Of a stretch of DNA of 64,000 nucleotides, positions 1 to 64,000 are shown in pieces. The position numbers and the translations under genes are program-made. Positions within the stretch are counted from its first letter, which is position 1. The number at the start of each line of letters is the position of its first letter. The notes under the pieces were generated by a model. It ran no database searches, was not told the DNA's origin, and worked only from the letters and a program-made list of their open reading frames with translations. Source of the stretch: an uncultured Tateyamaria sp. (GTDB taxonomy: Bacteria > Pseudomonadota > Alphaproteobacteria > Rhodobacterales > Rhodobacteraceae); NCBI RefSeq assembly GCF_947503705.1, contig NZ_CANNES010000001.1, positions 1,060,501 through 1,124,500 of the forward strand, given 5' to 3'.

Positions 1-150
1 CATCGCCATATCTGCATTGCCTGCGCGCACGGCCTCGATCACGTCCTCAAAAGTCCGGCAGGGCACCGGCTGCGCATCGGGGCGGGCCTTCAGGCAGGCC
101 TCGTGACTGTAGGCGCCCAGGTCGCCCTGAAATGCAATCCGCTGTGACAT
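1..150 (-). CDS. pheA: Prephenate dehydratase, N-terminal 50 residues (runs off the window)
   Basis: Reading the reverse strand from the ATG at 148-150 gives MSQRIAFQGDLGAYSHEA and about 30 further residues before the window edge. The GDLGAYSHEA stretch is the usual opening of prephenate dehydratase, which decarboxylates and dehydrates prephenate to phenylpyruvate for phenylalanine synthesis. The catalytic TRF region and any ACT domain lie outside the window, so it cannot be seen whether the protein is complete. It is divergent from a membrane cytochrome c gene 139 bases away, a pairing I associate with Rhodobacterales. The family call rests on the N-terminal motif only. Confidence 0.85.
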   Translation of the reverse strand, partial: MSQRIAFQGDLGAYSHEACLKARPDAQPVPCRTFEDVIEAVRAGNADMAM

Positions 151-289
151 CTGTCTTTCCTTAACCAGTTTCGCCCTATCCTTTTTTGGGGGCAGGGCGA
201 TTGGTCGCGGTTAGTATCGCTTGCCAGCGCCGAGGGGAAGCAATAGATACCCGCCCGAGCGAAGAGATAACCCACGAGAGTGACAACAC

Positions 290-802
290 ATGTTCGACAC
301 GATGACCTTCACCAAGATCGCAGGCAGTTTGTGCGGTGCGTTGCTGATCCTTTTGCTGGGCAAATGGGCGGCTGAAGAGCTGTTTCATGTCGGTGGTCAC
401 GGTGATCACGCCCAGGCCTATGTGATCGACACCGGGGTGGACGAAACACCCAGCGACGAACCTGTGCTGGCCTTTGCCGATGTGTTTGCTGCCGCCGACC
501 CCGGCAAAGGGGAACGCGCCTTCCGTCAGTGCAGCGCCTGTCACAAGCTGGTCTCGGGCGAAAATGGTGTTGGCCCCTATCTGCACAACGTCGTTGGTCG
601 TGATGTGGGCACCGCCGTTGGCTACGCTGCCTATTCCGGCGCGCTGAGCGAGGCGGCAGACGTCTGGACCCCCGAAAACCTGAACGCGTTCCTGGAAAAC
701 CCGAAGTCCTACGCGCCCGGTACATCCATGAGCTATAACGGTATGCGCGACATCGAAGACCGCGCAAACCTCATCGCCTATCTGGCGACCTATACCGACT
801 AA
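290..802 (+). CDS. Membrane-anchored class I cytochrome c
   Basis: A 170-residue protein with one N-terminal membrane segment (about residues 9-27) that probably acts as an uncleaved anchor. An acidic linker follows, then a cytochrome c domain. The haem motif CSACH is at residues 81-85 and the likely sixth ligand is Met147 in PGTSMSYNG. It resembles the CycM/cytochrome c-y group, which carries electrons from the bc1 complex to terminal oxidases (or a reaction centre) in the periplasm. The cbb3 oxidase encoded about 10 kb downstream is a plausible partner, but that is inference. It is a single-gene unit followed directly by a strong terminator hairpin. Confidence 0.88.
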   Translation: MFDTMTFTKIAGSLCGALLILLLGKWAAEELFHVGGHGDHAQAYVIDTGVDETPSDEPVLAFADVFAAADPGKGERAFRQCSACHKLVSGENGVGPYLHNVVGRDVGTAVGYAAYSGALSEAADVWTPENLNAFLENPKSYAPGTSMSYNGMRDIEDRANLIAYLATYTD

Positions 803-826
803 GTCCCTCGGGCATCGAAATCATGC

Positions 827-862
827 AAAGGCCGCGTGCAATTCTGCCCGCGGCCTTTTTTA
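827..862 (+). terminator. Rho-independent terminator after the cytochrome c gene
   Basis: A ten-base stem (AAAGGCCGCG at 827-836 with CGCGGCCTTT at 849-858) around a 12-base loop is followed by a run of T. It lies 25 bases after the cytochrome c stop codon. The remaining gap to the next gene (863-996) shows no clear promoter or operator that I can name. Confidence 0.85.
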
Positions 863-996
863 TTGCCCATGTTACAGCCTGATCACGGCTGGGCGAGCAA
901 GTTCACATATTCTCAAGTTGCATATTGGCGAATGGCTCCATTAGCTTAGATCAACACGCAAGAGCGTTCGCACTTGGCCACAGCAGGAGACCAAAC

Positions 997-2958
997 ATGC
1001 GCAAGACACAGCCCCACACCCGACCACAGGCCCGATCCCGCGTACGTGCCAAGGTGGCGCGCCCCGCAAATGTGATGTGGTGGGGGCTTGGTCTTGTGGG
1101 GATGGTTCTGGCGCTGATGGCCAGCCATGCGCGGGCGGATGGGCACGAAACCATCATCTCAAGCCACGGCTATTCGTTTTACGGCGACTTGACCTATCCT
1201 GCGGATTTCACCCATTTTAACTATGTGAACCCCGATGCGCCAAAAGGGGGCGAAATTGCCCTCGGCACCGTGGGCACATTCGATTCGATGCACCCCTATA
1301 CCCGCAAGGGCCGGGCAGGCGCGTTGTCCTCTTCGATTTACGAAAGCCTGCTGGGCGAGGGTGTGAACAGCACCGCGGTGCCTGCGGATGTCTATGCCGA
1401 GTACTACTGCCTGCTCTGTGACCGACTCGAATATGATGAGGGCAAGAACTGGGTAATCTTCTATATGCGCCCCGAGGCGCGGTTTTCCAATGGAACGCCT
1501 GTCACTGCCCATGACATCGCCTTTTCGCATAACCTGCTGCTGGATGAGGGTCTGAAATCCTATGCCGATGCGGTGCGCAAACTGATCCCCAAGGTCGAGG
1601 TTCTGGACGATTACACGATCAAGTTCTACTTCACCGAAGGGGTGTCGCGCCGGTCCCTCATCGAACAGGTGGGCGGCGTCCCCGCCTGGTCCAAGAAGTG
1701 GTATGAGGAAACCGGGGCCAGCCTCGACGAAAGCCGGTTGGAAATTTCGCCCGGATCCGGCCCTTATGTGGTCGACAGTGTCGATGTAAACCGCCGCGTC
1801 GTTTACAAACGCAACCCCGACTATTGGGGCAATGACCTGCCCTTCAACAAGGGGCGCAACAATTTCGACAGCATCCGCATCGAATATTTCGGCGATGCCG
1901 AGGCCGCTTTCCAGGCCTTCCTTGCAGGTGAATTTACCTTCCGTTCGGAAAATGATTCCAAGAAATGGGCGACCGGCTATGACACGCCCAAGGTGGCCAG
2001 CGGTGCCATCGTGCAGGCGGATTTGCCGGACGGCGCGCCGCCTACCCCTTCCGGGATTGTGTTCAACCTGGGCCGTGAACAGTTGCAGGATACCCGCGTG
2101 CGCGAGGCTATCGCGCTGGCCTACAACTTTGAGTGGACAAACGCATCGCTGCAATATGGCCTGTTCAAACAGCGGGCCTCCTATACCCAGGACACGCCCT
2201 TGATGGCCACGGGTCTGCCCGAAGGTGCAGAACTTGAGCTGCTGCAAAGCCTGGGCGATCTGGTGCCTGCCGATATGCTGACCCAAGAGGTGCGCGTCCC
2301 GCACACCTCGAATGAGGCGCGCCTCTTTGACCGGCGTAATGCGCGCACGGCCATGGCGCTGTTGGATGAGGCCGGTTGGGCTGTGGGTGACGACGGCATC
2401 CGCCGCAACGCCGCGGGCGAAAAGCTGTCGTTGAGCTTCCTGTTCAACTCGTCCTCGCCCGACACGCTGTCGGGGGCGATGGAAAACTTTGTCTCGAACG
2501 TCCGCAAACTGGGCATCGAGATCGAGTTGGAAAAGGTGGACCCCTCGCAATACACCTCCCGCGAGCGGGATCGCGACTATGATCTGGTGTTTGATGCCTA
2601 TGCGGCTTTCCTGGGCACCGGAACGGGACTTTTGCAGCGCTTCGGCTCCGAAGCCGCAGAGTTCTCGCTCTTTAACCCCGCTGGGCTGGCCAGCCCGCTG
2701 GTGGACGCGATCATCGACGCGTCGCTGAACGCCCAGACACGTGAGGAAGAACAGGCCTCGCTTATGGCGCTGGATCGGGCGCTGCGCCACGCCTTCATCA
2801 TGATTCCGCTGTGGTACAACCCGTCCTATTGGGTGGCCTATTATGACAAGTTCGAGCATCCCGAAACGATCCCGCCCTACGCTCTCGGCCAGTTGGATTT
2901 CTGGTGGTACAACGAGGAAAAGGCGCAAGCGCTGAAAGCCTCGGGCGCGCTGAGGTAG
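997..2958 (+). CDS. yejA: Peptide ABC transporter, periplasmic binding protein (YejA-like)
   Basis: A 653-residue family 5 solute-binding protein. The ATG at 997 is preferred over an in-frame ATG at 925 because GGAG lies just upstream of 997. A long basic n-region leads to a hydrophobic segment (around residues 29-45) with an ARA/DG cleavage site, so the protein is exported. The mature start ([15 protein letters not shown]) and the motif [13 protein letters not shown] are typical of YejA rather than OppA or DppA. It should deliver oligopeptides (microcin C-type peptides in the enteric case) to the permease pair downstream. It starts a four-gene operon with its permease only 4 bases away. Confidence 0.88.
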
Positions 2959-2962
2959 ACGC

Positions 2963-4054
2963 ATGGCCCCCTATATCCTGCGCAGGCTGCTCTTGGTCAT
3001 TCCGACCTTGCTGGGCATCCTGTTGGTCAACTTCACGCTCACGCAATTCGTGCCCGGCGGCCCCGTCGAACAGGCCATTGCGCGGGCCCAAGGGGGCGGG
3101 GACGTCTTTGGCGGTTTTGCCGGGGGCAACAATGACGCAGGCGCGGACGAGCTGAACACAGCCTCTGACAGCGAATATGTCGGCGCACGCGGCCTGCCGC
3201 CCGAGTTCATCGAAGAGCTCAAGGCCGAGTTCGGGTTCGACAAACCGCCCGTCCAACGCTTCCTCAACATGGTCTGGAACTACATACAATTCGATTTCGG
3301 AGAGAGTTATTTCAGGTCCATATCCGTCATAGACCTGGTGATCGAGAAATTACCCGTCTCAATCACCCTGGGCCTTTGGTCGACGATCATCGCCTATCTG
3401 GTGTCGATCCCATTGGGTATCCGCAAAGCGGTCAAGGACGGCACGCCCTTTGACACCTGGACATCCGGCGCGATCATCGCGGCCTATGCGATCCCCGGCT
3501 TCCTTTTCGCGATCCTGCTGCTCGTGCTTTTTGCGGGTGGCACCTATTGGCAGATCTTCCCGCTACGGGGCCTGACCTCTGACAATTTCGAAGATCTCAG
3601 CGCTTGGGGCAAAGTGGTCGACTACTTCTGGCACATCACCTTGCCGGTGCTGGCCGGCACCATCGGGGCCTTTGCCACGCTGACCTTGCTGACCAAAAAC
3701 AGCTTTCTGGACGAGATCAAGAAACTCTATGTCATGACCGCCCGCGCCAAGGGGTTGTCGGAACGGCAGGTCCTCTATGGGCACGTTTTCCGCAACGCGA
3801 TGCTGATCGTGATCGCGGGCTTTCCGGCAGTGTTCATCGGCGTCTTTTTCGGCGGCTCGCTGATCATCGAGACGATCTTTTCCCTCGATGGGTTGGGGCG
3901 GCTCGGGTTCGAAGCGGCGGTCGCCCGCGACTATCCGATTGTCTTTGGCACGCTCTATATCTTTGGGCTCATGGGGCTTTTGGTCGGCATCCTGTCAGAC
4001 CTCATGTATGTGCTGGTCGACCCACGCATCGACTTTGAGCGGAGGGAGGGCTGA
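2963..4054 (+). CDS. yejB: Peptide ABC transporter permease (YejB-like)
   Basis: A 363-residue inner-membrane permease starting [19 protein letters not shown], the common first helix of DppB/OppB/YejB permeases. About six membrane segments are visible. The EAA loop, which contacts the ATPase, is around residues 255-285 ([20 protein letters not shown]). The hydrophilic insert after the first helix (about residues 35-75) is longer than in DppB and fits YejB. Its stop overlaps the ATG of the next permease by one base, indicating translational coupling. Confidence 0.88.
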
Positions 4055-5214
4055 TGGCGGTCACCGAGCCAGCGACGCTTGCCGTTCCTGCGCCCAAGCG
4101 TAAATTCTTTTCCCTGTCGCCGCTGAATCAACGCCGCTGGCGGAATTTCAAGAAGAACCGGCGCGCCTATTGGTCGCTCTGGATCTTTTCGATCCTCTTT
4201 GGGCTTAGCATGTGCGCCGAGTTTCTGGCCTATGACAAGCCGATCCTGATCCGCTATCAGGGCGCGTTCTACACCCCGATCTGGAACTTTTATGCCGAAA
4301 CCGACTTTGGCGGCGATTTCCAGACCGAAGCGTCCTACCGGGATATCGAGGTGCAATGCCTGATTGCCTCGGGCGGCATGGACATCTGTTTTGACGACCC
4401 CGAGGGCGTGATCGAGGATGCGCGCGATGGCATCGTCGATGGCGAGGAGATCAATCGCGGCTGGGCAATCTGGCCCCTCATTCCGTACAGCTATGACACC
4501 GCTGTGGACCGACCCGGGGCTGCACCGCTGGCACCGAATTCCGAAAACCTGTTGGGCACTGACGGGACAAAACGCGACGTGCTGGCGCGGGTGATCCACG
4601 GGTTCCGGCTGTCCGTTCTTTTCACCCTGATCGTGACAGGGGCCTCAGCGGTTATCGGCATCATCGCAGGCGCGGTGCAGGGCTATTTTGGCGGGCGCAC
4701 CGATCTGATCTTCCAGCGGATCATCGAAATATGGTCCTCCACCCCCAGCCTTTACGTCATCATCATCATGTTCGCGATCCTGGGGCGCAGTTTCTGGCTG
4801 TTGGTCTTCCTCCTCGTCCTCTTCGGCTGGACGGGTCTGGTGGGCGTCGTCCGGGCGGAATTCCTGCGCGCCCGGAACCTCGAATACGTGCGCGCGGCCC
4901 GTGCCCTGGGGGTAAGCAATCTCACAATCATGTTCCGGCACATGCTGCCCAACGCGATGGTGGCGACGCTGACCATGCTGCCATTCATCATCACCGGCAC
5001 AATCTCGTCTCTGGCCGTGCTCGACTTTTTGGGTTTTGGCCTGCCGTCCTCGGCCCCGTCTCTGGGCGAGCTGACATTGCAGGCAAAACAGAACCTGCAA
5101 GCGCCCTGGCTGGCCTTCACCGCTTTCACGGTCTTTGCCATCATGCTCAGCCTTCTGATCTTCATCTTTGAAGGCATCCGGGACGCGTTTGACCCGAGAA
5201 AGACCTTTTCATGA
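4054..5214 (+). CDS. yejE: Peptide ABC transporter permease (YejE-like)
   Basis: A 386-residue partner permease. The basic N-terminus has LSPLNQRRWRNFKKNRRAYW, characteristic of YejE/DppC. A long periplasmic segment follows the first helix, then the membrane core. The EAA loop reads EYVRAARALGVSNLTIMFRH near residues 280-300. It pairs with the preceding permease to form the channel. It overlaps the downstream ATPase gene by 4 bases (ATGA), so all four genes of this transporter are tightly coupled. Confidence 0.88.
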   Translation: MAVTEPATLAVPAPKRKFFSLSPLNQRRWRNFKKNRRAYWSLWIFSILFGLSMCAEFLAYDKPILIRYQGAFYTPIWNFYAETDFGGDFQTEASYRDIEVQCLIASGGMDICFDDPEGVIEDARDGIVDGEEINRGWAIWPLIPYSYDTAVDRPGAAPLAPNSENLLGTDGTKRDVLARVIHGFRLSVLFTLIVTGASAVIGIIAGAVQGYFGGRTDLIFQRIIEIWSSTPSLYVIIIMFAILGRSFWLLVFLLVLFGWTGLVGVVRAEFLRARNLEYVRAARALGVSNLTIMFRHMLPNAMVATLTMLPFIITGTISSLAVLDFLGFGLPSSAPSLGELTLQAKQNLQAPWLAFTAFTVFAIMLSLLIFIFEGIRDAFDPRKTFS

Positions 5215-6791
5215 CGGCACTTTTGGATGTGAAGGATCTGCGGGTTGCATTCCGGCAGGATGGGCATGTCACGCATGCGGTCAAAGGTGTGTCATTCTCT
5301 GTGGATCGGGGCGAAACGGTGGCTCTGGTGGGGGAATCCGGGTCGGGCAAATCGGTCTCCGCACTCTCGACCGTATCGCTCCTGGGCGACAGTGCCGAGG
5401 TTTCGGGCTCTGTCACCTATGACGGGCAACAGATGATCGGGGCCAGTGACCGGTTGCTGCGCAAGGTGCGCGGCAACGACATCTCGTTCATCTTTCAGGA
5501 ACCGATGACGTCGCTCAATCCGCTGCATACCATCGAGAAACAACTGGGCGAAAGCCTGGCGCTGCATCAGGGGATCGCGGGTGCCGAGGCCCGGGGCCGC
5601 ATTCTGGAACTGCTGGACAAGGTGGGCATTCGCGACGCGGAAACGCGGCTGGGTGCTTACCCGCACCAGCTGTCTGGCGGGCAACGCCAGCGGGTGATGA
5701 TCGCGATGGCGCTGGCCAACAAACCCGACATCCTGATCGCGGACGAACCCACGACAGCGCTGGACGTGACCATTCAGGCGCAAATCCTCGACCTGCTGGC
5801 CGAGTTGAAAAAGACCGAACAGATGGGTCTGTTGTTCATCACGCATGACCTGGGAATCGTGCGCCGCGTCGCCGACAAGGTTTGCGTGATGCAAAACGGT
5901 GAAATCGTCGAGGCGGGCCCTGTGGCCGAGATTTTTGACAACCCGCAACACCCCTACACCAAAAAGCTGCTGGGGGCCGAGCCCAAGGGCCAGCCCGAAC
6001 CCGTGCCTGCGGGGGCCGAGGTTGTGGCGCACACCGAACATTTGAAAGTGTGGTTTCCGATCACCGCAGGGCTTCTGCGCAAGACCGTGGGCCATGTGAA
6101 GGCGGTCAATGACGCGACATTCGAGGTCCGCCGGGGCGAGACCGTGGGCATCGTGGGCGAATCCGGGTCTGGCAAGACCACGCTGGCGCTGGCCATCATG
6201 CGCCTGATCTCGTCGGAAGGCGGCATCATCTATATGGGGCAGGACATTCGCAGCTGGTCTGTGCGTGAATTGCGCCGTCTGCGCAAGGATATGCAGATTG
6301 TGTTTCAGGACCCGTTCGGCTCGCTCAGCCCGCGCATGACGGCGATGCAGATCATCGCCGAAGGCCTGGGCGTGCACGGGATCGAAGATGGTCGACCGGT
6401 GCGTGATGTGGTCGCCGAAGTGATGGCGGAAACGGGCCTCGACCCGGCCACGATGGACCGCTATCCGCATGAGTTTTCGGGCGGGCAACGGCAACGGATC
6501 GCCATTGCGCGCGCCATGGTGCTGCGCCCCAAACTGGTGGTACTGGACGAGCCTACATCGGCCCTCGACATGACGGTTCAGGTTCAGATTGTTGAGCTGC
6601 TGCGCGGCTTGCAGAAGAAATACGGGCTGGCGTTTCTCTTCATCAGCCACGACCTGAAGGTCGTGCGCGCCATGAGCCACAAGGTGCTGGTGATGAAACA
6701 GGGCGATATCGTGGAGCAAGGCACAGCGGACGATTTGTTTGAACGTCCTCAGACCGACTACACGCGCCTGTTGTTGCAAGCGACGCATTAG
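5211..6791 (+). CDS. yejF: Peptide ABC transporter, two-domain ATPase (YejF-like)
   Basis: A 526-residue protein with two complete ABC cassettes, which is the YejF arrangement (DppD and DppF fused). Cassette one has Walker A GESGSGKS at residues 41-48, signature LSGGQRQR near 157 and Walker B ILIADEP. Cassette two has Walker [10 protein letters not shown] near 320, signature FSGGQRQR and Walker B VVLDEP. All catalytic motifs look intact. It powers uptake through the two permeases encoded just upstream and is the last gene of the operon. The gap that follows carries copy one of an intergenic hairpin repeat. Confidence 0.9.
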
Positions 6792-6793
6792 GA

Positions 6794-6853
6794 GGTCCGC
6801 CGGACGACGTGCATTGGCCGCATGCGCGGCAATGACACCCCGCCCACCGTCCC
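6794..6853. repeat. Intergenic hairpin repeat, copy 1
   Basis: A 60-base unit between the convergent yejF and hemN genes. It holds a stem formed by CATTGGCCGC and GCGGCAATG with a short loop, then the tail CCCCGCCCACCGTCCC. Nearly the same unit occurs at 9014-9074, and a diverged one at 19906-19951. There is no poly-T run, so it is not a classic intrinsic terminator. Confidence 0.75.
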
Positions 6854-6858
6854 TTTTG

Positions 6859-8202
6859 TCAAATGGCGGAGGCGTGCCTGCCTTCCTCAACCGTGTAATC
6901 ATCAAAGTGCCGCGCCACGAGCCGCGTCAGCGCGCGCGATGCGGGCGGGATGATCAGCGTGTCATTTTGCAAGATCAGGGTCTCGTCAAAAGCTTGCGCG
7001 GCGGTCCGCATCAGCGCGCGCGCCTGGTCGGCCTGCGCACCGAAGTCCTGCGCTGACACTTCGAAATCGCACATGATCCGCTCGATAATGGCAGCGCGCA
7101 GCAGATCGTCACCCTGAAACGCATGGCCCTTTGCCGTGGCAAAGACCCCGTCGCGCACAGCGGTGGCATAGCGCGACGTGGCCGGGTTGTTCTGGGCATA
7201 GCCCTGCGGAAAGCGCGAGATGGACGAGGCCCCAAGGCCGATCAGCGTATCGTTTTGGTCATCGGTATAGCCTTGGAAATTCCGTTTCAACTGTCCGGCG
7301 GCCTGCGCCTTGGCCAGGCTGTCAGAGGGTACGGCAAAGTGGTCGATGCCGACTTCTTCATAGCCATCCCAGGTGAACAGCTTGCGCGCAATCTCGAAGA
7401 GGTTGAGCCGCTCGGCCGGCGTGGGCAGCGCGTCGGACGGGATCAGCGATTGCCGCCGCGCCATCCAGGGCACATGCGCATAGCCATAAAGCGCCACGCG
7501 GTCTGGCCCAAGGGACAAAAGCTTGCTCACGCTGTCGGTGATCCGCTCGGGCGTCTGATGGGGCAGGCCAAACAGGATATCGGCGTTCAGGCTGTGCACG
7601 CCCGCATCGCGCAGTCGTTCCACCGCCTGTGCGGTGATCTCAAAGCTTTGATCGCGTCCGATGACGGCCTGAATGTCGGGGTCAAAATCCTGCACCCCGA
7701 TGGAGGCGCGGGTCATGCCAGCGGCCACCAGCGCGTCTACGCGTGGGCCGTCAATCTCGTTGGGGTCAATTTCGACCGAGAACTCGGCGCCGGGGGTAAA
7801 GGGCAACACGCCCGCAATCTTGCCCGCAAGGCCCGCGATCATGTCGGGCGTCAGCAAGGTGGGCGTGCCGCCCCCCCAATGCATCCGGTTCAGGCGCACG
7901 CCCGGGGGCAGCGTCCGTGCCAGCATGTCGATCTCGGCAAACAGGGTTTCGAGATAGGCGGCGACAGGCGCTGCGGTGGCGGTGCCTTGCGTCCGGCAGG
8001 CGCAAAACCAGCACAAACGCCGACAAAAGGGGATATGGATATAAAGCGATATTTGCCCACCGGCAGGCACGGCTTTGATCCACGCTTGCATTTGGTCCGA
8101 ACCGACACGATCCGAAAAATGCGGCGCTGTGGGGTAGCTTGTGTAGCGCGGTACCTTCGCGTCAAAAAGCCCCAAGCGTTCGAATTTGGTTTTGGTTTCC
8201 AT
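6859..8202 (-). CDS. hemN: Oxygen-independent coproporphyrinogen III oxidase
   Basis: A 447-residue radical SAM enzyme that converts coproporphyrinogen III to protoporphyrinogen IX without oxygen. The cluster motif CX3CX2C is at Cys60, Cys64 and Cys67 (YIHIPFCRRLCWFC), followed by the GGGTP SAM-binding motif. The length and the N-terminal RYTSYPTAPHF favour true HemN over the shorter HemW. It is divergent from fnrL with an FNR box in the 63-base gap, as expected for a gene induced at low oxygen. Rhodobacter species often carry a second copy (hemZ), so the exact paralogue name is uncertain. Confidence 0.92.
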   Translation of the reverse strand: METKTKFERLGLFDAKVPRYTSYPTAPHFSDRVGSDQMQAWIKAVPAGGQISLYIHIPFCRRLCWFCACRTQGTATAAPVAAYLETLFAEIDMLARTLPPGVRLNRMHWGGGTPTLLTPDMIAGLAGKIAGVLPFTPGAEFSVEIDPNEIDGPRVDALVAAGMTRASIGVQDFDPDIQAVIGRDQSFEITAQAVERLRDAGVHSLNADILFGLPHQTPERITDSVSKLLSLGPDRVALYGYAHVPWMARRQSLIPSDALPTPAERLNLFEIARKLFTWDGYEEVGIDHFAVPSDSLAKAQAAGQLKRNFQGYTDDQNDTLIGLGASSISRFPQGYAQNNPATSRYATAVRDGVFATAKGHAFQGDDLLRAAIIERIMCDFEVSAQDFGAQADQARALMRTAAQAFDETLILQNDTLIIPPASRALTRLVARHFDDYTVEEGRHASAI

Positions 8203-8236
8203 GGTTGAACGCTAGGGTTGTCTGAACCCGCGCGCC

Positions 8237-8250
8237 TTGACGCAGATCAA
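8237..8250. promoter_or_regulatory. FNR box between hemN and fnrL
   Basis: TTGACGCAGATCAA matches the TTGA-N6-TCAA consensus with both half sites perfect. It lies 35 bases upstream of the hemN start and 16 bases upstream of the fnrL start. It could therefore serve hemN activation and fnrL autoregulation. Site function is inferred. Confidence 0.85.
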
Positions 8251-8265
8251 CTTTCTGGATCCGCC

Positions 8266-9009
8266 ATGACAACGATGACCCCTGACCTTGCCAAGCAAGA
8301 CTGCAGCGATTGCCCGATCCGGCATCGGGCTGTTTGTGCCCGTTGCGAACCGGACGAGTTGGAGCGTCTGGAGGAAGTCAAGTATTACCGCACCTATGAG
8401 GCGGGTCAGACCGTGGCCTGGGCCGGGGACAAGATGGATTTCGTGGCCTCTGTCGTGTCGGGGGCGGCGACGCTGACCCAGACGATGGAAGATGGGCGGC
8501 GGCAGATGGTGGGCCTGTTGCTGCCGTCTGATTTTGTGGGTCGGCCGGGCCGTGATGGTGTCCGCTATGATGTGGTGGCGGTGTCCGAACTGGTGATGTG
8601 CTGTTTCCGCAAAGCGCCTTTTGAGAAGATGATCGCCTCAACACCGCATATTGCCGAACGGCTGCTCGAGATGACCCTGGACGAGCTGGATGCGGCCCGC
8701 GAATGGATGCTTGTGCTGGGCCGCAAGACGGCGCGCGAGAAAATCGCTTCGCTCTTGTCCATCATTGCGCGCCGTGATGCGGTCTATGCCCCTGGGGTAG
8801 TGCGGTCTGTGACGTTTGATTTGCCGCTGACGCGGGAGGCAATGGCCGATTATCTGGGCCTGACCCTGGAGACGGTCAGCAGGCAAGTGTCGGCCCTCAA
8901 GCGGGATGGGGTCATCGAATTGCAAGGCAAACGCAGGGTGCACGTGCCGGATGTCGATCTGTTGATGGAAGAGGCAGGCGACGACAGCGACGGTGGTTTG
9001 CTGGTCTGA
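8266..9009 (+). CDS. fnrL: Oxygen-sensing transcription regulator FnrL (Crp/Fnr family)
   Basis: A 247-residue Crp/Fnr protein. The N-terminal cysteines 13, 16, 24 and 27 (CSDCPIRHRAVCARC) plus a central CC pair supply the [4Fe-4S] ligands seen in FNR proteins. A cyclic-nucleotide-like beta-barrel and a C-terminal helix-turn-helix follow (LTLETVSRQVSALKRDGVIE). The ATG at 8266 is preferred over an in-frame start at 8218, because the longer start would run through the FNR box. It should activate hemN, the cbb3 genes and probably usp when oxygen is low, and all of these carry TTGA-N6-TCAA boxes here. Confidence 0.93.
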   Translation: MTTMTPDLAKQDCSDCPIRHRAVCARCEPDELERLEEVKYYRTYEAGQTVAWAGDKMDFVASVVSGAATLTQTMEDGRRQMVGLLLPSDFVGRPGRDGVRYDVVAVSELVMCCFRKAPFEKMIASTPHIAERLLEMTLDELDAAREWMLVLGRKTAREKIASLLSIIARRDAVYAPGVVRSVTFDLPLTREAMADYLGLTLETVSRQVSALKRDGVIELQGKRRVHVPDVDLLMEEAGDDSDGGLLV

Positions 9010-9013
9010 TCGT

Positions 9014-9074
9014 GGTCCGTCGGGACGGCGCGCATTGACCGCATTCGCGGCAATGACGCCCCGCCCACCGTCCC
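9014..9074. repeat. Intergenic hairpin repeat, copy 2
   Basis: A 61-base unit almost identical to 6794-6853. It keeps the stem CATTGACCGC/GCGGCAATG and the same tail CCCCGCCCACCGTCCC. It again lies in a convergent gap, between fnrL and the Usp gene. One base is inserted relative to copy 1, and substitutions in the stem preserve pairing. Confidence 0.75.
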
Positions 9075-9095
9075 CGGCGAAGCGCCTTTTGCACT

Positions 9096-9935
9096 TTAGT
9101 GCGCCATGAACAACGGGACGGGGCAGTTTTCCAGCATATCCCGCGTGGCCCCGCCAAACATCGCCTCGGACCAGCGGGCGCGGCCATAAGCCCCCATCAC
9201 CAACATGTCGATATCCCGGTCGCTGCAATGCCGGATCAAAACGCCACTGATCGTGGGCAGGCTGCGGGCCAGCACATCAATCTCGCAGCGCACCCCGTGC
9301 CGGGCCAGAAACTGCGCCAGCAAACCGCCGGGGTCGGACCGGTCCTGCCCATGCTGCGGCGGGTCGATCACCGACACGTATGTCGTATCGCCTGCCATCA
9401 GCATCGGAATGGCACTGCGCACCGCCCGCAAGGATTCGTCGCTTTCGTTCCAGCCGACCGCAGTGCGGCCGGGCGCTGCCCAACCGGTCATCCCGTCAGG
9501 CAGGATCAGAACGGGAACCTGGGCATCAAAAAGCGCCGCTTCGACAATTGCGGGCTCTTCGTAATTGGCTTTTGCGCCATAAGGCTTGGGCAGCACCACC
9601 AGATCGGCAAAGCGGGCGTGACGCCGGATGACGCTCGTCAGCATGCTGAGCGGCGTGATCACCTGGGTGACGCTGGCACGCATATCCGTCGTCTTGAGGC
9701 GCTCGGCCACCTGCGCTTCCAGCTCTTCGGCATCGGTGCGCGCGCTTTTCAGGCCCACTTCGAGGAGCGTCGCGCTCATCTCTGTATAGGCATAGCCCTG
9801 AATGGTGCGGTCGATACCAACCACCAGCACCTCCAGATGGGCATCATTGGCCGCCGCCAACGCCATGGCCGTATCAAGGCCGCGCAGCGCGTCATCGCCT
9901 TGAGTAACCACCGTCAGAATGGATGAATATGTCAT
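9096..9935 (-). CDS. Tandem universal stress protein
   Basis: A 279-residue cytosolic protein made of two Usp domains (about residues 1-140 and 150-279). The second ends with GAYGRARWSEAMFGGATRDM, which matches the G-X2-G-X9-G-(S/T) ATP-binding pattern. The first repeat lacks a clear version, a common asymmetry in tandem Usp proteins. It is divergent from ccoN, and two FNR boxes lie between them, so low-oxygen induction is likely. The molecular role is not known for this type. Survival under anaerobic or energy stress is the usual suggestion. Confidence 0.85.
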   Translation of the reverse strand: MTYSSILTVVTQGDDALRGLDTAMALAAANDAHLEVLVVGIDRTIQGYAYTEMSATLLEVGLKSARTDAEELEAQVAERLKTTDMRASVTQVITPLSMLTSVIRRHARFADLVVLPKPYGAKANYEEPAIVEAALFDAQVPVLILPDGMTGWAAPGRTAVGWNESDESLRAVRSAIPMLMAGDTTYVSVIDPPQHGQDRSDPGGLLAQFLARHGVRCEIDVLARSLPTISGVLIRHCSDRDIDMLVMGAYGRARWSEAMFGGATRDMLENCPVPLFMAH

Positions 9936-9995
9936 GAGGACCTCCGCAAGTGTTTTGGGATGTCCTCAGTTTATGCCCCAGCGAAGGGCGCTGCA

Positions 9996-10009
9996 TTGAT
10001 CGGCGTCAA
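9996..10009. promoter_or_regulatory. FNR box 1 upstream of ccoN / usp
   Basis: TTGATCGGCGTCAA fits TTGA-N6-TCAA exactly. It is 60 bases from the usp start and 133 bases from the ccoN start, so it is better placed for the stress gene. Confidence 0.82.
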
Positions 10010-10027
10010 CGCAATGGCGCTTATGGC

Positions 10028-10041
10028 TTGACCCAGATCAA
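10028..10041. promoter_or_regulatory. FNR box 2 upstream of ccoN
   Basis: TTGACCCAGATCAA fits TTGA-N6-TCAA exactly and lies 101 bases before the ccoN ATG. Its centre is 32 bases from that of box 1, which is three helical turns, so two FnrL dimers could sit on the same face of the DNA. Confidence 0.85.
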
Positions 10042-10142
10042 AGACCCATCCCCTCCGTCAGTCCAAAAGAGCACATCGAAACAAGGAGGTGCCCGCCCGG
10101 AATCGGTTTCAAATGGGTATCTTGATAAGAAGGGAACGCAAT

Positions 10143-11744
10143 ATGGCACAGATGATAAAGCTGATTGCGCTGGGTTTGATCACATTGTGCGCGATGATCG
10201 CGGCAAACCACGCGCGCGATATAGCTTACCAGCTGCACGCCATCCTGATCATGTTGATCGCGGGTGGTATGTTTTTGTGGCAGGTCCGCCGCACGGGTGA
10301 AGACGTCACACCCGCACCGATGAACGAATATCATGACGGGGTGATCCGGGCGGGAGTAATCGCCACTGCCTTTTGGGGCATCGCAGGCTTTCTGGTCGGC
10401 GTTGTCATCGCGTTCCAACTGGCTTTTCCGGTGCTCAACTTTGACTGGGCCCAGGGCTATACGAACTTTGGCCGCTTGCGGCCCTTGCACACATCGGCTG
10501 TCATCTTTGCCTTTGGGGGCAACGCGCTGATCGCGTCGTCCTTCTTTATCGTCCAGCGCACCTGTGCCGCGCGGCTTTGGGGCGGTAACCTGGCGTGGTT
10601 CGTGTTCTGGGGATACCAGCTCTTTATCGTGCTGGCCGCCACCGGCTATTTGCTGGGCGGCACCCAATCCAAGGAATATGCCGAACCTGAATGGTATATC
10701 GACATCTGGCTGACCATCGTTTGGGTCGCGTATCTGGCGGTGTTTGTCGGCACGCTGATCAAGCGCCGCGAGCCGCATATCTATGTGGCCAACTGGTTTT
10801 TGCTCAGCTTCATCGTCACCGTGGCGATGCTGCACCTGCTCAACAACCTTTCCATCCCGGTCAGCATCTACGGCTCCAAGTCCGTCCAGGTCTTTAGCGG
10901 GGTACAGGATGCGATGGTGCAGTGGTGGTATGGGCACAACGCTGTGGGCTTCTTCCTGACTGCCGGTTTCCTCGGGATGATGTACTATTTCATTCCCAAG
11001 CAAGCCGAGCGGCCAGTGTTCAGCTACAAACTGTCCATCATCCACTTCTGGGCGTTGATCTTCTTGTATATCTGGGCGGGTCCGCACCACTTGCACTACA
11101 CGGCACTGCCCGACTGGGCCTCGACGCTTGGCATGGTGTTCTCGATCATCCTGTGGATGCCCTCCTGGGGTGGCATGATCAACGGTCTGATGACCCTGCA
11201 AGGGGCGTGGGACAAGCTGCGGACCGATCCGGTCATCCGGATGATGGTGACCAGCCTCGCGTTCTACGGCATGTCCACATTCGAGGGGCCGATGATGTCG
11301 ATCCGGGCGGTCAACAGCCTCAGCCACTACACCGACTGGACCATTGGCCACGTGCATTCCGGTGCACTGGGGTGGAATGGGTTGATCACTTTCGGCGCGC
11401 TCTACTACCTGACGCCGGTGCTGTGGAAACGCGAGCGGCTCTACAGCCTCAGCCTTGTCTCCTGGCACTTCTGGTTCGCCACGATCGGGATCGTTCTTTA
11501 CGCGTCCTCGATGTGGGTCACCGGCATCATGGAAGGGCTGATGTGGCGTGAAGTCGATGCAAACGGGTTCCTCGTGAACAGCTTTGCCGACACCGTGAGC
11601 GCCAAGTTCCCGATGTATGTTGTGCGCGGTCTGGGCGGGGTTCTGTTCCTCGCTGGCGCCTGCGTGATGTGCTATAACCTCTGGATGACTGTGAAAGCAT
11701 CGCCTGCCAAGGCACCGCTTTCCACAGCTGTCCCTGCTGAATAA
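10143..11744 (+). CDS. ccoN: cbb3-type cytochrome c oxidase subunit I
   Basis: A 533-residue catalytic subunit of the high-affinity cbb3 oxidase, with about 12 membrane segments. Conserved His positions are visible in [19 protein letters not shown] (low-spin haem), [10 protein letters not shown] (the CuB region) and [11 protein letters not shown] near the C-terminal third. The ATG at 10143 lies just after AGAAGGGA. An in-frame start at 10089 would add 18 residues that do not look like part of the family. It is the first gene of ccoNOQP, controlled by the two upstream FNR boxes, and reduces oxygen to water in the inner membrane. Confidence 0.95.
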
Positions 11745-11755
11745 CGGAGGGACCA

Positions 11756-12481
11756 ATGGGTATTCTCGACAGACACAAGATCCTTGAACGCAACGCAACC
11801 CTGCTGCTGATCTTCAGCTTTCTGGTGGTGACAATCGGGGGGCTGGTACAGATCGTGCCGCTTTTCTACCTCGAAAACACCATCGAGGAAGTCGAAGGCG
11901 TGCGGCCCTATTCCCCGCTCGAACTGGCAGGGCGCGACATCTACATTCGCGAGGGCTGCTATGTGTGCCACAGCCAGATGATCCGGCCCATGCGGGACGA
12001 GGTCGAACGCTATGGCCACTACTCGCTGGCAGCAGAGTCCATGTACGACCACCCCTTCCAATGGGGATCGAAACGTACGGGGCCTGATCTGGCCCGCGTC
12101 GGGGGGCGGTATTCGGACGATTGGCACCTCGTGCACCTGCGCGATCCACAAGCGGTGGTGCCGGAATCGGTCATGCCAAAATACGGATTTCTGGAACAAA
12201 CCCTGATCGAGGGCGAGCATATCAAAGAGCTGTTGGCCACGCACAAGCTGGTTGGCGTGCCCTACACGGACGAGATGATTGACCTGGCGCAGCGCGACTT
12301 CCGCGACCAGGCCGATCCCGACAGCGATTTTGACGGCCTTCTCGAACGCTACCCGGGCGCGCAGGTGCGCAACTTTGACGGGGCCGCCGGGGTGTCCGAG
12401 GCCGACGCGCTCATCGCCTATCTGCAAATGCTGGGCACTTTGGTCGACTTCTCGACCTTCATCGCAGATGCAAGCCGGTAA
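11756..12481 (+). CDS. ccoO: cbb3-type cytochrome c oxidase subunit II
   Basis: A 241-residue mono-haem cytochrome c anchored by one membrane helix (about residues 17-38). The haem site CYVCH is at residues 68-72, followed by SQMIRP, which is typical of CcoO. The family's usual length is about 240, so it appears complete. It passes electrons from CcoP to CcoN on the periplasmic side. It starts 11 bases after ccoN behind a GGAGG ribosome site. Confidence 0.95.
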
Positions 12482-12492
12482 GGAGAACGATT

Positions 12493-12678
12493 ATGGATAC
12501 CTATAGCATGCTGCGCGAATTTGCCGACAGTTGGATGCTCTTGGTGCTGTTTACGATCTTTGTGGGGGTGTTCCTTTGGGTCATCCGTCCGGGGTCAAGC
12601 GCGATACACCGCGACACTGCCGCCATCCCTTTCCGCAACGATGATGCCCCCATGGGTCCAGAGGAGGACCAGAGATGA
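12493..12678 (+). CDS. ccoQ: cbb3 oxidase small subunit CcoQ
   Basis: A 61-residue single-span membrane protein (helix about residues 14-32) with a hydrophilic tail ending in GPEEDQR. It matches CcoQ in size, topology and position between ccoO and ccoP. CcoQ stabilises the complex and has been linked to redox signalling in Rhodobacter. Its stop overlaps the ccoP start by 4 bases. Confidence 0.88.
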   Translation: MDTYSMLREFADSWMLLVLFTIFVGVFLWVIRPGSSAIHRDTAAIPFRNDDAPMGPEEDQR

Positions 12679-13535
12679 GCAAGCAAACCGAACAAGACAA
12701 TGACGTCGGCACCACCGGTCACGAATGGGACGGCATCGAAGAGCTGAACAACCCTCTGCCGCGGTGGTGGCTCTGGTGCTTTTACCTGACGATCATCTGG
12801 GGGATCGGGTACACCATCGCCTATCCCGCCTGGCCAATGATCAACAAGGCGACGGCCGGGGTGCTTGGGTACTCAACCCGTGCCGAAGTGGCCGAGGAAA
12901 TCGCCGCTGTTGCCACAGCCAACGGGCCGATCAACGCCCGGCTTGAGGCGGCGGAACTGACCGACGTGCGGGCCGATGCGGACCTGATGCAATACGCCAC
13001 CTCGGCGGGCGGGGCCGTCTACCGGACGTGGTGCACCCAGTGCCACGGCTCAGGCGCTGCGGGCGCCGTGGGGTTCCCGAACCTCTTGGATGACGACTGG
13101 CTTTGGGGTGGGGATATCGAAAACATCTACCTCACCATCGCCCACGGTATCCGCAACGAGGAAGACCTCGATAGCCGTTATTCCGAGATGCCCGCCTATG
13201 GCGAGATTTTCGAGGACGGGGAAATCGCCTCGGTGGTCCAATACGTCAAATCGCTGTCTGGCACGCCCGATGACGCGACGCTGGTGCCAGCGGGTCAGGA
13301 ACTCTTCCTCGACAACTGTGCCGCCTGTCACGGCGAAAACGGGATGGGCGATCAGGATCTGGGCGCGCCCAACTTGACGGATGCAATCTGGCTTTATGGT
13401 GGGGACACCGACACGCTGACCGAAACCATCACTTACAGCCGCTATGGCGTGATGCCGCCTTGGCAGTCGCGTCTGTCGGAGGCTGAAATTCGCGCTGTCT
13501 CACTCTATGTGCACAGTCGCGGCGGGGGGCAGTAA
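12675..13535 (+). CDS. ccoP: cbb3-type cytochrome c oxidase subunit III (di-haem)
   Basis: A 286-residue di-haem cytochrome c. The N-terminus has the CcoP hallmark EWDGIEELNNPLPRWW before a membrane helix (about residues 31-50). Haem sites are CTQCH (residues 120-124) and CAACH (215-219). It accepts electrons from soluble or anchored cytochromes and hands them to CcoO. It is the last gene of the structural operon and is followed by a strong terminator. Confidence 0.95.
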   Translation: MSKQTEQDNDVGTTGHEWDGIEELNNPLPRWWLWCFYLTIIWGIGYTIAYPAWPMINKATAGVLGYSTRAEVAEEIAAVATANGPINARLEAAELTDVRADADLMQYATSAGGAVYRTWCTQCHGSGAAGAVGFPNLLDDDWLWGGDIENIYLTIAHGIRNEEDLDSRYSEMPAYGEIFEDGEIASVVQYVKSLSGTPDDATLVPAGQELFLDNCAACHGENGMGDQDLGAPNLTDAIWLYGGDTDTLTETITYSRYGVMPPWQSRLSEAEIRAVSLYVHSRGGGQ

Positions 13536-13543
13536 CTCCGCAT

Positions 13544-13580
13544 GTGCGCGGCCCGGGGGGAGAGCTGGGCCGCGCACTTT
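13544..13580. terminator. Bidirectional-looking terminator after ccoP
   Basis: An 11-base perfect stem (GTGCGCGGCCC at 13544-13554 and GGGCCGCGCAC at 13567-13577) is followed by TTT. It sits between the convergent ccoP and the isochorismatase-like gene, so it can end transcripts from both sides. The T run is short. Confidence 0.75.
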
Positions 13581-13587
13581 GCTGATC

Positions 13588-14136
13588 TCAGGCGCCTAGA
13601 TCGTCCACGGTTCGGACAGCGGCATAGGCACCGACCAGCGCACCCATAAAGGCCGCGTGGACCTGATCCGCGCTAAGGTCCTGACCGCCAAAGATGACGG
13701 GTTTTGCCGCACAGGCATCTTCGATCACCTCAATGTTGTAGCCCAGATCACGGCCCGCCCGCGCGGTGGCATCAATGCACATATTGCTCATTGCGCCCAC
13801 AAGGCGGATATCCGTCACCCCAAGGGCGCGCAGATGCGCATCAAGGCCCGTGTTGTGAAAGCTGTTGGGCCGGTCCTTGGTGATCACCGGCTCGCCGTCC
13901 TTGGGCGTCACTGTGGCGTTGATCTCGCCGCCATAAGTGCCTGCCACCAGAAACGGAGCGCCGGGGGCGGCCTGATGCTGGATATGGACGATTTCCAGCC
14001 CCTCGGCCCGTGCGTGTGCCAGTACACGCGCGGCATTGGCCGCAGCGGCATCCATCTGGGGCAAAGTCCATGTGCCCCCGTCAAAATAGTCGTTCTGGAT
14101 ATCCACCAGCACCAATACGGTTTTTGTCATCGTCAT
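13588..14136 (-). CDS. Isochorismatase-like cysteine hydrolase
   Basis: A 182-residue protein of the isochorismatase/nicotinamidase superfamily. The catalytic Asp-Lys-Cys triad is visible as Asp12 (VDIQNDYF), Lys87 (TKDRPNSF) and Cys120 (AMSNMCIDATAR). The length fits stand-alone hydrolases that act on amides, carbamates or aryl esters. The substrate cannot be read from the sequence. It is the last gene of a small reverse-strand unit (42-residue ORF, 3-TM protein, this gene) that splits ccoNOQP from ccoGHIS and faces a LysR regulator. Confidence 0.85.
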   Translation of the reverse strand: MTMTKTVLVLVDIQNDYFDGGTWTLPQMDAAAANAARVLAHARAEGLEIVHIQHQAAPGAPFLVAGTYGGEINATVTPKDGEPVITKDRPNSFHNTGLDAHLRALGVTDIRLVGAMSNMCIDATARAGRDLGYNIEVIEDACAAKPVIFGGQDLSADQVHAAFMGALVGAYAAVRTVDDLGA

Positions 14137-14168
14137 TTCTTTCCTGACTAACCGGCCAAAAGACCATC

Positions 14169-14429
14169 TTATATTGTGGTCATCAGACCAACAAACATCG
14201 CTGCCATCGCCACGATATGGATGAGCATGATGGCCCGGTCATTCCAACGCATACCCACGATAAACCACCCCGCAATGCCCAGCACAAAGAACCACAGGTT
14301 CAGGGGGGTCACCCCCATCGCGGTCGCCCCGTATCCGAGGATTTGCGCGACAGAGGCCCCCCATTTGATGGCGTCCGTGGACAGAGCCCTATTCAGAACC
14401 CGGCTCACAGCTTGCTCAGATCGATGCAT
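14169..14429 (-). CDS. Small three-helix membrane protein (SemiSWEET-like pattern)
   Basis: Starting at the ATG at 14429 gives 86 residues with three membrane segments. An in-frame GTG at 14453 would add eight. The arrangement LNLWFFVLGIAGW then VGMRWNDRAIMLIHI resembles SemiSWEET half-transporters, which are three-helix proteins of about 90 residues with an LW...W...G..ND..I pattern after a conserved Pro. I cannot confirm this without a profile search. It could equally be one of the uncharacterised Rhodobacterales membrane families. Its start lies inside the end of the 42-residue ORF upstream, so the two are probably translated together. Confidence 0.6.
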   Translation of the reverse strand: MHRSEQAVSRVLNRALSTDAIKWGASVAQILGYGATAMGVTPLNLWFFVLGIAGWFIVGMRWNDRAIMLIHIVAMAAMFVGLMTTI

Positions 14430-14533
14430 TTGCGTGTGGTCGGGTGCCACCACCGGCGGCCCTTGATCTCGACGGGTGTGCAGCGGCGGTTCCGCGAGGC
14501 GGTCATGAAAGTATGGGCATAGATGTTCAGCAT
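14405..14533 (-). CDS. 42-residue basic ORF of unknown function
   Basis: A short reading frame: MLNIYAHTFM..., ending in CIDLSKL. It begins at 14533 behind a good GGAG site 8 bases upstream and overlaps the start of the 3-TM protein by 25 bases. It is rich in Arg, Lys, Trp and His (KGRRWWHPTTRK). I recognise no family. Support comes from the ribosome site, the coupling to the next gene and its position as first gene divergent from a LysR regulator. It may be a leader peptide rather than a functional protein. Confidence 0.5.
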   Translation of the reverse strand: MLNIYAHTFMTASRNRRCTPVEIKGRRWWHPTTRKCIDLSKL

Positions 14534-14635
14534 GGTTCTATCTCCGCTTTGTCTCTTGTTTGCCTCATGAATATTGCGTTTCGCGGCGAAAAATGCGACT
14601 CAATTGGAATGCTGATGTGTAAGTTTGGATAACAT

Positions 14636-15517
14636 ATGGAATGGCGTGACATCCCCCCGCTGGCCGCCTTGCGTGCCTTTGCGGCTTTTAACGAGAGCGG
14701 CAGCGTCGTCGCCGCAGGGGAAGCTCTGGGCGTCAGCCATGCAGCGATCAGCCAGCAATTGCGCGCGCTTGAGGAACATCTGGGCGTGACCCTCTTCGAC
14801 CGCTCGGGTCGCGCGATGCAGTTGACGCCTGACGGCGACATCCTGGCCCAGGGCTGCGCCGACGGCTTTGCCAGCATCGCACGGGCCGTGGCCCTCGTGA
14901 CGGGGGCCGAGGCAACGCGCCCCTTGCACATCTCGCCCACGCCCAGCTTTGCCGCCGCCTGGCTGATGCCCCGGCTGGCCGAATTTCGCGCGCTGCATCC
15001 CGAGATCAACATCGTGCTCAACCCGACAGCGGAAAAGGTGGCGCTGACCCCGGGCGGTGTCGACCTGTCGATCCGTTACGGCGCAGGTCAATGGCCGGGG
15101 GTCGAGGCGACGCTGCTGGTCGAAACCAACATGGTTGTGGTGGGTGCTCCGTCCCTGATCGACTGCTGCGACACCAGCACACCCGAAGCGCTTAGCCTGT
15201 TCCCATGGTTGGACGAGGTTTGCACCAGCGAAAGCAGCGAATGGCTGCGCGCGCGGGGCGTGGCCGAGGGCAATCGGGGCGGCTTTATCCAGATGCCCGG
15301 CAACCTTTTGCTGGATGGGGCGCGTGATGGTCAGGGGCTGGCCGTGACCGTGCGCAATTTCGTCGAGGCTGACATTCGCGCAGGCCGCCTTGTGGTCCTG
15401 CAACAAGACGACACACCGGGCATGGGCTACCACCTCGTCACACGCCCCGGCATTCAACGCCCGCCCCTGCGCAGTTTCTTGAAATGGATCAAGAAAGCCG
15501 CCCGTGACTTGACCTGA
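14636..15517 (+). CDS. LysR-type transcription regulator (GcvA-like)
   Basis: A 293-residue LysR regulator. The N-terminal winged helix-turn-helix (about residues 8-65) contains ESGSVVAAGEALGVSHAAIS. The effector domain starts LHISPTPSFAAAWLMPRLAEF, as in the GcvA/AmpR subgroup. It is divergent from the 42-residue ORF, 3-TM protein and hydrolase unit across a 102-base gap, so it probably controls that unit. No effector can be deduced. Its stop codon lies inside the FNR box that serves ccoG. Confidence 0.85.
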   Translation: MEWRDIPPLAALRAFAAFNESGSVVAAGEALGVSHAAISQQLRALEEHLGVTLFDRSGRAMQLTPDGDILAQGCADGFASIARAVALVTGAEATRPLHISPTPSFAAAWLMPRLAEFRALHPEINIVLNPTAEKVALTPGGVDLSIRYGAGQWPGVEATLLVETNMVVVGAPSLIDCCDTSTPEALSLFPWLDEVCTSESSEWLRARGVAEGNRGGFIQMPGNLLLDGARDGQGLAVTVRNFVEADIRAGRLVVLQQDDTPGMGYHLVTRPGIQRPPLRSFLKWIKKAARDLT

Positions 15518-15522
15518 GTCAA
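15509..15522. promoter_or_regulatory. FNR box upstream of ccoG
   Basis: TTGACCTGAGTCAA is a perfect TTGA-N6-TCAA site centred 66 bases before the TTG start of ccoG. The TGA inside it is the stop codon of the upstream LysR gene. It implies that ccoGHIS has its own low-oxygen promoter, separate from that of ccoNOQP. Confidence 0.85.
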
Positions 15523-15580
15523 AGTGCATGATGGCGCTATCCGTCACAACGGGATCAACTGAACCTGACGAGGTCACCCA

Positions 15581-17008
15581 TTGTCCGACAACGCGCCTGC
15601 GCCCAGCCTTTACGCCGCTCGTGAACCGATCTTTCCCAAGCGGGTATCCGGCCATTACCGGAACCTGAAATGGATCATCATGGCGGTGACATTGGGCATC
15701 TATTACCTCTTGCCCTGGATCCGCTGGGACCGGGGCGATGCCTTGCCCGATCAGGCCGTCCTTCTCGACCTCGCGGGCCGCCGGTTCTACTTCTTCTGGA
15801 TCGAAATTTGGCCCCATGAATTTTACTTCGTCGCGGGCCTCCTGATCATGGCGGGCCTCGGCCTCTTCCTCTTCACCTCTGCACTGGGGCGGGTCTGGTG
15901 CGGCTATGCCTGCCCCCAAACCGTCTGGACAGACCTGTTCATCGCCGTGGAACGCTGGGTCGAGGGCGATCGCAATGCTCGCCTGCGCCTGCACCGGCAG
16001 AAAAAGTGGGACCTGCGCAAGGCCCGGCTCAACATCACCAAATGGACACTGTGGCTGCTGATTGGCCTCGCAACGGGCGGCGCCTGGGTCTTCTACTTTG
16101 CCGATGCGCCCACGCTGGCGCGCGATCTGGTCACGCTGAACGCGGCCCCCGTTGCCTATATCACGATGGCGATCCTGACGGGCACGACGTTTCTGTTCGG
16201 CGGCTTTGCCCGCGAGCAGATCTGCAACTATGCCTGCCCCTGGCCCCGCATCCAGGCCGCCATGATGGACGAAGACACGTTGACTGTCGCCTACCGGCCC
16301 TGGCGGGGCGAGCCGCGCAAACACCACGTGCCCGAAGGCGAAACCCAGGGCGATTGCATCGACTGCATGGCCTGCGTGAACGTGTGCCCCGCAGGCATCG
16401 ACATCCGCGACGGACAACAGCTCGAATGCATCACCTGCGCGCTCTGCATCGACGCCTGCGACGACATCATGGCCAAGATCGGCAAGCCGCGCGGCCTCAT
16501 CGACTACATGGCGCTGACAGACGAACACTCCGAACGGGCGGGCAACGCGCCCAAACCGATCATCAAACACATCCTGCGGCCGCGCACGATCCTCTATACC
16601 GCACTCTGGGCGGCGGTCGGCTTTGCGCTGGTCTTTGCGCTCTTCATCCGCTCCGATCTGGAACTGACGGTGGCACCGGTGCGCAACCCGACCTTCGTCA
16701 CGCTCTCCGATGGCTCCATCCGCAACACCTATGACGTGCGGCTGCGCAACAAGACGGCAGACCCGCAAACCATGCGCCTCTCGGTCAAGGGACACCCCGC
16801 GATCCGGCTCCAGCTTGAAGGGTCGATCTATCAGGCGGTGGACGTGGCCGCCGACGCTACCTTCCTGCAACGGGTCTATCTGGTGGCGCCCAACGGCTCA
16901 GACCCCGCGATCACCGACAGCACAGGGGTGCGGATCTGGGTCGAAACACTGGGCGGGGGCGACCGCGCTTACCGCGACACAACATTCAACGGGAGGGTCC
17001 AACAATGA
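15581..17008 (+). CDS. ccoG: cbb3 oxidase assembly protein CcoG (RdxA/FixG)
   Basis: A 475-residue membrane iron-sulfur protein with about five helices and two ferredoxin-type clusters (CIDCMACVNVCP and CITCALCIDACD). The Cys-Pro motifs YACPQTVW and YACPWPRIQ are the ones linked to cupric reductase activity of CcoG. An Ig-like C-terminal domain follows the last helix. The likely start is a TTG at 15581 with GAGG 7 bases upstream; no ATG or GTG gives a better N-terminus. It helps deliver copper to CuB of the oxidase. It overlaps ccoH by 4 bases. Confidence 0.92.
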   Translation: MSDNAPAPSLYAAREPIFPKRVSGHYRNLKWIIMAVTLGIYYLLPWIRWDRGDALPDQAVLLDLAGRRFYFFWIEIWPHEFYFVAGLLIMAGLGLFLFTSALGRVWCGYACPQTVWTDLFIAVERWVEGDRNARLRLHRQKKWDLRKARLNITKWTLWLLIGLATGGAWVFYFADAPTLARDLVTLNAAPVAYITMAILTGTTFLFGGFAREQICNYACPWPRIQAAMMDEDTLTVAYRPWRGEPRKHHVPEGETQGDCIDCMACVNVCPAGIDIRDGQQLECITCALCIDACDDIMAKIGKPRGLIDYMALTDEHSERAGNAPKPIIKHILRPRTILYTALWAAVGFALVFALFIRSDLELTVAPVRNPTFVTLSDGSIRNTYDVRLRNKTADPQTMRLSVKGHPAIRLQLEGSIYQAVDVAADATFLQRVYLVAPNGSDPAITDSTGVRIWVETLGGGDRAYRDTTFNGRVQQ

Positions 17009-17460
17009 TCCGTGAACTCAAGGGCTGGCACGTGGCCGCCATGTTCTGCACAGGTTTTGGCATCATCATCGCCGTGAACCTGACGCTGGCCTTCAACGCC
17101 GTGGCGACATTCCCGGGGTTGGAGACCAAGAATTCCTACGTGGCCAGCCAGAAATTCGACGCCAACCGCGCCGCGCAACAGGCGCTTGGGTGGACCGTTG
17201 CGGCCACCCACGACAACGGCGCATTGCGCGTGGCCATCACCGATGACGCGGGCGCGCCCGTCCGCACGGCAATGATCGAGGCCCGGGTGGGCCGCGCCAC
17301 CCATGTCGCCGACGACATGACGCCGGAGTTCAGCTTTGACGGCGTGGCCTATACCGCCGCCGCGCCGCTGGCCGACGGGCATTGGCAGGTGCGCCTTTCG
17401 GCCCGTGCGGCGGATGGTACCGTCTTTGCCCAACGCATTCCGCTGCGAGTGGGGGGCTGA
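17005..17460 (+). CDS. ccoH: cbb3 oxidase assembly protein CcoH (FixH)
   Basis: A 151-residue protein with one N-terminal membrane helix (about residues 10-33) and a periplasmic FixH domain. It starts MIRELKGWHVAAMFCTGFGIIIAVN, typical of Rhodobacterales FixH. It takes part in maturation of the cbb3 complex, probably with CcoI. It is coupled to ccoG by a 4-base overlap and lies 5 bases before the ccoI start. Confidence 0.9.
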   Translation: MIRELKGWHVAAMFCTGFGIIIAVNLTLAFNAVATFPGLETKNSYVASQKFDANRAAQQALGWTVAATHDNGALRVAITDDAGAPVRTAMIEARVGRATHVADDMTPEFSFDGVAYTAAAPLADGHWQVRLSARAADGTVFAQRIPLRVGG

Positions 17461-17465
17461 CGCCC

Positions 17466-19694
17466 GTGACGGCCCTCCCTGACCCCCGGCCACTTTCCCC
17501 TATGGCCGATCCACGGCCATTTTCCCCGATGTCCGATCCCCGGCCAATGGCCTGCCCCGGCTGCATCGCCCTGCCGCTGGACGGGGAGGGGCCGCAGGCC
17601 AGGGCCGACGATATCCTCCTGTCGCTCCCCGACATCCACTGCCAGGTCTGCATCCGCACCGCCGAACAGGCCCTGACGGCGCGCGATGACGTGGCCGCGG
17701 CCCGGGTGAACCTCACGCTGAAACGGGCCTATGTGACGCCGCAGGGCGATGTCTCTGACGACGCGCTGATCGAAACGCTTGCAGGTGCGGGCATCCTCGC
17801 CCAACCGCTCGATCCTTCGGTCCTGCGGAGTACCGAAACCGCCCGCGCGGGCCAGGCACTGCTCATGCGGCTCGCCGTTGCGGGCTTTGCCGCGATGAAC
17901 GTGATGCTCTTGTCCGTGGCCGTCTGGTCCGGGGCCACCGACGCGACGCGCGACCTGTTCCACTGGATTTCGGCGGCTATCGCCTTGCCCGCCGTCACCT
18001 TTGCGGGTCAGCCGTTTTTCATGGGTGCGTGGCGGGCGCTGTCCGCGCAACGGCTGTCGATGGACGTACCCATCGCGCTGGCGATCATTCTGGCACTGGG
18101 CACCTCGCTTTGGGAAACGGCTCTCTCGGGCCACCATGCCTATTTTGACGCGGCGCTGACGCTCTGCTTCTTCCTGCTGGCCGGGCGCTACCTCGAATTC
18201 CGCACGCGCGCGGCGGCGCGCTCCGCAGCGGAAGAACTCACCGCCCTTGAAGTCCCCCGCGCCACGCGGATCATCGGTGGTGTGCCGGTGGACGGCCCCG
18301 TTGCCGAGCTGAGCATAGATGATCTGGTCCTCGTGCGGGCAGGGGGGCGGGTGCCCGTGGACGGGATCGTGACCGATGGACATGCAGAACTCGACCGCTC
18401 GCTTTTGACGGGTGAGACGATCCCGGTGGCCGCTGGCCCCGGTACGGCAGTGGCCGCAGGCGAGGTTGTGATCAGCGGTCCGCTGACCATCCGCGCCACC
18501 GCCGTGGGGCGCGAAACGTCGCTGCACAGGCTCGCCGATCTTGTCGCCGTGGCAGAAGCGGGGCGCGCTAACTACACGCCTCTGGCGGACCGGGCCGCAG
18601 CGCTTTATGCGCCCGGCGTGCATATCCTTGCGGCACTTGCCTTTGTTGGATGGCTCATCTGGGCGGGTGACATGCGCGTGGCGCTGAACATTGCCGCCGC
18701 CGTGCTGATCATCACCTGTCCCTGCGCTTTGGGGCTGGCCGTGCCTGCGGTGACAACGGCGGCCTCTGGAGCGCTCTTTCGCAAAGGCGTTTTGATCAAA
18801 AACGCCACCGCGTTGGAACGGTTGGCGGCTGTTGATACAGTCGTTTTTGACAAAACGGGCACGCTGACCGAAGGCGCGCCCGAAGTGATGAATTGGAACA
18901 CGCTCGGCCGCGAAGCGCAGTCCGTGGCTCTGGCCCTGGCCGACGCCTCCACCCACCCGCTGTCCAAAGCTATTGCGCGTTTGTCTGGTGACCGGGCCGC
19001 GCTGACAGCGATCACCGAAGTGCCCGGATTTGGCACGCAAGCCCTGTGGCGGGGCAAATCCGTACGGATCGGACGCGCAGGCTGGGCCGGACCGGAAGAG
19101 GCGGGCGGCGGTCTGATGACCTGGCTTGATCTGGGCGCAGGCGCGCCCTTGGCCATCACGTTTACCGACAGCCTGCGCGCAGGCGCGGTGGAGGCGGTAG
19201 CCGCGTTGAAAAACGCAGGCTTGCACGTCGAAATCCTGTCGGGCGACCGGGAGGGGGCCGTGGCCGATGTGGCGCTGGCCGCAGGCATCGACACCATGCG
19301 CGCCAATTGCCTACCCGAAGACAAGGTGGATCACATTGCGGCCCTGCACGCCGAAGGGCGGACCGTGCTGATGGTGGGCGATGGGTTGAATGACACCGGT
19401 GCATTGGCGGCGGCGGATGTGTCGTTGTCTCCGGCCACTGCTTTGGATGCTGCACGTGTGGCATCTGATATGGTGCTTTTGGGCCAAAGCCTGGCGGTGT
19501 TGCCTGATGCGGTGCAGTGCGCCCGCGCGGCCCGCCGCCGGATTTCCGAGAATTTCCAGATCGCGACCGTCTACAATATCGTGGCGGTGCCTCTGGCCGT
19601 GATCGGTCTGGCCACCCCACTGATCGCCGCCTTGGCGATGTCGTCATCCTCGATTACGGTGTCTTTGAATGCCTTGCGCGGAACGCGCAGATAA
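17466..19694 (+). CDS. ccoI: Copper-exporting P1B-type ATPase for cbb3 assembly
   Basis: About 742 residues from a GTG at 17466, behind a G-rich site. In-frame ATGs at 17502, 17529 and 17547 are alternatives. It has a CPGC metal motif (residues 30-33), a heavy-metal domain with CQVC (59-62), eight expected helices with the CPC ion site (ITCPCALGLA), the DKTGTLT phosphorylation loop, and GDGLNDT. It moves copper towards the periplasm for CcoN metallation. The N-terminus carries a 27-base tandem repeat, and the stop codon is duplicated downstream in a 25-base repeat. Confidence 0.92.
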   Translation: MTALPDPRPLSPMADPRPFSPMSDPRPMACPGCIALPLDGEGPQARADDILLSLPDIHCQVCIRTAEQALTARDDVAAARVNLTLKRAYVTPQGDVSDDALIETLAGAGILAQPLDPSVLRSTETARAGQALLMRLAVAGFAAMNVMLLSVAVWSGATDATRDLFHWISAAIALPAVTFAGQPFFMGAWRALSAQRLSMDVPIALAIILALGTSLWETALSGHHAYFDAALTLCFFLLAGRYLEFRTRAAARSAAEELTALEVPRATRIIGGVPVDGPVAELSIDDLVLVRAGGRVPVDGIVTDGHAELDRSLLTGETIPVAAGPGTAVAAGEVVISGPLTIRATAVGRETSLHRLADLVAVAEAGRANYTPLADRAAALYAPGVHILAALAFVGWLIWAGDMRVALNIAAAVLIITCPCALGLAVPAVTTAASGALFRKGVLIKNATALERLAAVDTVVFDKTGTLTEGAPEVMNWNTLGREAQSVALALADASTHPLSKAIARLSGDRAALTAITEVPGFGTQALWRGKSVRIGRAGWAGPEEAGGGLMTWLDLGAGAPLAITFTDSLRAGAVEAVAALKNAGLHVEILSGDREGAVADVALAAGIDTMRANCLPEDKVDHIAALHAEGRTVLMVGDGLNDTGALAAADVSLSPATALDAARVASDMVLLGQSLAVLPDAVQCARAARRRISENFQIATVYNIVAVPLAVIGLATPLIAALAMSSSSITVSLNALRGTRR
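17481..17552 (+). repeat. 27-base tandem repeat at the ccoI N-terminus (2.7 copies)
   Basis: Units at 17481-17507, 17508-17534 and 17535-17552 encode DPRPLSPMA, DPRPFSPMS and DPRPMA. Each unit carries an in-frame ATG, so the repeat also multiplies possible start codons just ahead of the CPGC motif. Confidence 0.85.
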
Positions 19695-19724
19695 ACTGAT
19701 GCGCGGAACGCGCAGATAAAATGG
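19675..19724 (+). repeat. 25-base direct repeat across the ccoI stop codon
   Basis: TGCGCGGAACGCGCAGATAA plus one A occurs at 19675-19695 and again at 19700-19720, with a degenerate third version around 19724-19744 next to the ccoS start. The second copy reproduces the last codons and stop of ccoI. Confidence 0.8.
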
Positions 19725-19740
19725 TGTGAGGAACCCGCGG

Positions 19741-19899
19741 ATGAATGTCCTGGCCTATCTGATCCCGGTATCGCTGATCCTTGGCGGGATTGGCCTTGTG
19801 GGGTTCATTTATACCCTGCGCAGTCGCCAGTACGACGATCCTGACGGGGACAGTCGCCGCATTCTCGATGCCCAATGGGATGATCAGCCCAAACCGTAA
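19741..19899 (+). CDS. ccoS: cbb3 oxidase assembly protein CcoS (FixS)
   Basis: A 52-residue protein starting MNVLAYLIPVSLILGGIG. It has one membrane helix and a short acidic tail containing YDDPDGDSRRIL, the CcoS hallmark. CcoS is needed for haem and copper insertion into cbb3. The gene follows ccoI by 46 bases, a gap filled by the direct repeat, and has GAGGAACCC upstream. It completes ccoGHIS. Confidence 0.92.
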   Translation: MNVLAYLIPVSLILGGIGLVGFIYTLRSRQYDDPDGDSRRILDAQWDDQPKP

Positions 19900-19905
19900 G
19901 ACGCC

Positions 19906-19951
19906 GTGCGGACGCTCTTTGCCTGCGCAAATTCGCCCCGCCCACCGTCCC
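19906..19951. repeat. Intergenic hairpin repeat, copy 3 (diverged)
   Basis: It shares the CGCCCCGCCCACCGTCCC tail of copies 1 and 2, preceded by a different short stem (TTTGC...GCAAA). It lies between the convergent ccoS and D-Ala-D-Ala carboxypeptidase genes, the same context as the other copies. Confidence 0.6.
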
Positions 19952-19967
19952 TTCGGCGCTCTGTTGC

Positions 19968-21374
19968 TTATGGCCCGATCATGAAACAGGTCACATTGCG
20001 CGCCTGCAAACGCCTGCACGCCAGGTCCGCCGTCTCGCGGGTCATCCCCATGAAATTTGCGTCAAACCCCGTGGGCCGTTGCACGACTTTGCGCAAGGAC
20101 CCGTCCAGCGACGACATCTCGGTCAGGGCCGTCTGCAACAGCACCTTTTCCGCCTTGTAGCGGCTGCCATAGCGCCCGATGTTCACGCCCCAATGCCGCC
20201 CCCCAGAGGTGGACAGGCGGGTGACGACTTCGGGTTCCAGGCTGGCCAATACCACGTCGGTGGGCCGCGCCTCTGGCCTGCGGGTCGCGACAATCGTTGG
20301 GGCAGGCACCGGCGCGGGCGCTGTTTGCGCCTCTTCCAGCGCGGTGCGGATATCGTCGGGCAGAACCGTGGATGTGACCGGCGCCTGGGCCACCAGCACA
20401 GGCGTTGCAGTGCCGGGGCGCATCCGGGGCCGGTAGGACGTCTTGACTGCCCCGCTCAGCCGGATGATCTTGCCCGCCCCTTTGGGAGCCTGGCCATTGC
20501 CTGCCACGACAACCGGGCTGCCGGGGCCGATATTGGGTTTCGCAGGCTTGCGGACAGGCGCACGCGACGGCGCCCGGCGAAAGCCCAGATCCAGCAATTC
20601 CGCCACCTTGGCGTTGCGCGAGGCCGAGGATTTGCCACCAAAGACCGTGGCGATGATGCGCTCATTGCCCCGTTCTGCCGAGGACACCAGGTTGAAGCCC
20701 GCAGCGCGGGTATAGCCCGTCTTGATCCCGTCGGCACCTTTGTAGGCCGCCAGCAAACGGCGGTTGGTGTTGGCCACATCGCGGATGCCTGCATCGGTCG
20801 AGCGGCGGGAAAACAGGTTATAGTACTGCGGATAGTCATAGATCATGTGCCGGCCCATGATCGTCATGTCGCGGGCCGTTGACATGTGGCCCGTCTCGGT
20901 CAACCCGTGGGCGTTCTTGAAGGTGGTGCGGGTCATGCCCAACGCCTTCGCCGTGCGGTTCATCCGGCGGGCAAAGGCCGCCTCGGAACCGGAGATCGCT
21001 TCGGCCATTGCCGTGGCCGCATCATTTGCAGATTTCACCGCAGAGGCGCGGATGAGATAGCGCAGTTTGATGCGGCTGCCTGCCTTCAGGCCCAGTTTCG
21101 AGGGCGGCTCGGCAGCGGCTTTGGACGATACTTTCACGCGTGTGTCCAAGGTAATCTCGCCCCGCTCGATCGCCTGAAAAACCACGTAGAGGGTCATCAT
21201 CTTGGTCAGCGATGCAGGGTGAAGCCGGGTGTCGGCATTGCGCGAATGGAGGACTTCGCCCGTGCGTGCATCCATTACCATGGCCGCATAGGGGGCGGCC
21301 ACAACAGAGGCGGGCACAATGACCAGCAACCACAAAGCGGTAAAAAGTAATAGCCCAAACCGGGCCGACTGCAT
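19968..21374 (-). CDS. D-alanyl-D-alanine carboxypeptidase with SPOR domain
   Basis: About 468 residues from the ATG at 21374 (GAAGG 7 bases upstream); an in-frame GTG at 21389 is an alternative. A signal peptide ends near VVAA. The serine peptidase S11 motifs are complete: SLTK (residues 55-58), SAN (115-117) and KTG (218-220). A Pro/Ala-rich linker leads to a C-terminal SPOR domain (about 390-465) that binds denuded peptidoglycan at the septum. It trims the terminal D-Ala from muropeptides in the periplasm. It resembles the SPOR-tailed DacF/DacA type common in Rhodobacterales. Confidence 0.9.
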   Translation of the reverse strand: MQSARFGLLLFTALWLLVIVPASVVAAPYAAMVMDARTGEVLHSRNADTRLHPASLTKMMTLYVVFQAIERGEITLDTRVKVSSKAAAEPPSKLGLKAGSRIKLRYLIRASAVKSANDAATAMAEAISGSEAAFARRMNRTAKALGMTRTTFKNAHGLTETGHMSTARDMTIMGRHMIYDYPQYYNLFSRRSTDAGIRDVANTNRRLLAAYKGADGIKTGYTRAAGFNLVSSAERGNERIIATVFGGKSSASRNAKVAELLDLGFRRAPSRAPVRKPAKPNIGPGSPVVVAGNGQAPKGAGKIIRLSGAVKTSYRPRMRPGTATPVLVAQAPVTSTVLPDDIRTALEEAQTAPAPVPAPTIVATRRPEARPTDVVLASLEPEVVTRLSTSGGRHWGVNIGRYGSRYKAEKVLLQTALTEMSSLDGSLRKVVQRPTGFDANFMGMTRETADLACRRLQARNVTCFMIGP

Positions 21375-21591
21375 GCGTCGAACCTTCACGGTAAACCTGC
21401 CTATATTTTGCCTCTGACCGCCGATTATTCGACTGGCCTCATTTTTATTGGCGTCAGGCTAACACAGGTGCCCGTTTCGATAAAGCGTTGATGCGCAGTG
21501 GATTTTGGTTTTCTGCACCTGCAAAACTCAACATCTTGGGGCGGGTCCGGGACTGATGACAACACCGGCGATTGTGGCAGGAATGTGGCGG

Positions 21592-21918
21592 TCAGTGGCG
21601 GTGGTCGCCGGTCATATAACCGCTGCCCGAAAACCCGATATTGAGCGAAAAATAGCACGGGACCGGGATCATCGCCTGAACTGCGGCAGCCAGGTCCACC
21701 CGTAGCGCATCGACAAAGGCCGCATCGCGATGCGATTTGGGCAGCATCGAGATATCGACAATCACATGGGAATGGTGGAACAGGTCGGCAGGATAAGCGC
21801 GCCCTTTGCACGCGCCAGAGCTCTCATCATGCTGCTGAATGACAGCCTCGATCCGGCGCAGGATCATCGGGGCATCCAGGGGAATATCGGCGGAAAATTT
21901 CAACTCGGCATGTGGCAT
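21592..21918 (-). CDS. 5-carboxymethyl-2-hydroxymuconate isomerase-like protein
   Basis: A 108-residue protein beginning MPHAELKFSADI. The N-terminal Pro exposed after Met removal is the catalytic base of the tautomerase superfamily, and the sequence matches the CHMI (HpaF-like) branch. CHMI acts in homoprotocatechuate breakdown, but no other hpa gene is nearby, so the substrate is open. The ATG at 21918 shares its A with the stop of the HAD gene upstream, so the two are coupled. The 217 bases between its stop and the carboxypeptidase start at 21374 hold no gene I can support. Confidence 0.78.
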   Translation of the reverse strand: MPHAELKFSADIPLDAPMILRRIEAVIQQHDESSGACKGRAYPADLFHHSHVIVDISMLPKSHRDAAFVDALRVDLAAAVQAMIPVPCYFSLNIGFSGSGYMTGDHRH

Positions 21919-22616
21919 CAACGCATCCCTTCAAGATAGTCGGGCAAGGCACCCAAATCGGGCAGTTCAGCATAGCGGGGATGGTTCTCAGGGGCCTCTG
22001 CCGCCTCGAACGCCCAGGCTAGATCATGGGGGACAAAGACACCAAAACCGCCCGCGTCAATCATCGGGCGGACATCGGATTTCATCGAATTGCCGATCAT
22101 CATGCCGCGCCCCGCGCCGCCAAAGGCGTCAAAGATGCGGGTATAAACGCCAGGCTGTTTGTCCGACACGATTTCGACCCCATCAAATAGATCGCCCAGC
22201 CCCGATTGGGCCAGCTTGCGCTCCTGATGCAGCAAATCGCCCTTGGTGATCAGCAAAACGGGCGCGTGGGCACGGGCGGCCTCCACCGCTTCGGCGGCAT
22301 GGGGCAACAGATCGATAGGGTGCTGCAACATGTCCTGACCAGCGGCAATCAGATCGGCAATCACGGCGCCGGGCACTTTGCGATCTGTCACCTCAAGGGC
22401 CGTTTCGATCATCGACAACACAAATCCTTTGATGCCAAAGCCGTAGTGACCCAGGTTGCGGCGCTCGGCCTGCATCAACCGGTCGTCCAGATCGGGGTGG
22501 TCGGTGTGAGGGGCCAAAAGCTCGGCAAAGCGCTCTTGGGTCAGCTTGAAAAACCGTTCATTGTGCCAAAGCGTGTCATCGGCATCAAAGCCGATTGCGC
22601 CCAGTGTTTGCGACAT
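21918..22616 (-). CDS. HAD-family hydrolase
   Basis: A 232-residue haloacid dehalogenase-like protein. Motif I is FDADDTLW with nucleophile Asp11 and acid/base Asp13. Motif II is in LLITKGD, and motif IV is around GNSMKSDVRPMIDAG. A helical cap (residues 20-100) places it in subfamily I. It is probably a phosphatase on a small metabolite; the substrate is unknown. It is divergent from clpS across a 78-base gap. Confidence 0.85.
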   Translation of the reverse strand: MSQTLGAIGFDADDTLWHNERFFKLTQERFAELLAPHTDHPDLDDRLMQAERRNLGHYGFGIKGFVLSMIETALEVTDRKVPGAVIADLIAAGQDMLQHPIDLLPHAAEAVEAARAHAPVLLITKGDLLHQERKLAQSGLGDLFDGVEIVSDKQPGVYTRIFDAFGGAGRGMMIGNSMKSDVRPMIDAGGFGVFVPHDLAWAFEAAEAPENHPRYAELPDLGALPDYLEGMR

Positions 22617-22694
22617 TCCGGTGCGACCCTCTTTTCTAAACTGCTGTGAGCGTTATATAGCAAGGCTCAAACCCGCCATAGGATTCTTGGTTTC

Positions 22695-23060
22695 ATGACG
22701 ATGCAGATGCATACATTCGTGCAGATGATGGCCCAAAACATGTCGGGCCCGGCAGATGATGACGGTGACACCACCGTCGTCACCGACGTCAAGCCCAAGA
22801 CCAAGCGCCCGCCTTTGTATAAGGTGATGCTGCTGAATGATGATTACACCCCGATGGAATTTGTGGTGCATGTGCTGGAACGGTTCTTTGGTCTCAACCA
22901 CGCCCAGGCGTTCGAGATCATGTTGACCGTCCACAAAAAGGGCCTCGCCGTCGTCGGCGTGTTCAGCCACGAGATTGCAGAAACGAAGGTCGCTCAGGTG
23001 ATGGATTATGCGCGCCGCCATCAGCACCCGCTGCAATGCACCATGGAAAAAGAAGAATAA
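22695..23060 (+). CDS. clpS: ATP-dependent Clp protease adaptor ClpS
   Basis: A 121-residue adaptor. The ClpS core begins at [20 protein letters not shown], which holds the N-degron pocket residues (NDD, T-P-M). It continues through [12 protein letters not shown] and ends in [10 protein letters not shown]. It delivers N-end-rule substrates to ClpAP in the cytosol. The first 20 or so residues vary between species, and an ATG at 22737 is a possible alternative start. No clpA follows; an RNA methyltransferase gene starts 3 bases later. Confidence 0.92.
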
Positions 23061-23063
23061 TCA

Positions 23064-24047
23064 GTGATCGGTGATCGCTTGCCCTTGGCGCTTGCAGCGA
23101 CAGAGCTGCCGGGCGACGGCCCTATTGCTGTGATGCATCCCGCTGTGGACGCCGACCTGTCCGCTTTGCCGCGTGATCGTGTATGCATCATTTCTCCTCT
23201 GGCCACTGTCTGCGCGCATTTTCAAGCGCGCGGCTTTGATGTTGCGGCAGAGCCTGCCAAGGACGCCCGCTTTGCCGCTGCCGTGGTCTGTCTGACCCGC
23301 GCCAGGGCTGAGGCGCGGGCGCTATTGGCCGTTGCAATGTCCCAGACCGATGGGCTGGTCATTGTGGACGGCCAAAAGACCGACGGCGCGGATTCCATGC
23401 TCAAGTCCCTACGGTTACGTATGGAAATTGCTGGACCAATCTCCAAGGCCCATGGCAAGATTTTCTGGGCGCAATCCGGCGGCGATCTGTCCGATTGGGC
23501 GCTGGGCCCAGAGCTGCAACCGGGTGGGTTCTGGACAGCGCCTGGTGTGTTTTCCGCCGATGGTGTCGACCCGGCCTCGGCCCTTCTGGCACAGGCTTTG
23601 CCAGAGGCGATGGTGGGCACGGTCGCAGATCTGGGGGCCGGCTGGGGATACCTCGCAGCCCACATCCTGACCCGCGACGTCAAAGCGGTGCACCTGGTCG
23701 AAAACCACGACATGGCCCTGCAATGCGCGCACCACAACGTAACCGACCCGCGCGCTCAATTCCATTGGGCGGACGCTACCGTATGGAAGCCGTCGCACAA
23801 GATGGATGCGGTTGTCATGAACCCGCCTTTTCATTCCGGACGCAAGGCCGACCCGTCTCTCGGCCGCGCCTTCATCGCGGCGGCGGCACGGATGCTCCAG
23901 CCCCACGGGGCGCTCTGGATGGTGGCCAACCGGCACCTGCCATATGAGGATGCGCTGGCGGGCCAATTCGCCAAAGTGGTTGATCTGGACGGCGATGCGC
24001 GGTTCAAACTGGTGCGGGCCGAACGGCCCAAACGGACACGGGGATAA
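23064..24047 (+). CDS. RsmC-like class I SAM methyltransferase
   Basis: A 327-residue protein starting at GTG 23064. The C-terminal half is a Rossmann methyltransferase with VADLGAGWGYLAAHIL (SAM binding) and VVMNPPFHSG, the NPPF motif of N-methylating RNA enzymes. The N-terminal half looks like a degenerate copy of the same fold, as in RsmC and RlmG. RsmC methylates G1207 of 16S rRNA. It follows clpS by 3 bases and precedes the SDR gene by 3, suggesting one transcript. Confidence 0.8.
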   Translation: MIGDRLPLALAATELPGDGPIAVMHPAVDADLSALPRDRVCIISPLATVCAHFQARGFDVAAEPAKDARFAAAVVCLTRARAEARALLAVAMSQTDGLVIVDGQKTDGADSMLKSLRLRMEIAGPISKAHGKIFWAQSGGDLSDWALGPELQPGGFWTAPGVFSADGVDPASALLAQALPEAMVGTVADLGAGWGYLAAHILTRDVKAVHLVENHDMALQCAHHNVTDPRAQFHWADATVWKPSHKMDAVVMNPPFHSGRKADPSLGRAFIAAAARMLQPHGALWMVANRHLPYEDALAGQFAKVVDLDGDARFKLVRAERPKRTRG

Positions 24048-24050
24048 CAA

Positions 24051-24854
24051 ATGGCATTTTCGATCACCGGCAAGACGGCGATTGTGACAGGGGCCGCCAA
24101 CGGCATCGGGCTTGCAGTCGCGCGCACCTTTGCGGATCGCGGCGCCAACGTGATGTGCGCCGATATGGACGAAAAACGTCTGGCAGAAGAACTTGGCGAT
24201 GTGGCCGACGAGGGCAACATCCGTTATTTTGCGGGCGACCTGCGCCAACGGCTGACCATCGCCAACCTGGTGTCGGCCACCATCGACGCCTTCGACGAGA
24301 TCGACATCCTGGTCAATGCCTCGCGTCAGGTGATGGAAACCGATGCCCTGAACCCCGAAGACACGTCGGTAGAACAACTGCTGGAGCAGAACCTGATGAC
24401 GGCCCTGCGCCTCAGCCAGCAGGTCGCGCGCCGTATGATCAAGCAATCGGACGGCCGCGAAGGCGACGGCCCTGCGGGTTCGATCATCAATCTGTCGTCC
24501 ATTGCGGCGCATCAGACGCGCCCGGAGCTTTTGGGCTATTCCATCGCGTCGGCGGGGCTGGAACAGATGACCCGCTCGATGGCTCTTGCACTGGCCCCTC
24601 ACCGTATCCGCGTGAATGCTGTGGCCTTTGGATCTGTCATGTCCGCCTCACTGAAATCGTCCATCGGAGATCATCCCGAATGGCGCGAAGAGATCGAGAC
24701 CCGCACCCCCATGCACCGCATCGCCAGCCCCACAGAGCTGGTGGACGCGGTGCAATTTCTGGCCTCTGAGGGGTCGGGTTTTGTCACCGGTGACGTGATG
24801 ACAGTGGACGGCGGTCGCAGCCTTCTGGACCCTGTATCCGCGCCCGCGCACTAG
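24051..24854 (+). CDS. Short-chain dehydrogenase-like protein lacking the catalytic Lys
   Basis: A 267-residue SDR fold with the nucleotide motif TGAANGIG (residues 13-20). The active-site region departs from the family in two ways. The NNAG motif reads VNAS (residues 88-91). The YxxxK motif reads Y163-S-I-A-S167, so the Lys is Ser. Ser149/Ser150 and Tyr163 remain. The C-terminal signature VTGDVMTVDGG is normal. It may bind NAD(P) without normal redox catalysis, or use other chemistry. It sits between a methyltransferase and hemF. Confidence 0.75.
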   Translation: MAFSITGKTAIVTGAANGIGLAVARTFADRGANVMCADMDEKRLAEELGDVADEGNIRYFAGDLRQRLTIANLVSATIDAFDEIDILVNASRQVMETDALNPEDTSVEQLLEQNLMTALRLSQQVARRMIKQSDGREGDGPAGSIINLSSIAAHQTRPELLGYSIASAGLEQMTRSMALALAPHRIRVNAVAFGSVMSASLKSSIGDHPEWREEIETRTPMHRIASPTELVDAVQFLASEGSGFVTGDVMTVDGGRSLLDPVSAPAH

Positions 24855-24966
24855 GCCGCCCGGCCTTCCGGGGACGCATATTCTTGGAACACTGAAGGGC
24901 AGGGCCCCGCCCGGTGTCATGTGGCGTCTTTGCCCTTGGCGTTGCGGCTTTTTTCGCGTTAAAATC

Positions 24967-24984
24967 TGTCAACTAAAATGGACA
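24967..24984. promoter_or_regulatory. PpsR/CrtJ-type palindrome at the hemF promoter
   Basis: TGTCAACTAAAATGGACA fits TGT-N12-ACA and ends 6 bases before the hemF ATG. The same 5' half (TGTCAAC) occurs in the perfect palindrome between hemC and hemE. Binding by a PpsR-like repressor is inferred. Confidence 0.6.
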
Positions 24985-24990
24985 GTACGC

Positions 24991-25884
24991 ATGACCGAAC
25001 ACTTCGACACTCAGAAAACCCGGGCCTCCGCCTGGTTCCGCCAATTGCGCGACGACATCGTGGCCGCGTTCGAGGGTTTGGAAGCCTCGCACGAGGCGGG
25101 CCCTCTGTCGGATGCAGCGCCCGGCCAGTTTGAAGTGACCGAGACAACGCGCCAGTCCGAGGACGGTTCAGATGCGGGCGGCGGCTTGATGAGCGTCATG
25201 CGCGGCGGGCGTGTTTTTGAGAAGGTTGGCGTCAATATCTCGACCGTTTACGGGACCTTGGGCGAGCGGGCGCAGCATGCGATGGCGGCCCGCAAGGGCA
25301 TTCCCGGAATGAAGGATGATCCGCGCTTTTGGGCCTCGGGCATTTCGCTTGTCGCGCATATGCAGAACCCGCACGCGCCCGCCGTTCACATGAACACCCG
25401 CATGTTCTGGACACCCCACGCGTGGTGGTTTGGCGGTGGGTCTGACCTGAACCCGTGTTTGGAATATGCCGAAGACACCGCCCACTTTCACGCGACCCAG
25501 AAGGCGCATCTCGATCCCCATGGGGACGAACTGTATCCGCGCCTCAAAGACTGGGCGGACGAGTATTTTTATGTGCCTCACCGGGGCCGCGCGCGGGGCG
25601 TTGGGGGCATCTTTATGGACGACCATTGCACTGGTGATTGGGAGCAGGATTTTACCCTGACGCAGGATATTGGCCGCGCCTTTTTGCCCGCCTATCTACC
25701 GCTGGTCGAGAAACGCCGTGTGCAGGATTGGACCGAGGCCGACAAGGATGCGCAACTGGTGCATCGGGGCCTCTATGCGGAGTATAACCTTGTCTATGAC
25801 AGGGGGACGAAATTCGGGCTGGAGACGGGGCACGATGCCAACGCGGTGCTCATGAGCTTGCCGCCTTTGGCCAAGTGGGTCTGA
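24991..25884 (+). CDS. hemF: Oxygen-dependent coproporphyrinogen III oxidase
   Basis: A 297-residue HemF. It shows GGVGGIFMDD-type residues (RGVGGIFMDD), the conserved HMNTRMFW and WFGGGSDLNPC stretches, and GLYAEYNLVYDRGTKFGL near the C-terminus. It performs the aerobic version of the reaction done by the HemN encoded at 6859-8202, so the cell can make haem in both oxygen regimes. The ATG at 24991 follows a PpsR-like palindrome. An in-frame start at 24919 would add 24 non-family residues. Confidence 0.93.
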   Translation: MTEHFDTQKTRASAWFRQLRDDIVAAFEGLEASHEAGPLSDAAPGQFEVTETTRQSEDGSDAGGGLMSVMRGGRVFEKVGVNISTVYGTLGERAQHAMAARKGIPGMKDDPRFWASGISLVAHMQNPHAPAVHMNTRMFWTPHAWWFGGGSDLNPCLEYAEDTAHFHATQKAHLDPHGDELYPRLKDWADEYFYVPHRGRARGVGGIFMDDHCTGDWEQDFTLTQDIGRAFLPAYLPLVEKRRVQDWTEADKDAQLVHRGLYAEYNLVYDRGTKFGLETGHDANAVLMSLPPLAKWV

Positions 25885-25885
25885 A

Positions 25886-25903
25886 TTGTCCCCGCGGGGA
25901 CAA
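25886..25903. terminator. Perfect palindrome after hemF
   Basis: TTGTCCCCGCGGGGACAA is an 18-base perfect palindrome 2 bases after the hemF stop. No T run follows, so terminator activity is uncertain. The rest of the 145-base convergent gap shows only a small AACC-GATT-GGTT dyad at 25930-25941. Confidence 0.5.
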
Positions 25904-26029
25904 GCAGTGCGTTGAATTGACTTGATTTTAACCGATTGGTTATTCCGTTTTTCCGCCCGAGGGTTGGACGGCGTGCGCAGATGTATCGCGGATTTAACGC
26001 TTCTTTAGGCCGCCGGACTTACCTTTGGA

Positions 26030-27148
26030 TCAGAGTTCGATTCGTGCCCCGTTTTGTCGGGATGAACGTTGGCACGCGTCAATAAACTTCATTCCGGCAA
26101 GGCCGTCGGCGATACCGAGCAGGGCGTCGGTGTCGCGGGGCGCACCGGAGATGGCAGCCGCCGCCTCGCGGTAGAGGGTCGCGAAGGCCTCAAGGTAGCC
26201 TTCGGGATGGCCTGCGGGGATGCGGGTGACGGCGTTGGCGGCAGGGTGGCTGGCGCTGCTGCCGCGTGTGATGAGTTGGGGTGGTTGACCCAGCTTGGTG
26301 AACCAGAGCTGGTTGGGATGCTCTTGGGCCCAGCGTAGGCCGCCTGCGCTGCCGTAAATGGCCAAGGTCAGGCTGTTTTCATGGCCCACGGCGACCTGAC
26401 TGGCCCAGATGTGACCGTGAATGCCGCCCGGAAAGTCGACCGTGACGCGGGCATCGTCGTCGACCGCGCGGCCCGGCACGTGGGTCGTGAGCGTGGCGCT
26501 GAGCGCCTGACCCGTCAGACCGGTCGTAAAGCAGGCGAGGTTATAGGCGTGGGTGCCGATGTCGCCGATGGCGCCGCCGCCCGCCTGGGCGGGGTCGGTG
26601 CGCCAGGCGGCTTGTTTGTTGTCCGCATCAGCGGGCGCGGCGAGCCAATCCTGGAGGTATTGCGCCTCGACCATCCGCAAATCGCCCAGCATGCCCTCGG
26701 CGATCATCTGCCGGGCCTGCCGGATCATCGGATAGCCGGTGTAGTTGTGGGTCAGGAAAAACTGCGCGTCGGATGCAGTTGCGACCTTTGCAAGGCTTTG
26801 AGCCTGCGCCAGCGTGGCTGTCATGGGCTTGTCGCAGATGACGTGTATGCCTTGGGCCAGAAACGCCTCGGCGATGGGGCCGTGCAGGTGGTTCGGGGTC
26901 ACTATGGCTACGGCGACGATGCCGTCAGCCCGCGCGGCTTCGGCCACAGCCATGTCGGCGTAATCGGCATAGGAGCGGTCGGGCGCGACGCCGAGTTCGG
27001 CGGCAGAGGCGTGAGCGCGTGCGGGATCGGACGCAAAGGCGCCCGCGACCAGATCGAAGCACCCGTCGAGCCGGGCCGCGATGCGGTGGACCGCACCGAT
27101 AAAGGCCCCCTGGCCGCCGCCGACCATCCCGAGTTTCAGTGGTGCCAT
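26030..27148 (-). CDS. Gfo/Idh/MocA family oxidoreductase (1)
   Basis: A 372-residue NAD(P)-dependent sugar dehydrogenase-like protein. The N-terminal Rossmann fold starts MVGGGQGAFIGAVHR. The catalytic Lys lies in the CDKPM motif (EKP in most relatives), and the substrate domain has GGGAIGDIGTHAYNL. Members oxidise or reduce the C-2 or C-3 hydroxyls of inositols, glucosides and amino sugars. It is the last of eight reverse-strand genes and starts one base after the stop of an isomerase-like gene. The pairing suggests consecutive steps on one keto-sugar. Confidence 0.85.
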   Translation of the reverse strand: MAPLKLGMVGGGQGAFIGAVHRIAARLDGCFDLVAGAFASDPARAHASAAELGVAPDRSYADYADMAVAEAARADGIVAVAIVTPNHLHGPIAEAFLAQGIHVICDKPMTATLAQAQSLAKVATASDAQFFLTHNYTGYPMIRQARQMIAEGMLGDLRMVEAQYLQDWLAAPADADNKQAAWRTDPAQAGGGAIGDIGTHAYNLACFTTGLTGQALSATLTTHVPGRAVDDDARVTVDFPGGIHGHIWASQVAVGHENSLTLAIYGSAGGLRWAQEHPNQLWFTKLGQPPQLITRGSSASHPAANAVTRIPAGHPEGYLEAFATLYREAAAAISGAPRDTDALLGIADGLAGMKFIDACQRSSRQNGARIEL

Positions 27149-27149
27149 G

Positions 27150-28205
27150 TCAAAATCCCATCATTTTGCGCAATGCGGCCACATCTGTGCTGCCGCCCGC
27201 AAAATCGTCAAAGGCTTTTTCCGTGGGCCGAATGATGTGATCGGCGATAAATGGCGCCCCTTCGGCAGCCCCCTGTTCGGGGTGTTTGAGGCAGCATTCC
27301 CATTCCAGCACAGCCCAGCCGTCAAAACCATATTGCGTCAGTTTGGAGAAAATCCCTTTGAAATCAACCTGTCCGTCGCCCAAGGACCGGAAGCGGCCCG
27401 CACGTTCGGTCCAATCGGCATAACCGGAATACACGCCCTGACGGCCGGTTGGATTGAACTCCGCATCCTTGACGTGAAAGGCGCTGATCCGGTCGTGATA
27501 GATGTCGATAAAGGCGAGGTAATCGAGTTGTTGCAGCAGGAAATGCGAGGGGTCGTAGGTGATTTTGCAGCGCGCATGGTTGTCGATTGCGCTTAGGAAC
27601 CTTTCGAATGTAGTGCCATCGAACACGTCCTCGCCGGGATGGATTTCAAAGCCCATGTCGACGCCGTTTTCGTCATAAACGTCCAAAATGGGTTTCCAAC
27701 GGCGCGCGAGTTCGGTGAACGCCTCGTCAATCAGCCCCGGGGGGCGTTGCGGCCAAGGATAGAGGTAGGGGAAGGCAAGTGAGCCGGTGAAGCCCACGGC
27801 CCCGGCGAGCCCGAGATGTTTGGAGGCATGGGCGACCTTGGTGACCTGATCGACGGCCCAGGCCTGCCGTGCGTTCGGGTTTCCGTGTACTTCGGCGGGC
27901 GCAAAGGCGTCGAAATTGCTGTCATAGGCGGGGTTTACGGCGACAAGCTGCCCTTGGAGGTGGCAGGACAATTCGGTGATGGCGAGCCCGTGTGCGGCAC
28001 AGATGCCCGCAACCTCGTCGCAATAGTCCTTGCTGTTGGCCGCTGTATCCAGGTCGAATACCCGCGCGTCCCAGGTGGGGATTTGCACGCCTTTGTACCC
28101 CAGCCCAGCCGCCCATTCGGCGATCGCAGGCAGGCTGTTGAAGGGGGCCGTGTCGTCGAGAAACTGTGCCAGGAAGATCCCTGGCCCTTTGATGGCGTTG
28201 GCCAT
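27150..28205 (-). CDS. Sugar phosphate isomerase/epimerase-like TIM barrel (1)
   Basis: A 351-residue xylose-isomerase-like TIM-barrel protein (AP endonuclease 2 family). Probable metal ligands are visible in MGFEIHPGED, ITYDPSHFLLQQ, FHVKDAEF and VLEWECC. The ATG at 28205 is chosen because GGAGG lies 6 bases upstream; the in-frame start at 28220 lacks this. At 351 residues it is longer than the usual 270-300. Possible chemistry includes epimerisation, isomerisation, or beta-elimination of a 3-keto-glycoside made by the neighbouring dehydrogenases. The substrate is unknown. Confidence 0.82.
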   Translation of the reverse strand: MANAIKGPGIFLAQFLDDTAPFNSLPAIAEWAAGLGYKGVQIPTWDARVFDLDTAANSKDYCDEVAGICAAHGLAITELSCHLQGQLVAVNPAYDSNFDAFAPAEVHGNPNARQAWAVDQVTKVAHASKHLGLAGAVGFTGSLAFPYLYPWPQRPPGLIDEAFTELARRWKPILDVYDENGVDMGFEIHPGEDVFDGTTFERFLSAIDNHARCKITYDPSHFLLQQLDYLAFIDIYHDRISAFHVKDAEFNPTGRQGVYSGYADWTERAGRFRSLGDGQVDFKGIFSKLTQYGFDGWAVLEWECCLKHPEQGAAEGAPFIADHIIRPTEKAFDDFAGGSTDVAALRKMMGF

Positions 28206-28227
28206 TCTATCCTCCGTCATTTTGTCG

Positions 28228-29349
28228 TCAGGCCAGCAGGGCGGCGGCCTGTTCGGGGCTTAGCGTTTCGGGCCGGTCGCAGGTTGTCGTCATGGTCATG
28301 ACCTGGCCTGTGTCACCCGCGGTCAGGATCGCTGTCATTACCTCGACCACGTGCGTGGCAAAGGCGCTGTTGCATCGATGCGGTGTGTCTGCGGCGATGG
28401 CAAGGGCCATGTCGGCCAGCCCTGCGCCCCGGTAATTGGCCCGGTTGTCGTCAGTGTTCGGCGTGCCGAAGGGGTGATCCCAGCTTTGCGCTGTTGCGGG
28501 GCCGTTCCGGTCTGTCACTGTGAGGTCGCCGCCGAAGAAGTTGGGGTCGGGCACGTTCAGGGTGCCAGTGCTGCCGTAAAGCTCCATCGTGGGATGGCTG
28601 TTGGCCCAGACGTCCCAACTGCTCAGCAGTGTGATGATTGCGCCGCTGGCGAAGGACAGCACTGCGTGGATAGTGGTGGGCGTTTTGACCGGGATCACCT
28701 CGCCCTTGCGCGGCCCGTTGCCGATGGTGCGGGTGTCTTGGGCGGCGCCTGTAAAGCTGGTGACCTTGTGCACTGGTCCCAACATCTGGACCAGGTTGCA
28801 GATGTAGTAAGGGCCCAGATCGAGGATGGGCCCGCCGCCGGGCAGGAAGAAGAAATCGGGGTTGGGGTGCCAATCCTCCATCCCCGGTGACATGACCACC
28901 GCCGTGCCCGATGTGACCGTGCCGATGGTGCCATCGTCGATCAGTTTGCGTGCCAGTTGGTGCGCGCCGCCCATGAACGTGTCGGGGGCAGAGCCGATCC
29001 GCACGCCATTCACCTGTGCGATGCCCTCAAGCTCTTGGGCCTCGGCGAGGCTGAGCACGAAGGGTTTTTCCGAGTAGACGTGTTTGCCTGCCTGGAGGAT
29101 GGATCGCGACACTTCGACATGGGCAGCCGGGATCGTGAGGTTGATGATCAGGTCGATGTCGTCGGCGGCCAGCAGGGCCTCGACCGTGTCGGCCCGCACG
29201 TTGAATTCGGCCGCCCGGGCCCGTGCATTGTCCATGTTGATGTCGGCCACGGCGCGGATGTCGTAGCCTTTGAACATGTCCGCCAGTTGCAGATAGGCGG
29301 TCGAGATGTTGCCGCATCCGATGATGCCGACGCCCATGGACTTAGTCAT
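28228..29349 (-). CDS. Gfo/Idh/MocA family oxidoreductase (2)
   Basis: A 373-residue second dehydrogenase of the same fold. It has the Rossmann motif GIIGCGNIS, catalytic YSEKPF, and the substrate region GGGPILDLGPYYICNL. The ATG at 29349 overlaps the end of the upstream isomerase-like gene by 8 bases. A long in-frame extension to 29622 reads as low-complexity shadow sequence and is excluded. It is only distantly similar to the first Gfo/Idh gene, so they probably do different steps rather than being a recent duplication. Confidence 0.87.
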   Translation of the reverse strand: MTKSMGVGIIGCGNISTAYLQLADMFKGYDIRAVADINMDNARARAAEFNVRADTVEALLAADDIDLIINLTIPAAHVEVSRSILQAGKHVYSEKPFVLSLAEAQELEGIAQVNGVRIGSAPDTFMGGAHQLARKLIDDGTIGTVTSGTAVVMSPGMEDWHPNPDFFFLPGGGPILDLGPYYICNLVQMLGPVHKVTSFTGAAQDTRTIGNGPRKGEVIPVKTPTTIHAVLSFASGAIITLLSSWDVWANSHPTMELYGSTGTLNVPDPNFFGGDLTVTDRNGPATAQSWDHPFGTPNTDDNRANYRGAGLADMALAIAADTPHRCNSAFATHVVEVMTAILTAGDTGQVMTMTTTCDRPETLSPEQAAALLA

Positions 29350-30106
29350 GTGTCTTCTCCCACAGGGTTTTGAAGGCGGCGGCGGAGCGTTTTGCGTAGC
29401 CCTTGGGATCGCTGGGTTTGTCGTGTTCCAGCGCGTAGATGAGGTTTGGTGACTGGTTGCGGCAGGCTTGCAGGAGGGCCGCCCAATCCATGGTGCCAGA
29501 GCCGAGGTCGGACCAGCCGTCCTCGTCCTCGTTGGTGCCTTCGGCTGCGATGTCCTTGACGTGGATGGAGGTGAGCCTGTCGCCGTATTTGGCGATGTAG
29601 TCCAGTGGGTCGCGGCCACCACGTACGATCCAGGCGAGGTCTGCCTCCCATGTGATGTCGGGGGCCTCGGTCAGCAGGATGTCCATGGGGATGCCGCCGT
29701 CGGGAAGGGCCACGAATTCAAAGTCGTGGTTGTGCCAGCCGAAGTGCAGCCCGTGATCGGCGTAGCGCTTGCCCGCCTTGGCCAGCCGTGCGGCGAGATC
29801 GGCGTAGCCTGCGGAGGTATCGGGGCGTTGGGACGCGTCGAGATAGGGGGCAAAGACGTGTTGCATACCGAGCGTCTTGGCCAGGTTCAGCGTTGTGTCG
29901 AAGTCGTTTTCGATGTCGTCGAGGCCCATGTGCCCTGAGGGCATCGTGATCCCGTTTGCGTCCATGGCCGCGCGATATGCCTCGGCGTCGCCGTAGACAC
30001 CGCCGTAGCCTTCGACCTGGGTGATCCCCATGGCGGGCAGTTCGGCCAAAAGGCCGATCTGATCGGCGCAGTCGCGCATGGAATAAAGTTGAAGTCCAAC
30101 AGTCAT
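29342..30106 (-). CDS. Sugar phosphate isomerase/epimerase-like TIM barrel (2)
   Basis: A 254-residue TIM-barrel protein starting MTVGLQLYSMRD, typical of IolE/IolI-like enzymes. Likely metal ligands are in FGWHNHDFEF, WEADLAWI, SIHVKDIAAEG and YALEHDKP. It is shorter than the partner at 27150-28205 and belongs to a different branch. It follows the ABC ATPase gene by 15 bases. Together with the two dehydrogenases it forms the catabolic half of the operon. Confidence 0.85.
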   Translation of the reverse strand: MTVGLQLYSMRDCADQIGLLAELPAMGITQVEGYGGVYGDAEAYRAAMDANGITMPSGHMGLDDIENDFDTTLNLAKTLGMQHVFAPYLDASQRPDTSAGYADLAARLAKAGKRYADHGLHFGWHNHDFEFVALPDGGIPMDILLTEAPDITWEADLAWIVRGGRDPLDYIAKYGDRLTSIHVKDIAAEGTNEDEDGWSDLGSGTMDWAALLQACRNQSPNLIYALEHDKPSDPKGYAKRSAAAFKTLWEKTHD

Positions 30107-30121
30107 GATCTTGTGTCCTGT

Positions 30122-31201
<1,080 letters not shown>

Positions 31202-31206
31202 GTGGA

Positions 31207-32097
31207 TCAGCCTTTGACTGCGCCTGCGGCGATGCCGCGGACAAAGAGTTTGCCAGAGGCAAAGTAGATGACGAGAGGGACCAGACCGGTAAGCAGGGTC
31301 GCGGCCATGTTGACGTTGTATTCCTTGATCCCCTGCACCGAGTTCACGATGTTATTGAGCTGCACCGTCATCGGGTAGGTTTCGGGTTTGGTATAGATCA
31401 CCCCAAAGAGGAAATCGTTCCAGATGCCCGTGACTTGCAGAATGATTGCCACCACAAAGATGGGCAGCGCCATCGGCAACATGATCTGGAAATAGATGCC
31501 CCAGAACCGGGCCCCGTCGACGCGGGCGGCTTTGAACAACTCTTCGGGGATTGAGGCGAAATAGTTGCGGAAAAGCAGCGTCAGGATTGGCATTCCAAAG
31601 ACCGTGTGCACCAGCACCAGCCCCCAGAGGCTGCCCATCAGCCCAATCTCGCGCAGCAGGATCACGATGGGGTAGAGCATGGTCTGGTATGGGATGAAGG
31701 CCCCGATGATCAGGATGGTAAAGAAGGTTTCGGACCCTTTGAACTTCCAATGGGACAACGCGTAGCCGTTCACTGACGCCACCCCGATCGACAGGATCAC
31801 CGAGGGGATCAGGATTTGCACCGAGTTCCAGAAGCCCCGGCTGAGCCCGTCGCAATTGATCCCTGTGCAGGCCTCTGACCACGCTTTGGTCCAGGCCGCT
31901 GTGGTGATTTCGAGCGGCGGCGAAAAGACGTTGCCAAGCCGGATTTCCGGCATCCCCTTGAGTGAGGTCACGACCATCACATAGAGCGGCAGCAGGTAGT
32001 ACATGCTGACCACCATGAGCGTGCCATAGAGCATGATGTTACGGGCCGAGAGGGCGCGGCGCGGTTTTGGCCCGCTTGGGTCGACTGTGTTAACCAC
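31207..32097 (-). CDS. Sugar ABC transporter permease (MalG type)
   Basis: A 296-residue inner-membrane permease with six helices. The EAA loop reads EELFKAARVDGARFWGIYFQ (around residues 185-205). The N-terminus has the short cytosolic arm typical of MalG-type subunits. It overlaps the partner permease gene by 8 bases, consistent with stoichiometric translation. Confidence 0.9.
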   Translation of the reverse strand: MVNTVDPSGPKPRRALSARNIMLYGTLMVVSMYYLLPLYVMVVTSLKGMPEIRLGNVFSPPLEITTAAWTKAWSEACTGINCDGLSRGFWNSVQILIPSVILSIGVASVNGYALSHWKFKGSETFFTILIIGAFIPYQTMLYPIVILLREIGLMGSLWGLVLVHTVFGMPILTLLFRNYFASIPEELFKAARVDGARFWGIYFQIMLPMALPIFVVAIILQVTGIWNDFLFGVIYTKPETYPMTVQLNNIVNSVQGIKEYNVNMAATLLTGLVPLVIYFASGKLFVRGIAAGAVKG

Positions 32098-32992
32098 GTT
32101 TGCGTCCTCCGAATTCGAGATAGGCCCAGGGGACCAGGATGACGATCACGCTGACCAGCATCATCGTTGAGGCGGCAAAGCCCTGTCCCAGATTCTGGGC
32201 GCGGAACATGTATTCGATCACGTATTTTGCGGGCACTTCGGAACTGATCCCCGGCCCGCCATTGGTTTGGGCCACGACCAGGTCGTAGATTTTGATGATG
32301 CCGGAGGCGATCAGCACGAGGGCCGTGATGAAGACGGGTCGCATCATGGGGATGATGATCCGCACATAGGTTTTGACCGTACCGATTCCGTCGACGCGGG
32401 CGGCTTTCCAGATGTCTTCGTCGATACCGCGCAGGCCCGCGAGCATGATGCACATGATCAGCCCGGAGCCCTGCCAGATGCCCGCAATCAGGATGCCGAA
32501 AATCACGATTTCCGAGTTGTTGAGCGGGTCGAACGCAAAGCTTTCCCAGCCCATGCCGCGCACGACGCCTTGCACGCCGAAATCGGGGTTGAGGATCCAT
32601 TGCCAGGCGAGCCCCGTCACCACGAAAGACAGCGCGAACGGGTATAGGAAGATGGTTCTGAACGCCCCTTCGAACCGGATTTTGCGATCCAGCAGCGCGG
32701 CAAGTGTAAAGCCGATCAGCAGCGTCAGGATCAGGCTGCAGATGCCGTAGATGGCCAGATTTTCGATGGAGATCAGCCAGCGCCGAGTCGACCAGAGCCG
32801 CTCGTATTGGTCAAAGCCCACGAAATTGAGCTTGGGCAGGAGCCGCGAGGAGGTGAACGAGTGCACCACCGTCCAGGCCGTGCCGCCCACAAACACCACC
32901 AGAGCCGTAAGGATCATCGGGATCGAGGCGATCTTGGCGCTGAGATTGCGCAAGAGTTGTACGGGCCGTTTGGCCGTGGATTGGGAGGTCAT
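32090..32992 (-). CDS. Sugar ABC transporter permease (MalF type)
   Basis: A 300-residue permease with six helices. The EAA loop reads EDIWKAARVDGIGTVKTYVR (around 205-225). An exported loop follows the first helix (SSRLLPKLNFVGFDQYERLW), as in UgpA/ThuF-like subunits. It pairs with the downstream MalG-type protein. The gap of 67 bases to the binding-protein gene holds a GC-rich hairpin. Confidence 0.9.
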   Translation of the reverse strand: MTSQSTAKRPVQLLRNLSAKIASIPMILTALVVFVGGTAWTVVHSFTSSRLLPKLNFVGFDQYERLWSTRRWLISIENLAIYGICSLILTLLIGFTLAALLDRKIRFEGAFRTIFLYPFALSFVVTGLAWQWILNPDFGVQGVVRGMGWESFAFDPLNNSEIVIFGILIAGIWQGSGLIMCIMLAGLRGIDEDIWKAARVDGIGTVKTYVRIIIPMMRPVFITALVLIASGIIKIYDLVVAQTNGGPGISSEVPAKYVIEYMFRAQNLGQGFAASTMMLVSVIVILVPWAYLEFGGRKRG

Positions 32993-33014
32993 TGCACTGT
33001 CCGGAATTTGGGTA

Positions 33015-33041
33015 TGAGGCGCGCTGGGACCACGCGCCTCA
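33015..33041 (-). terminator. Intercistronic hairpin after the sugar-binding protein gene
   Basis: TGAGGCGCG and CGCGCCTCA form a perfect 9-base stem with a 9-base loop in the gap between the binding-protein gene and its permease. There is no T run. Such stems commonly stabilise the highly expressed binding-protein transcript or attenuate read-through. Confidence 0.6.
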
Positions 33042-33059
33042 AGGGGTCACGACGCCGGT

Positions 33060-34304
33060 TTAGTCAGCGCGCGAGATGATCGAGACATAGGCCGCCTGCG
33101 CGTCCGCTGCCGACATGTCGGAGGACCAGAACTCGGCCATCAGATCTTCGACCTGGGTTTGGGTGTCCGCGCTCAGGTTCATGTCGCCAGAGGGCAGGAT
33201 GCCGTTGCCGGAGGCCAGGATTTCGAGGCCCTTTTGCATGCAGGCGTTGGCGGATGACAGGTCAATGTCGCCGCGTACGGGCAGGGACCCTTTGGCCAGA
33301 TTGAAGTCGACCTGTACTTCGGGCGAGACGAGCATGGCGGCCATCTCAAGTTGGGCCGCCCGGGTGGCGTCGTCGTCGATCACGGGGAAGTAGAAGGCGT
33401 CGCCCCCGGTATCCAGCACGGCATTCAGCCCAAGCCCCGGCAGGCAGGAATAGTCGGTGCCCGCCACTTCGCCTGCAACCTGGAATTCGCCTTGGGCCCA
33501 GTCGCCCATGATCTGCGCGCCTGCGGTATCGGTGATCACCATGTTGGTTGCCAGGTTCCAGTCCTGGACGTTGGAATCGGCGGCCAGCGCGCGCGCGGCG
33601 GCAACGGCTTCGAACACCGCAGTGTATTCGGGGCCGGTGGCTACATCGATGTTCTTGTCACGATTCACGGCCAGCCAGTTGTCGACACCCGCGATGGCGA
33701 TGGTGATCGTTCCGAAGGCAATGTTTTGCTGCCAACCCTGTTGGCCCATGGCGAGCGGTACGATGCCTGCCTCTTGGAGGGCGGGGGCGGAGGCCACGAA
33801 GTCGTTCCAGTTGGCGGGCACGTCAAGCCCGGCCTTTTCGTAGGCGCCGTGCGACAGCCACATCCATTGGGCGGAGTGGATGTTGAGCGGGGCGCAATAG
33901 ATGCGGCCATCCAGCGTGCACGCCTCCAGCAAGGAAGATGGGTTGATGATCTCGGCCCAGTTGTTGGCCTCGGCCACCTCGGTCAGGTCGAGCAGCAGGC
34001 CCGCCTCGATCAGCTCTTCGGCCTGGCGGCCGTGGTTGAGTTGGGTGGCGGCCATCGGGTCACCGCCAAGGATGCGCGAAATGATGATCGGGCGGGCGGT
34101 GCCGCCGGAACCTGCGATGGCGCCGTCGATCCAGGTGTTGCCTGCAGCTTGCCACGCGTCGGCGAGTTTGCCGACGGCGATTGCCTCGCCCCCGGATGTC
34201 CACCAATGCGTCACTTCAAGTTCTGCGCCATCCGCCAACACGACCGAGGCACTGAGCGCTGTGAGCGCCGTGCCCGCCAGCAGCGATTTCATCATTTTGG
34301 TCAT
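33060..34304 (-). CDS. Sugar ABC transporter substrate-binding protein
   Basis: A 414-residue family 1 extracellular binding protein. The signal peptide is MMKSLLAGTALTALSASVVLA, with cleavage before DGAELEV. The mature start EVTHWWTSGGEAIAVGKLAD and the GSGGTARPIIISRILGGDPM region resemble binding proteins of glucoside-type importers. It is the first gene of the operon and faces the LacI regulator gene, with two operator palindromes between them. The ligand cannot be read directly. Confidence 0.9.
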   Translation of the reverse strand: MTKMMKSLLAGTALTALSASVVLADGAELEVTHWWTSGGEAIAVGKLADAWQAAGNTWIDGAIAGSGGTARPIIISRILGGDPMAATQLNHGRQAEELIEAGLLLDLTEVAEANNWAEIINPSSLLEACTLDGRIYCAPLNIHSAQWMWLSHGAYEKAGLDVPANWNDFVASAPALQEAGIVPLAMGQQGWQQNIAFGTITIAIAGVDNWLAVNRDKNIDVATGPEYTAVFEAVAAARALAADSNVQDWNLATNMVITDTAGAQIMGDWAQGEFQVAGEVAGTDYSCLPGLGLNAVLDTGGDAFYFPVIDDDATRAAQLEMAAMLVSPEVQVDFNLAKGSLPVRGDIDLSSANACMQKGLEILASGNGILPSGDMNLSADTQTQVEDLMAEFWSSDMSAADAQAAYVSIISRAD

Positions 34305-34358
34305 CTCTTCCTCCCAGAAAGAACGTTTTTTGTTCGGGTGTTGCAGAATGCTTTGCTC

Positions 34359-34372
34359 TGCAATCGATTACA
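34359..34372. promoter_or_regulatory. LacI-type operator O1
   Basis: TGCAATCGATTACA differs by one base from the perfect palindrome at 34409-34422. It lies 55 bases upstream of the binding-protein gene start. Confidence 0.8.
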
Positions 34373-34408
34373 TTAGGCAGGGCGGGCGCGGTACTTGTCA
34401 AGAAATAC

Positions 34409-34422
34409 TGTAATCGATTACA
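34409..34422. promoter_or_regulatory. LacI-type operator O2
   Basis: TGTAATCGATTACA is a perfect 14-base palindrome with the central CG expected of LacI-family sites. It lies exactly 50 bases from O1 in the gap between the sugar operon and the regulator gene. DNA looping between the two is possible. Confidence 0.85.
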
Positions 34423-34454
34423 AAACAAAGACAGCGACCGCAGGAGCAAGACCC

Positions 34455-35480
34455 CTGAAAACTTCCACTCTTCAAGATGTTGCACGCGTTGCGGGCGTTT
34501 CGACGGCGACCGTCTCGCGGACGCTGTCGCACCCGGATGTGGTGTCCGAATCAACCCGCAAGCGGGTGTCGGCTGCTGTTCAGAAGACCGGCTATCGCAT
34601 CAACAGGGCGGCGCGGAACCTGCGCACGCAGCGGTCTCATTCGGTGATTGCGCTGCTGCCGGATCTGGCCAACCCGTTCTTTTCCAATATCCTCGAAGGC
34701 ATCTCGCGCACATTGGCGGACAAGGGGTATTCGATGCTGGTGGCCAGCACCCGCCAGGTCCATGACAGCGGGGATCGGTTGATCGATTATCTGGATGATG
34801 CCCGGGCTGACGGGATGATCATTCTGGATGGCCAGCTGGCCCCTGACGTCGTCGCCTCGCTTGAGGGATCGCCCCATTCCAACCGCATCCTGTTTGCTTG
34901 CGAATGGGTGGCGGATGCGCCGTTTCCGTCGGTGCGTTGCGAGAATCGACGGGGCACCGCGGCGGCGATTGATCACCTCGTTGCGCTGGGCCATCGCAAG
35001 ATCGCCCATGTCACCGGACCACAAGGCAATGTGCTGACAACCGCGCGCAAGGACGCCTTTGTCGAGGCGGTGGGTCGGCACGGGTTGGCCTTGCCGCCCG
35101 AGTGGATCATTGATGGGGACTTTTCGTTGCAAGCGGGCTGTGACGCGGCCCGGCAATGGATGGCCATTGTGGATCGCCCCACGGCGGTGTTTTGCGCCTC
35201 GGACCAGATCGCCATGGCCTTTATCGCCGAATTGGCACGGCATGACATACGCGTACCGCAGGACGTGTCGGTGATGGGATTTGACGACATTGACCTGGCC
35301 GAGCAGTTCATTCCGCCCCTGACCACCATCCGCCAGGATCGAATCATCATTGGCGAAACGGCTGCCACCATGTTGTTGGAACGCATCGCTGGGCAAGTCA
35401 CCTCAGAGGCGCGGCAAGAGGCGGTGATCCCGGTATCACTGATTGCCCGCAAGAGCACGGGCGCGCCGCCCGAGGGTTAG
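34455..35480 (+). CDS. LacI-family transcription repressor
   Basis: About 341 residues. The helix-turn-helix TLQDVARVAGVSTATVSRTL begins five residues in, followed by the hinge and a periplasmic-binding-like effector domain. No ATG or GTG lies near this start. A CTG at 34455 has AGGAG 8 bases upstream and gives LKTSTLQDVARVAG, the normal LacI opening. The only other choice is a TTG at 34395 with a weak site, which would put operator O2 inside the gene. It should repress the divergent sugar operon and itself. Confidence 0.85.
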   Translation: MKTSTLQDVARVAGVSTATVSRTLSHPDVVSESTRKRVSAAVQKTGYRINRAARNLRTQRSHSVIALLPDLANPFFSNILEGISRTLADKGYSMLVASTRQVHDSGDRLIDYLDDARADGMIILDGQLAPDVVASLEGSPHSNRILFACEWVADAPFPSVRCENRRGTAAAIDHLVALGHRKIAHVTGPQGNVLTTARKDAFVEAVGRHGLALPPEWIIDGDFSLQAGCDAARQWMAIVDRPTAVFCASDQIAMAFIAELARHDIRVPQDVSVMGFDDIDLAEQFIPPLTTIRQDRIIIGETAATMLLERIAGQVTSEARQEAVIPVSLIARKSTGAPPEG

Positions 35481-35914
35481 GGTTTTCGCGCGGGAACCCG
35501 GCGCAGTTGCATCCCGAATTTCTGGTCGGCGCGAAAGCCGAACTGTTCATAGAACCCCTTGGCCCCGGTGTCCTGACCGGTGAGCAGCATGATCTTGTAG
35601 GCTCCTGCAATCCAGGCCGCGTTGATCGCCGCCTGCATCACGTCGCGCGCGTGGCCTTGCCCCCGGGCGCTGGGCAGGCTGGCCACATTCTCGATCAGCG
35701 CATAGGGTCGCCCGTTTTGCGTGAGATTGGGCAAAATATGCAACGTGGTCATAGCCTTGAGCATATCGCCATCAAAGCTGCCCCAGATGGTTGTGCCGGG
35801 ATGGCTCAGGATCGTTTCGAACGCGTCCGGATCTGTGCTGCTGCCGCCCAGAACCGCATATAGCGGCAGAACCTGCGCATGATCGGCTATGGTGAGTGGC
35901 CGCGTCAGTCCCAT
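35477..35914 (-). CDS. GNAT-family N-acetyltransferase
   Basis: A 145-residue GNAT protein. The acetyl-CoA pyrophosphate loop is in VASLPSARGQGHARDVM, and the C-terminal beta-bulge region is GAKGFYEQFGFRADQKFGMQL. The start at 35914 (MGLTRPLTIAD) is preferred over a longer frame to 36013, whose extension overlaps the desaturase and is not family-like. Its start overlaps the desaturase stop; its end overlaps the convergent lacI gene by 4 bases. The substrate is unknown. Confidence 0.82.
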   Translation of the reverse strand: MGLTRPLTIADHAQVLPLYAVLGGSSTDPDAFETILSHPGTTIWGSFDGDMLKAMTTLHILPNLTQNGRPYALIENVASLPSARGQGHARDVMQAAINAAWIAGAYKIMLLTGQDTGAKGFYEQFGFRADQKFGMQLRRVPARKP

Positions 35915-36843
35915 CCGGCCTCGGCCATGGCCGCCTTGTAATTCGGCGCCACGTTCATTTTGTCGCCCAAGCCTTTGGCCATCAGCAGGCCATGCAGTTT
36001 TGGGAGCCGCCAACAGGGCACGTGCATGATCATGTGATGCTCAAGGTGGTAGTTGACCCAATAGGGGGCCACGAATGTGCGCGCGATGGGCCCGGCCAGG
36101 GTGGTGCGGACGTTGCGCAGCGGGTTTTCGGACATCTCTGTTGCGCCGTGTTCGGCGATGTTGCGCACCCTGAGAACAAATTGGAACCATGTCAGATAGG
36201 GCACGATCCAGAAGGCGATGCCCCACCACCAGTCGCCGATAAAGCTGATCATCAGGGCGATCCCGAAAAAGACCGGGAAGGCGGTGTAGATGGTGTTGGA
36301 TTTGAAGGCCTGCGCCGCATCCCCTTTTGCCGCCTCGATGGCGTCGTCGTCGCCTGCGAGCCGGACAAAGGTGGCGATTTGGCTGAGCAATTGTTTGACC
36401 CCGGTTTGCCCTGTCAGGTCCCGCGTGAATTTCCGTTTCAGCGAGGCGCGCGAGGTCGGGAAATTCCGGCTGAGCTTGAGGTCGGGATCCTTGTCCGTTT
36501 GGGTATAGCGATGGTGTGTGAGGTGGTAGTGCCGATAGGCCTTGAGGTCGGCCATGATCGGCCAACCGCAGGCCCAGGTGCCTGCCCATTCGTTGAGGCC
36601 GCGCGTTTTGAACAGCGCGTTATGGGCGGCGTCATGCATGAGGATGGCGAGGCCCAGTTGCCGTGACCCGATCAGAAGGACCGCCAACAGGGCCGTGAGC
36701 GGGTTGGGCCAGAGCGCGAACATCGCGATGGCGGCGGCGATCACGCCCCAGCAGTGCAGAACCAGAAGCGCGCCCGCGAGGTCAGAGCGTGTCGCCAGAG
36801 GGCGGATGTGGTCTGAGGTCAGGTATGCTTTGCCCGGGGTCAT
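35905..36843 (-). CDS. Membrane fatty acid desaturase
   Basis: A 312-residue integral membrane desaturase with the three histidine boxes that bind the di-iron centre: HDAAH (residues 70-74), HYHLTHH (105-111) and HLEHH near 264. Several long hydrophobic segments surround them. It introduces a double bond or hydroxyl into an acyl lipid or related chain; regioselectivity cannot be read. No ferredoxin or reductase gene is adjacent. The 141 bases upstream towards hemC contain a small hairpin (AGGGGCATTGCCCCT) and no gene. Confidence 0.87.
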   Translation of the reverse strand: MTPGKAYLTSDHIRPLATRSDLAGALLVLHCWGVIAAAIAMFALWPNPLTALLAVLLIGSRQLGLAILMHDAAHNALFKTRGLNEWAGTWACGWPIMADLKAYRHYHLTHHRYTQTDKDPDLKLSRNFPTSRASLKRKFTRDLTGQTGVKQLLSQIATFVRLAGDDDAIEAAKGDAAQAFKSNTIYTAFPVFFGIALMISFIGDWWWGIAFWIVPYLTWFQFVLRVRNIAEHGATEMSENPLRNVRTTLAGPIARTFVAPYWVNYHLEHHMIMHVPCWRLPKLHGLLMAKGLGDKMNVAPNYKAAMAEAGWD

Positions 36844-36984
36844 GGCAGGCCTCCTTCCCTATCAAGATGGGGGGCCAGGGGGCATCAGGTCAAGGGTGAC
36901 GCGGGGTTGTCGCCGGATACAGGGGCATTGCCCCTTGGCGTATACGCGCCTCACCCAAGGGTATTTGTACTGGGAATTGGCGCG

Positions 36985-37929
36985 TCAGTGCCAGTCGAAG
37001 AAGCTGGGCCCGGCCCGTTTCAGCAGTTCCTTGGCGAGGTCTTCGCCCATCTCTGCGCCGTCTTCGATCGGGCCGGTGCGCTTTGCCGACAGGGCGTCGG
37101 AGCCGTCGGGGCGCAGCACTTCGCCTGCCAGATGCAGCACGGAGCCGTCCAGCGTGGCAAGCCCTGCGATGGGTGTTTCACAAGAGCCATCCAGCGTCAG
37201 CAGGAAACGCCGTTCGGCGGCCAGCCTTTGGCCGGTTTCGGTGTCGTGAATGGCGGCCAGAAGCGCGGCGGTGTTGCTGTCATCGAGCCGCCGTTCGATC
37301 CCGATCGCCCCCTGGGCCACGGCGGGCAGCATGTCATCGGTGGCCACGGGTGTCGCGGGCACCTCGTCCATCGCCAAACGGTTCAGCCCCGCGCAGGCGA
37401 GGAAGGTGCATTCAGCCACGCCATCGGCCAGTTTCTTGAGCCGGGTCTGGACGTTGCCGCGGAACTCGACCACTTGCAGGTCGGGCCGTTTGTGCAAGAG
37501 CTGTGCCCGGCGGCGCAAAGACGAGGTGCCGACCACGGCACCCTGGGCAAGGCCCGTGATTCCGGTGAGCGTTGGCGAGATGAACGCGTCCCGCACATCC
37601 TCGCGCGGCAGATAGGTGTCGAGGATCAACCCCTCGGGCTGGATCGTCGGCATGTCCTTCATCGAATGGACGGCGATGTCGATCTTGCCCGACAGAAGGT
37701 CTTCTTCGATCTCGCGGGTAAAGAGCCCTTTGCCCCCGATATCCTTGAGCGGGTGATCCTGAATGGCGTCGCCCGTGACCTTGATGATCACAATCTCGAA
37801 CGCGTCTTCGGGCAGGTTGAATGCAACCCCCAACCGCGCACGGGTTTCGTAAGCCTGGGCCAGAGCCAGGGGCGAGCCGCGCGTGCCGATCTTCAGCGGC
37901 GCAGTTGAGTTGGGAAGTCGCACTGTCAT
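36985..37929 (-). CDS. hemC: Hydroxymethylbilane synthase (porphobilinogen deaminase)
   Basis: A 314-residue HemC that assembles four porphobilinogens into hydroxymethylbilane. It has the N-terminal KIGTRGSPLALAQA, the VGTSSLRRRAQL substrate loop, and the cofactor-binding Cys in LDGSCETPIAGLA. The start is the ATG at 37929; an in-frame TTG at 37953 falls inside the regulatory palindrome. It is divergent from hemE, and the shared gap carries a perfect TGT-N12-ACA palindrome. Confidence 0.95.
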   Translation of the reverse strand: MTVRLPNSTAPLKIGTRGSPLALAQAYETRARLGVAFNLPEDAFEIVIIKVTGDAIQDHPLKDIGGKGLFTREIEEDLLSGKIDIAVHSMKDMPTIQPEGLILDTYLPREDVRDAFISPTLTGITGLAQGAVVGTSSLRRRAQLLHKRPDLQVVEFRGNVQTRLKKLADGVAECTFLACAGLNRLAMDEVPATPVATDDMLPAVAQGAIGIERRLDDSNTAALLAAIHDTETGQRLAAERRFLLTLDGSCETPIAGLATLDGSVLHLAGEVLRPDGSDALSAKRTGPIEDGAEMGEDLAKELLKRAGPSFFDWH

Positions 37930-37947
37930 GGGTTTATCTTTTAGGTG

Positions 37948-37965
37948 TGTCAACTTATGTTGACA
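37948..37965. promoter_or_regulatory. Perfect PpsR/CrtJ-type palindrome between hemC and hemE
   Basis: TGTCAACTTATGTTGACA is an 18-base dyad fitting TGT-N12-ACA, with fully symmetric arms. It is 18 bases from the hemC start and 32 bases from the hemE start, so one bound dimer could repress both genes. PpsR/CrtJ control of tetrapyrrole genes is known in Rhodobacter; its use here is inferred. Confidence 0.75.
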
Positions 37966-37997
37966 ACTGGAAACGATAAGACAGAGGCCACAGCGCG

Positions 37998-39041
37998 ATG
38001 AAAGATGCGGTTCAAACCAAGACGATTTTGCGAGCCCTGGCGGGAGAGACCCTGCCCACGCCGCCCATCTGGATGATGCGCCAGGCGGGTCGCTATTTGC
38101 CTGAATACAAGGCCACCCGAGCGCAGGCCGGTGATTTCCTGTCGCTGTGCTATAACCCTGAACTGGCCGCCGAGGTCACGTTGCAGCCCATCCGCCGCTA
38201 TGGATTTGATGCCGCGATTCTGTTTGCCGACATCCTTTTGGTCCCGCAGGCCCTTGGTGCGGATCTTTGGTTTGTCACAGGCGAGGGGCCGCGCCTGTCG
38301 ACCATCACCGATCAGGCGGGCGTCAACGCCCTGAAACCTTTGGATGCGATTCACGACACGCTGAACCCGATCTATGAGACGGTGAAAATTCTACGCCGCG
38401 AACTGCCTGAAGAGACGACCTTGATCGGCTTTGCCGGCGCGCCCTGGACCGTGGCCACCTATATGATCGCTGGCCAAGGCACGCCTGATCAGGCCCCTGC
38501 CCATGCTTTCATGCAGGGCAATACCCCGGCGTTCGAGGCCCTGTTGGCCCGCATCACGGCCGCGACCATCGAATATCTGGCGATGCAGATCGAGGCAGGT
38601 GCAGAGGTCGTGAAGATCTTTGACAGCTGGGCCGGATCGCTGAAGGGCGACGCGTTCCAGAAATACGCCGTGGCCCCCTGTGCCGAGATTACCGCAGCCC
38701 TCAAGGCCCGCTATCCCCATATTCCGGTCATCGGTTTCCCGCGTGAAGCGGGGGATGGCTACATCGGGTTCCATGCCGCCACTGGGGTGGATTGCGTGGC
38801 GCTGGACAACTCGGTGTCTCCCGATTGGGCGGCGGCCAATGTGCAAAAGGATGGCTGTGTGCAGGGCAACCTGGCGTCGCGCCATATGGTCACCGGCGGA
38901 CAGGACCTGATCGACGAGACCCGCGCCATCGTCAAAGCCTTTTCTAAGGGGCCGCACATCTTCAACCTCGGCCACGGGATCACGCCGGACGCGGACCCGG
39001 AAAACGTGACCCTGATGATCGAGACGGTGCGGGGCGGATAG
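37998..39041 (+). CDS. hemE: Uroporphyrinogen decarboxylase
   Basis: A 347-residue HemE that converts uroporphyrinogen III to coproporphyrinogen III in the cytosol. It has the N-terminal signature [16 protein letters not shown], the [12 protein letters not shown] region, and the second signature [14 protein letters not shown]. The C-terminus [16 protein letters not shown] is also standard. The length is normal for the family. With hemC, hemF and hemN this window covers several late haem steps. Confidence 0.96.
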
Positions 39042-39094
39042 GATAGTTTTCGGCCTTGACGGGGGGCGAGGGCTGGCATAGGTCACGCCCCGAT

Positions 39095-39171
39095 GGCGCG
39101 GTAGCTCAGTTGGTTAGAGCGATCGACTCATAATCGATAGGTCGGGAGTTCAAGTCTCCCCCACGCCACCA
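39095..39171 (+). tRNA. tRNA with CAT anticodon (elongator Met or Ile2)
   Basis: A 77-base cloverleaf with encoded CCA. The D-arm is GCTC...GAGC; the anticodon stem ATCGA/TCGAT carries loop CTCATAA, so the anticodon CAT is at 39129-39131. The T-stem is GGGAG/CTCCC. The acceptor is GGCGCGG against CCACGCC, which leaves a C-A mismatch at pair 5-68. The anticodon arm resembles both elongator Met and the lysidine-modified Ile2 tRNA, so identity is not settled. Its 3' end is repeated twice downstream with a 113-base period. Confidence 0.88.
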
Positions 39172-39402
39172 TTCACCAACCTTTCCGCTCCTTGCTGTGA
39201 TCCGCGCTGCGGTGGGCCCGACTAACGCGCATCGCCTTTGGCGCTACGCTGAGTGCGGGCATTCAAGTCTCCCCCACGCCACCATTCACCAACCTTTCCG
39301 CTCCTTGCTGTGTACCGCGGTGTGGTTGGCCCGACTAACGCGCATCGCCTTTGGCGCTACGCTGAGTGCGGGAGTTCAAGTCTCCCCCACGCCACCATTT
39401 AC
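39149..39402 (+). repeat. 113-base tandem repeat starting inside the tRNA 3' end
   Basis: Units at 39149-39261 and 39262-39374 agree at about 106 of 113 positions, and a third partial unit runs from 39375 to about 39399. Each starts with the tRNA T-loop/acceptor end and CCA, followed by the same flank. The stretch 39172-39534 holds no gene I can support beyond these repeats. Confidence 0.9.
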
Positions 39403-39534
39403 TAACCATTTTGTTGATTGGATCGCGTTTGGTTCCGGCTTTCTTAATCGCGTGCGCCGTCCGGGTTACCACGCATTTCAGTTCAGCCGACATTTGGGAA
39501 GAAGACCGAGTATTTCCAGCAGTGGAATCGCGGT

Positions 39535-40590
39535 TCAACCCGTTCGGCGCAGGCCGCTTTCGGGGTCGAACACATGTGCTTTGCCCGGCTCGATCCGAAA
39601 GCCACGTGCGGTCGTGGTTTCGGGCATTAGATGCACGCCTTGCAGGCTGACGGTAAATCCACCGTCCAAGCCTTCAAGCACCCCGTGCAGGAGCGTGTTG
39701 GCGCCCAGTGGCTCGGCCATTTTCACCACCACGCGGATTGGGCCTGCGTCGTCGGGCACAAGGTGTTCGGGTCGTACGCCCAGTTTGACCGGGCCGTCCG
39801 CACCGACGGTGTCGGCAACAGGCTGACCGCCGAGAAGGATTTTGCCGCCCTTCACCTCGGCATCCACGATGTTCATCGCCGGGCTGCCGATGAACTGGGC
39901 GGCGAACAAGGTGCGCGGTGTCTCGTAGACTTCAAGCGGTGTGCCGATCTGTTCGGCGATGCCAGCGTGCATCACGATCATCCGGTCGGCCATGGTCATC
40001 GCCTCGACCTGATCATGGGTGACGTAGAGCGATGTGATCCCGAGCTTGGATTGCAGTTCCTTGATCTCTAGCCGCATTTGCACGCGCAGCTTTGCATCGA
40101 GGTTGGACAGAGGTTCGTCAAACAGGAAAACGGCAGGTTCGCGGACAATTGCGCGGCCCATGGCGACACGTTGACGTTGCCCGCCAGAGAGCTGTTTGGG
40201 TTTGCGATCCAACAACGCCTCCAACTGCAGGAGCTTGGCGGCGGCCACGACTTTGGCTTCGATCTGGGCTTTGGGCAGCTTGGCGATCTTGAGGCCATAA
40301 CCCATGTTCTGACGCACCGACATATGCGGATAGAGCGCGTAGTTCTGGAACACCATCGCGATGTCGCGGTCCATCGGTTCCTTGTCGTTGGCCCGTTCGC
40401 CGCCGATCAGAACCTCGCCCTCCGATACGGTTTCGAGACCAGCGACCATGCGCAACAGTGTGGATTTCCCGCAACCGGACGGCCCGACAATCACGATGAA
40501 TTCGCCGTCTGCGATGTCGGTTGTGATGCCGTGGATCACGTCTGTGGCGCCAAAGCTTTTCTTGACGTCCTTGAGGGACACAGTTGCCAT
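39535..40590 (-). CDS. ugpC: Glycerol-3-phosphate-type ABC transporter ATPase
   Basis: A 351-residue ATPase. It has Walker [10 protein letters not shown], signature LSGGQRQR, Walker [14 protein letters not shown] and a TOBE domain at the C-terminus. It starts [14 protein letters not shown], as in UgpC. It is the last gene of ugpBAEC, 3 bases after ugpE. The MalK-like family is broad, so the assignment depends on the binding protein and gene order. Confidence 0.87.
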
Positions 40591-40593
40591 ATT

Positions 40594-41451
40594 CTATTTC
40601 TCGCTATCGACGAGGCCGCGGATAAACAGCCGTTGCATACTCACCACGACGATGACCGGAGGGATCATCGCAAGGATGGAGGTGGCCATGATCACGGGCC
40701 ATTCAGCCACATCATCGCCCGATGGGAACATCTGTTTGATGCCCATGACGATGGTGTTCATTTCTGGGTCTGTCGTGATCAGCAGTGGCCAGAGGTATTG
40801 GTTCCAGCCGTAGATGAACAAGATCACGAACAGGGCTGCGACGTTTGTCCGGCTCATCGGCACGACAATATCCCAGAAGAACCGCATGGGGCTGGCCCCG
40901 TCGACGCGCGCGGCCTCGGCCAATTCATCCGGGATCGTGAGGAAAAACTGGCGAAAGAGGAATGTGGCCGTGGCCGAGGCGATCAGGGGAAAGATCAGCC
41001 CGCCATAGCTGTTGAGCATGCCGAAGCCTGCGACCACCTCGTAGGTTGGCACAATGCGCACCTCGACCGGCAGCATCAGTGTCAGAAAGATCATCCAGAA
41101 GAACAGGTTGCGCCCTGGAAAGCGGAAATAGACAATTGCGAAGGCCGACAGGAGCGAGATGACGATTTTCCCAACCGCGATCCCGATCGCCATCACCAGA
41201 CTGTTCACCAGCATCGTGGCCACGGGCACGTTCACCCCGGAAAACAGGGCCTTGGAATAGTTTTCCCACATCTGGTCGCCGGGCCAGAGCGGCATCGGCG
41301 GTCTCACGATTTCGGGCTGGGTCACGGTGGAGGCGACGAAGGCCAGCCAGATTGGAAAGAAGATGATCAAAACCCCAAGGATCATGAAGACGTGGGTCAA
41401 CCAGAGTCCTGCCCCGCGTTTTTCGACCATGCCGTGGACTTCCTGGGCCAT
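40594..41451 (-). CDS. ugpE: Glycerol-3-phosphate-type ABC transporter permease
   Basis: A 285-residue six-helix permease whose EAA loop reads [20 protein letters not shown]. The N-terminus [25 protein letters not shown] matches UgpE. The start codon shares one base with the ugpA stop. It forms the channel with UgpA. Confidence 0.88.
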
Positions 41452-42332
41452 CAGTAATGCACCCTTTTCTCTACGAATTTGAATTGGATGATCGTCAGCA
41501 TCCCCACGACAAAGAGCAGGATCACCGATTGCGCCGAGGATGAGCCGAGGTCTTGGCCCACGAACCCGTCCGAGAAGACCTTGTAGACCAGCACCGTTGT
41601 GGACTGCTGTGGGCCGCCGGATGTGATTGTGTGGATGACGCCGAAGGTTTCGAAGAAGGAATAGACGACGTTCACCACCAGCAAAAAGAATGTAGTTGGC
41701 GACAAAAGGGGCAAAACGATTGTCCAGAACCGTTTCCAGAACCGTGCGCCGTCAATGGCCGCCGCCTCAAGCACGGAGCGTGGGACCGCCTGGAGCGCGG
41801 CAAAGAAGAACAAGAAGTTATAACTGATCCGCCCCCAGGCCGATGCAACGACAACAAGGCCCATCGCCTCACCTCCGTTCAGGACGTGATTCCAGTCGTA
41901 GCCCAGGTTTCCCAGATACCAGGACACCACGCCGACCCGGGTGTTGAACATGAACAGCCACAGCACGCCCGCAATGGCCGGGGCCACTGCATAGGGCCAT
42001 ATCAGCATGGTGCGATAGACACCTGATCCTTTGATCAGCCGGTCTGCGATGACCGCGAGGAACAGCGCGGGGATCATTGAACACAGCGTCACCAGAATGG
42101 AAAACACCGCCGTCGTCCCAAACGACGCGCGGTAGAACCGGTCGCTGAGCAGGAACTCGAAATTGCCCAGCCCCACGAACTGGGACGACAGGCCAAAGGG
42201 GTCAGGGATAAAGAGCGATTGCCAGATCGCCTGACCTGCGGGGTAGAAAAAGAAAACGGCTGACACCAGAACCTGTGGCGCAATCAGCAGTGCCGGAAGC
42301 CACCAGCCGCGAAACGTGACCCGTTTTTGCAT
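41451..42332 (-). CDS. ugpA: Glycerol-3-phosphate-type ABC transporter permease
   Basis: A 293-residue six-helix permease. The early sequence [25 protein letters not shown] is a UgpA hallmark. The EAA-like loop [20 protein letters not shown] lies near residues 190-210. It pairs with UgpE. The 59-base gap to ugpB contains a perfect hairpin. Confidence 0.9.
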
Positions 42333-42353
42333 TGTCCAACCCCTTGGAAAAAC

Positions 42354-42377
42354 GGCAGGCCCGATATCAGGCCTGCC
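42354..42377 (-). terminator. Intercistronic hairpin between ugpB and ugpA
   Basis: GGCAGGCC and GGCCTGCC form a perfect 8-base stem around CGATATCA. It sits directly after the binding-protein gene, as at the other sugar transporter and the TRAP operon in this window. There is no T run on the transcribed strand. Confidence 0.6.
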
Positions 42378-42391
42378 ATTGGTGTTTCGCC

Positions 42392-43702
42392 TTAGCGGTT
42401 GGCGGCCTCAAAGCGGCGCAGCAAGGCATCGCCACGCTCTTTGGCGCTGTCCATGGCCTCTTGAGCGGTCTTGTCACCGGACCAGATGCCCTCAAGCTCT
42501 TCGTCGATGATCCCGCGGATCTGGTCAAAGGACCCCAACCGCAAACCTTTGGAATTGGCTGTGGGTTCCTTTGCGGTCATCTGGATCACGGCGATGTCGG
42601 TGCCGGGGTTCTTGGCGTAGAAGCCCGCCGCGCGCGTGATGTCGCCCGCTTCGGCAGTGATCGGCAGATAGCCGGTGTCCTGGTGCCATTTGGCCTGAAC
42701 ATCGCCCGACGACAGGTAGTTCAGGAATGCACCGGCACCGTTGTACTCGTCGTCGCTGTGACCTTCCATGACCCACAAGGACGCGCCACCGATGATGGTG
42801 TTCTGGGGTGCGTTGCCGACGCCTTCCCAGTAGGGCAGCGGTCGCACGTCAAAGTCGAATTCGGCCTCGGAACTGATGCCCGCATAGCCCGCCGAGCTTT
42901 CGGTAAAGAGCGCGCATTCACCCGCGCGGAAGTTCGCGCCACCTTCATTGCGGCGGCCTGTGTAGATGAACTTGCCGTCCTGCGCCCACTGGCCCATCGC
43001 CGTGAGGTGCGCGACTTGCGCCGGACCGTTCAGCGCCAGTTCGGTGTCGAGACCGGCAAAACCGTTATCTTGCGTTGCAAAGGGCACATCGTGATAGGCC
43101 GAGAAGTTTTCGAGGTGAATCCAGCTTTGCCATGCGGTCACAAGCGGGCATTCCTCGCCACCTTCTTGCAGCGCCGTCAGGACCGTATCGACGTTCTGCC
43201 ATGTGGACAGATCGGTATCAGGGTCTACACCTGCCGCCGTCATCGCATCGCGGTTGACCCACAGCACAGGAGTCGAAGCGTTGAACGGCAGCGAAAGCAT
43301 GTCGCCATCGGTAGAGGTGTAATACCCTTTGACTGAGCCGATATAGGCGTCAGGGTCAAAGTCACCGCCACTTTTTGCCATCACTTCGTAGGCGGGGCGC
43401 ACGGCGCCCGAGGCGGCCATCATCGTCGCTGTCCCAACTTCGAACACCATCAGGATATGGGGCTGCTCGCCCGCACGGAAGGCGGCGATGCCTGCGTTCA
43501 GGGTCTCGGAATAGTTGCCCTTGTGGCTTTGAACCACGACATAATCGCTTTGGCTGGCATTGAATTCTTCGACTTGCGCCGCAACCAGTTCCCCAAGGCG
43601 GCCGGTGAAGGCGTGCCAGAATTGGACTTCGGTCTGGGCCATCGCCGCCACTGGCGACAGCATTGTCGAGACGGCGAGCGCGCCGAGCAAAGATTTCTTC
43701 AT
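42392..43702 (-). CDS. ugpB: Glycerol-3-phosphate-type ABC transporter binding protein
   Basis: A 436-residue periplasmic protein. The start is the ATG at 43702 with GGGAGG upstream; a longer frame to 43855 is excluded. The signal peptide [22 protein letters not shown] is followed by [16 protein letters not shown] and [20 protein letters not shown], strongly UgpB-like. It binds sn-glycerol-3-phosphate or glycerophosphodiesters in UgpB proteins. It is the first gene of the operon and faces a LysR regulator. Confidence 0.9.
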
Positions 43703-43830
43703 GTTTCCTCCCTTGCACCTCAGCGGTGCGTTGTCTGTCAGGCGATGCTTTCGGCGGGCCGTGCATCGGTTGGTGACCTCGAAACGATACACCGAAGCAG
43801 GTATAATACAAGGCCGCAGAATCTTGCATA

Positions 43831-43846
43831 AATATAACATTATATT
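43831..43846. promoter_or_regulatory. AT-rich inverted repeat between ugpB and the LysR gene
   Basis: AATATAA and TTATATT flank CA, giving a 16-base dyad 36 bases before the LysR start and 129 bases before ugpB. It is a plausible LysR binding site in the divergent promoter. The surroundings are unusually AT-rich. Confidence 0.5.
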
Positions 43847-43881
43847 ATGGATCACCGCTGGGTTTCATGTGATGAATTGGC

Positions 43882-44808
43882 ATGACCCGAAAACTTCGTT
43901 TGCGCCAATTCGAGGCCCTTATGGCCGTCATTCACCACGGTTCTGTAACACGGGCCGCCAAGCAGTTGGGCATCAGCCAACCGGCCGTCAGCCGATTGCT
44001 GGCCGATCTTGGTCACACGCTGGGCTTCCCCCTTTTTGATCGGCGGGGCGGTCAACTTGCCCCCACACAGGAGGTTCGTTTTCTTCAAGCCGATATCCAA
44101 AAGGTTTTGGACCTTATGGATCAGATCGGTGAAGTCAGCCAAAGCATTACCCAAAGGAAGGCGGGCCATATCAGAATCGCCTGCCTGCCCGGCTTTGCCA
44201 CCAGCCACCTGCCTGCTGTTGTGGCCAGGTTTCTCAAGGATCGGCCCGGTGTGAGCATCACGATCGAGCCGGACCGCCCCGAACGCATTCTGGAGTGGAT
44301 GATAGACGAGCAATTCGATTTCGGGATCACCGATGGGTTTCGCGGACACTCTGCCGTGGCAAGTCGGGACATCGACGTGCGGACCGTGTGCATCTTTCCG
44401 GCCGGTCATGAGTTGGAAAAATGTGACGAGGTCACGCCGACCGACCTGGTAGGAGAACGGATCATTCACACATTGCGCGACAGTGATTTTTTCAAAAGCC
44501 TTTCGAGTGCCTTTGTTGCGGCGAACACCGGGCTAGAGACCCTTGTGGAAACTCGGCAATTCACCGCCGCCTGCGAATTGGTGTCCCACGGACTTGGTGT
44601 GGCAGTGGTAAGCGAGTTGGATGCGTTAAAATTTGCGGATCAGGGTATTTCGATGCGCCCGTTCTCGCCGACAATTCCGCATCGCTTGTCCTTGGTGCGG
44701 CCCACTTTGAAACATCCGTCTGCCATTACGTTGGAGTTTATCGAGGCTTTTGCTTCAAGCCTGGCGCCCTTTGAGGTGCTTCATGCTGCGAAAGACCAAA
44801 CGTCCTGA
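43882..44808 (+). CDS. LysR-type transcription regulator
   Basis: A 308-residue LysR protein. The helix-turn-helix is VTRAAKQLGISQPAVSRLLAD (residues about 22-42), and the effector domain begins GHIRIACLPGFATSHLPAVV. It is divergent from ugpB, so it probably governs that importer. Phosphate-limited control by PhoB is more usual for ugp genes, so a LysR partner is a small departure. Its end is convergent with the ACT-domain gene 18 bases away. Confidence 0.86.
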   Translation: MTRKLRLRQFEALMAVIHHGSVTRAAKQLGISQPAVSRLLADLGHTLGFPLFDRRGGQLAPTQEVRFLQADIQKVLDLMDQIGEVSQSITQRKAGHIRIACLPGFATSHLPAVVARFLKDRPGVSITIEPDRPERILEWMIDEQFDFGITDGFRGHSAVASRDIDVRTVCIFPAGHELEKCDEVTPTDLVGERIIHTLRDSDFFKSLSSAFVAANTGLETLVETRQFTAACELVSHGLGVAVVSELDALKFADQGISMRPFSPTIPHRLSLVRPTLKHPSAITLEFIEAFASSLAPFEVLHAAKDQTS

Positions 44809-44826
44809 TGCGCAGGTGACATTTGG

Positions 44827-45252
44827 TTATGCGGGCGGGGCAGGGGTGGCTGCCGCCTGCTGTTGTAACGCTCTCAGGGCACCCATCGCGCGGGTGCTGT
44901 CGCTTTCGGGGACAAAGACATGGTCGTGGTGAAAGCCCGCCACGACGTTGCACGAGACCTCCACATCTGTCAGCGCCTGTGCCACCGCCGCCGTCAGGCC
45001 AATCCCTTCGAGGTCGGAAAACACATTGAGCGTGATCCGCCGCATCGGCAGTTTTGTGTCATAGCCTTGTGCCGTTGCCAGATCGAGGGGCAGGATTAGG
45101 GTCACCCCCTCGGCCTCGCGCACAGTGGTAAAGGCATCAGGGGTCAGCGCCGCGGCACGCGCCGTGTCCGGTTCACAGCAATATACCCATAGGCTCGCGT
45201 CCAAAACGGGGTCCATGCCTGCGATCATGGCGGTAGTGTCTTTGACTGTCAT
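44827..45252 (-). CDS. ACT-domain protein
   Basis: A 141-residue protein with two ACT-like halves: DASLWVYCCEPD...EGVTLILP and RITLNVFSDLEGIGLTAAVAQAL, ending HDHVFVPESDSTRAMGAL. This matches the stand-alone ACT (CASTOR-like) proteins, which bind amino acids as dimers and have no catalytic domain. It follows the MttB-family gene by 15 bases, so a role in sensing an amino acid or betaine in that pathway is possible. Confidence 0.78.
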   Translation of the reverse strand: MTVKDTTAMIAGMDPVLDASLWVYCCEPDTARAAALTPDAFTTVREAEGVTLILPLDLATAQGYDTKLPMRRITLNVFSDLEGIGLTAAVAQALTDVEVSCNVVAGFHHDHVFVPESDSTRAMGALRALQQQAAATPAPPA

Positions 45253-45267
45253 GGCGGGATTTGGTCC

Positions 45268-46791
45268 CTAAGGATGGCGAATGTCAAACCGGTCGCGGAT
45301 CGCCTGATCCGTCTGTTGGTCGATATATGCGGGTGGGGTGGCGGCCAAAATCTCCTCCACCCGCGCGCTGGCCCGATCCCAAGCGGTGGTTGCCCCCGCC
45401 GCCTCCCAAGTGCGCGGCGTTTCGCGGTCGGCCAGGCTGGGATAGACGTAATCCCGTTCCATTGCGGCGATGGTGGCCGGGCCACCCAGAAAATGCCCCT
45501 CGCCCTGCACGGCGGCGCAAATGCCATCGTAGTCCAGCATGTCATCGCTGACCTCGACACCGCGCAAAATGCGGTAGGTGGCTGCGTGCATCTCGTCGTC
45601 CAGCACAAAGGCCTCAAAGCTGGCCCCAAGCAAGGCCGCCGTCATGCCGGAGCTTTCGTAAACCAGGTTGCCCCCGGCCAGTGCCGCGGCAAGCGAGGTG
45701 AGCCCTTTTTCGGCACCATATTGCGCGTCGATGGCTTTGGCGTCGGTCATGCTGGCCGCGACGCCGGACACGAGGCCCAACCAGTTGATAATCTGGGCGG
45801 AGGCGGCATTGAGCACCGCAATCTCGCCTCCGCCCCCTGCAAAAGCGCCGGTGCGCAAGTCGATCACCAGCGGCCAGTTGGAAAAAACCATAGGGTGGCC
45901 CGGCTTGATCGCGTGGACCATCACGAGGCTGGCCAGCGTTTCGGCCAGGGATTGGGCCAGGAACCCGGCAAGGGTCGCGGGGGCTGTGGCGCCGGCCTGT
46001 GCCGCGGTGATGCAACTGACGGGGATGTTGTGATCAAGGCAGGCATAGACCGTTTCAACCGCGTCGGCGCCAAAGCGCATGGGCGAGATTACCGGGCTGA
46101 TATGCGACTTGACGAAAGGGCGCCTGGCAAAGCTGCCATCGCCCCCTGCCACCATGTCGAACATACCCACGATGGGCGCCACATGCTCGGCCAGGGTAAA
46201 GGCGGTGGCCACCGGTTTGGTGGTGCCGCGTATCAGCGCGTAGGCGGTGTTGACGTCCAGCGTCCATTCGTCTGGTAGATCGGTTGCGATACAACAGCGG
46301 GTGAACCAGCTGACATTGGTCAGGCTGTCCTGAAGCCGGGTGAAATCATGCAGGTCCGCGAGGGTCGAGGCGCGGTAGAGCCGCGTTTGCCGATCCAGCG
46401 TCTGTACGGCCGCACCGCCTGTGCCGAAATGCACCGACGTGCCGCCGACTTCAATGCTGCGCTTTGGATCACGGCCATGCAGTGGGAAGATTTCAGGCGC
46501 GCGGTCAATAGCCTCTTCGACCAGAGCCCGGGGCAGGGACACGCGCCCGTCGGTTTTTGAGGAGGCACCCGCATTTTCCAGTGTGCGACGCAACCGGTCG
46601 GGCACCTCGCCCATGCCAAGATCGGACAAAAGGCGCAGCGCGGTTTGATAGATCGCATGCAGGTCCGCATCGCTGAGCGGTTTGTACCGACCGCCCGCTT
46701 GCCCGGGCGGCGCAGGGTTGGCAGGCGGGCCAGCCGCGCGGGCGGCCATGCGGGCTTTGCGCCCGGCGCGGCGGGGAGTGGGATCAGACAT
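45268..46791 (-). CDS. MttB-family (trimethylamine methyltransferase-like) protein
   Basis: A 507-residue TIM-barrel methyltransferase of the non-pyrrolysine MttB superfamily. No in-frame TAG interrupts the coding frame, so the Pyl residue of true MttB is absent, as in MtgB/MtpB-type betaine methyltransferases. Recognisable blocks are SVHFGTGGAAVQTLD, FVKSHISPVISPM and GQAGATAPATLAG-like AAQAGATAPATLAGF. The Arg/Ala-rich N-terminus (about 30 residues) is probably disordered. Family members move a methyl group from a quaternary amine to a corrinoid protein, but no corrinoid protein gene is in view. It is divergent from a demethylating flavoprotein. Confidence 0.85.
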   Translation of the reverse strand: MSDPTPRRAGRKARMAARAAGPPANPAPPGQAGGRYKPLSDADLHAIYQTALRLLSDLGMGEVPDRLRRTLENAGASSKTDGRVSLPRALVEEAIDRAPEIFPLHGRDPKRSIEVGGTSVHFGTGGAAVQTLDRQTRLYRASTLADLHDFTRLQDSLTNVSWFTRCCIATDLPDEWTLDVNTAYALIRGTTKPVATAFTLAEHVAPIVGMFDMVAGGDGSFARRPFVKSHISPVISPMRFGADAVETVYACLDHNIPVSCITAAQAGATAPATLAGFLAQSLAETLASLVMVHAIKPGHPMVFSNWPLVIDLRTGAFAGGGGEIAVLNAASAQIINWLGLVSGVAASMTDAKAIDAQYGAEKGLTSLAAALAGGNLVYESSGMTAALLGASFEAFVLDDEMHAATYRILRGVEVSDDMLDYDGICAAVQGEGHFLGGPATIAAMERDYVYPSLADRETPRTWEAAGATTAWDRASARVEEILAATPPAYIDQQTDQAIRDRFDIRHP

Positions 46792-46856
46792 GGGGTCAGG
46801 GACGCCGCTGGTGTCGATTTGCGCAAGCGTTGGTTTCTAAGTTTGGCGTCTGTGAA

Positions 46857-46936
46857 TGCATATTTTCAGAACAATGAAGATGTGAGGCGGGAATTGACGC
46901 CCAACGTCTTGTCTTCATTGTTTCGAAAAATATGCA
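46857..46936. promoter_or_regulatory. Large inverted repeat in the mttB-like / flavoprotein promoter gap
   Basis: Arms at 46857-46880 and 46912-46936 share TGCATATTTT and ACAATGAAGA in mirrored orientation, separated by a 31-base spacer with its own small dyad (GGCG...CGCC). The arms flank the divergent promoter region, ending 17 bases before the flavoprotein ATG. Confidence 0.8.
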
Positions 46937-46952
46937 AATCCAGAGGTTCGCC

Positions 46953-49367
46953 ATGAAAACCCAGACCCGTGCCGTCGTGATCGGTGGTGGCATCGCCGGC
47001 TGTTCGACGCTTTATCATCTGACCCAGGAGGGATGGACAGATGTTGTGCTGGTGGAACGGGACGAGTTGACCAGTGGCACCACCTGGCATTCGGCGGCGC
47101 AGGTCACGAATTTCGGCATGAACCAGACGATGGTGGGTCTGAAGACGCATTCGATCAACCTGTATCAGGAGTTGCGCGACGATCCCGATTACCCTGTGCA
47201 GTACAATCATGGCGATGGCGGCATCCGGTTGGCCAACACCGAGGCGCAGATGGATGGGTATCGCCACTTTGCGTCGATGGCGCGCGGTATGGGGGTGGAG
47301 TTCGAAATCCTGGATGCCGCCGAATGTGCACGCCGTCATCCCCTGATCTCGACCGAGAATCTGTTGGGCGGGCTTTGGGATGGCAACGATGGCGATATTG
47401 ATCCGGCCTCCTTATGTCAGGCCTTGGCCCGGCGCGCGCGCAAGGCGGGGGCCGAGGTCTATCGCCAGACCAATGTGACGGGGCTGACCCAGCTGAAGGA
47501 TGACAGCTGGATCGTTCATACATGCAAGGGCGATATCGCCTGCGAGGTGGTCATTAATGCCTGCGGCTACCGTGTGAACGAGGTGGGCGCGATGATGGGT
47601 GTGCATCACCCCGTGACCTCGATGGAGCATCAGTATTTCGTTACCGACGAAATCCCCGGCATCGCTGCAGCGGGCCACCGGATGCCCCTTCTGCGCTGTC
47701 CGATCAGTGACTATTACTGTCGTCAGGAGAAGAACGGCCTGCTTTTGGGGTTCTATGAACAGGACTGCAAGACCTGGGGTATGGATGGGATTTCGCCTGA
47801 TTTCTCGAACGATCTGTGTCCGGATGATCTGGACCGTGTGACCGACGTTTTGGAAGGTGCGTTCGAGCGGATGCCTGCGTTGATGGAGGTGGGCATCAAG
47901 AATGTGGTCAATGGACCCATTACCTACACCATCGACGGTGCGCCTTTGGTCGGGCCGATTCCGGGCAAGCGCAATGCGTTTTGCATTATCGGCCTGCGCG
48001 CAGGGTTGGGCGAGGGCGGTGGCCATGGGTGGCTCTTGGCTCAGCAGATCGTGCATGGCGAGGCCTGTTATGACACTTGGGTTATCGATCCGCGCCGCTT
48101 TACCGGTCATGCAAATGTGGAGCTGACCGCGCTGAAAGCGATCGAGGACTATCAGAACGAATTCCGCTTCCATTTCCCGCATGAACACCGCCCTGCCGGC
48201 CGCCCGATCAAGACGACGCCGTTGACGCCGATCATGGCGGCCGAGGGCGCCGAGTTTACGGTTGTGAACGGGTGGGAGCGTGCCGAGTATTTCAAGCCCA
48301 CACCTGATTTCGACGTCACGCATGGCTTCCACTTTGACGAGGCGTTTGACGTTGTGGCGGGCGAGGTTGGGGCAGTGCAGAACGCCGTGGGCCTGGCCGA
48401 GGTCAACGGGTTCAATAGGATCGAGATCACGGGGCCTGAGACGCACAAGTTCCTTGATCACATGGTTTGCGGCCGCGCAACAGCCAAGCCGGGCCGCGTG
48501 GGTCTGGGGTATCTGCTGAACGATCATGGCTGTATCAAGGCCGAAGCGACGGTGGCAAACCTGCCTGATGGTTCAGTTTGGTACGGATCAGCCGCCGCAT
48601 CCGAATGGCATGACATGGATTGGTTGGCGCAGCATAGCGACGGATTTGATGTGTCGCTGCGTAGCCTGACAAATGACTGGACAATCCTGGTGCTGGCCGG
48701 GCCCAAAGCGCGCGATGTAATGCGCGCGGTAAGCCGGGACGACTGGTCAAAGGCGGCGTTTCCGTGGTTGTCGGTGCGCCATGCCTTTATCGGTGTGGCC
48801 CCTGCGGTTGTGATGTCCGTCAGCTTTTCGGGCGAGCTGGCCTATGAAATTCACGTGCCCAACAACCAGCTGTATGCGGCTTATCTGGCGCTGAAAGGGG
48901 CGGGTGCGGACCATGGTTTGCGCCTCTTTGGGGCGCGCGCCGTCGAGGCGATGCGCATGGAAAAAGGGTTTCTGCACTGGAAGGCGGACCTGATCACCGA
49001 ATTTGACCCTTTCGAGACGGGGTTGGATCGGTTCGTGAAACTGGACAAGGATTTCGTGGGCAAAGAGGCCCTTCTGGCCCGCCAGGAGGCGGGGTTGACC
49101 CGTAAACTGGTGTCATTGCACCTGAGCGAGACGAATGCCCCTGCTCATGGTGGCGCGTCGTTGATGCGCGATGGCACAGTCGTTGGTACAGTGACTTCGG
49201 GCGATTGGGGACACCGGGTCGGGATGAACCTGGCCTATGCATTTGTCCGGCCGGAGTTGGCCGCGGTCGGTACGGTCCATGAGATTGATATCTTGGGGAA
49301 AATGGTCAGTGCCACAGTCATTGATCCCGCACCCTATGATCCACAGATGACCCTGCCCCGGGGTTGA
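46953..49367 (+). CDS. Dimethylglycine/sarcosine dehydrogenase-like flavoprotein with GcvT domain
   Basis: An 804-residue two-part enzyme. The N-terminal FAD domain has VVIGGGIAGCSTLYHL (residues 8-23), and TTWHSAAQVTNFG is where related enzymes attach FAD through the His. The C-terminal half (about 430-800) is a GcvT-like folate-binding barrel. It would oxidise an N-methyl group of dimethylglycine, sarcosine or a similar amine and pass the C1 unit to tetrahydrofolate. The ATG at 46953 has AGAGG 6 bases upstream. The MttB-like gene across the divergent gap suggests sequential demethylation of a betaine. Confidence 0.9.
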   Translation: MKTQTRAVVIGGGIAGCSTLYHLTQEGWTDVVLVERDELTSGTTWHSAAQVTNFGMNQTMVGLKTHSINLYQELRDDPDYPVQYNHGDGGIRLANTEAQMDGYRHFASMARGMGVEFEILDAAECARRHPLISTENLLGGLWDGNDGDIDPASLCQALARRARKAGAEVYRQTNVTGLTQLKDDSWIVHTCKGDIACEVVINACGYRVNEVGAMMGVHHPVTSMEHQYFVTDEIPGIAAAGHRMPLLRCPISDYYCRQEKNGLLLGFYEQDCKTWGMDGISPDFSNDLCPDDLDRVTDVLEGAFERMPALMEVGIKNVVNGPITYTIDGAPLVGPIPGKRNAFCIIGLRAGLGEGGGHGWLLAQQIVHGEACYDTWVIDPRRFTGHANVELTALKAIEDYQNEFRFHFPHEHRPAGRPIKTTPLTPIMAAEGAEFTVVNGWERAEYFKPTPDFDVTHGFHFDEAFDVVAGEVGAVQNAVGLAEVNGFNRIEITGPETHKFLDHMVCGRATAKPGRVGLGYLLNDHGCIKAEATVANLPDGSVWYGSAAASEWHDMDWLAQHSDGFDVSLRSLTNDWTILVLAGPKARDVMRAVSRDDWSKAAFPWLSVRHAFIGVAPAVVMSVSFSGELAYEIHVPNNQLYAAYLALKGAGADHGLRLFGARAVEAMRMEKGFLHWKADLITEFDPFETGLDRFVKLDKDFVGKEALLARQEAGLTRKLVSLHLSETNAPAHGGASLMRDGTVVGTVTSGDWGHRVGMNLAYAFVRPELAAVGTVHEIDILGKMVSATVIDPAPYDPQMTLPRG

Positions 49368-49416
49368 GCGCACGCATTGTGACGTCGGATAGTTACAAAG
49401 GCGGGTGACAGAATTA

Positions 49417-49431
49417 GTTGCGTTGCATAAC
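49417..49431. promoter_or_regulatory. Operator-like motif, copy A (upstream of the TRAP operon)
   Basis: GTTGCGTTGCATAAC matches 12 of 15 bases of the palindrome GTTATGTTTCATAAC at 52572-52586. It lies 68 bases before the dctP-like start. It may be bound by the MarR regulator encoded at 53366-53836. Confidence 0.5.
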
Positions 49432-49498
49432 AATCACTTTGGAAGAGCGAGTCAGGCTGTAGCCTGGACAGAACGCCTGAACCAAAGGGAGGAAACTC

Positions 49499-50536
49499 AT
49501 GACTATTTCACGCAAATCGTTCCTGAACCTCGTGGGGGCTGCAGCCCTTGCGCTGGGTGCCGGTGGGGCGGCACAGGCCCAGGAGGTCACGCTGAGCCTG
49601 CATCAATTCTTGCCCGCGCAAGCCAATGTGCCAAAGCTGATCCTGGATGTCTGGGCCGACAACGTCGAAGAGGCCAGTAACGGCCGGATCAAGGTTGACC
49701 GTTTTCCTTCCATGCAGTTGGGCGGTCGCCCCCCTGAGTTGATGGATCAGGCCATTGATGGTGTCGCCGATATCGTCTGGACCGTGGTGGGTTATACCCC
49801 CGGCCGCTATCCGAGCACCGAAGTGTTCGAACTGCCCTTTATGATGACGGACGCGCGCGCGATGTCGTCGGCCTATTGGCAGATGTTCGAAAAGCACATG
49901 AAGGACACCGAGTTCAAGGACGTGCACATCCTGGGCACTTGGGTCCATGGCCCCGGCATGATCCACGTCAACAAAGAGGTGAAGACCCCTGCCGACATGG
50001 AAGGCCTGAAGATCCGTGGCGGGTCGCGCACCGTCAACAACCTGCTGGAAAAGATGGGCGCGACACCTGTTGGAATGCCCGTTCCTGCCGTGCCAGAGGG
50101 CCTGAGCAAAGGTGTCATCGACGGCACCACGATCCCGTGGGAAGTAACCGCCGCGTTGAAAGTGCCGGAGCTGGTGGGCAACCACACCGAGTTCGAGGGC
50201 AACGCGCTTTATACCCTCACCTTTGTGCTGGCGATGAACAAGGCCCGCTATGAGGGCCTGCCTGCGGATCTGCAAAAGGTCATTGACGACAATTCGGGCC
50301 TTGAATTCAGCATCTTTGCGGGCGGCACACAGGCCGATTCTGACGGGCCCGCCCGTCAGCTGGCAGTGGATCGTGGCAACAACATCGTCACGGTGACCGG
50401 TGGTGATCTGGATGCGTGGCGTGCCGTGTCTCAGCCCATTTATGACGAATGGGTGGCGGATATGGAAAGCAAGGGCATCGACGGTCAGGCCCTGATCGAC
50501 GAAGCCCGCGCCCTGATGGATGCCTATGACGGCTAA
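49499..50536 (+). CDS. TRAP transporter substrate-binding protein (DctP family)
   Basis: A 345-residue periplasmic DctP-type protein. The signal peptide MTISRKSFLNLVGAAALALGAG ends near AQAQE. The conserved Arg that clamps the ligand carboxylate is in GLKIRGGSRTVNNLL, and VPAVPEGLSKGVIDGTTIPWE is the usual binding-site strand. It is first in a three-gene TRAP operon placed directly before aromatic CoA-ligase genes. An aromatic or phenylpropenoid carboxylate is therefore the likely cargo (inference). GGAGG lies 6 bases before the ATG. Confidence 0.9.
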   Translation: MTISRKSFLNLVGAAALALGAGGAAQAQEVTLSLHQFLPAQANVPKLILDVWADNVEEASNGRIKVDRFPSMQLGGRPPELMDQAIDGVADIVWTVVGYTPGRYPSTEVFELPFMMTDARAMSSAYWQMFEKHMKDTEFKDVHILGTWVHGPGMIHVNKEVKTPADMEGLKIRGGSRTVNNLLEKMGATPVGMPVPAVPEGLSKGVIDGTTIPWEVTAALKVPELVGNHTEFEGNALYTLTFVLAMNKARYEGLPADLQKVIDDNSGLEFSIFAGGTQADSDGPARQLAVDRGNNIVTVTGGDLDAWRAVSQPIYDEWVADMESKGIDGQALIDEARALMDAYDG

Positions 50537-50545
50537 GTCATGAAT

Positions 50546-50579
50546 GGGGCCGCGGTCAAAGGATCGCGGTCCCTTTTTC
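50546..50579 (+). terminator. Attenuator-like terminator between dctP-like and dctQ-like genes
   Basis: GGGGCCGCG and CGCGGTCCC pair (with one G-T wobble) around an 11- or 12-base loop and are followed by TTTTT. It lies just after the binding-protein gene and should reduce read-through into the membrane subunits, giving excess binding protein. Confidence 0.78.
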
Positions 50580-50598
50580 TTTGCGAAATGAGGCGTTT

Positions 50599-51168
50599 AT
50601 GCACCTTTTGGTGAAATGGTTGTCACGCGCGTCGGCGGTAATCGGCGGCATCGTCCTTATGATCCTGATCGTGCTGACCACATTGTCGATCCTGGGTCGC
50701 GAAATCTCCAAGCTTGCCCATGGCTGGGCCGACGGCGGATGGTTGTCGGGATTTGGCGAGTTGCTGATTGCCATCGGCATTGACGAGATCAATGGCACTT
50801 ATGAACTGACCGAGGCCGGTGTCGCCTTTGCTATTTTCGCCTTTTTGCCTGTTTGCCAGTTCTATGGCGGGCACGCGACAGTTGACGTCTTTACCTCAAC
50901 GATGCGCCCCCGCGCATTGGCCTGGTTGCGCGCCTTTTGGGAAGTCGTGTTGTCCGTTGTGATCATCTTTATCACCCTACGCCTTTACGAGGGGATGCAG
51001 CGGTATCTGGGCAATGGCGAGACGACGCTTTTCCTGCAATTCCCGGTCTGGTGGTCTTATGCGGCCTGCGTGGGTGCAGCTGTCATCGCCTGCATTACAG
51101 CCGCATATTGCGCTTTTGCCCGCGTATCCGAGGCGGTCACCCGCCGCACAATTTTGCCGGAAGGGTAG
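50599..51168 (+). CDS. TRAP transporter small membrane subunit (DctQ family)
   Basis: A 189-residue protein with four membrane helices. The ATG at 50599 follows TGAGGCG; an upstream in-frame start at 50581 is less likely. The motif CQFYGGHATVDVF resembles the DctQ block before helix three. The loop after helix one (WADGGWLSGFGELL) is longer than in most DctQ proteins. It joins the DctM subunit in the inner membrane. Confidence 0.85.
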   Translation: MHLLVKWLSRASAVIGGIVLMILIVLTTLSILGREISKLAHGWADGGWLSGFGELLIAIGIDEINGTYELTEAGVAFAIFAFLPVCQFYGGHATVDVFTSTMRPRALAWLRAFWEVVLSVVIIFITLRLYEGMQRYLGNGETTLFLQFPVWWSYAACVGAAVIACITAAYCAFARVSEAVTRRTILPEG

Positions 51169-51174
51169 GCGACG

Positions 51175-52530
51175 ATGCAGACCATCCTCGACCTGCTGCC
51201 TTTTGCAGATATGAGCCGCCTTGAACTTGGCTTCTGGTCCTTTCCGGTACTGTTGGGCTTGATTTTCATCCGCGCGCCCATCGGGCTGGCCATGCTGCTG
51301 TGCGGCTTTGGCGGCTGGTATTTTGCCATGAACGGCAATCCCATTCCGCTTCTGGCCAAGCTGAAGTCGGAGACCTACACCACCTTTTCCAACTACTCAT
51401 TGACCATCATCCCGATGTTCCTACTGATGGGTCAATTCGCGACCCTGTCGGGCATGTCGACGGCGCTGTTCAAGGCGGCCGAAAGCTTCCTTGGTCATCG
51501 CAAAGGTGGTGTGGCCATGGCGGCGGTGGGGGCCTGTGCCGGTTTTGGGGCGATCTGTGGCTCGTCTCTCGCGACCGCCGCCACGATGAGCCGCGTGGCC
51601 CTGCCGGAGTTGAAGCGTTATGGTTATTCTGGAGGGTTTTCAACCGCGACACTGGCCGCCGGGGGAACTCTGGGCATTCTGATCCCACCCTCGGTCATCC
51701 TTGTGATCTATGCGATCATTACTGAACAGAACATCGCCAAGCTGTTTTTGGCAGCCTTTATCCCAGGTATCCTGGCAGCCCTTGGATACGTGATCACCAT
51801 CTCGATCTATGTACGGCTTTTCCCCAAATCGGCGGGGACGCGGCCCCCCGTTCCCATGGCCGAACGATGGAAAGCGCTGGCGACAACATGGCCGGTTCTT
51901 GTGATATTTGGCCTTGTCGTGGGTGGCATCTATGCGGGCTGGTTCACCCCTACCGAAGGGTCGGCCATCGGTGCCGCTGGCACGGGCCTCGTGGCCTTGG
52001 TCGGCGGCAACCTCAGCTGGCGGGTGCTGGGCGAGGCGTTGATCGGGACGGCAAAAACCACTGCGATGATCTTTTTCATCGTGTTGGGTGCTGCGTTCTA
52101 CAACGGCTTTCTGGCCCTGTCAGGCGTTCCGCAAACCTTGGCAGATTTTGTTTTGAACCAAGGGTATAGCCCGTTCTTTGTCCTTTCGGTGATCTTGTTG
52201 TTCTACCTGATCTTTGGCTGTGTGATGGACAGTCTGTCGATGATCCTGCTGACGGTGCCAATCTTTTTCCCCGTCATCTCGGCGATGGATTTCGGCATGT
52301 CGCCGGAACATGTGGCAATCTGGTTCGGTATCCTAGTGTTGATCGTGGTCGAGGTCGGATTGATAACCCCGCCCGTCGGCATGAACCTTTTCATCATCAA
52401 CGCCATGGACCGCGAAACGCCCATGACACAGACCTACAAGGCGGTCATGTTTTTTGTCGGATCGGACATTGTGCGGGTGATCTTGCTTGTGATGTTTCCG
52501 GCGATCACGTTGTTCCTGATACCGGCCTAA
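51175..52530 (+). CDS. TRAP transporter large membrane subunit (DctM family)
   Basis: A 451-residue membrane protein with about 12 helices. Family blocks are visible: GFGAICGSSLATAATMSRVALPELKRYGY, AAGGTLGILIPPSVILVIYA and VEVGLITPPVGMNLFIIN. It forms the sodium-driven translocation channel. It follows dctQ by 6 bases and completes the operon. Confidence 0.92.
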   Translation: MQTILDLLPFADMSRLELGFWSFPVLLGLIFIRAPIGLAMLLCGFGGWYFAMNGNPIPLLAKLKSETYTTFSNYSLTIIPMFLLMGQFATLSGMSTALFKAAESFLGHRKGGVAMAAVGACAGFGAICGSSLATAATMSRVALPELKRYGYSGGFSTATLAAGGTLGILIPPSVILVIYAIITEQNIAKLFLAAFIPGILAALGYVITISIYVRLFPKSAGTRPPVPMAERWKALATTWPVLVIFGLVVGGIYAGWFTPTEGSAIGAAGTGLVALVGGNLSWRVLGEALIGTAKTTAMIFFIVLGAAFYNGFLALSGVPQTLADFVLNQGYSPFFVLSVILLFYLIFGCVMDSLSMILLTVPIFFPVISAMDFGMSPEHVAIWFGILVLIVVEVGLITPPVGMNLFIINAMDRETPMTQTYKAVMFFVGSDIVRVILLVMFPAITLFLIPA

Positions 52531-52571
52531 TCCGCAAAACTTGCGTATGGTGCCCGAATCGTGCCTCATTG

Positions 52572-52586
52572 GTTATGTTTCATAAC
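52572..52586. promoter_or_regulatory. Operator-like palindrome, copy B (upstream of the crotonase gene)
   Basis: GTTATG-TTT-CATAAC is a perfect 15-base dyad 16 bases before the crotonase start. A close variant lies before the TRAP operon. The MarR gene two positions downstream is the obvious candidate regulator. Confidence 0.65.
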
Positions 52587-52601
52587 TAAAATGGCGTGTG
52601 C

Positions 52602-53366
52602 ATGGGCAAGAACCTGAATATCGAGATCGACGGCGCGATCGCCGTTCTGACCTTGAACCGGCCCGACAAGCGGAATGCGATGTCCGATGGGCTGCTGGCA
52701 GAGATTGACGCTTTCTTTCGCACAACACCGGATGGTGTGCGGGTGGCGGTGATCACCGGAGCGGGTGGGCATTACTGCGCGGGCCTGGACCTGAGCGAAC
52801 ATGTGTCACGCGATGCCGAAGGCACGATGCACCACTCGCGCGGTTGGCATGAGGTGATGGATCGGGTGCAAGGATCGGGCTTGCCCGTGGTGTCGGCCCT
52901 GACCGGTGCCGTGATTGGTGGGGGTCTCGAATTGGCCACATCGACCCATGTTCGAATCGCTGAACCGGACTGCATCTTTCAACTGCCCGAAGGGCGGCGT
53001 GGGATCTTTGTCGGTGGTGGAGCGACCGTGCGCGTGGGGCGCATTCTGGGCGCGGATCGCATGACAGAAATGATGCTGACCGGTCGGAAATTCGATACCG
53101 AAGAGGCGACGCGTCTGGGCCTTGCCCATTACAGCGTCGGCACGGGGGAGGCGCTGCCAATGGCGCTCAAGATCGCGGCACAAATCGCCGGGAACGCGCC
53201 GCTGAGCAACTATATGGTGATCCAGGGCATTGCCCGCATTCACGACATGAGCCGCAGCGACGGGCTGTTTGTAGAAAGCCTCTGCGCTGCGTTGGCCCAG
53301 ACCAGCCCTGATGCAGTCGAGGGTCTGGCCGCGTTTCTGGAAAAACGTGCTCCGAGGTTTCGGTAA
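52602..53366 (+). CDS. Enoyl-CoA hydratase/isomerase (crotonase) family enzyme
   Basis: A 254-residue crotonase. Oxyanion-hole regions are HYCAGLDLSEH and ALTGAVIGGGLELA, and the possible catalytic acid region is FQLPEGRRGIFVGGGATVR. A GTG two codons upstream (52596) is an alternative start; neither has a strong ribosome site. Given the downstream feruloyl-CoA-synthetase-like gene, hydration of an aryl-propenoyl-CoA, possibly with retro-aldol cleavage as in HCHL enzymes, is the likely role. It shares its last base with the MarR start. Confidence 0.85.
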   Translation: MGKNLNIEIDGAIAVLTLNRPDKRNAMSDGLLAEIDAFFRTTPDGVRVAVITGAGGHYCAGLDLSEHVSRDAEGTMHHSRGWHEVMDRVQGSGLPVVSALTGAVIGGGLELATSTHVRIAEPDCIFQLPEGRRGIFVGGGATVRVGRILGADRMTEMMLTGRKFDTEEATRLGLAHYSVGTGEALPMALKIAAQIAGNAPLSNYMVIQGIARIHDMSRSDGLFVESLCAALAQTSPDAVEGLAAFLEKRAPRFR

Positions 53367-53836
53367 TGGCTAAAGCGGCGCCAGACCACCCGGTGGATAC
53401 TGTTTCGGATGCCGCACTGCGCCGGTTTGTCGGGTATAATCTAAAACGTGCTTTCAATGCGTTGCAGGCAGATCTGTCGAGTACGTTGGAGCCTTTTGGT
53501 CTGCGTATGCTTACCTTTTCAGCTCTTGCTTTGATCGTGGAAAACCCCGGCTTGCGCCCCAGCCAATTGGCAGAGGCGCTTTCCGTCGAGCGTGCGAATG
53601 TGGCGGTGTATGTGGATCAGTTGGAAGAGGCGGGATGGGTTACCCGGCGTCCCAGCGTACAGGATCGGCGCGCGTACGCTTTGCATGCCACGCTGTCCGG
53701 CGCCCGTGTCTATGGTCGTGCGTCTCAAGCGGTAGAGCGCCATGACCGGCGAATGCTTGCGGGCCTTCGCGAGGCTGACTTGGCTGCGGTGAACCGCACG
53801 TTTGCCGCGATCGAAGCACAAGGAAAGGGCGCATGA
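53366..53836 (+). CDS. MarR-family transcription regulator
   Basis: A 156-residue MarR protein. The winged helix-turn-helix spans about residues 48-105 (LRPSQLAEALSVERANVAVYVDQLEEAGWVTR, then the DRRAYALHATLSG wing). It lies within the crotonase/ligase operon. CouR, HcaR and FerR of hydroxycinnamate clusters are MarR proteins that respond to aryl-CoA thioesters, and this is a reasonable model. It overlaps the ligase gene by 4 bases. Confidence 0.87.
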   Translation: MAKAAPDHPVDTVSDAALRRFVGYNLKRAFNALQADLSSTLEPFGLRMLTFSALALIVENPGLRPSQLAEALSVERANVAVYVDQLEEAGWVTRRPSVQDRRAYALHATLSGARVYGRASQAVERHDRRMLAGLREADLAAVNRTFAAIEAQGKGA

Positions 53837-55614
53837 CGGATCACCTGAATTTGCGCCCCCACAAGGTGCGTCGTGAGGATCGCCCCGACGGATCGATTTG
53901 GCTGACATCGGGGTATGATCTGTCGCCCGTCGCGACCACAACGAACGACTGGCTCGCCCGTTGGGCGACAGCGGCCCCTGATCGGGTTTTCCTTGCGGAA
54001 CGCAAAGGCGAGGGATGGCAGACACTTTCGTATGGCGAGGCGTTAGAGCGTGCGCGGAGGATTGCGGCCGGGTTTCTGGATCGTGGTGTTCGCGGACCGC
54101 TATTGATCCTTTCGGGAAACTCCATTGATCATGCCTTGATCACGCTTGCGGCGCATTACGTTGGGATTGTCACCGTCCCTGTGGCCGAACAATACAGCTT
54201 GATCCCCGCCGCACACGGGCGCCTGAAACACGTGGTTGAATTGGTCCGGCCGGACGCCGTTTTTGCCGATGATGCAGTGGCCTATTCAGAAGCGTTAAAC
54301 TTGGTTGGTGGCTTTGCCTTGTGCTCGACTTGGGGCCGCTCCGGTGCGGTGCCGCTTTCGGCGCTGACCGGAGATTTGGCAAGGGTTGAGGCCGCGAATG
54401 CGATGGTCGGGCCCGAGACGGTTGCCAAATTTCTGATGACGTCTGGGTCCACCTCTGATCCCAAGGCGGTTGAGACGACACAGCGGATGATGACGGTCAA
54501 TCAGGCCCAAATCCGCGATAGCTTGCCCTTTGTTGCTGCGCGTCCGCCTGTGTTGGTCGATTGGCTACCGTGGAACCACGTCTTTGGCGGTTCCCATAAT
54601 TTCAACCTGGTGTTGGCCAACGGCGGAACGCTTTATATCGACGATGGCAAGCCCTTGCCCGCGTTGTTCCCGCGAACGGTTGAGAATTTGGGTTTGGTGT
54701 CGGGAACGATTTCCTTCAACGTTCCGGTTGGGTTTGCACAATTGATCAAGGCGCTGAAAGGTGACACGGGGCTGCGCGACACCTATTTCCGCGATCTCGA
54801 CATGATCTTTTATGCTGGTGCTTCCTTGCCTCAGGATACGTGGTCCGAACTGGAGCGTATGGCGCTGGAGGTCGGCGGGCGCATTCCCCTGATCACGTCC
54901 AGTTGGGGTCTGACAGAGACTGCGCCCGCCGCGTTGCTGCAACACGTGCCCGCCAAAGGCGCAGGCATTGTGGGTGTGCCATTGCCCGGTGTCACACTAA
55001 AGTTGGTGGATGACGGAACGGGTCGTATGGACGTGCGGGTCAAAGGTGACACCGTGTTTGATGCCTACCATGACAACCCGGGTCAGACTCAGGATGCCAT
55101 TGATCATGAAGGTTTTTTTGTCACCGGGGATGCGATGCGCTTTGTCGATCCTGAGGACATGACCCAAGGTCTACGCTTTGATGGTCGCCTATCCGAAGAC
55201 TTTAAATTGAGCACAGGAACATGGGTGCGGGCGGCCAACCTTCGGCTTGAGATGCTGGATGCGTTGGTAGGGATTGCGCAGGATGTTGTCATCTGTGGTG
55301 CAGGGTATGACGAGGTGGGCATCCTGATCGTGCCCGGACCTGATGCACGGGACGGCACGATCCAGCATGGCGCGATTTGCTGCAATGCAGCCGGTGAAAT
55401 ACGTAAGCGTATGGAGCGGCTTGCCCAAACCGCCACGGGGTCCGCCAACCGCGTCACCCGTGCACTTGTCATGGCAGAGCCACCGGATGTGGGCGGCGGC
55501 GAAGTCACCGCCAAGGGCAATCTGAACTTTGCCAAGCTGCTTGCGCGTCGCGCCGACCTTGTTGCGCGGCTTTATGATGATACCGATCCTGCCAGCATTG
55601 TGATTTCCAAATGA
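53833..55614 (+). CDS. Feruloyl-CoA synthetase-like aryl-acid CoA ligase
   Basis: A 593-residue ANL-family ligase. The P-loop is KFLMTSGSTSDPKAV, and later motifs include YAGASLPQDTW, SSWGLTETAPAA and FVTGDAMRF. The long form and N-terminus LRPHKVRREDRPDGSIWLTSGYDL match the FCS group, which activates ferulate, p-coumarate or related acids with ATP and CoA. With the crotonase and amidohydrolase it should start side-chain degradation. It is coupled at both ends by 4-base overlaps. Confidence 0.86.
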   Translation: MTDHLNLRPHKVRREDRPDGSIWLTSGYDLSPVATTTNDWLARWATAAPDRVFLAERKGEGWQTLSYGEALERARRIAAGFLDRGVRGPLLILSGNSIDHALITLAAHYVGIVTVPVAEQYSLIPAAHGRLKHVVELVRPDAVFADDAVAYSEALNLVGGFALCSTWGRSGAVPLSALTGDLARVEAANAMVGPETVAKFLMTSGSTSDPKAVETTQRMMTVNQAQIRDSLPFVAARPPVLVDWLPWNHVFGGSHNFNLVLANGGTLYIDDGKPLPALFPRTVENLGLVSGTISFNVPVGFAQLIKALKGDTGLRDTYFRDLDMIFYAGASLPQDTWSELERMALEVGGRIPLITSSWGLTETAPAALLQHVPAKGAGIVGVPLPGVTLKLVDDGTGRMDVRVKGDTVFDAYHDNPGQTQDAIDHEGFFVTGDAMRFVDPEDMTQGLRFDGRLSEDFKLSTGTWVRAANLRLEMLDALVGIAQDVVICGAGYDEVGILIVPGPDARDGTIQHGAICCNAAGEIRKRMERLAQTATGSANRVTRALVMAEPPDVGGGEVTAKGNLNFAKLLARRADLVARLYDDTDPASIVISK

Positions 55615-56483
55615 TCGACCTTGAAAACATCCGTGCCATCGACATCCACACACATGCCGAAGAGCCCTGCGGGTGCCATCCGGATGATGGGTATGACGAC
55701 CTGCAATCCACCATGGCCCAGTATTTTCGCGCGCCTTGGAAACACCCGCCGACCGTCCCGGAGACTGCCGCGCACTACCGGGCGCAAAATATCGCTGCGG
55801 TGATTTTCCCGGTCGATGCAGAACGTGAGACAGGCTATCGCCGCTATGCGAATGAAGAGGTGGCCGAGATCGCAGCCGACAATAGCGATGTTCTAATACC
55901 CTTTGCCTCCATCGACCCTTGGAAGGGCAAGATGGGGGTGCGCGAGGCACGGCGGTTGATGCAGGATTTCGGCATCAAGGGGTTCAAGTTTCACCCGACG
56001 ATGCAGGGATTTTATCCAAACGATAGAATAGCCTACGCACTATACGAGGCGATCGAGGCTGAGGGGGGCATTGCCCTTTTCCACACAGGCCAGACCGGTG
56101 TCGGGTCAGGAATGCCCGGCGGCAATGGCATGCGTTTGAAATACTCAAACCCGATGTATATGGACGACGTCGCGGTCGATTTTCCTGATCTAAAGATCAT
56201 CCTCGCGCATCCCAGTTTTCCCTGGCAGGAAGAGGCGCTGGCCGTCGCGCAGCACAAACCGAATGTTTATATCGATCTGAGCGGCTGGTCGCCGAAATAC
56301 TTCCCGCCCATCCTGGTCCGATACTGCAATTCGATCCTGCGCAAAAAGATGCTGTTCGGGTCGGACTGGCCCATGATCACGCCAGAGCGCTGGCTGGCGG
56401 ATTTTGAAGGCATCGACATCAAAGACGCAGTGCGCCCCGACATTCTGAAACACAACGCGGCGCGGCTGTTGGGTTTGCAATAA
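55611..56483 (+). CDS. Amidohydrolase-related metal-dependent hydrolase (ACMSD-like)
   Basis: A 290-residue TIM-barrel amidohydrolase. Metal ligands are visible as HTH in AIDIHTHAEEP (His13, His15), FHTGQ, ILAHPSFPW and the Asp of FGSDWPM. It belongs to the amidohydrolase 2 (ACMSD-like) branch. A related protein (CouO) in a Rhodococcus coumarate cluster is proposed to cleave the beta-keto aryl-CoA side chain. A similar step here would turn aryl-beta-ketoacyl-CoA into the benzoate-level product. This role is inference from context. Confidence 0.78.
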   Translation: MIDLENIRAIDIHTHAEEPCGCHPDDGYDDLQSTMAQYFRAPWKHPPTVPETAAHYRAQNIAAVIFPVDAERETGYRRYANEEVAEIAADNSDVLIPFASIDPWKGKMGVREARRLMQDFGIKGFKFHPTMQGFYPNDRIAYALYEAIEAEGGIALFHTGQTGVGSGMPGGNGMRLKYSNPMYMDDVAVDFPDLKIILAHPSFPWQEEALAVAQHKPNVYIDLSGWSPKYFPPILVRYCNSILRKKMLFGSDWPMITPERWLADFEGIDIKDAVRPDILKHNAARLLGLQ

Positions 56484-56520
56484 AGTGCGTTAATCAGTCT
56501 GTTGCGTTGAGATGTCGCAG

Positions 56521-56535
56521 AATACGTGCACTATA
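56521..56535 (-). promoter_or_regulatory. TAGTGCA motif upstream of the benzoate-CoA ligase gene
   Basis: On the reverse strand this reads TATAGTGCACGTATT. The TAGTGCA core recurs at 59347-59361 and 59409-59423 before boxC. TGCA repeats are the reported recognition element of BzdR/BoxR-type benzoyl-CoA regulators, so this is a candidate operator. Confidence 0.5.
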
Positions 56536-56567
56536 AAGCATGTCCTTGGGCCTTTGGGAGGAGTCGC

Positions 56568-58097
56568 ATGGCGAATGCAGCAACCTATTTCGTGGACCGC
56601 CATGTTGCCGAGGGTCGTTCAGATCACGTTGCATTTCGTGAAGCAGGGACCGGCCGCAGCCTGACCTATGGCGCATTGGCAGAACACTCAGGGCGCGCGG
56701 CGGCAGCGCTCCTTGCGCTTGGGGTGCGGCCTGAGGAGCGTATGGCTATGCTCGTCCTCGATCAGATCGAATTCCCGGTTCTGTTTTGGGGCGCTTTGAA
56801 GGCAGGCGTGATTGCCGTGCCACTGAATACGCTGCTGGCCGCCCCTGTCTATGACAGCATTCTGCGCGATAGCCGCGCCACTGTTCTTGTTGTTTCCCAA
56901 CTGCTCTATGCAGGTGTGGCCCCTGTCCTGGCCGACAACCCTTACTTGAAGCATGTCATCGTCATCGGGGATAAGGATGGTGACCATACGATAGCGTATG
57001 ATGCGTTTATGGCGGGCGGCGACACGGTTTTGCCCGCCTTTGACGCCAGCCCCGATGAAACTGCCTTTTGGCTCTATTCCTCTGGGTCCACTGGGCAACC
57101 GAAGGGGGTGCATCATGTGCACTCCGCGATGCAGGCCACAGCTGAAACCTATGGCGCGCAGGTGTTGGGCATTCAGCCAGACGATGTGATTTTTTCTGCG
57201 GCCAAGTTCTTTTTCGCCTATGGCCTTGGCAACGCGATGACCTTTCCGATGTCGGTGGGTGCAACGGCAATCATCTACGCAGGCAGGCCGACGCCCGACG
57301 TGGTTTACGATATCATCAAGACAGAGAAGCCGACAATTTTCTGCGGTGTCCCAACGCTTTATGCCGCACTGGTCGCGCATATCGAAGCGGTGGGAGCGCC
57401 CGATTCGCCGCTGCGACTATGTATTTCGGCGGGTGAAGCATTGCCTGAAAACGTGGGAACGCGCTGGCGCACCGCGATTGGTGTCGACATTCTGGATGGT
57501 GTCGGCTCAACCGAGATGCTGCACATCTTTTTGTCCAACGCGCCGGGGGACGTGGTCTATGGCACCTCGGGCGTGGCCGTGCCGGGTTATGAACTGCGCT
57601 TGGTAGATGAGGCGGGCCAAGATGTCGGCGTTGATGAGGTGGGCGAGCTGCTCGTTAACGGGGCCTCGGCCGCTGGCGGCTATTGGAACAAGCGGGAAAA
57701 ATCCCGTCAGACCTTCGAAGGCGTATGGACGCGAACAGGCGACAAATACGAACGCCGCGCCGACGGACGTTACGTCTATTGCGGGCGTACTGACGACATG
57801 TTCAAGGTCTCTGGCATCTGGGTTAGCCCTTTTGAGGTGGAACAGGCCATCAGCAGTCACGCTTCCGTCTTGGAATGCGCAGTGGTGGCCGCGCAGGACG
57901 ATGATGGATTGAACAAGCCAAAGGCTTTTGTCGTTGTGCATGGCGACCGTCCTGATGACCTTGAAGATCAGTTGCGTGATCACGTCAAGGATCGCATCGG
58001 CAAGTGGAAATATCCCCGCTGGATCGAATGTGTCGAAAGCCTGCCCAAAACGGCGACAGGTAAAATTCAGCGCTTCAAGCTGCGGAGAGACGCGTAA
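56568..58097 (+). CDS. Benzoate-CoA ligase
   Basis: A 509-residue ANL ligase. The P-loop YSSGSTGQPKG is at residues 170-180, followed by SAAKFFFAYGLGNAMTFPM, a hallmark of benzoate/4-hydroxybenzoate-CoA ligases. The C-terminal catalytic Lys is in PKTATGKIQRF. The ATG at 56568 follows GGGAGGAG; the upstream frame start at 56526 would overlap a TGCA-type motif. It makes benzoyl-CoA for the box enzymes encoded downstream. Its stop shares one base with the hydrolase start. Confidence 0.9.
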   Translation: MANAATYFVDRHVAEGRSDHVAFREAGTGRSLTYGALAEHSGRAAAALLALGVRPEERMAMLVLDQIEFPVLFWGALKAGVIAVPLNTLLAAPVYDSILRDSRATVLVVSQLLYAGVAPVLADNPYLKHVIVIGDKDGDHTIAYDAFMAGGDTVLPAFDASPDETAFWLYSSGSTGQPKGVHHVHSAMQATAETYGAQVLGIQPDDVIFSAAKFFFAYGLGNAMTFPMSVGATAIIYAGRPTPDVVYDIIKTEKPTIFCGVPTLYAALVAHIEAVGAPDSPLRLCISAGEALPENVGTRWRTAIGVDILDGVGSTEMLHIFLSNAPGDVVYGTSGVAVPGYELRLVDEAGQDVGVDEVGELLVNGASAAGGYWNKREKSRQTFEGVWTRTGDKYERRADGRYVYCGRTDDMFKVSGIWVSPFEVEQAISSHASVLECAVVAAQDDDGLNKPKAFVVVHGDRPDDLEDQLRDHVKDRIGKWKYPRWIECVESLPKTATGKIQRFKLRRDA

Positions 58098-58915
58098 TGG
58101 AATGGTTGTCTGGGAATTTGGATGTGGCGGGCAACAGCCTGGAATATGCGTGCTGGGGCCCACCACCTGGCGCAGCACCAACGTTGGTTTTGTTGCATGA
58201 GGGTTTGGGGTCGGTCGGGTTGTGGCGCGACTGGCCTGCGCAATTGGCCAAGGCCACAGGATACGGCGTGTTGGTTTATTCGCGCGCGGGATATGGGCGG
58301 TCATCGACGGTAACCTTGCCACGCCCGCCGGATTACATGAGCATTGAGGCCGAAACGGTACTTGGCCGGGTTCTGGATGCGGCTGGTGTCACCTCTGCTG
58401 TGCTATTGGGCCATTCGGACGGGGCCACGATTGCGGCGATCTATGCAGGGTCCGTATCTGACATGCGCGTGCGCGGCTTGATCCTGATGGCGCCACACTT
58501 TTTTTGCGAACCTATTGGTGTTGAAGCGATCAGTCGGGCCAAAGTCGCCTATGAAACCGAGGGGTTGAAAGAACGCATGGCGCGTCACCACGATGCGCCG
58601 GATGTTGCGTTTTACGGCTGGCATGATGTCTGGACAGATCCGGCAAATGACACGTGGTCCGTGGCCGACTGCATTGATCATTGGCGCATTCCGGCTTTGG
58701 CCATTCAGGGCACCGCAGACGCCTATGGCACGCTAGACCAGATCGACGAGATCGAGGGAAGGATTTACGCCCCGTTTGAAAAGCTGATCCTGGATGGGAT
58801 CGGCCATGCGCCGCATCAAGAGGCCACTGATAAAGTGACATCTGCCGTCGCTGATTTCTGCACGCGCTTGCGTCGCATTGAAAGCCAGGTGGTGGATATT
58901 CCGGAGGCGGGGTGA
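58097..58915 (+). CDS. Alpha/beta-fold hydrolase of the box cluster
   Basis: A 272-residue alpha/beta hydrolase. The nucleophile elbow is LLGHSDGAT, the oxyanion region VLLHEGLGSVGLW, and the probable catalytic His is in DGIGHAPHQE. Alpha/beta hydrolases accompany several box operons. A thioesterase that rescues CoA from stalled intermediates is one proposal, and hydrolysis of an aromatic ester to feed the ligase is another. The sequence does not decide. It overlaps DUF309 by 4 bases. Confidence 0.82.
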   Translation: MEWLSGNLDVAGNSLEYACWGPPPGAAPTLVLLHEGLGSVGLWRDWPAQLAKATGYGVLVYSRAGYGRSSTVTLPRPPDYMSIEAETVLGRVLDAAGVTSAVLLGHSDGATIAAIYAGSVSDMRVRGLILMAPHFFCEPIGVEAISRAKVAYETEGLKERMARHHDAPDVAFYGWHDVWTDPANDTWSVADCIDHWRIPALAIQGTADAYGTLDQIDEIEGRIYAPFEKLILDGIGHAPHQEATDKVTSAVADFCTRLRRIESQVVDIPEAG

Positions 58916-59346
58916 GCGATTTTCGCAACCCGCCGCATGCCTACGTCCCGGGCCAGACCATACGGCATCCGGAGGGATTGTTTGACCCGTTGAAGGTCGG
59001 CATACACAACGCGATGACCGAGGGCGAGATGCAGTCGAGCCTCGCCTGGCGGGCCGGTATCCGATTTCGCGATGACGGGTTTTATTGGGAGTGCCACGAG
59101 GTGCTTGAGGCACTTTGGCTAGCGACCCCGGACGGCGCCCTGCGCAACTATGTGCAGGCTGTCATTCAACTGGCCAATGCACAGCTCAAGTCGCGGATGG
59201 ATCGCCCAAAGGCCGTCCGCCGGTTGTGCATGATCGTGCAGAGCTTGCTTGACGAATGTGAGGGGCGCACGATGATTCTCGGCCAGAACGTTGAGCGTTT
59301 GCGCGCCGAGGCTTGCGCTTTGCAGGATTTGCACCAGAATGAGTAA
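58912..59346 (+). CDS. DUF309 family protein
   Basis: A 144-residue helical protein starting at GTG 58912 (GTGA overlap). The DUF309 signature is clear: GFYWECHEVLEALWLATPDG, then AVIQLANAQLKSRMDRPKAVRRL. The paired His/Glu residues of this helical fold could bind metal. The function of the family is unknown. Here it is locked by overlap into a benzoate-degradation transcription unit, an unusual specific context for this family. Confidence 0.8.
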   Translation: MSDFRNPPHAYVPGQTIRHPEGLFDPLKVGIHNAMTEGEMQSSLAWRAGIRFRDDGFYWECHEVLEALWLATPDGALRNYVQAVIQLANAQLKSRMDRPKAVRRLCMIVQSLLDECEGRTMILGQNVERLRAEACALQDLHQNE

Positions 59347-59423
59347 TAAAATGCACTAATTTCGGAATTAGCACCCCCAGTGATGTCACAATTGGTGTGA
59401 GAGTGTAAGATAGTGCAAAATAC
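59347..59423. promoter_or_regulatory. boxC promoter region with two TAGTGCA motifs and a dyad
   Basis: Motifs are TAGTGCATTTTA on the reverse strand (59347-59361) and TAGTGCAAAATA on the forward strand (59409-59423). Between them CTAATT-TCGG-AATTAG (59356-59371) forms a perfect dyad flanked by TGCA and GCA. The layout suggests a repressor-controlled promoter immediately before boxC. Confidence 0.55.
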
Positions 59424-59448
59424 ACCACCTGCGCTGTCCGGAGGAAAC

Positions 59449-61110
59449 ATGGCTAAAATCATCGATTTTCAGACGGACCCGTCGCGCTACCGCCATTGGC
59501 GGGTTGAATATGAGGGACCGGTTGCGAACCTGTACATGGACGTGGACGAGAATGGCGGCTTGTTTGACGGTTACCAGCTCAAGCTGAACTCTTACGATCT
59601 GGGCGTGGATGTCGAACTGGCCGATGTGGTCCAGCGGATGCGCTTTGAACACCCCGAGGTCAAGGTTGTGGTCATGCGCTCGGCCAAGGAAAAGGTGTTT
59701 TGCGCAGGCGCCAATATCCGGATGTTGGGCGGGGCCGCGCATGCCCACAAGGTAAATTTCTGCAAGTTCACCAACGAGACCCGCAATACGTTCGAGGCCG
59801 CCGAAGTGGATAGCGGCCAAAAGTATGTCGCGGCGGTCAAGGGGGCTTGTGCGGGTGGCGGATACGAGTTGGCGCTGGCGTGCAATCACATCATGCTGAC
59901 GGATGATTCCTCGTCTTCGGTCGCGTTGCCAGAAGTGCCGTTGCTGGCCGTTTTGCCGGGTACGGGTGGCCTGACCCGGGTGACGGACAAACGCAAAGTG
60001 CGACGCGATCTGGCCGATGTGTTCTGTTCCACCGAAGAGGGGGTAAAGGGGAAGCGCGCGGTGAAATGGAACCTCGTGGACGAGGCCATTCCAAACTCGA
60101 AATTTGACGAAACGGTTGCAGCACGGGCGGTGGAATTTGCGCAAGCGTCTACCAAACAAGACGTGGCGAAGGGGATCACGCTTGGGCCGCTCAACAAGAC
60201 CATAAGCGAGGACGGCTCGCTGCACTACTCGCTGGTCGAGGTTTCGGTCGAACGCGATGCGCGTCGTGCGACGCTGACCCTCAACGGGCCGGATGCGGAC
60301 CCACCGGCTGACATGAGCGATTTTCTGTCTCAGGGGGACCAGGCCTATATGCTGCGTCTGGCCCGTGAACTGGACGATGCCATCCTGCATTTGCGGCTGA
60401 ACGAACCCGAGCTTGGCCTGTTGGTGTTTCGCGCCCAGGGCGACCCGGGGGCAGTTGTGGCACATGAGGCCGTTTTGATGGCCGAGCCTGATCATTGGCT
60501 GGCCAATGAGGTGCTAAAGTACTGGAAGCGCGTCCTGAAACGGGTTGATGTAACGTCACGGTCGATGGTGGCCCTGGTCGAACATGGAAGCTGTTTTGCG
60601 GGTGTTCTGGCCGAACTTTTGTTCGCCGTGGACCGCACATACATGATGGAAGACGAGTTCGAAGGCGACAACCGCCCCGTGGCCACGGTGACCCTGACCG
60701 CTGCCAACTTTGGCCTCTATCCTATGGGCAATGACCTCAGCCGTCTGGAGACCCGGTTTTACGGGACGCCAGAGGCGGTTGCCGGTGCCCGAGAGCATGT
60801 TGGTGAGGCGCTGGAGGCGGAGGATGCTGATGATCTGGGCCTTGTCACAATGATTCTGGATGACATCGATTGGGAGGATGAAATTCGCATCTTCATGGAG
60901 GAACGCGCCAGTTTCAGCCCCGATGCAATGACAGGGATGGAGGCGAACCTGCGCTTTGTAGGCCCCGAAACGATGGAAACGCGGATTTTCGGCCGCCTGA
61001 CGGCCTGGCAGAACTGGATTTTCAATCGCCCCAATGCGGTGGGCGAAGTAGGCGCGCTGCAACGCTATGGCACAGGTGTGCGCGGTGATTTTGACATGGA
61101 GCGGGTGTGA
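59449..61110 (+). CDS. boxC: 2,3-Epoxybenzoyl-CoA dihydrolase
   Basis: A 553-residue BoxC. The ATG at 59449 follows GGAGG; a GTG at 59413 lies in the promoter motifs. The crotonase-like N-terminal half has VFCAGANIRMLGG and GACAGGGYELALACNHI (oxyanion holes) and VPLLAVLPGTGGLTR. The second half (about 250-553) is the extra domain typical of BoxC. It opens the ring of 2,3-epoxybenzoyl-CoA with loss of formate to give 3,4-dehydroadipyl-CoA semialdehyde. boxB follows after 24 bases. Confidence 0.95.
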   Translation: MAKIIDFQTDPSRYRHWRVEYEGPVANLYMDVDENGGLFDGYQLKLNSYDLGVDVELADVVQRMRFEHPEVKVVVMRSAKEKVFCAGANIRMLGGAAHAHKVNFCKFTNETRNTFEAAEVDSGQKYVAAVKGACAGGGYELALACNHIMLTDDSSSSVALPEVPLLAVLPGTGGLTRVTDKRKVRRDLADVFCSTEEGVKGKRAVKWNLVDEAIPNSKFDETVAARAVEFAQASTKQDVAKGITLGPLNKTISEDGSLHYSLVEVSVERDARRATLTLNGPDADPPADMSDFLSQGDQAYMLRLARELDDAILHLRLNEPELGLLVFRAQGDPGAVVAHEAVLMAEPDHWLANEVLKYWKRVLKRVDVTSRSMVALVEHGSCFAGVLAELLFAVDRTYMMEDEFEGDNRPVATVTLTAANFGLYPMGNDLSRLETRFYGTPEAVAGAREHVGEALEAEDADDLGLVTMILDDIDWEDEIRIFMEERASFSPDAMTGMEANLRFVGPETMETRIFGRLTAWQNWIFNRPNAVGEVGALQRYGTGVRGDFDMERV

Positions 61111-61134
61111 ACCGACCCCCAGAGGAGACGTAAG

Positions 61135-62583
61135 ATGGACTTGGTAAACGTCAGCTATGACACACAGATTCCCAATAATGTCGGCCTGAGCAGTGACCGC
61201 AAGGTCCTGAAAGCGCTGGAGAAATGGCACCCCGGTTATATTAATTGGTGGAACGACCTGATCCCGCAGAACTTTCAGGAAAGCATGGTGTACCTGCGGA
61301 CTGCTGTCAGCGTTGACCCAAAAGGCTGGGCGAAATTTGACTATGTCAAAATGCCTGAGTACCGCTGGGGCGTTTTGCTGGCCCCCGCAGTCGAAGAGCG
61401 CAAAATTCCCATGGGCGAGCATTACGGCGAGCCCGCCTGGCAAGAGGTGCCGGGCGAGTACCGCAACATGCTCAAACGCCTGATTGTGATCCAGGGCGAT
61501 ACCGAGCCGGGCTCAGTCGAGCAGCAGCGGTTTTTGGGCCTGACGGCCCCCAGCCTTTACGACATGCGCAACCTCTTTCAGGTTAATGTCGAAGAGGGGC
61601 GGCACCTTTGGGCCATGGTTTATCTGCTTCAGAAATACTTCGGCAAGGATGGGCGCGAAGAAGCGGATGACATGCTTGTCCGATCCTCGGGCAGTGAGGA
61701 AGCGCCGCGGATGCTGGGCGCGTTCAACGAGGAAACGCCCGATTGGCTCTCCTTTTTCATGTTCACCTACTTCACCGACCGTGACGGCAAGATGCAGCTC
61801 GAAAGCCTGGCGCAATCGGGATTTGACCCGCTCAGCCGGACCTGCCGCTTCATGCTGACCGAGGAAGCGCACCACATGTTTGTGGGCGAAACCGGTGTGG
61901 GGCGGACCATTCAGGCGACGCTTGAGGCGATGACTGCCAACGGGATCACTGACCCCTATGACATCGGCAAAATCCGCGACCTGGGTGTCATTGACCTGCC
62001 CACGATCCAGAAAAAGCTGAACCTGCATTATACGCTGTCGCTCGATCTCTTTGGTCAAGAGGTAAGCACCAATGCGGCCAACGCCTTCAACGCAGGGGTC
62101 AAGGGTCGGTATATGGAGCAGCGGATTGACGACGACCACAAGTTGCAAGACGACACCTATGCAGTGACGAGCATCAAGGATGGTCAGATCGTGACCGAGG
62201 ATGTGCCCGCGCTCACCGCGATCAACATGCGGCTGCGCGATGACTATGTACGCGATGCGTCCGGTGGGGTCGGACGCTGGAACAAGCTTATTGCCAAGTC
62301 AGGGATCGAATTCCAGCTCAAGCTGCCGCATGAAGGGTTTCACCGTCAAATCGGTGTGTTTTCGTCCGTGGCCGTTGATCCCGATGGGGCCATCATCTCG
62401 GGCGATGAATGGGCCAAGCGGCAGCATGAATGGTTGCCAACCAAAGAAGACGGTGCCTTTATCCAGTCGCTGATGAAACCTTGCTTTGAGCCCGGCAAAT
62501 ATGCCAGCTGGATCGCCCCGCCCAAAGTGGGGATCGACAACAAGCCCGGCGATTTCGAGTATGTCAAACTGCACATGGCCTGA
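61135..62583 (+). CDS. boxB: Benzoyl-CoA 2,3-epoxidase, oxygenase subunit
   Basis: A 482-residue class I di-iron epoxidase. Probable iron ligands are in VNVEEGRHLWAMVYLLQ and LTEEAHHMFVGETG. The start MDLVNVSYDTQIPNNVGLSSDRKVLKALEKW is typical of BoxB, and AGAGGAGACGTAAG precedes the ATG. It uses oxygen and electrons from BoxA to epoxidise benzoyl-CoA at carbons 2 and 3. It is followed, after 65 bases, by a 56-residue Cys-motif protein rather than directly by boxA. Confidence 0.96.
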   Translation: MDLVNVSYDTQIPNNVGLSSDRKVLKALEKWHPGYINWWNDLIPQNFQESMVYLRTAVSVDPKGWAKFDYVKMPEYRWGVLLAPAVEERKIPMGEHYGEPAWQEVPGEYRNMLKRLIVIQGDTEPGSVEQQRFLGLTAPSLYDMRNLFQVNVEEGRHLWAMVYLLQKYFGKDGREEADDMLVRSSGSEEAPRMLGAFNEETPDWLSFFMFTYFTDRDGKMQLESLAQSGFDPLSRTCRFMLTEEAHHMFVGETGVGRTIQATLEAMTANGITDPYDIGKIRDLGVIDLPTIQKKLNLHYTLSLDLFGQEVSTNAANAFNAGVKGRYMEQRIDDDHKLQDDTYAVTSIKDGQIVTEDVPALTAINMRLRDDYVRDASGGVGRWNKLIAKSGIEFQLKLPHEGFHRQIGVFSSVAVDPDGAIISGDEWAKRQHEWLPTKEDGAFIQSLMKPCFEPGKYASWIAPPKVGIDNKPGDFEYVKLHMA

Positions 62584-62648
62584 GACCAAAACATCCCCGT
62601 AAGGCGTACTTGCAGTGCGCCAACCCCGGACCAAAGGAGAAATGCCGT

Positions 62649-62819
62649 ATGACCATTTCCCGAAACATCGGCCACGCCCCGCGCACCCGCGCGCTGGCCG
62701 AAGAGTTGAATGCTCTGAACGGCCCATGCATCGGTTGCACGGGGTGCGAGGGGGTGTGTCAGGCGCTGCTTGACGCCCTAGTCGTTCCGGATGTGGTGAC
62801 CAAGGCTGTGCGCCGATGA
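62649..62819 (+). CDS. 56-residue CX2CX2CX3C small protein between boxB and boxA
   Basis: MTISRNIGHAPRTRALAEEL and a further 36 residues. Cys27, Cys30, Cys33 and Cys37 (CIGCTGCEGVC) follow the spacing of a ferredoxin [4Fe-4S] site, the same CX2CX2CX3C spacing as BoxA Cys15/18/21/25, but with Gln where Pro usually follows. AGGAG lies 9 bases before the ATG, and the stop overlaps the boxA start by 4 bases (ATGA). There is no signal or membrane segment. I know of no described family. A redox or assembly partner of BoxAB is the natural guess. Confidence 0.75.
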   Translation: MTISRNIGHAPRTRALAEELNALNGPCIGCTGCEGVCQALLDALVVPDVVTKAVRR

Positions 62820-63997
62820 ATCAACCGCTCAAGCAACATCTGATCGACCCCGAGATCTGCATTCGCTGCTACACCTGCGAAAACACCTGCCCCATCGGGG
62901 CGATCGAGCATGACGACAACAATGTGGTCGTAAACGCGGACATCTGCAATTTCTGCATGGATTGCATCCCCGTTTGCCCAACCGGGTCCATCGACGAATG
63001 GCGGGTCGTCGAAACGGCTTATACGCTCGAAGAGCAATACGAGTGGGACGAGCTGCCAGAGCAGGCAGATATCGCGGTGTCCGCCCCGGAAGAAGGCGAG
63101 ATTGACGATGCCGTCGCGGCGCTTTTGGCTGAAGCCCATGCCGGGGCCGGGGGGAAGTCCAAACCACCTGCGTCCGCCGCCAAACCTGCGATCAATATGT
63201 ACAATCTGGGCAAGCCAGCGACCCTGCTGGTGCAGGGAAATTACCGACTGACGGATGACCCGGACCACGATGTGCGCCATATCATTCTGGACACGAACGG
63301 CTTGCCATTTCCCGTGCTCGAAGGGCAATCGGTGGGGATCATTCCTCCCGGGACGGACGCAAGCGGCGCGCCGCATCTGCCGCGCCTCTATTCCGTGTCC
63401 TCGCCACGTGATGGTGAGCGACCGGGCTATCACAACATCTCGCTGACCGTGAAACGCGAGGCGGAGGGTATCGCCTCAAACTACCTTTGCGATCTGATAC
63501 AAGGCGCCGACGTGCAGGTGACCGGCCCCTTTGGCGCGACATTCCTGATGCCAAATGACAATGATGCGCGCATTCTGATGATTTGTACCGGTACCGGCTC
63601 TGCGCCTATGCGGGCTTTTACGATGCAGCGCCAGCGCACCAGCGGGGGCGAGACCGGTGGCATGACCATGTTTTTTGGCGCTCGCACTCCCCAAAGCCTG
63701 CCCTATTTTGGCCCCCTCAAGAAGGTGCCCGAAGGATTGTTGCAGAAGCACCTCGTGTTCAGCCGTTTGCCGGATCAGCCCAAGGAATATGTGCAGGACC
63801 GGATGTTGGCAGAGGTCGATACGGTTGCCGAAATCTTGGGCGACCCGGCAACACACATCTATATCTGCGGCCTCAAGGGGATGGAGGACGGCGTTGAAAA
63901 AGCGCTGACCAGCATCGCGGAAAGCATGGGCCAACCCTGGACCACCATGCGCGATGCGATGCGGGACGAGGGACGCTATCACGTGGAAACCTACTGA
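62816..63997 (+). CDS. boxA: Benzoyl-CoA epoxidase, reductase subunit
   Basis: A 393-residue NADPH reductase. Two ferredoxin clusters sit at Cys15/18/21/25 and Cys44/47/50/54. An acidic and Ala/Pro linker follows (about 70-120), then an FNR-type flavin domain (LPRLYSVSSPRDGE, FAD binding) and an NAD(P) domain (ILMICTGTGSAPMRAF; THIYICGLKGMEDGV). It transfers electrons to BoxB. The order boxC-boxB-small ORF-boxA differs from the ABC order of Azoarcus. The protein is complete, with its stop at 63995-63997. Confidence 0.95.
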   Translation: MNQPLKQHLIDPEICIRCYTCENTCPIGAIEHDDNNVVVNADICNFCMDCIPVCPTGSIDEWRVVETAYTLEEQYEWDELPEQADIAVSAPEEGEIDDAVAALLAEAHAGAGGKSKPPASAAKPAINMYNLGKPATLLVQGNYRLTDDPDHDVRHIILDTNGLPFPVLEGQSVGIIPPGTDASGAPHLPRLYSVSSPRDGERPGYHNISLTVKREAEGIASNYLCDLIQGADVQVTGPFGATFLMPNDNDARILMICTGTGSAPMRAFTMQRQRTSGGETGGMTMFFGARTPQSLPYFGPLKKVPEGLLQKHLVFSRLPDQPKEYVQDRMLAEVDTVAEILGDPATHIYICGLKGMEDGVEKALTSIAESMGQPWTTMRDAMRDEGRYHVETY

Positions 63998-64000
63998 ATG
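63998..64000 (+). other. Possible start codon of the next gene (window edge)
   Basis: The last three bases are ATG, abutting the boxA stop codon. Box operons often continue with the semialdehyde dehydrogenase or other ring-fission genes. Only the codon is visible, so this is a pointer and not a gene call. Confidence 0.3.

Follow-up and report, generated by a model that had tools for sequence, protein, structure and literature searches.

The 4Fe-4S ferredoxins are defined by two Cys motifs, or a remote Cys-Pro ligand, for each cluster. The fourth Cys of their CX2CX2CX3C motif serves a second cluster, and because of this it would be unusual for a single motif to give all four ligands to one cube. 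PMC4498308 reports that BoxA does not co-purify with BoxB and is needed in minor amounts only, so it is a fair question how BoxB is supplied with electrons. It also describes PaaD of the phenylacetate pathway, which accompanies a related CoA-ester epoxidase as a small accessory protein. Cells cannot do without PaaD, and catalysis in vitro does not require it; it is about 170 residues long, and a DUF59 domain is predicted in it (PMC4498308). Literature searches read at the level of titles and the first lines of abstracts turned up neither a small protein nor a flavodoxin of the box cluster.

The window, which is the whole stretch of 64,000 nucleotides that was analyzed, has a small gene between boxB and boxA. 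The features used here are as follows.

49499..52530, + strand: TRAP-type transporter genes, the upstream flank of the box genes (ORFs; tblastn with the proteins of orphan locus L143)
59413..61110, + strand: boxC, 2,3-epoxybenzoyl-CoA dihydrolase (TIGR03222, 952.2 bits)
61135..62583, + strand: boxB, di-iron benzoyl-CoA epoxidase subunit (TIGR03225, 905.9 bits against a cut-off of 499.1)
62635..62639, + strand: AGGAG ribosome-binding site, nine bases 5' of the small-gene ATG (read from the sequence)
62649..62819, + strand: small Cys4 gene (translation; 56-row family alignment; codon test)
62816..62819, + strand: ATGA overlap of the small-gene stop and the boxA start (read from the sequence)
62816..63997, + strand: boxA, reductase with two 4Fe-4S motifs and a flavin/NAD-binding part (TIGR03224, 533.8 bits against 459.2)

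The boxA product also matches Pfam Fer4 and NAD_binding_1. We take the TRAP-type genes to be dctP, dctQ and dctM. This flank served to recognize the former box-cluster site in orphan genomes, meaning those that have the small gene and no BoxB, and relatives of these transporter genes recur in other loci. The same is true of a DUF309 protein encoded within the box cluster (58912-59346). The gap between boxB and the small gene contains an imperfect inverted repeat, GGCGTACTTGCAGTGCGCC, at 62603-62621.

The small gene encodes 56 residues, MTISRNIGHAPRTRALAEELNALNGPCIGCTGCEGVCQALLDALVVPDVVTKAVRR, with Cys at 27, 30, 33 and 37 in the spacing CX2CX2CX3C. The preliminary description had picked out the ATG, the AGGAG, the four Cys in this spacing and the 4-base overlap with boxA, and the sequence confirms each of them. 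It had also pointed to the missing Pro behind the fourth Cys and the lack of a second cluster, and the translation shows neither that Pro nor a second motif. The protein has neither two motifs nor a remote Cys-Pro, which places it outside the ferredoxin definition.

What the small protein shares with the ferredoxins is one loop. CX2CX2CX3C is also found in the Fer4 group and in PsaC, and sequence matches of the small protein fall on it. The weak Pfam matches are mostly to this loop. The PDB matches by sequence cover nothing beyond the Cys loops, chiefly that of PsaC and otherwise those of ferredoxins, and the best of them has an E of 0.00028 over 15 residues. Unlike ferredoxins, the small protein stays below every Pfam cut-off, both for the window protein and for 56 members of its family. 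The best Pfam score of the window protein is Fer4_2, at 11.3 bits against a cut-off of 24.5, and the best Fer4-type match among the 56 members is Fer4_18 with an E of 0.0023, under the cut-off. No NCBIfam model reaches its cut-off for the window protein or for its counterpart at locus L071, so as far as these two collections go the protein is undescribed, as claimed. It is unlike PaaD in that no DUF59 match was found in Pfam. A plasmid collection gave no match to the window protein at an E of 0.01.

The predicted outline also differs from that of a ferredoxin. An AlphaFold2 model of middling quality (pLDDT 74.6, pTM 0.44) has a helix at 11-22, the Cys loop and a helix at 36-55, a helix-loop-helix. 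A second model made with a wider alignment is poorer (pLDDT 68.5, pTM 0.38) and has the same outline. Foldseek found no match to the first model in the PDB. BoxA's ferredoxin domain has the Cys motif in common with the small protein and their genes adjoin, and one can imagine that the small protein is an offshoot of that domain. This is not supported: hhalign gives a probability of 2.4 over 16 columns, and the likeness of the profiles is limited to the motif.

Relatives came from a protein search of 198 family genomes and from inspection of BoxB loci. The consensus of the 56-row alignment is MxIxRxxxxAPRTxAL...GPCVGCxxCxGLCxxLIEALxLPDxVL. All four Cys and the Gly of CXGXC are invariant in this alignment (A1) and in a second one of 64 rows (A2). 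It must be noted that the invariance of the Cys in A1 is partly a selection effect, since its members were first picked by the Cys pattern together with a C-terminal pattern. Loci L036 and L095 do not have the C-terminal pattern and stand outside A1. The ORFs of the genome census described below were picked with the looser pattern C..C...C, which requires three Cys. All 59 have four. Their spacing is CX2CX2CX3C in 56 and CX3CX2CX3C in 3, and the CXGXC Gly is kept in 58. The window gene has an in-frame TTG upstream of its ATG; the aligned relatives nevertheless start at ATG, their start codons having been chosen by hand near the position of the window's ATG.

The substitutions follow a coding pattern. 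The median pN/pS of 22 close pairs is 0.35 in frame, and the two frame shifts of these pairs give 1.36 and 2.04. The pairs were chosen for pN < 0.25, which favors a low ratio. The fractions of differences at codon positions 1, 2 and 3 of these pairs are 0.253, 0.164 and 0.491. Over all 1540 pairs the median is 0.71, with silent sites near saturation. From the way its relatives evolve, the small ORF looks like a real gene. The preliminary description had named a broken Cys motif or frame in related box clusters, or a non-coding pattern of substitution, as evidence against it. The motif and frame are conserved and the substitutions are coding-like, therefore neither was found.

The distribution of the small protein was examined in a census of 394 Rhodobacteraceae genomes from 393 genera. 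BoxB is found in 82 of these and a match to the small-protein profile in 66. Both occur in 58 genomes, the small protein alone in 8, BoxB alone in 24 and neither in 304. The small protein is therefore in 58/82 genomes with BoxB versus 8/312 others (Fisher P 6e-41, uncorrected for relatedness). The profile is blind to the type of small protein found next to flavodoxins, which is not part of this count. Profile matches in G001 and G093 were dropped, as they cover part of the Cys loop only.

Of the 82 BoxB loci, 81 were read downstream; at the remaining one, G728, the contig breaks off. BoxA comes next in 71. A small ORF starting with ATG lies at 53 of these and none was found at 16; of the remaining two, G672 has a small ORF with another start and the one in G009 is frameshifted. 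A flavodoxin comes next to boxB in five loci, three of which have the small ORF. Neither is next in the last five: G102 ends with its contig, and in G080, G598, G774 and G605 (the last counted by profile, without an ATG) the small gene adjoins boxB without an adjacent boxA. Of these four, boxA was shown to be elsewhere in the genome for G080. Altogether the small ORF is present in 62 of 80 readable BoxB loci if divergent copies are counted. One of the 62 is frameshifted and one, in G017 (L036), is divergent; it was counted by its place, Cys pattern and overlap, with a profile E of only 0.059.

A search of 385 genomes across the class (at least 5 from the family) at an E of 1e-4 returned only the window's own copy; it scored no more than 16 candidates per genome, so weak or flavodoxin-type copies may be lost. 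Among 80 BoxB loci of named genomes, 30 are named for groups outside the Rhodobacterales or only as Alphaproteobacteria, and none of the 30 has the small ORF, one of them (L134) being cut 124 bases 3' of boxB. Sulfitobacter mediterraneus (L068), for example, has the box genes in place and a BoxA 80% identical to the window's, and no small ORF.

Many benzoate degraders of the Roseobacter family carry the small protein, an accessory that adjoins boxB and is strongly linked to it, far above chance. It had been proposed as a third BoxAB component that is locked between boxB and boxA and could carry an extra [4Fe-4S] cluster, mediate electron transfer between BoxA and BoxB or help assemble the di-iron site. 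The linkage agrees with a third component and the ATGA overlap with boxA occurs in 36/53 census loci where BoxA is next and the small ORF starts with ATG. Against the lock, the gene is absent from 16/71 loci and occurs without box genes. An obligate third subunit is ruled out by those 16 loci and by nine genomes that have the gene without BoxB (one copy being frameshifted).

The tree of BoxB agrees that the component is not obligate. It has 118 rows, 60 of which have the small ORF, and at least 17 changes of state are needed, or 5 when weakly supported branches are disregarded. The labels are clustered on the tree (0 of 500 shuffles gave a count as low). This pattern fits an old gain with repeated loss, or transfer. 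Eight of 126 rows were left out of the tree. Those left out as duplicates or for cut flanks are L100, L091, L120, L185 (a further duplicate) and L182 and L134 (both cut); L147 and L149 carry the small ORF and were omitted from the tree count in error. The frameshifted L052 was labeled as having the ORF.

A second type of locus is worth considering. The gene order at three Tateyamaria loci (L071, L072 and L074) and in G139, G625 and G686 is boxB, a diverged small ORF with the spacing CX3CX2CX3C, and a flavodoxin-like gene. In G056 and G762 and at L089, L093 and L117 the small ORF is missing and the flavodoxin-like gene is present. At the six L-numbered loci just named this gene takes the place that boxA has in other loci, and so it does at L212 (8484-8942), L183, L181, L230 and L231. 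The flavodoxin-like protein of G625 matches the MioC and flavodoxin models, below their cut-offs. BoxA is absent from the G056 and G139 genomes at an E of 1e-60; at the remaining flavodoxin loci the search covered the fetched stretch only. It is possible that the flavodoxin is an alternative electron donor for BoxB.

The two types of small protein are homologous (hhalign probability 93, E 3e-7, 40 columns). In the census all 3 of the small ORFs beside a flavodoxin have CX3CX2CX3C, versus none of the 56 CX2CX2CX3C ORFs beside a flavodoxin. BoxB of the Tateyamaria flavodoxin loci falls within the window's own BoxB clade (SH-aLRT 96), and G625 belongs to the window's own genus. The type of small protein therefore tracks the donor gene more than it tracks BoxB. 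Joint transfer of neighboring genes could also explain this link, and few lineages are involved.

Since the type changes with the donor, a role in electron supply is favored over one in BoxB assembly. We tentatively argue that the small protein belongs to the electron supply of BoxB, as an accessory redox protein of the iron-sulfur kind, and that it has another role elsewhere; this is the explanation we prefer, and we regard it as possible rather than probable. In its favor are the invariant Cys and Gly, the likeness to the Cys loops of PsaC and ferredoxins, the linkage to BoxB, the four loci where the small gene adjoins boxB without boxA, the change of type with the donor, and FNR-type sites (described below) upstream of a minority of copies. 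The CX2CX2CX3C loop between the two helices would most likely hold one oxygen-labile [4Fe-4S] cluster. The protein would dock on the electron donor, which is BoxA or, in some other species, the flavodoxin. It would then assist electron transfer to the di-iron oxygenase, or sustain that transfer at low oxygen. BoxB could do without it, and a second partner would explain why some lineages kept the small gene without boxB. Counted against a redox role are the 16/71 BoxA-next and 2/5 flavodoxin-next loci where the small ORF is missing, as well as the orphans, which have no BoxB to serve. The FNR-type sites also count against it in that they are a minority and the window's own gap has no good one.

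The rival that survives best is a maturation or repair factor, which would bring iron or a cluster to the di-iron site of BoxB or to the clusters of BoxA, and would serve another metalloenzyme in genomes that lack box genes. The small gene stays beside boxB where boxA is not adjacent, as such a factor might. A factor that is dispensable in some hosts and has other clients also fits the losses and the orphans. PaaD, the proposed factor of this kind for the phenylacetyl-CoA epoxidase, is a precedent for a protein required in the cell and not in the test tube. However, a factor specific to BoxB should track BoxB, and what the type of small protein tracks is the donor gene. Nor was any similarity to known assembly factors found in Pfam. 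We consider maturation somewhat doubtful.

One can also imagine a regulatory or sensing peptide of low-oxygen metabolism, a zinc or redox switch that binds metal or uses its thiols and has no more in common with boxA than its expression. The spacing of CXXCXGXC is also similar to that of DnaJ-type zinc motifs, and the small gene is present in places without box genes. The regions upstream of the small gene are relevant here too. PMC5398030 gives TTGAT-N4-ATCAA as the Fnr site, and a perfect copy lies 76 bases 5' of the G193 orphan. FNR-type boxes with at most 1 mismatch are found 60-110 bases upstream in 8/90 regions (L035 being counted twice) versus 0.29% of random windows (P 4e-10), and with at most 2 mismatches in 14/90 versus 3.1% (P 7e-7). 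These P values are rough, since some of the regions come from related genomes and the background contains coding DNA. The best site in the window's own gap has more than 2 mismatches. FNR control would at most apply to a minority of small-gene copies. The long gaps between boxB and the small gene at L037, L039, L041, L061 and L087 share, by eye, the stretch TGnTAnAnT, like an extended -10 element. It may mark a promoter of its own for the small gene together with boxA. A general regulator makes it hard to explain the strong linkage to BoxB and the change of type with the donor, and no DNA-binding family or fold was matched in Pfam or by Foldseek with the first model. We regard the sensor as unlikely.

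A variant of the redox idea is that each chain is half a ferredoxin. With one loop per chain, a complete cluster would require two paired chains, or a chain docked to the donor or BoxB. Assembly of the cluster would itself be the switch that turns on electron transfer at low oxygen. The module would have been refitted where flavodoxin replaced BoxA and recruited to a role independent of the box genes in several lineages. We find this scenario quite improbable.

The copies without BoxB must still be explained. The eight orphans in the census, which was searched with the small protein to find them, are in G106, G143, G193, G602, G624, G651, G716 and G773. A ninth, G582, is from the genus of G106 and its genome is 85% complete. 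BoxA and BoxC are also absent from G106, G193 and G143; around the other orphans they were checked within 20 kb. In addition, G767 has a second copy of the small gene on a contig other than that of its box locus. Presence without BoxB means that another partner, or chance, is needed. A further rival is that orphans are passive leftovers of deleted box clusters and that the protein acts only with BoxAB.

Several observations speak for deleted clusters. The box genes of G583, which shares its genus with G106, are flanked by dctPQM and, at the other end, by ycaQ-lacI. In another 85 loci (mostly read for 5 kb on each side) a dctM relative more than 50% identical occurs in nine and a lacI or ycaQ relative in seven, and G583 is the only case where both flanks together surround box genes. 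The small gene lies between both flanks in G106 and G193. There are dctPQM genes near the orphans of G582 and G651 and near the extra G767 copy, and ycaQ-lacI near those of G624 and G773. The dctM match of G193 (L144, 11481-9874) is split in two by about 180 additional bases. Five of the eight in-sample orphans probably sit at former box-gene sites, next to one or both flanks. Other cluster genes are left as well, a DUF309 gene beside the orphan in G651 (L207) and a ligase gene in G767. Between its ycaQ and dctM, G106 shares only about 300 bases with the box region of G583. They cover the small gene, part of the sequence upstream of it and, judged by eye, the first 14 or so codons of boxA, which run into a stop. 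The boxA remnant speaks for loss in G106 and against an ancestral state. Its dctPQM is 82.4% identical to that of G583, 78.6% to G582 and 74.2% to G193, which suggests separate losses; a regain in G583 is also possible. The small gene can be lost too, since G580 and G581 of this genus have neither it nor BoxB, while G583 has both. The orphan of G143 has a frameshift close to a run of G, and either decay or a sequencing error could account for it.

Against passive leftovers, nine of ten orphan copies have an open frame that keeps the four Cys and the Gly; the copy in G651 is shorter at 47 residues. Constraint is clear in the pair G106-G582 (pS 0.69, pN/pS 0.30) and weaker in the other pairs computed (pN/pS 0.48 to 0.87). 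The orphans of G602, G716 and G143 are at places other than the box-cluster site, and those of G602 and G716 are open. We regard passive leftovers, with a function of the protein only beside BoxAB, as distinctly unlikely.

A conserved Cys4 protein whose type changes with the neighboring donor gene and loci with a flavodoxin in place of boxA are two concrete handles on the electron supply of BoxB. The orphan copies suggest that the small protein has a life outside this pathway. If so, it is a family of small proteins worth naming.
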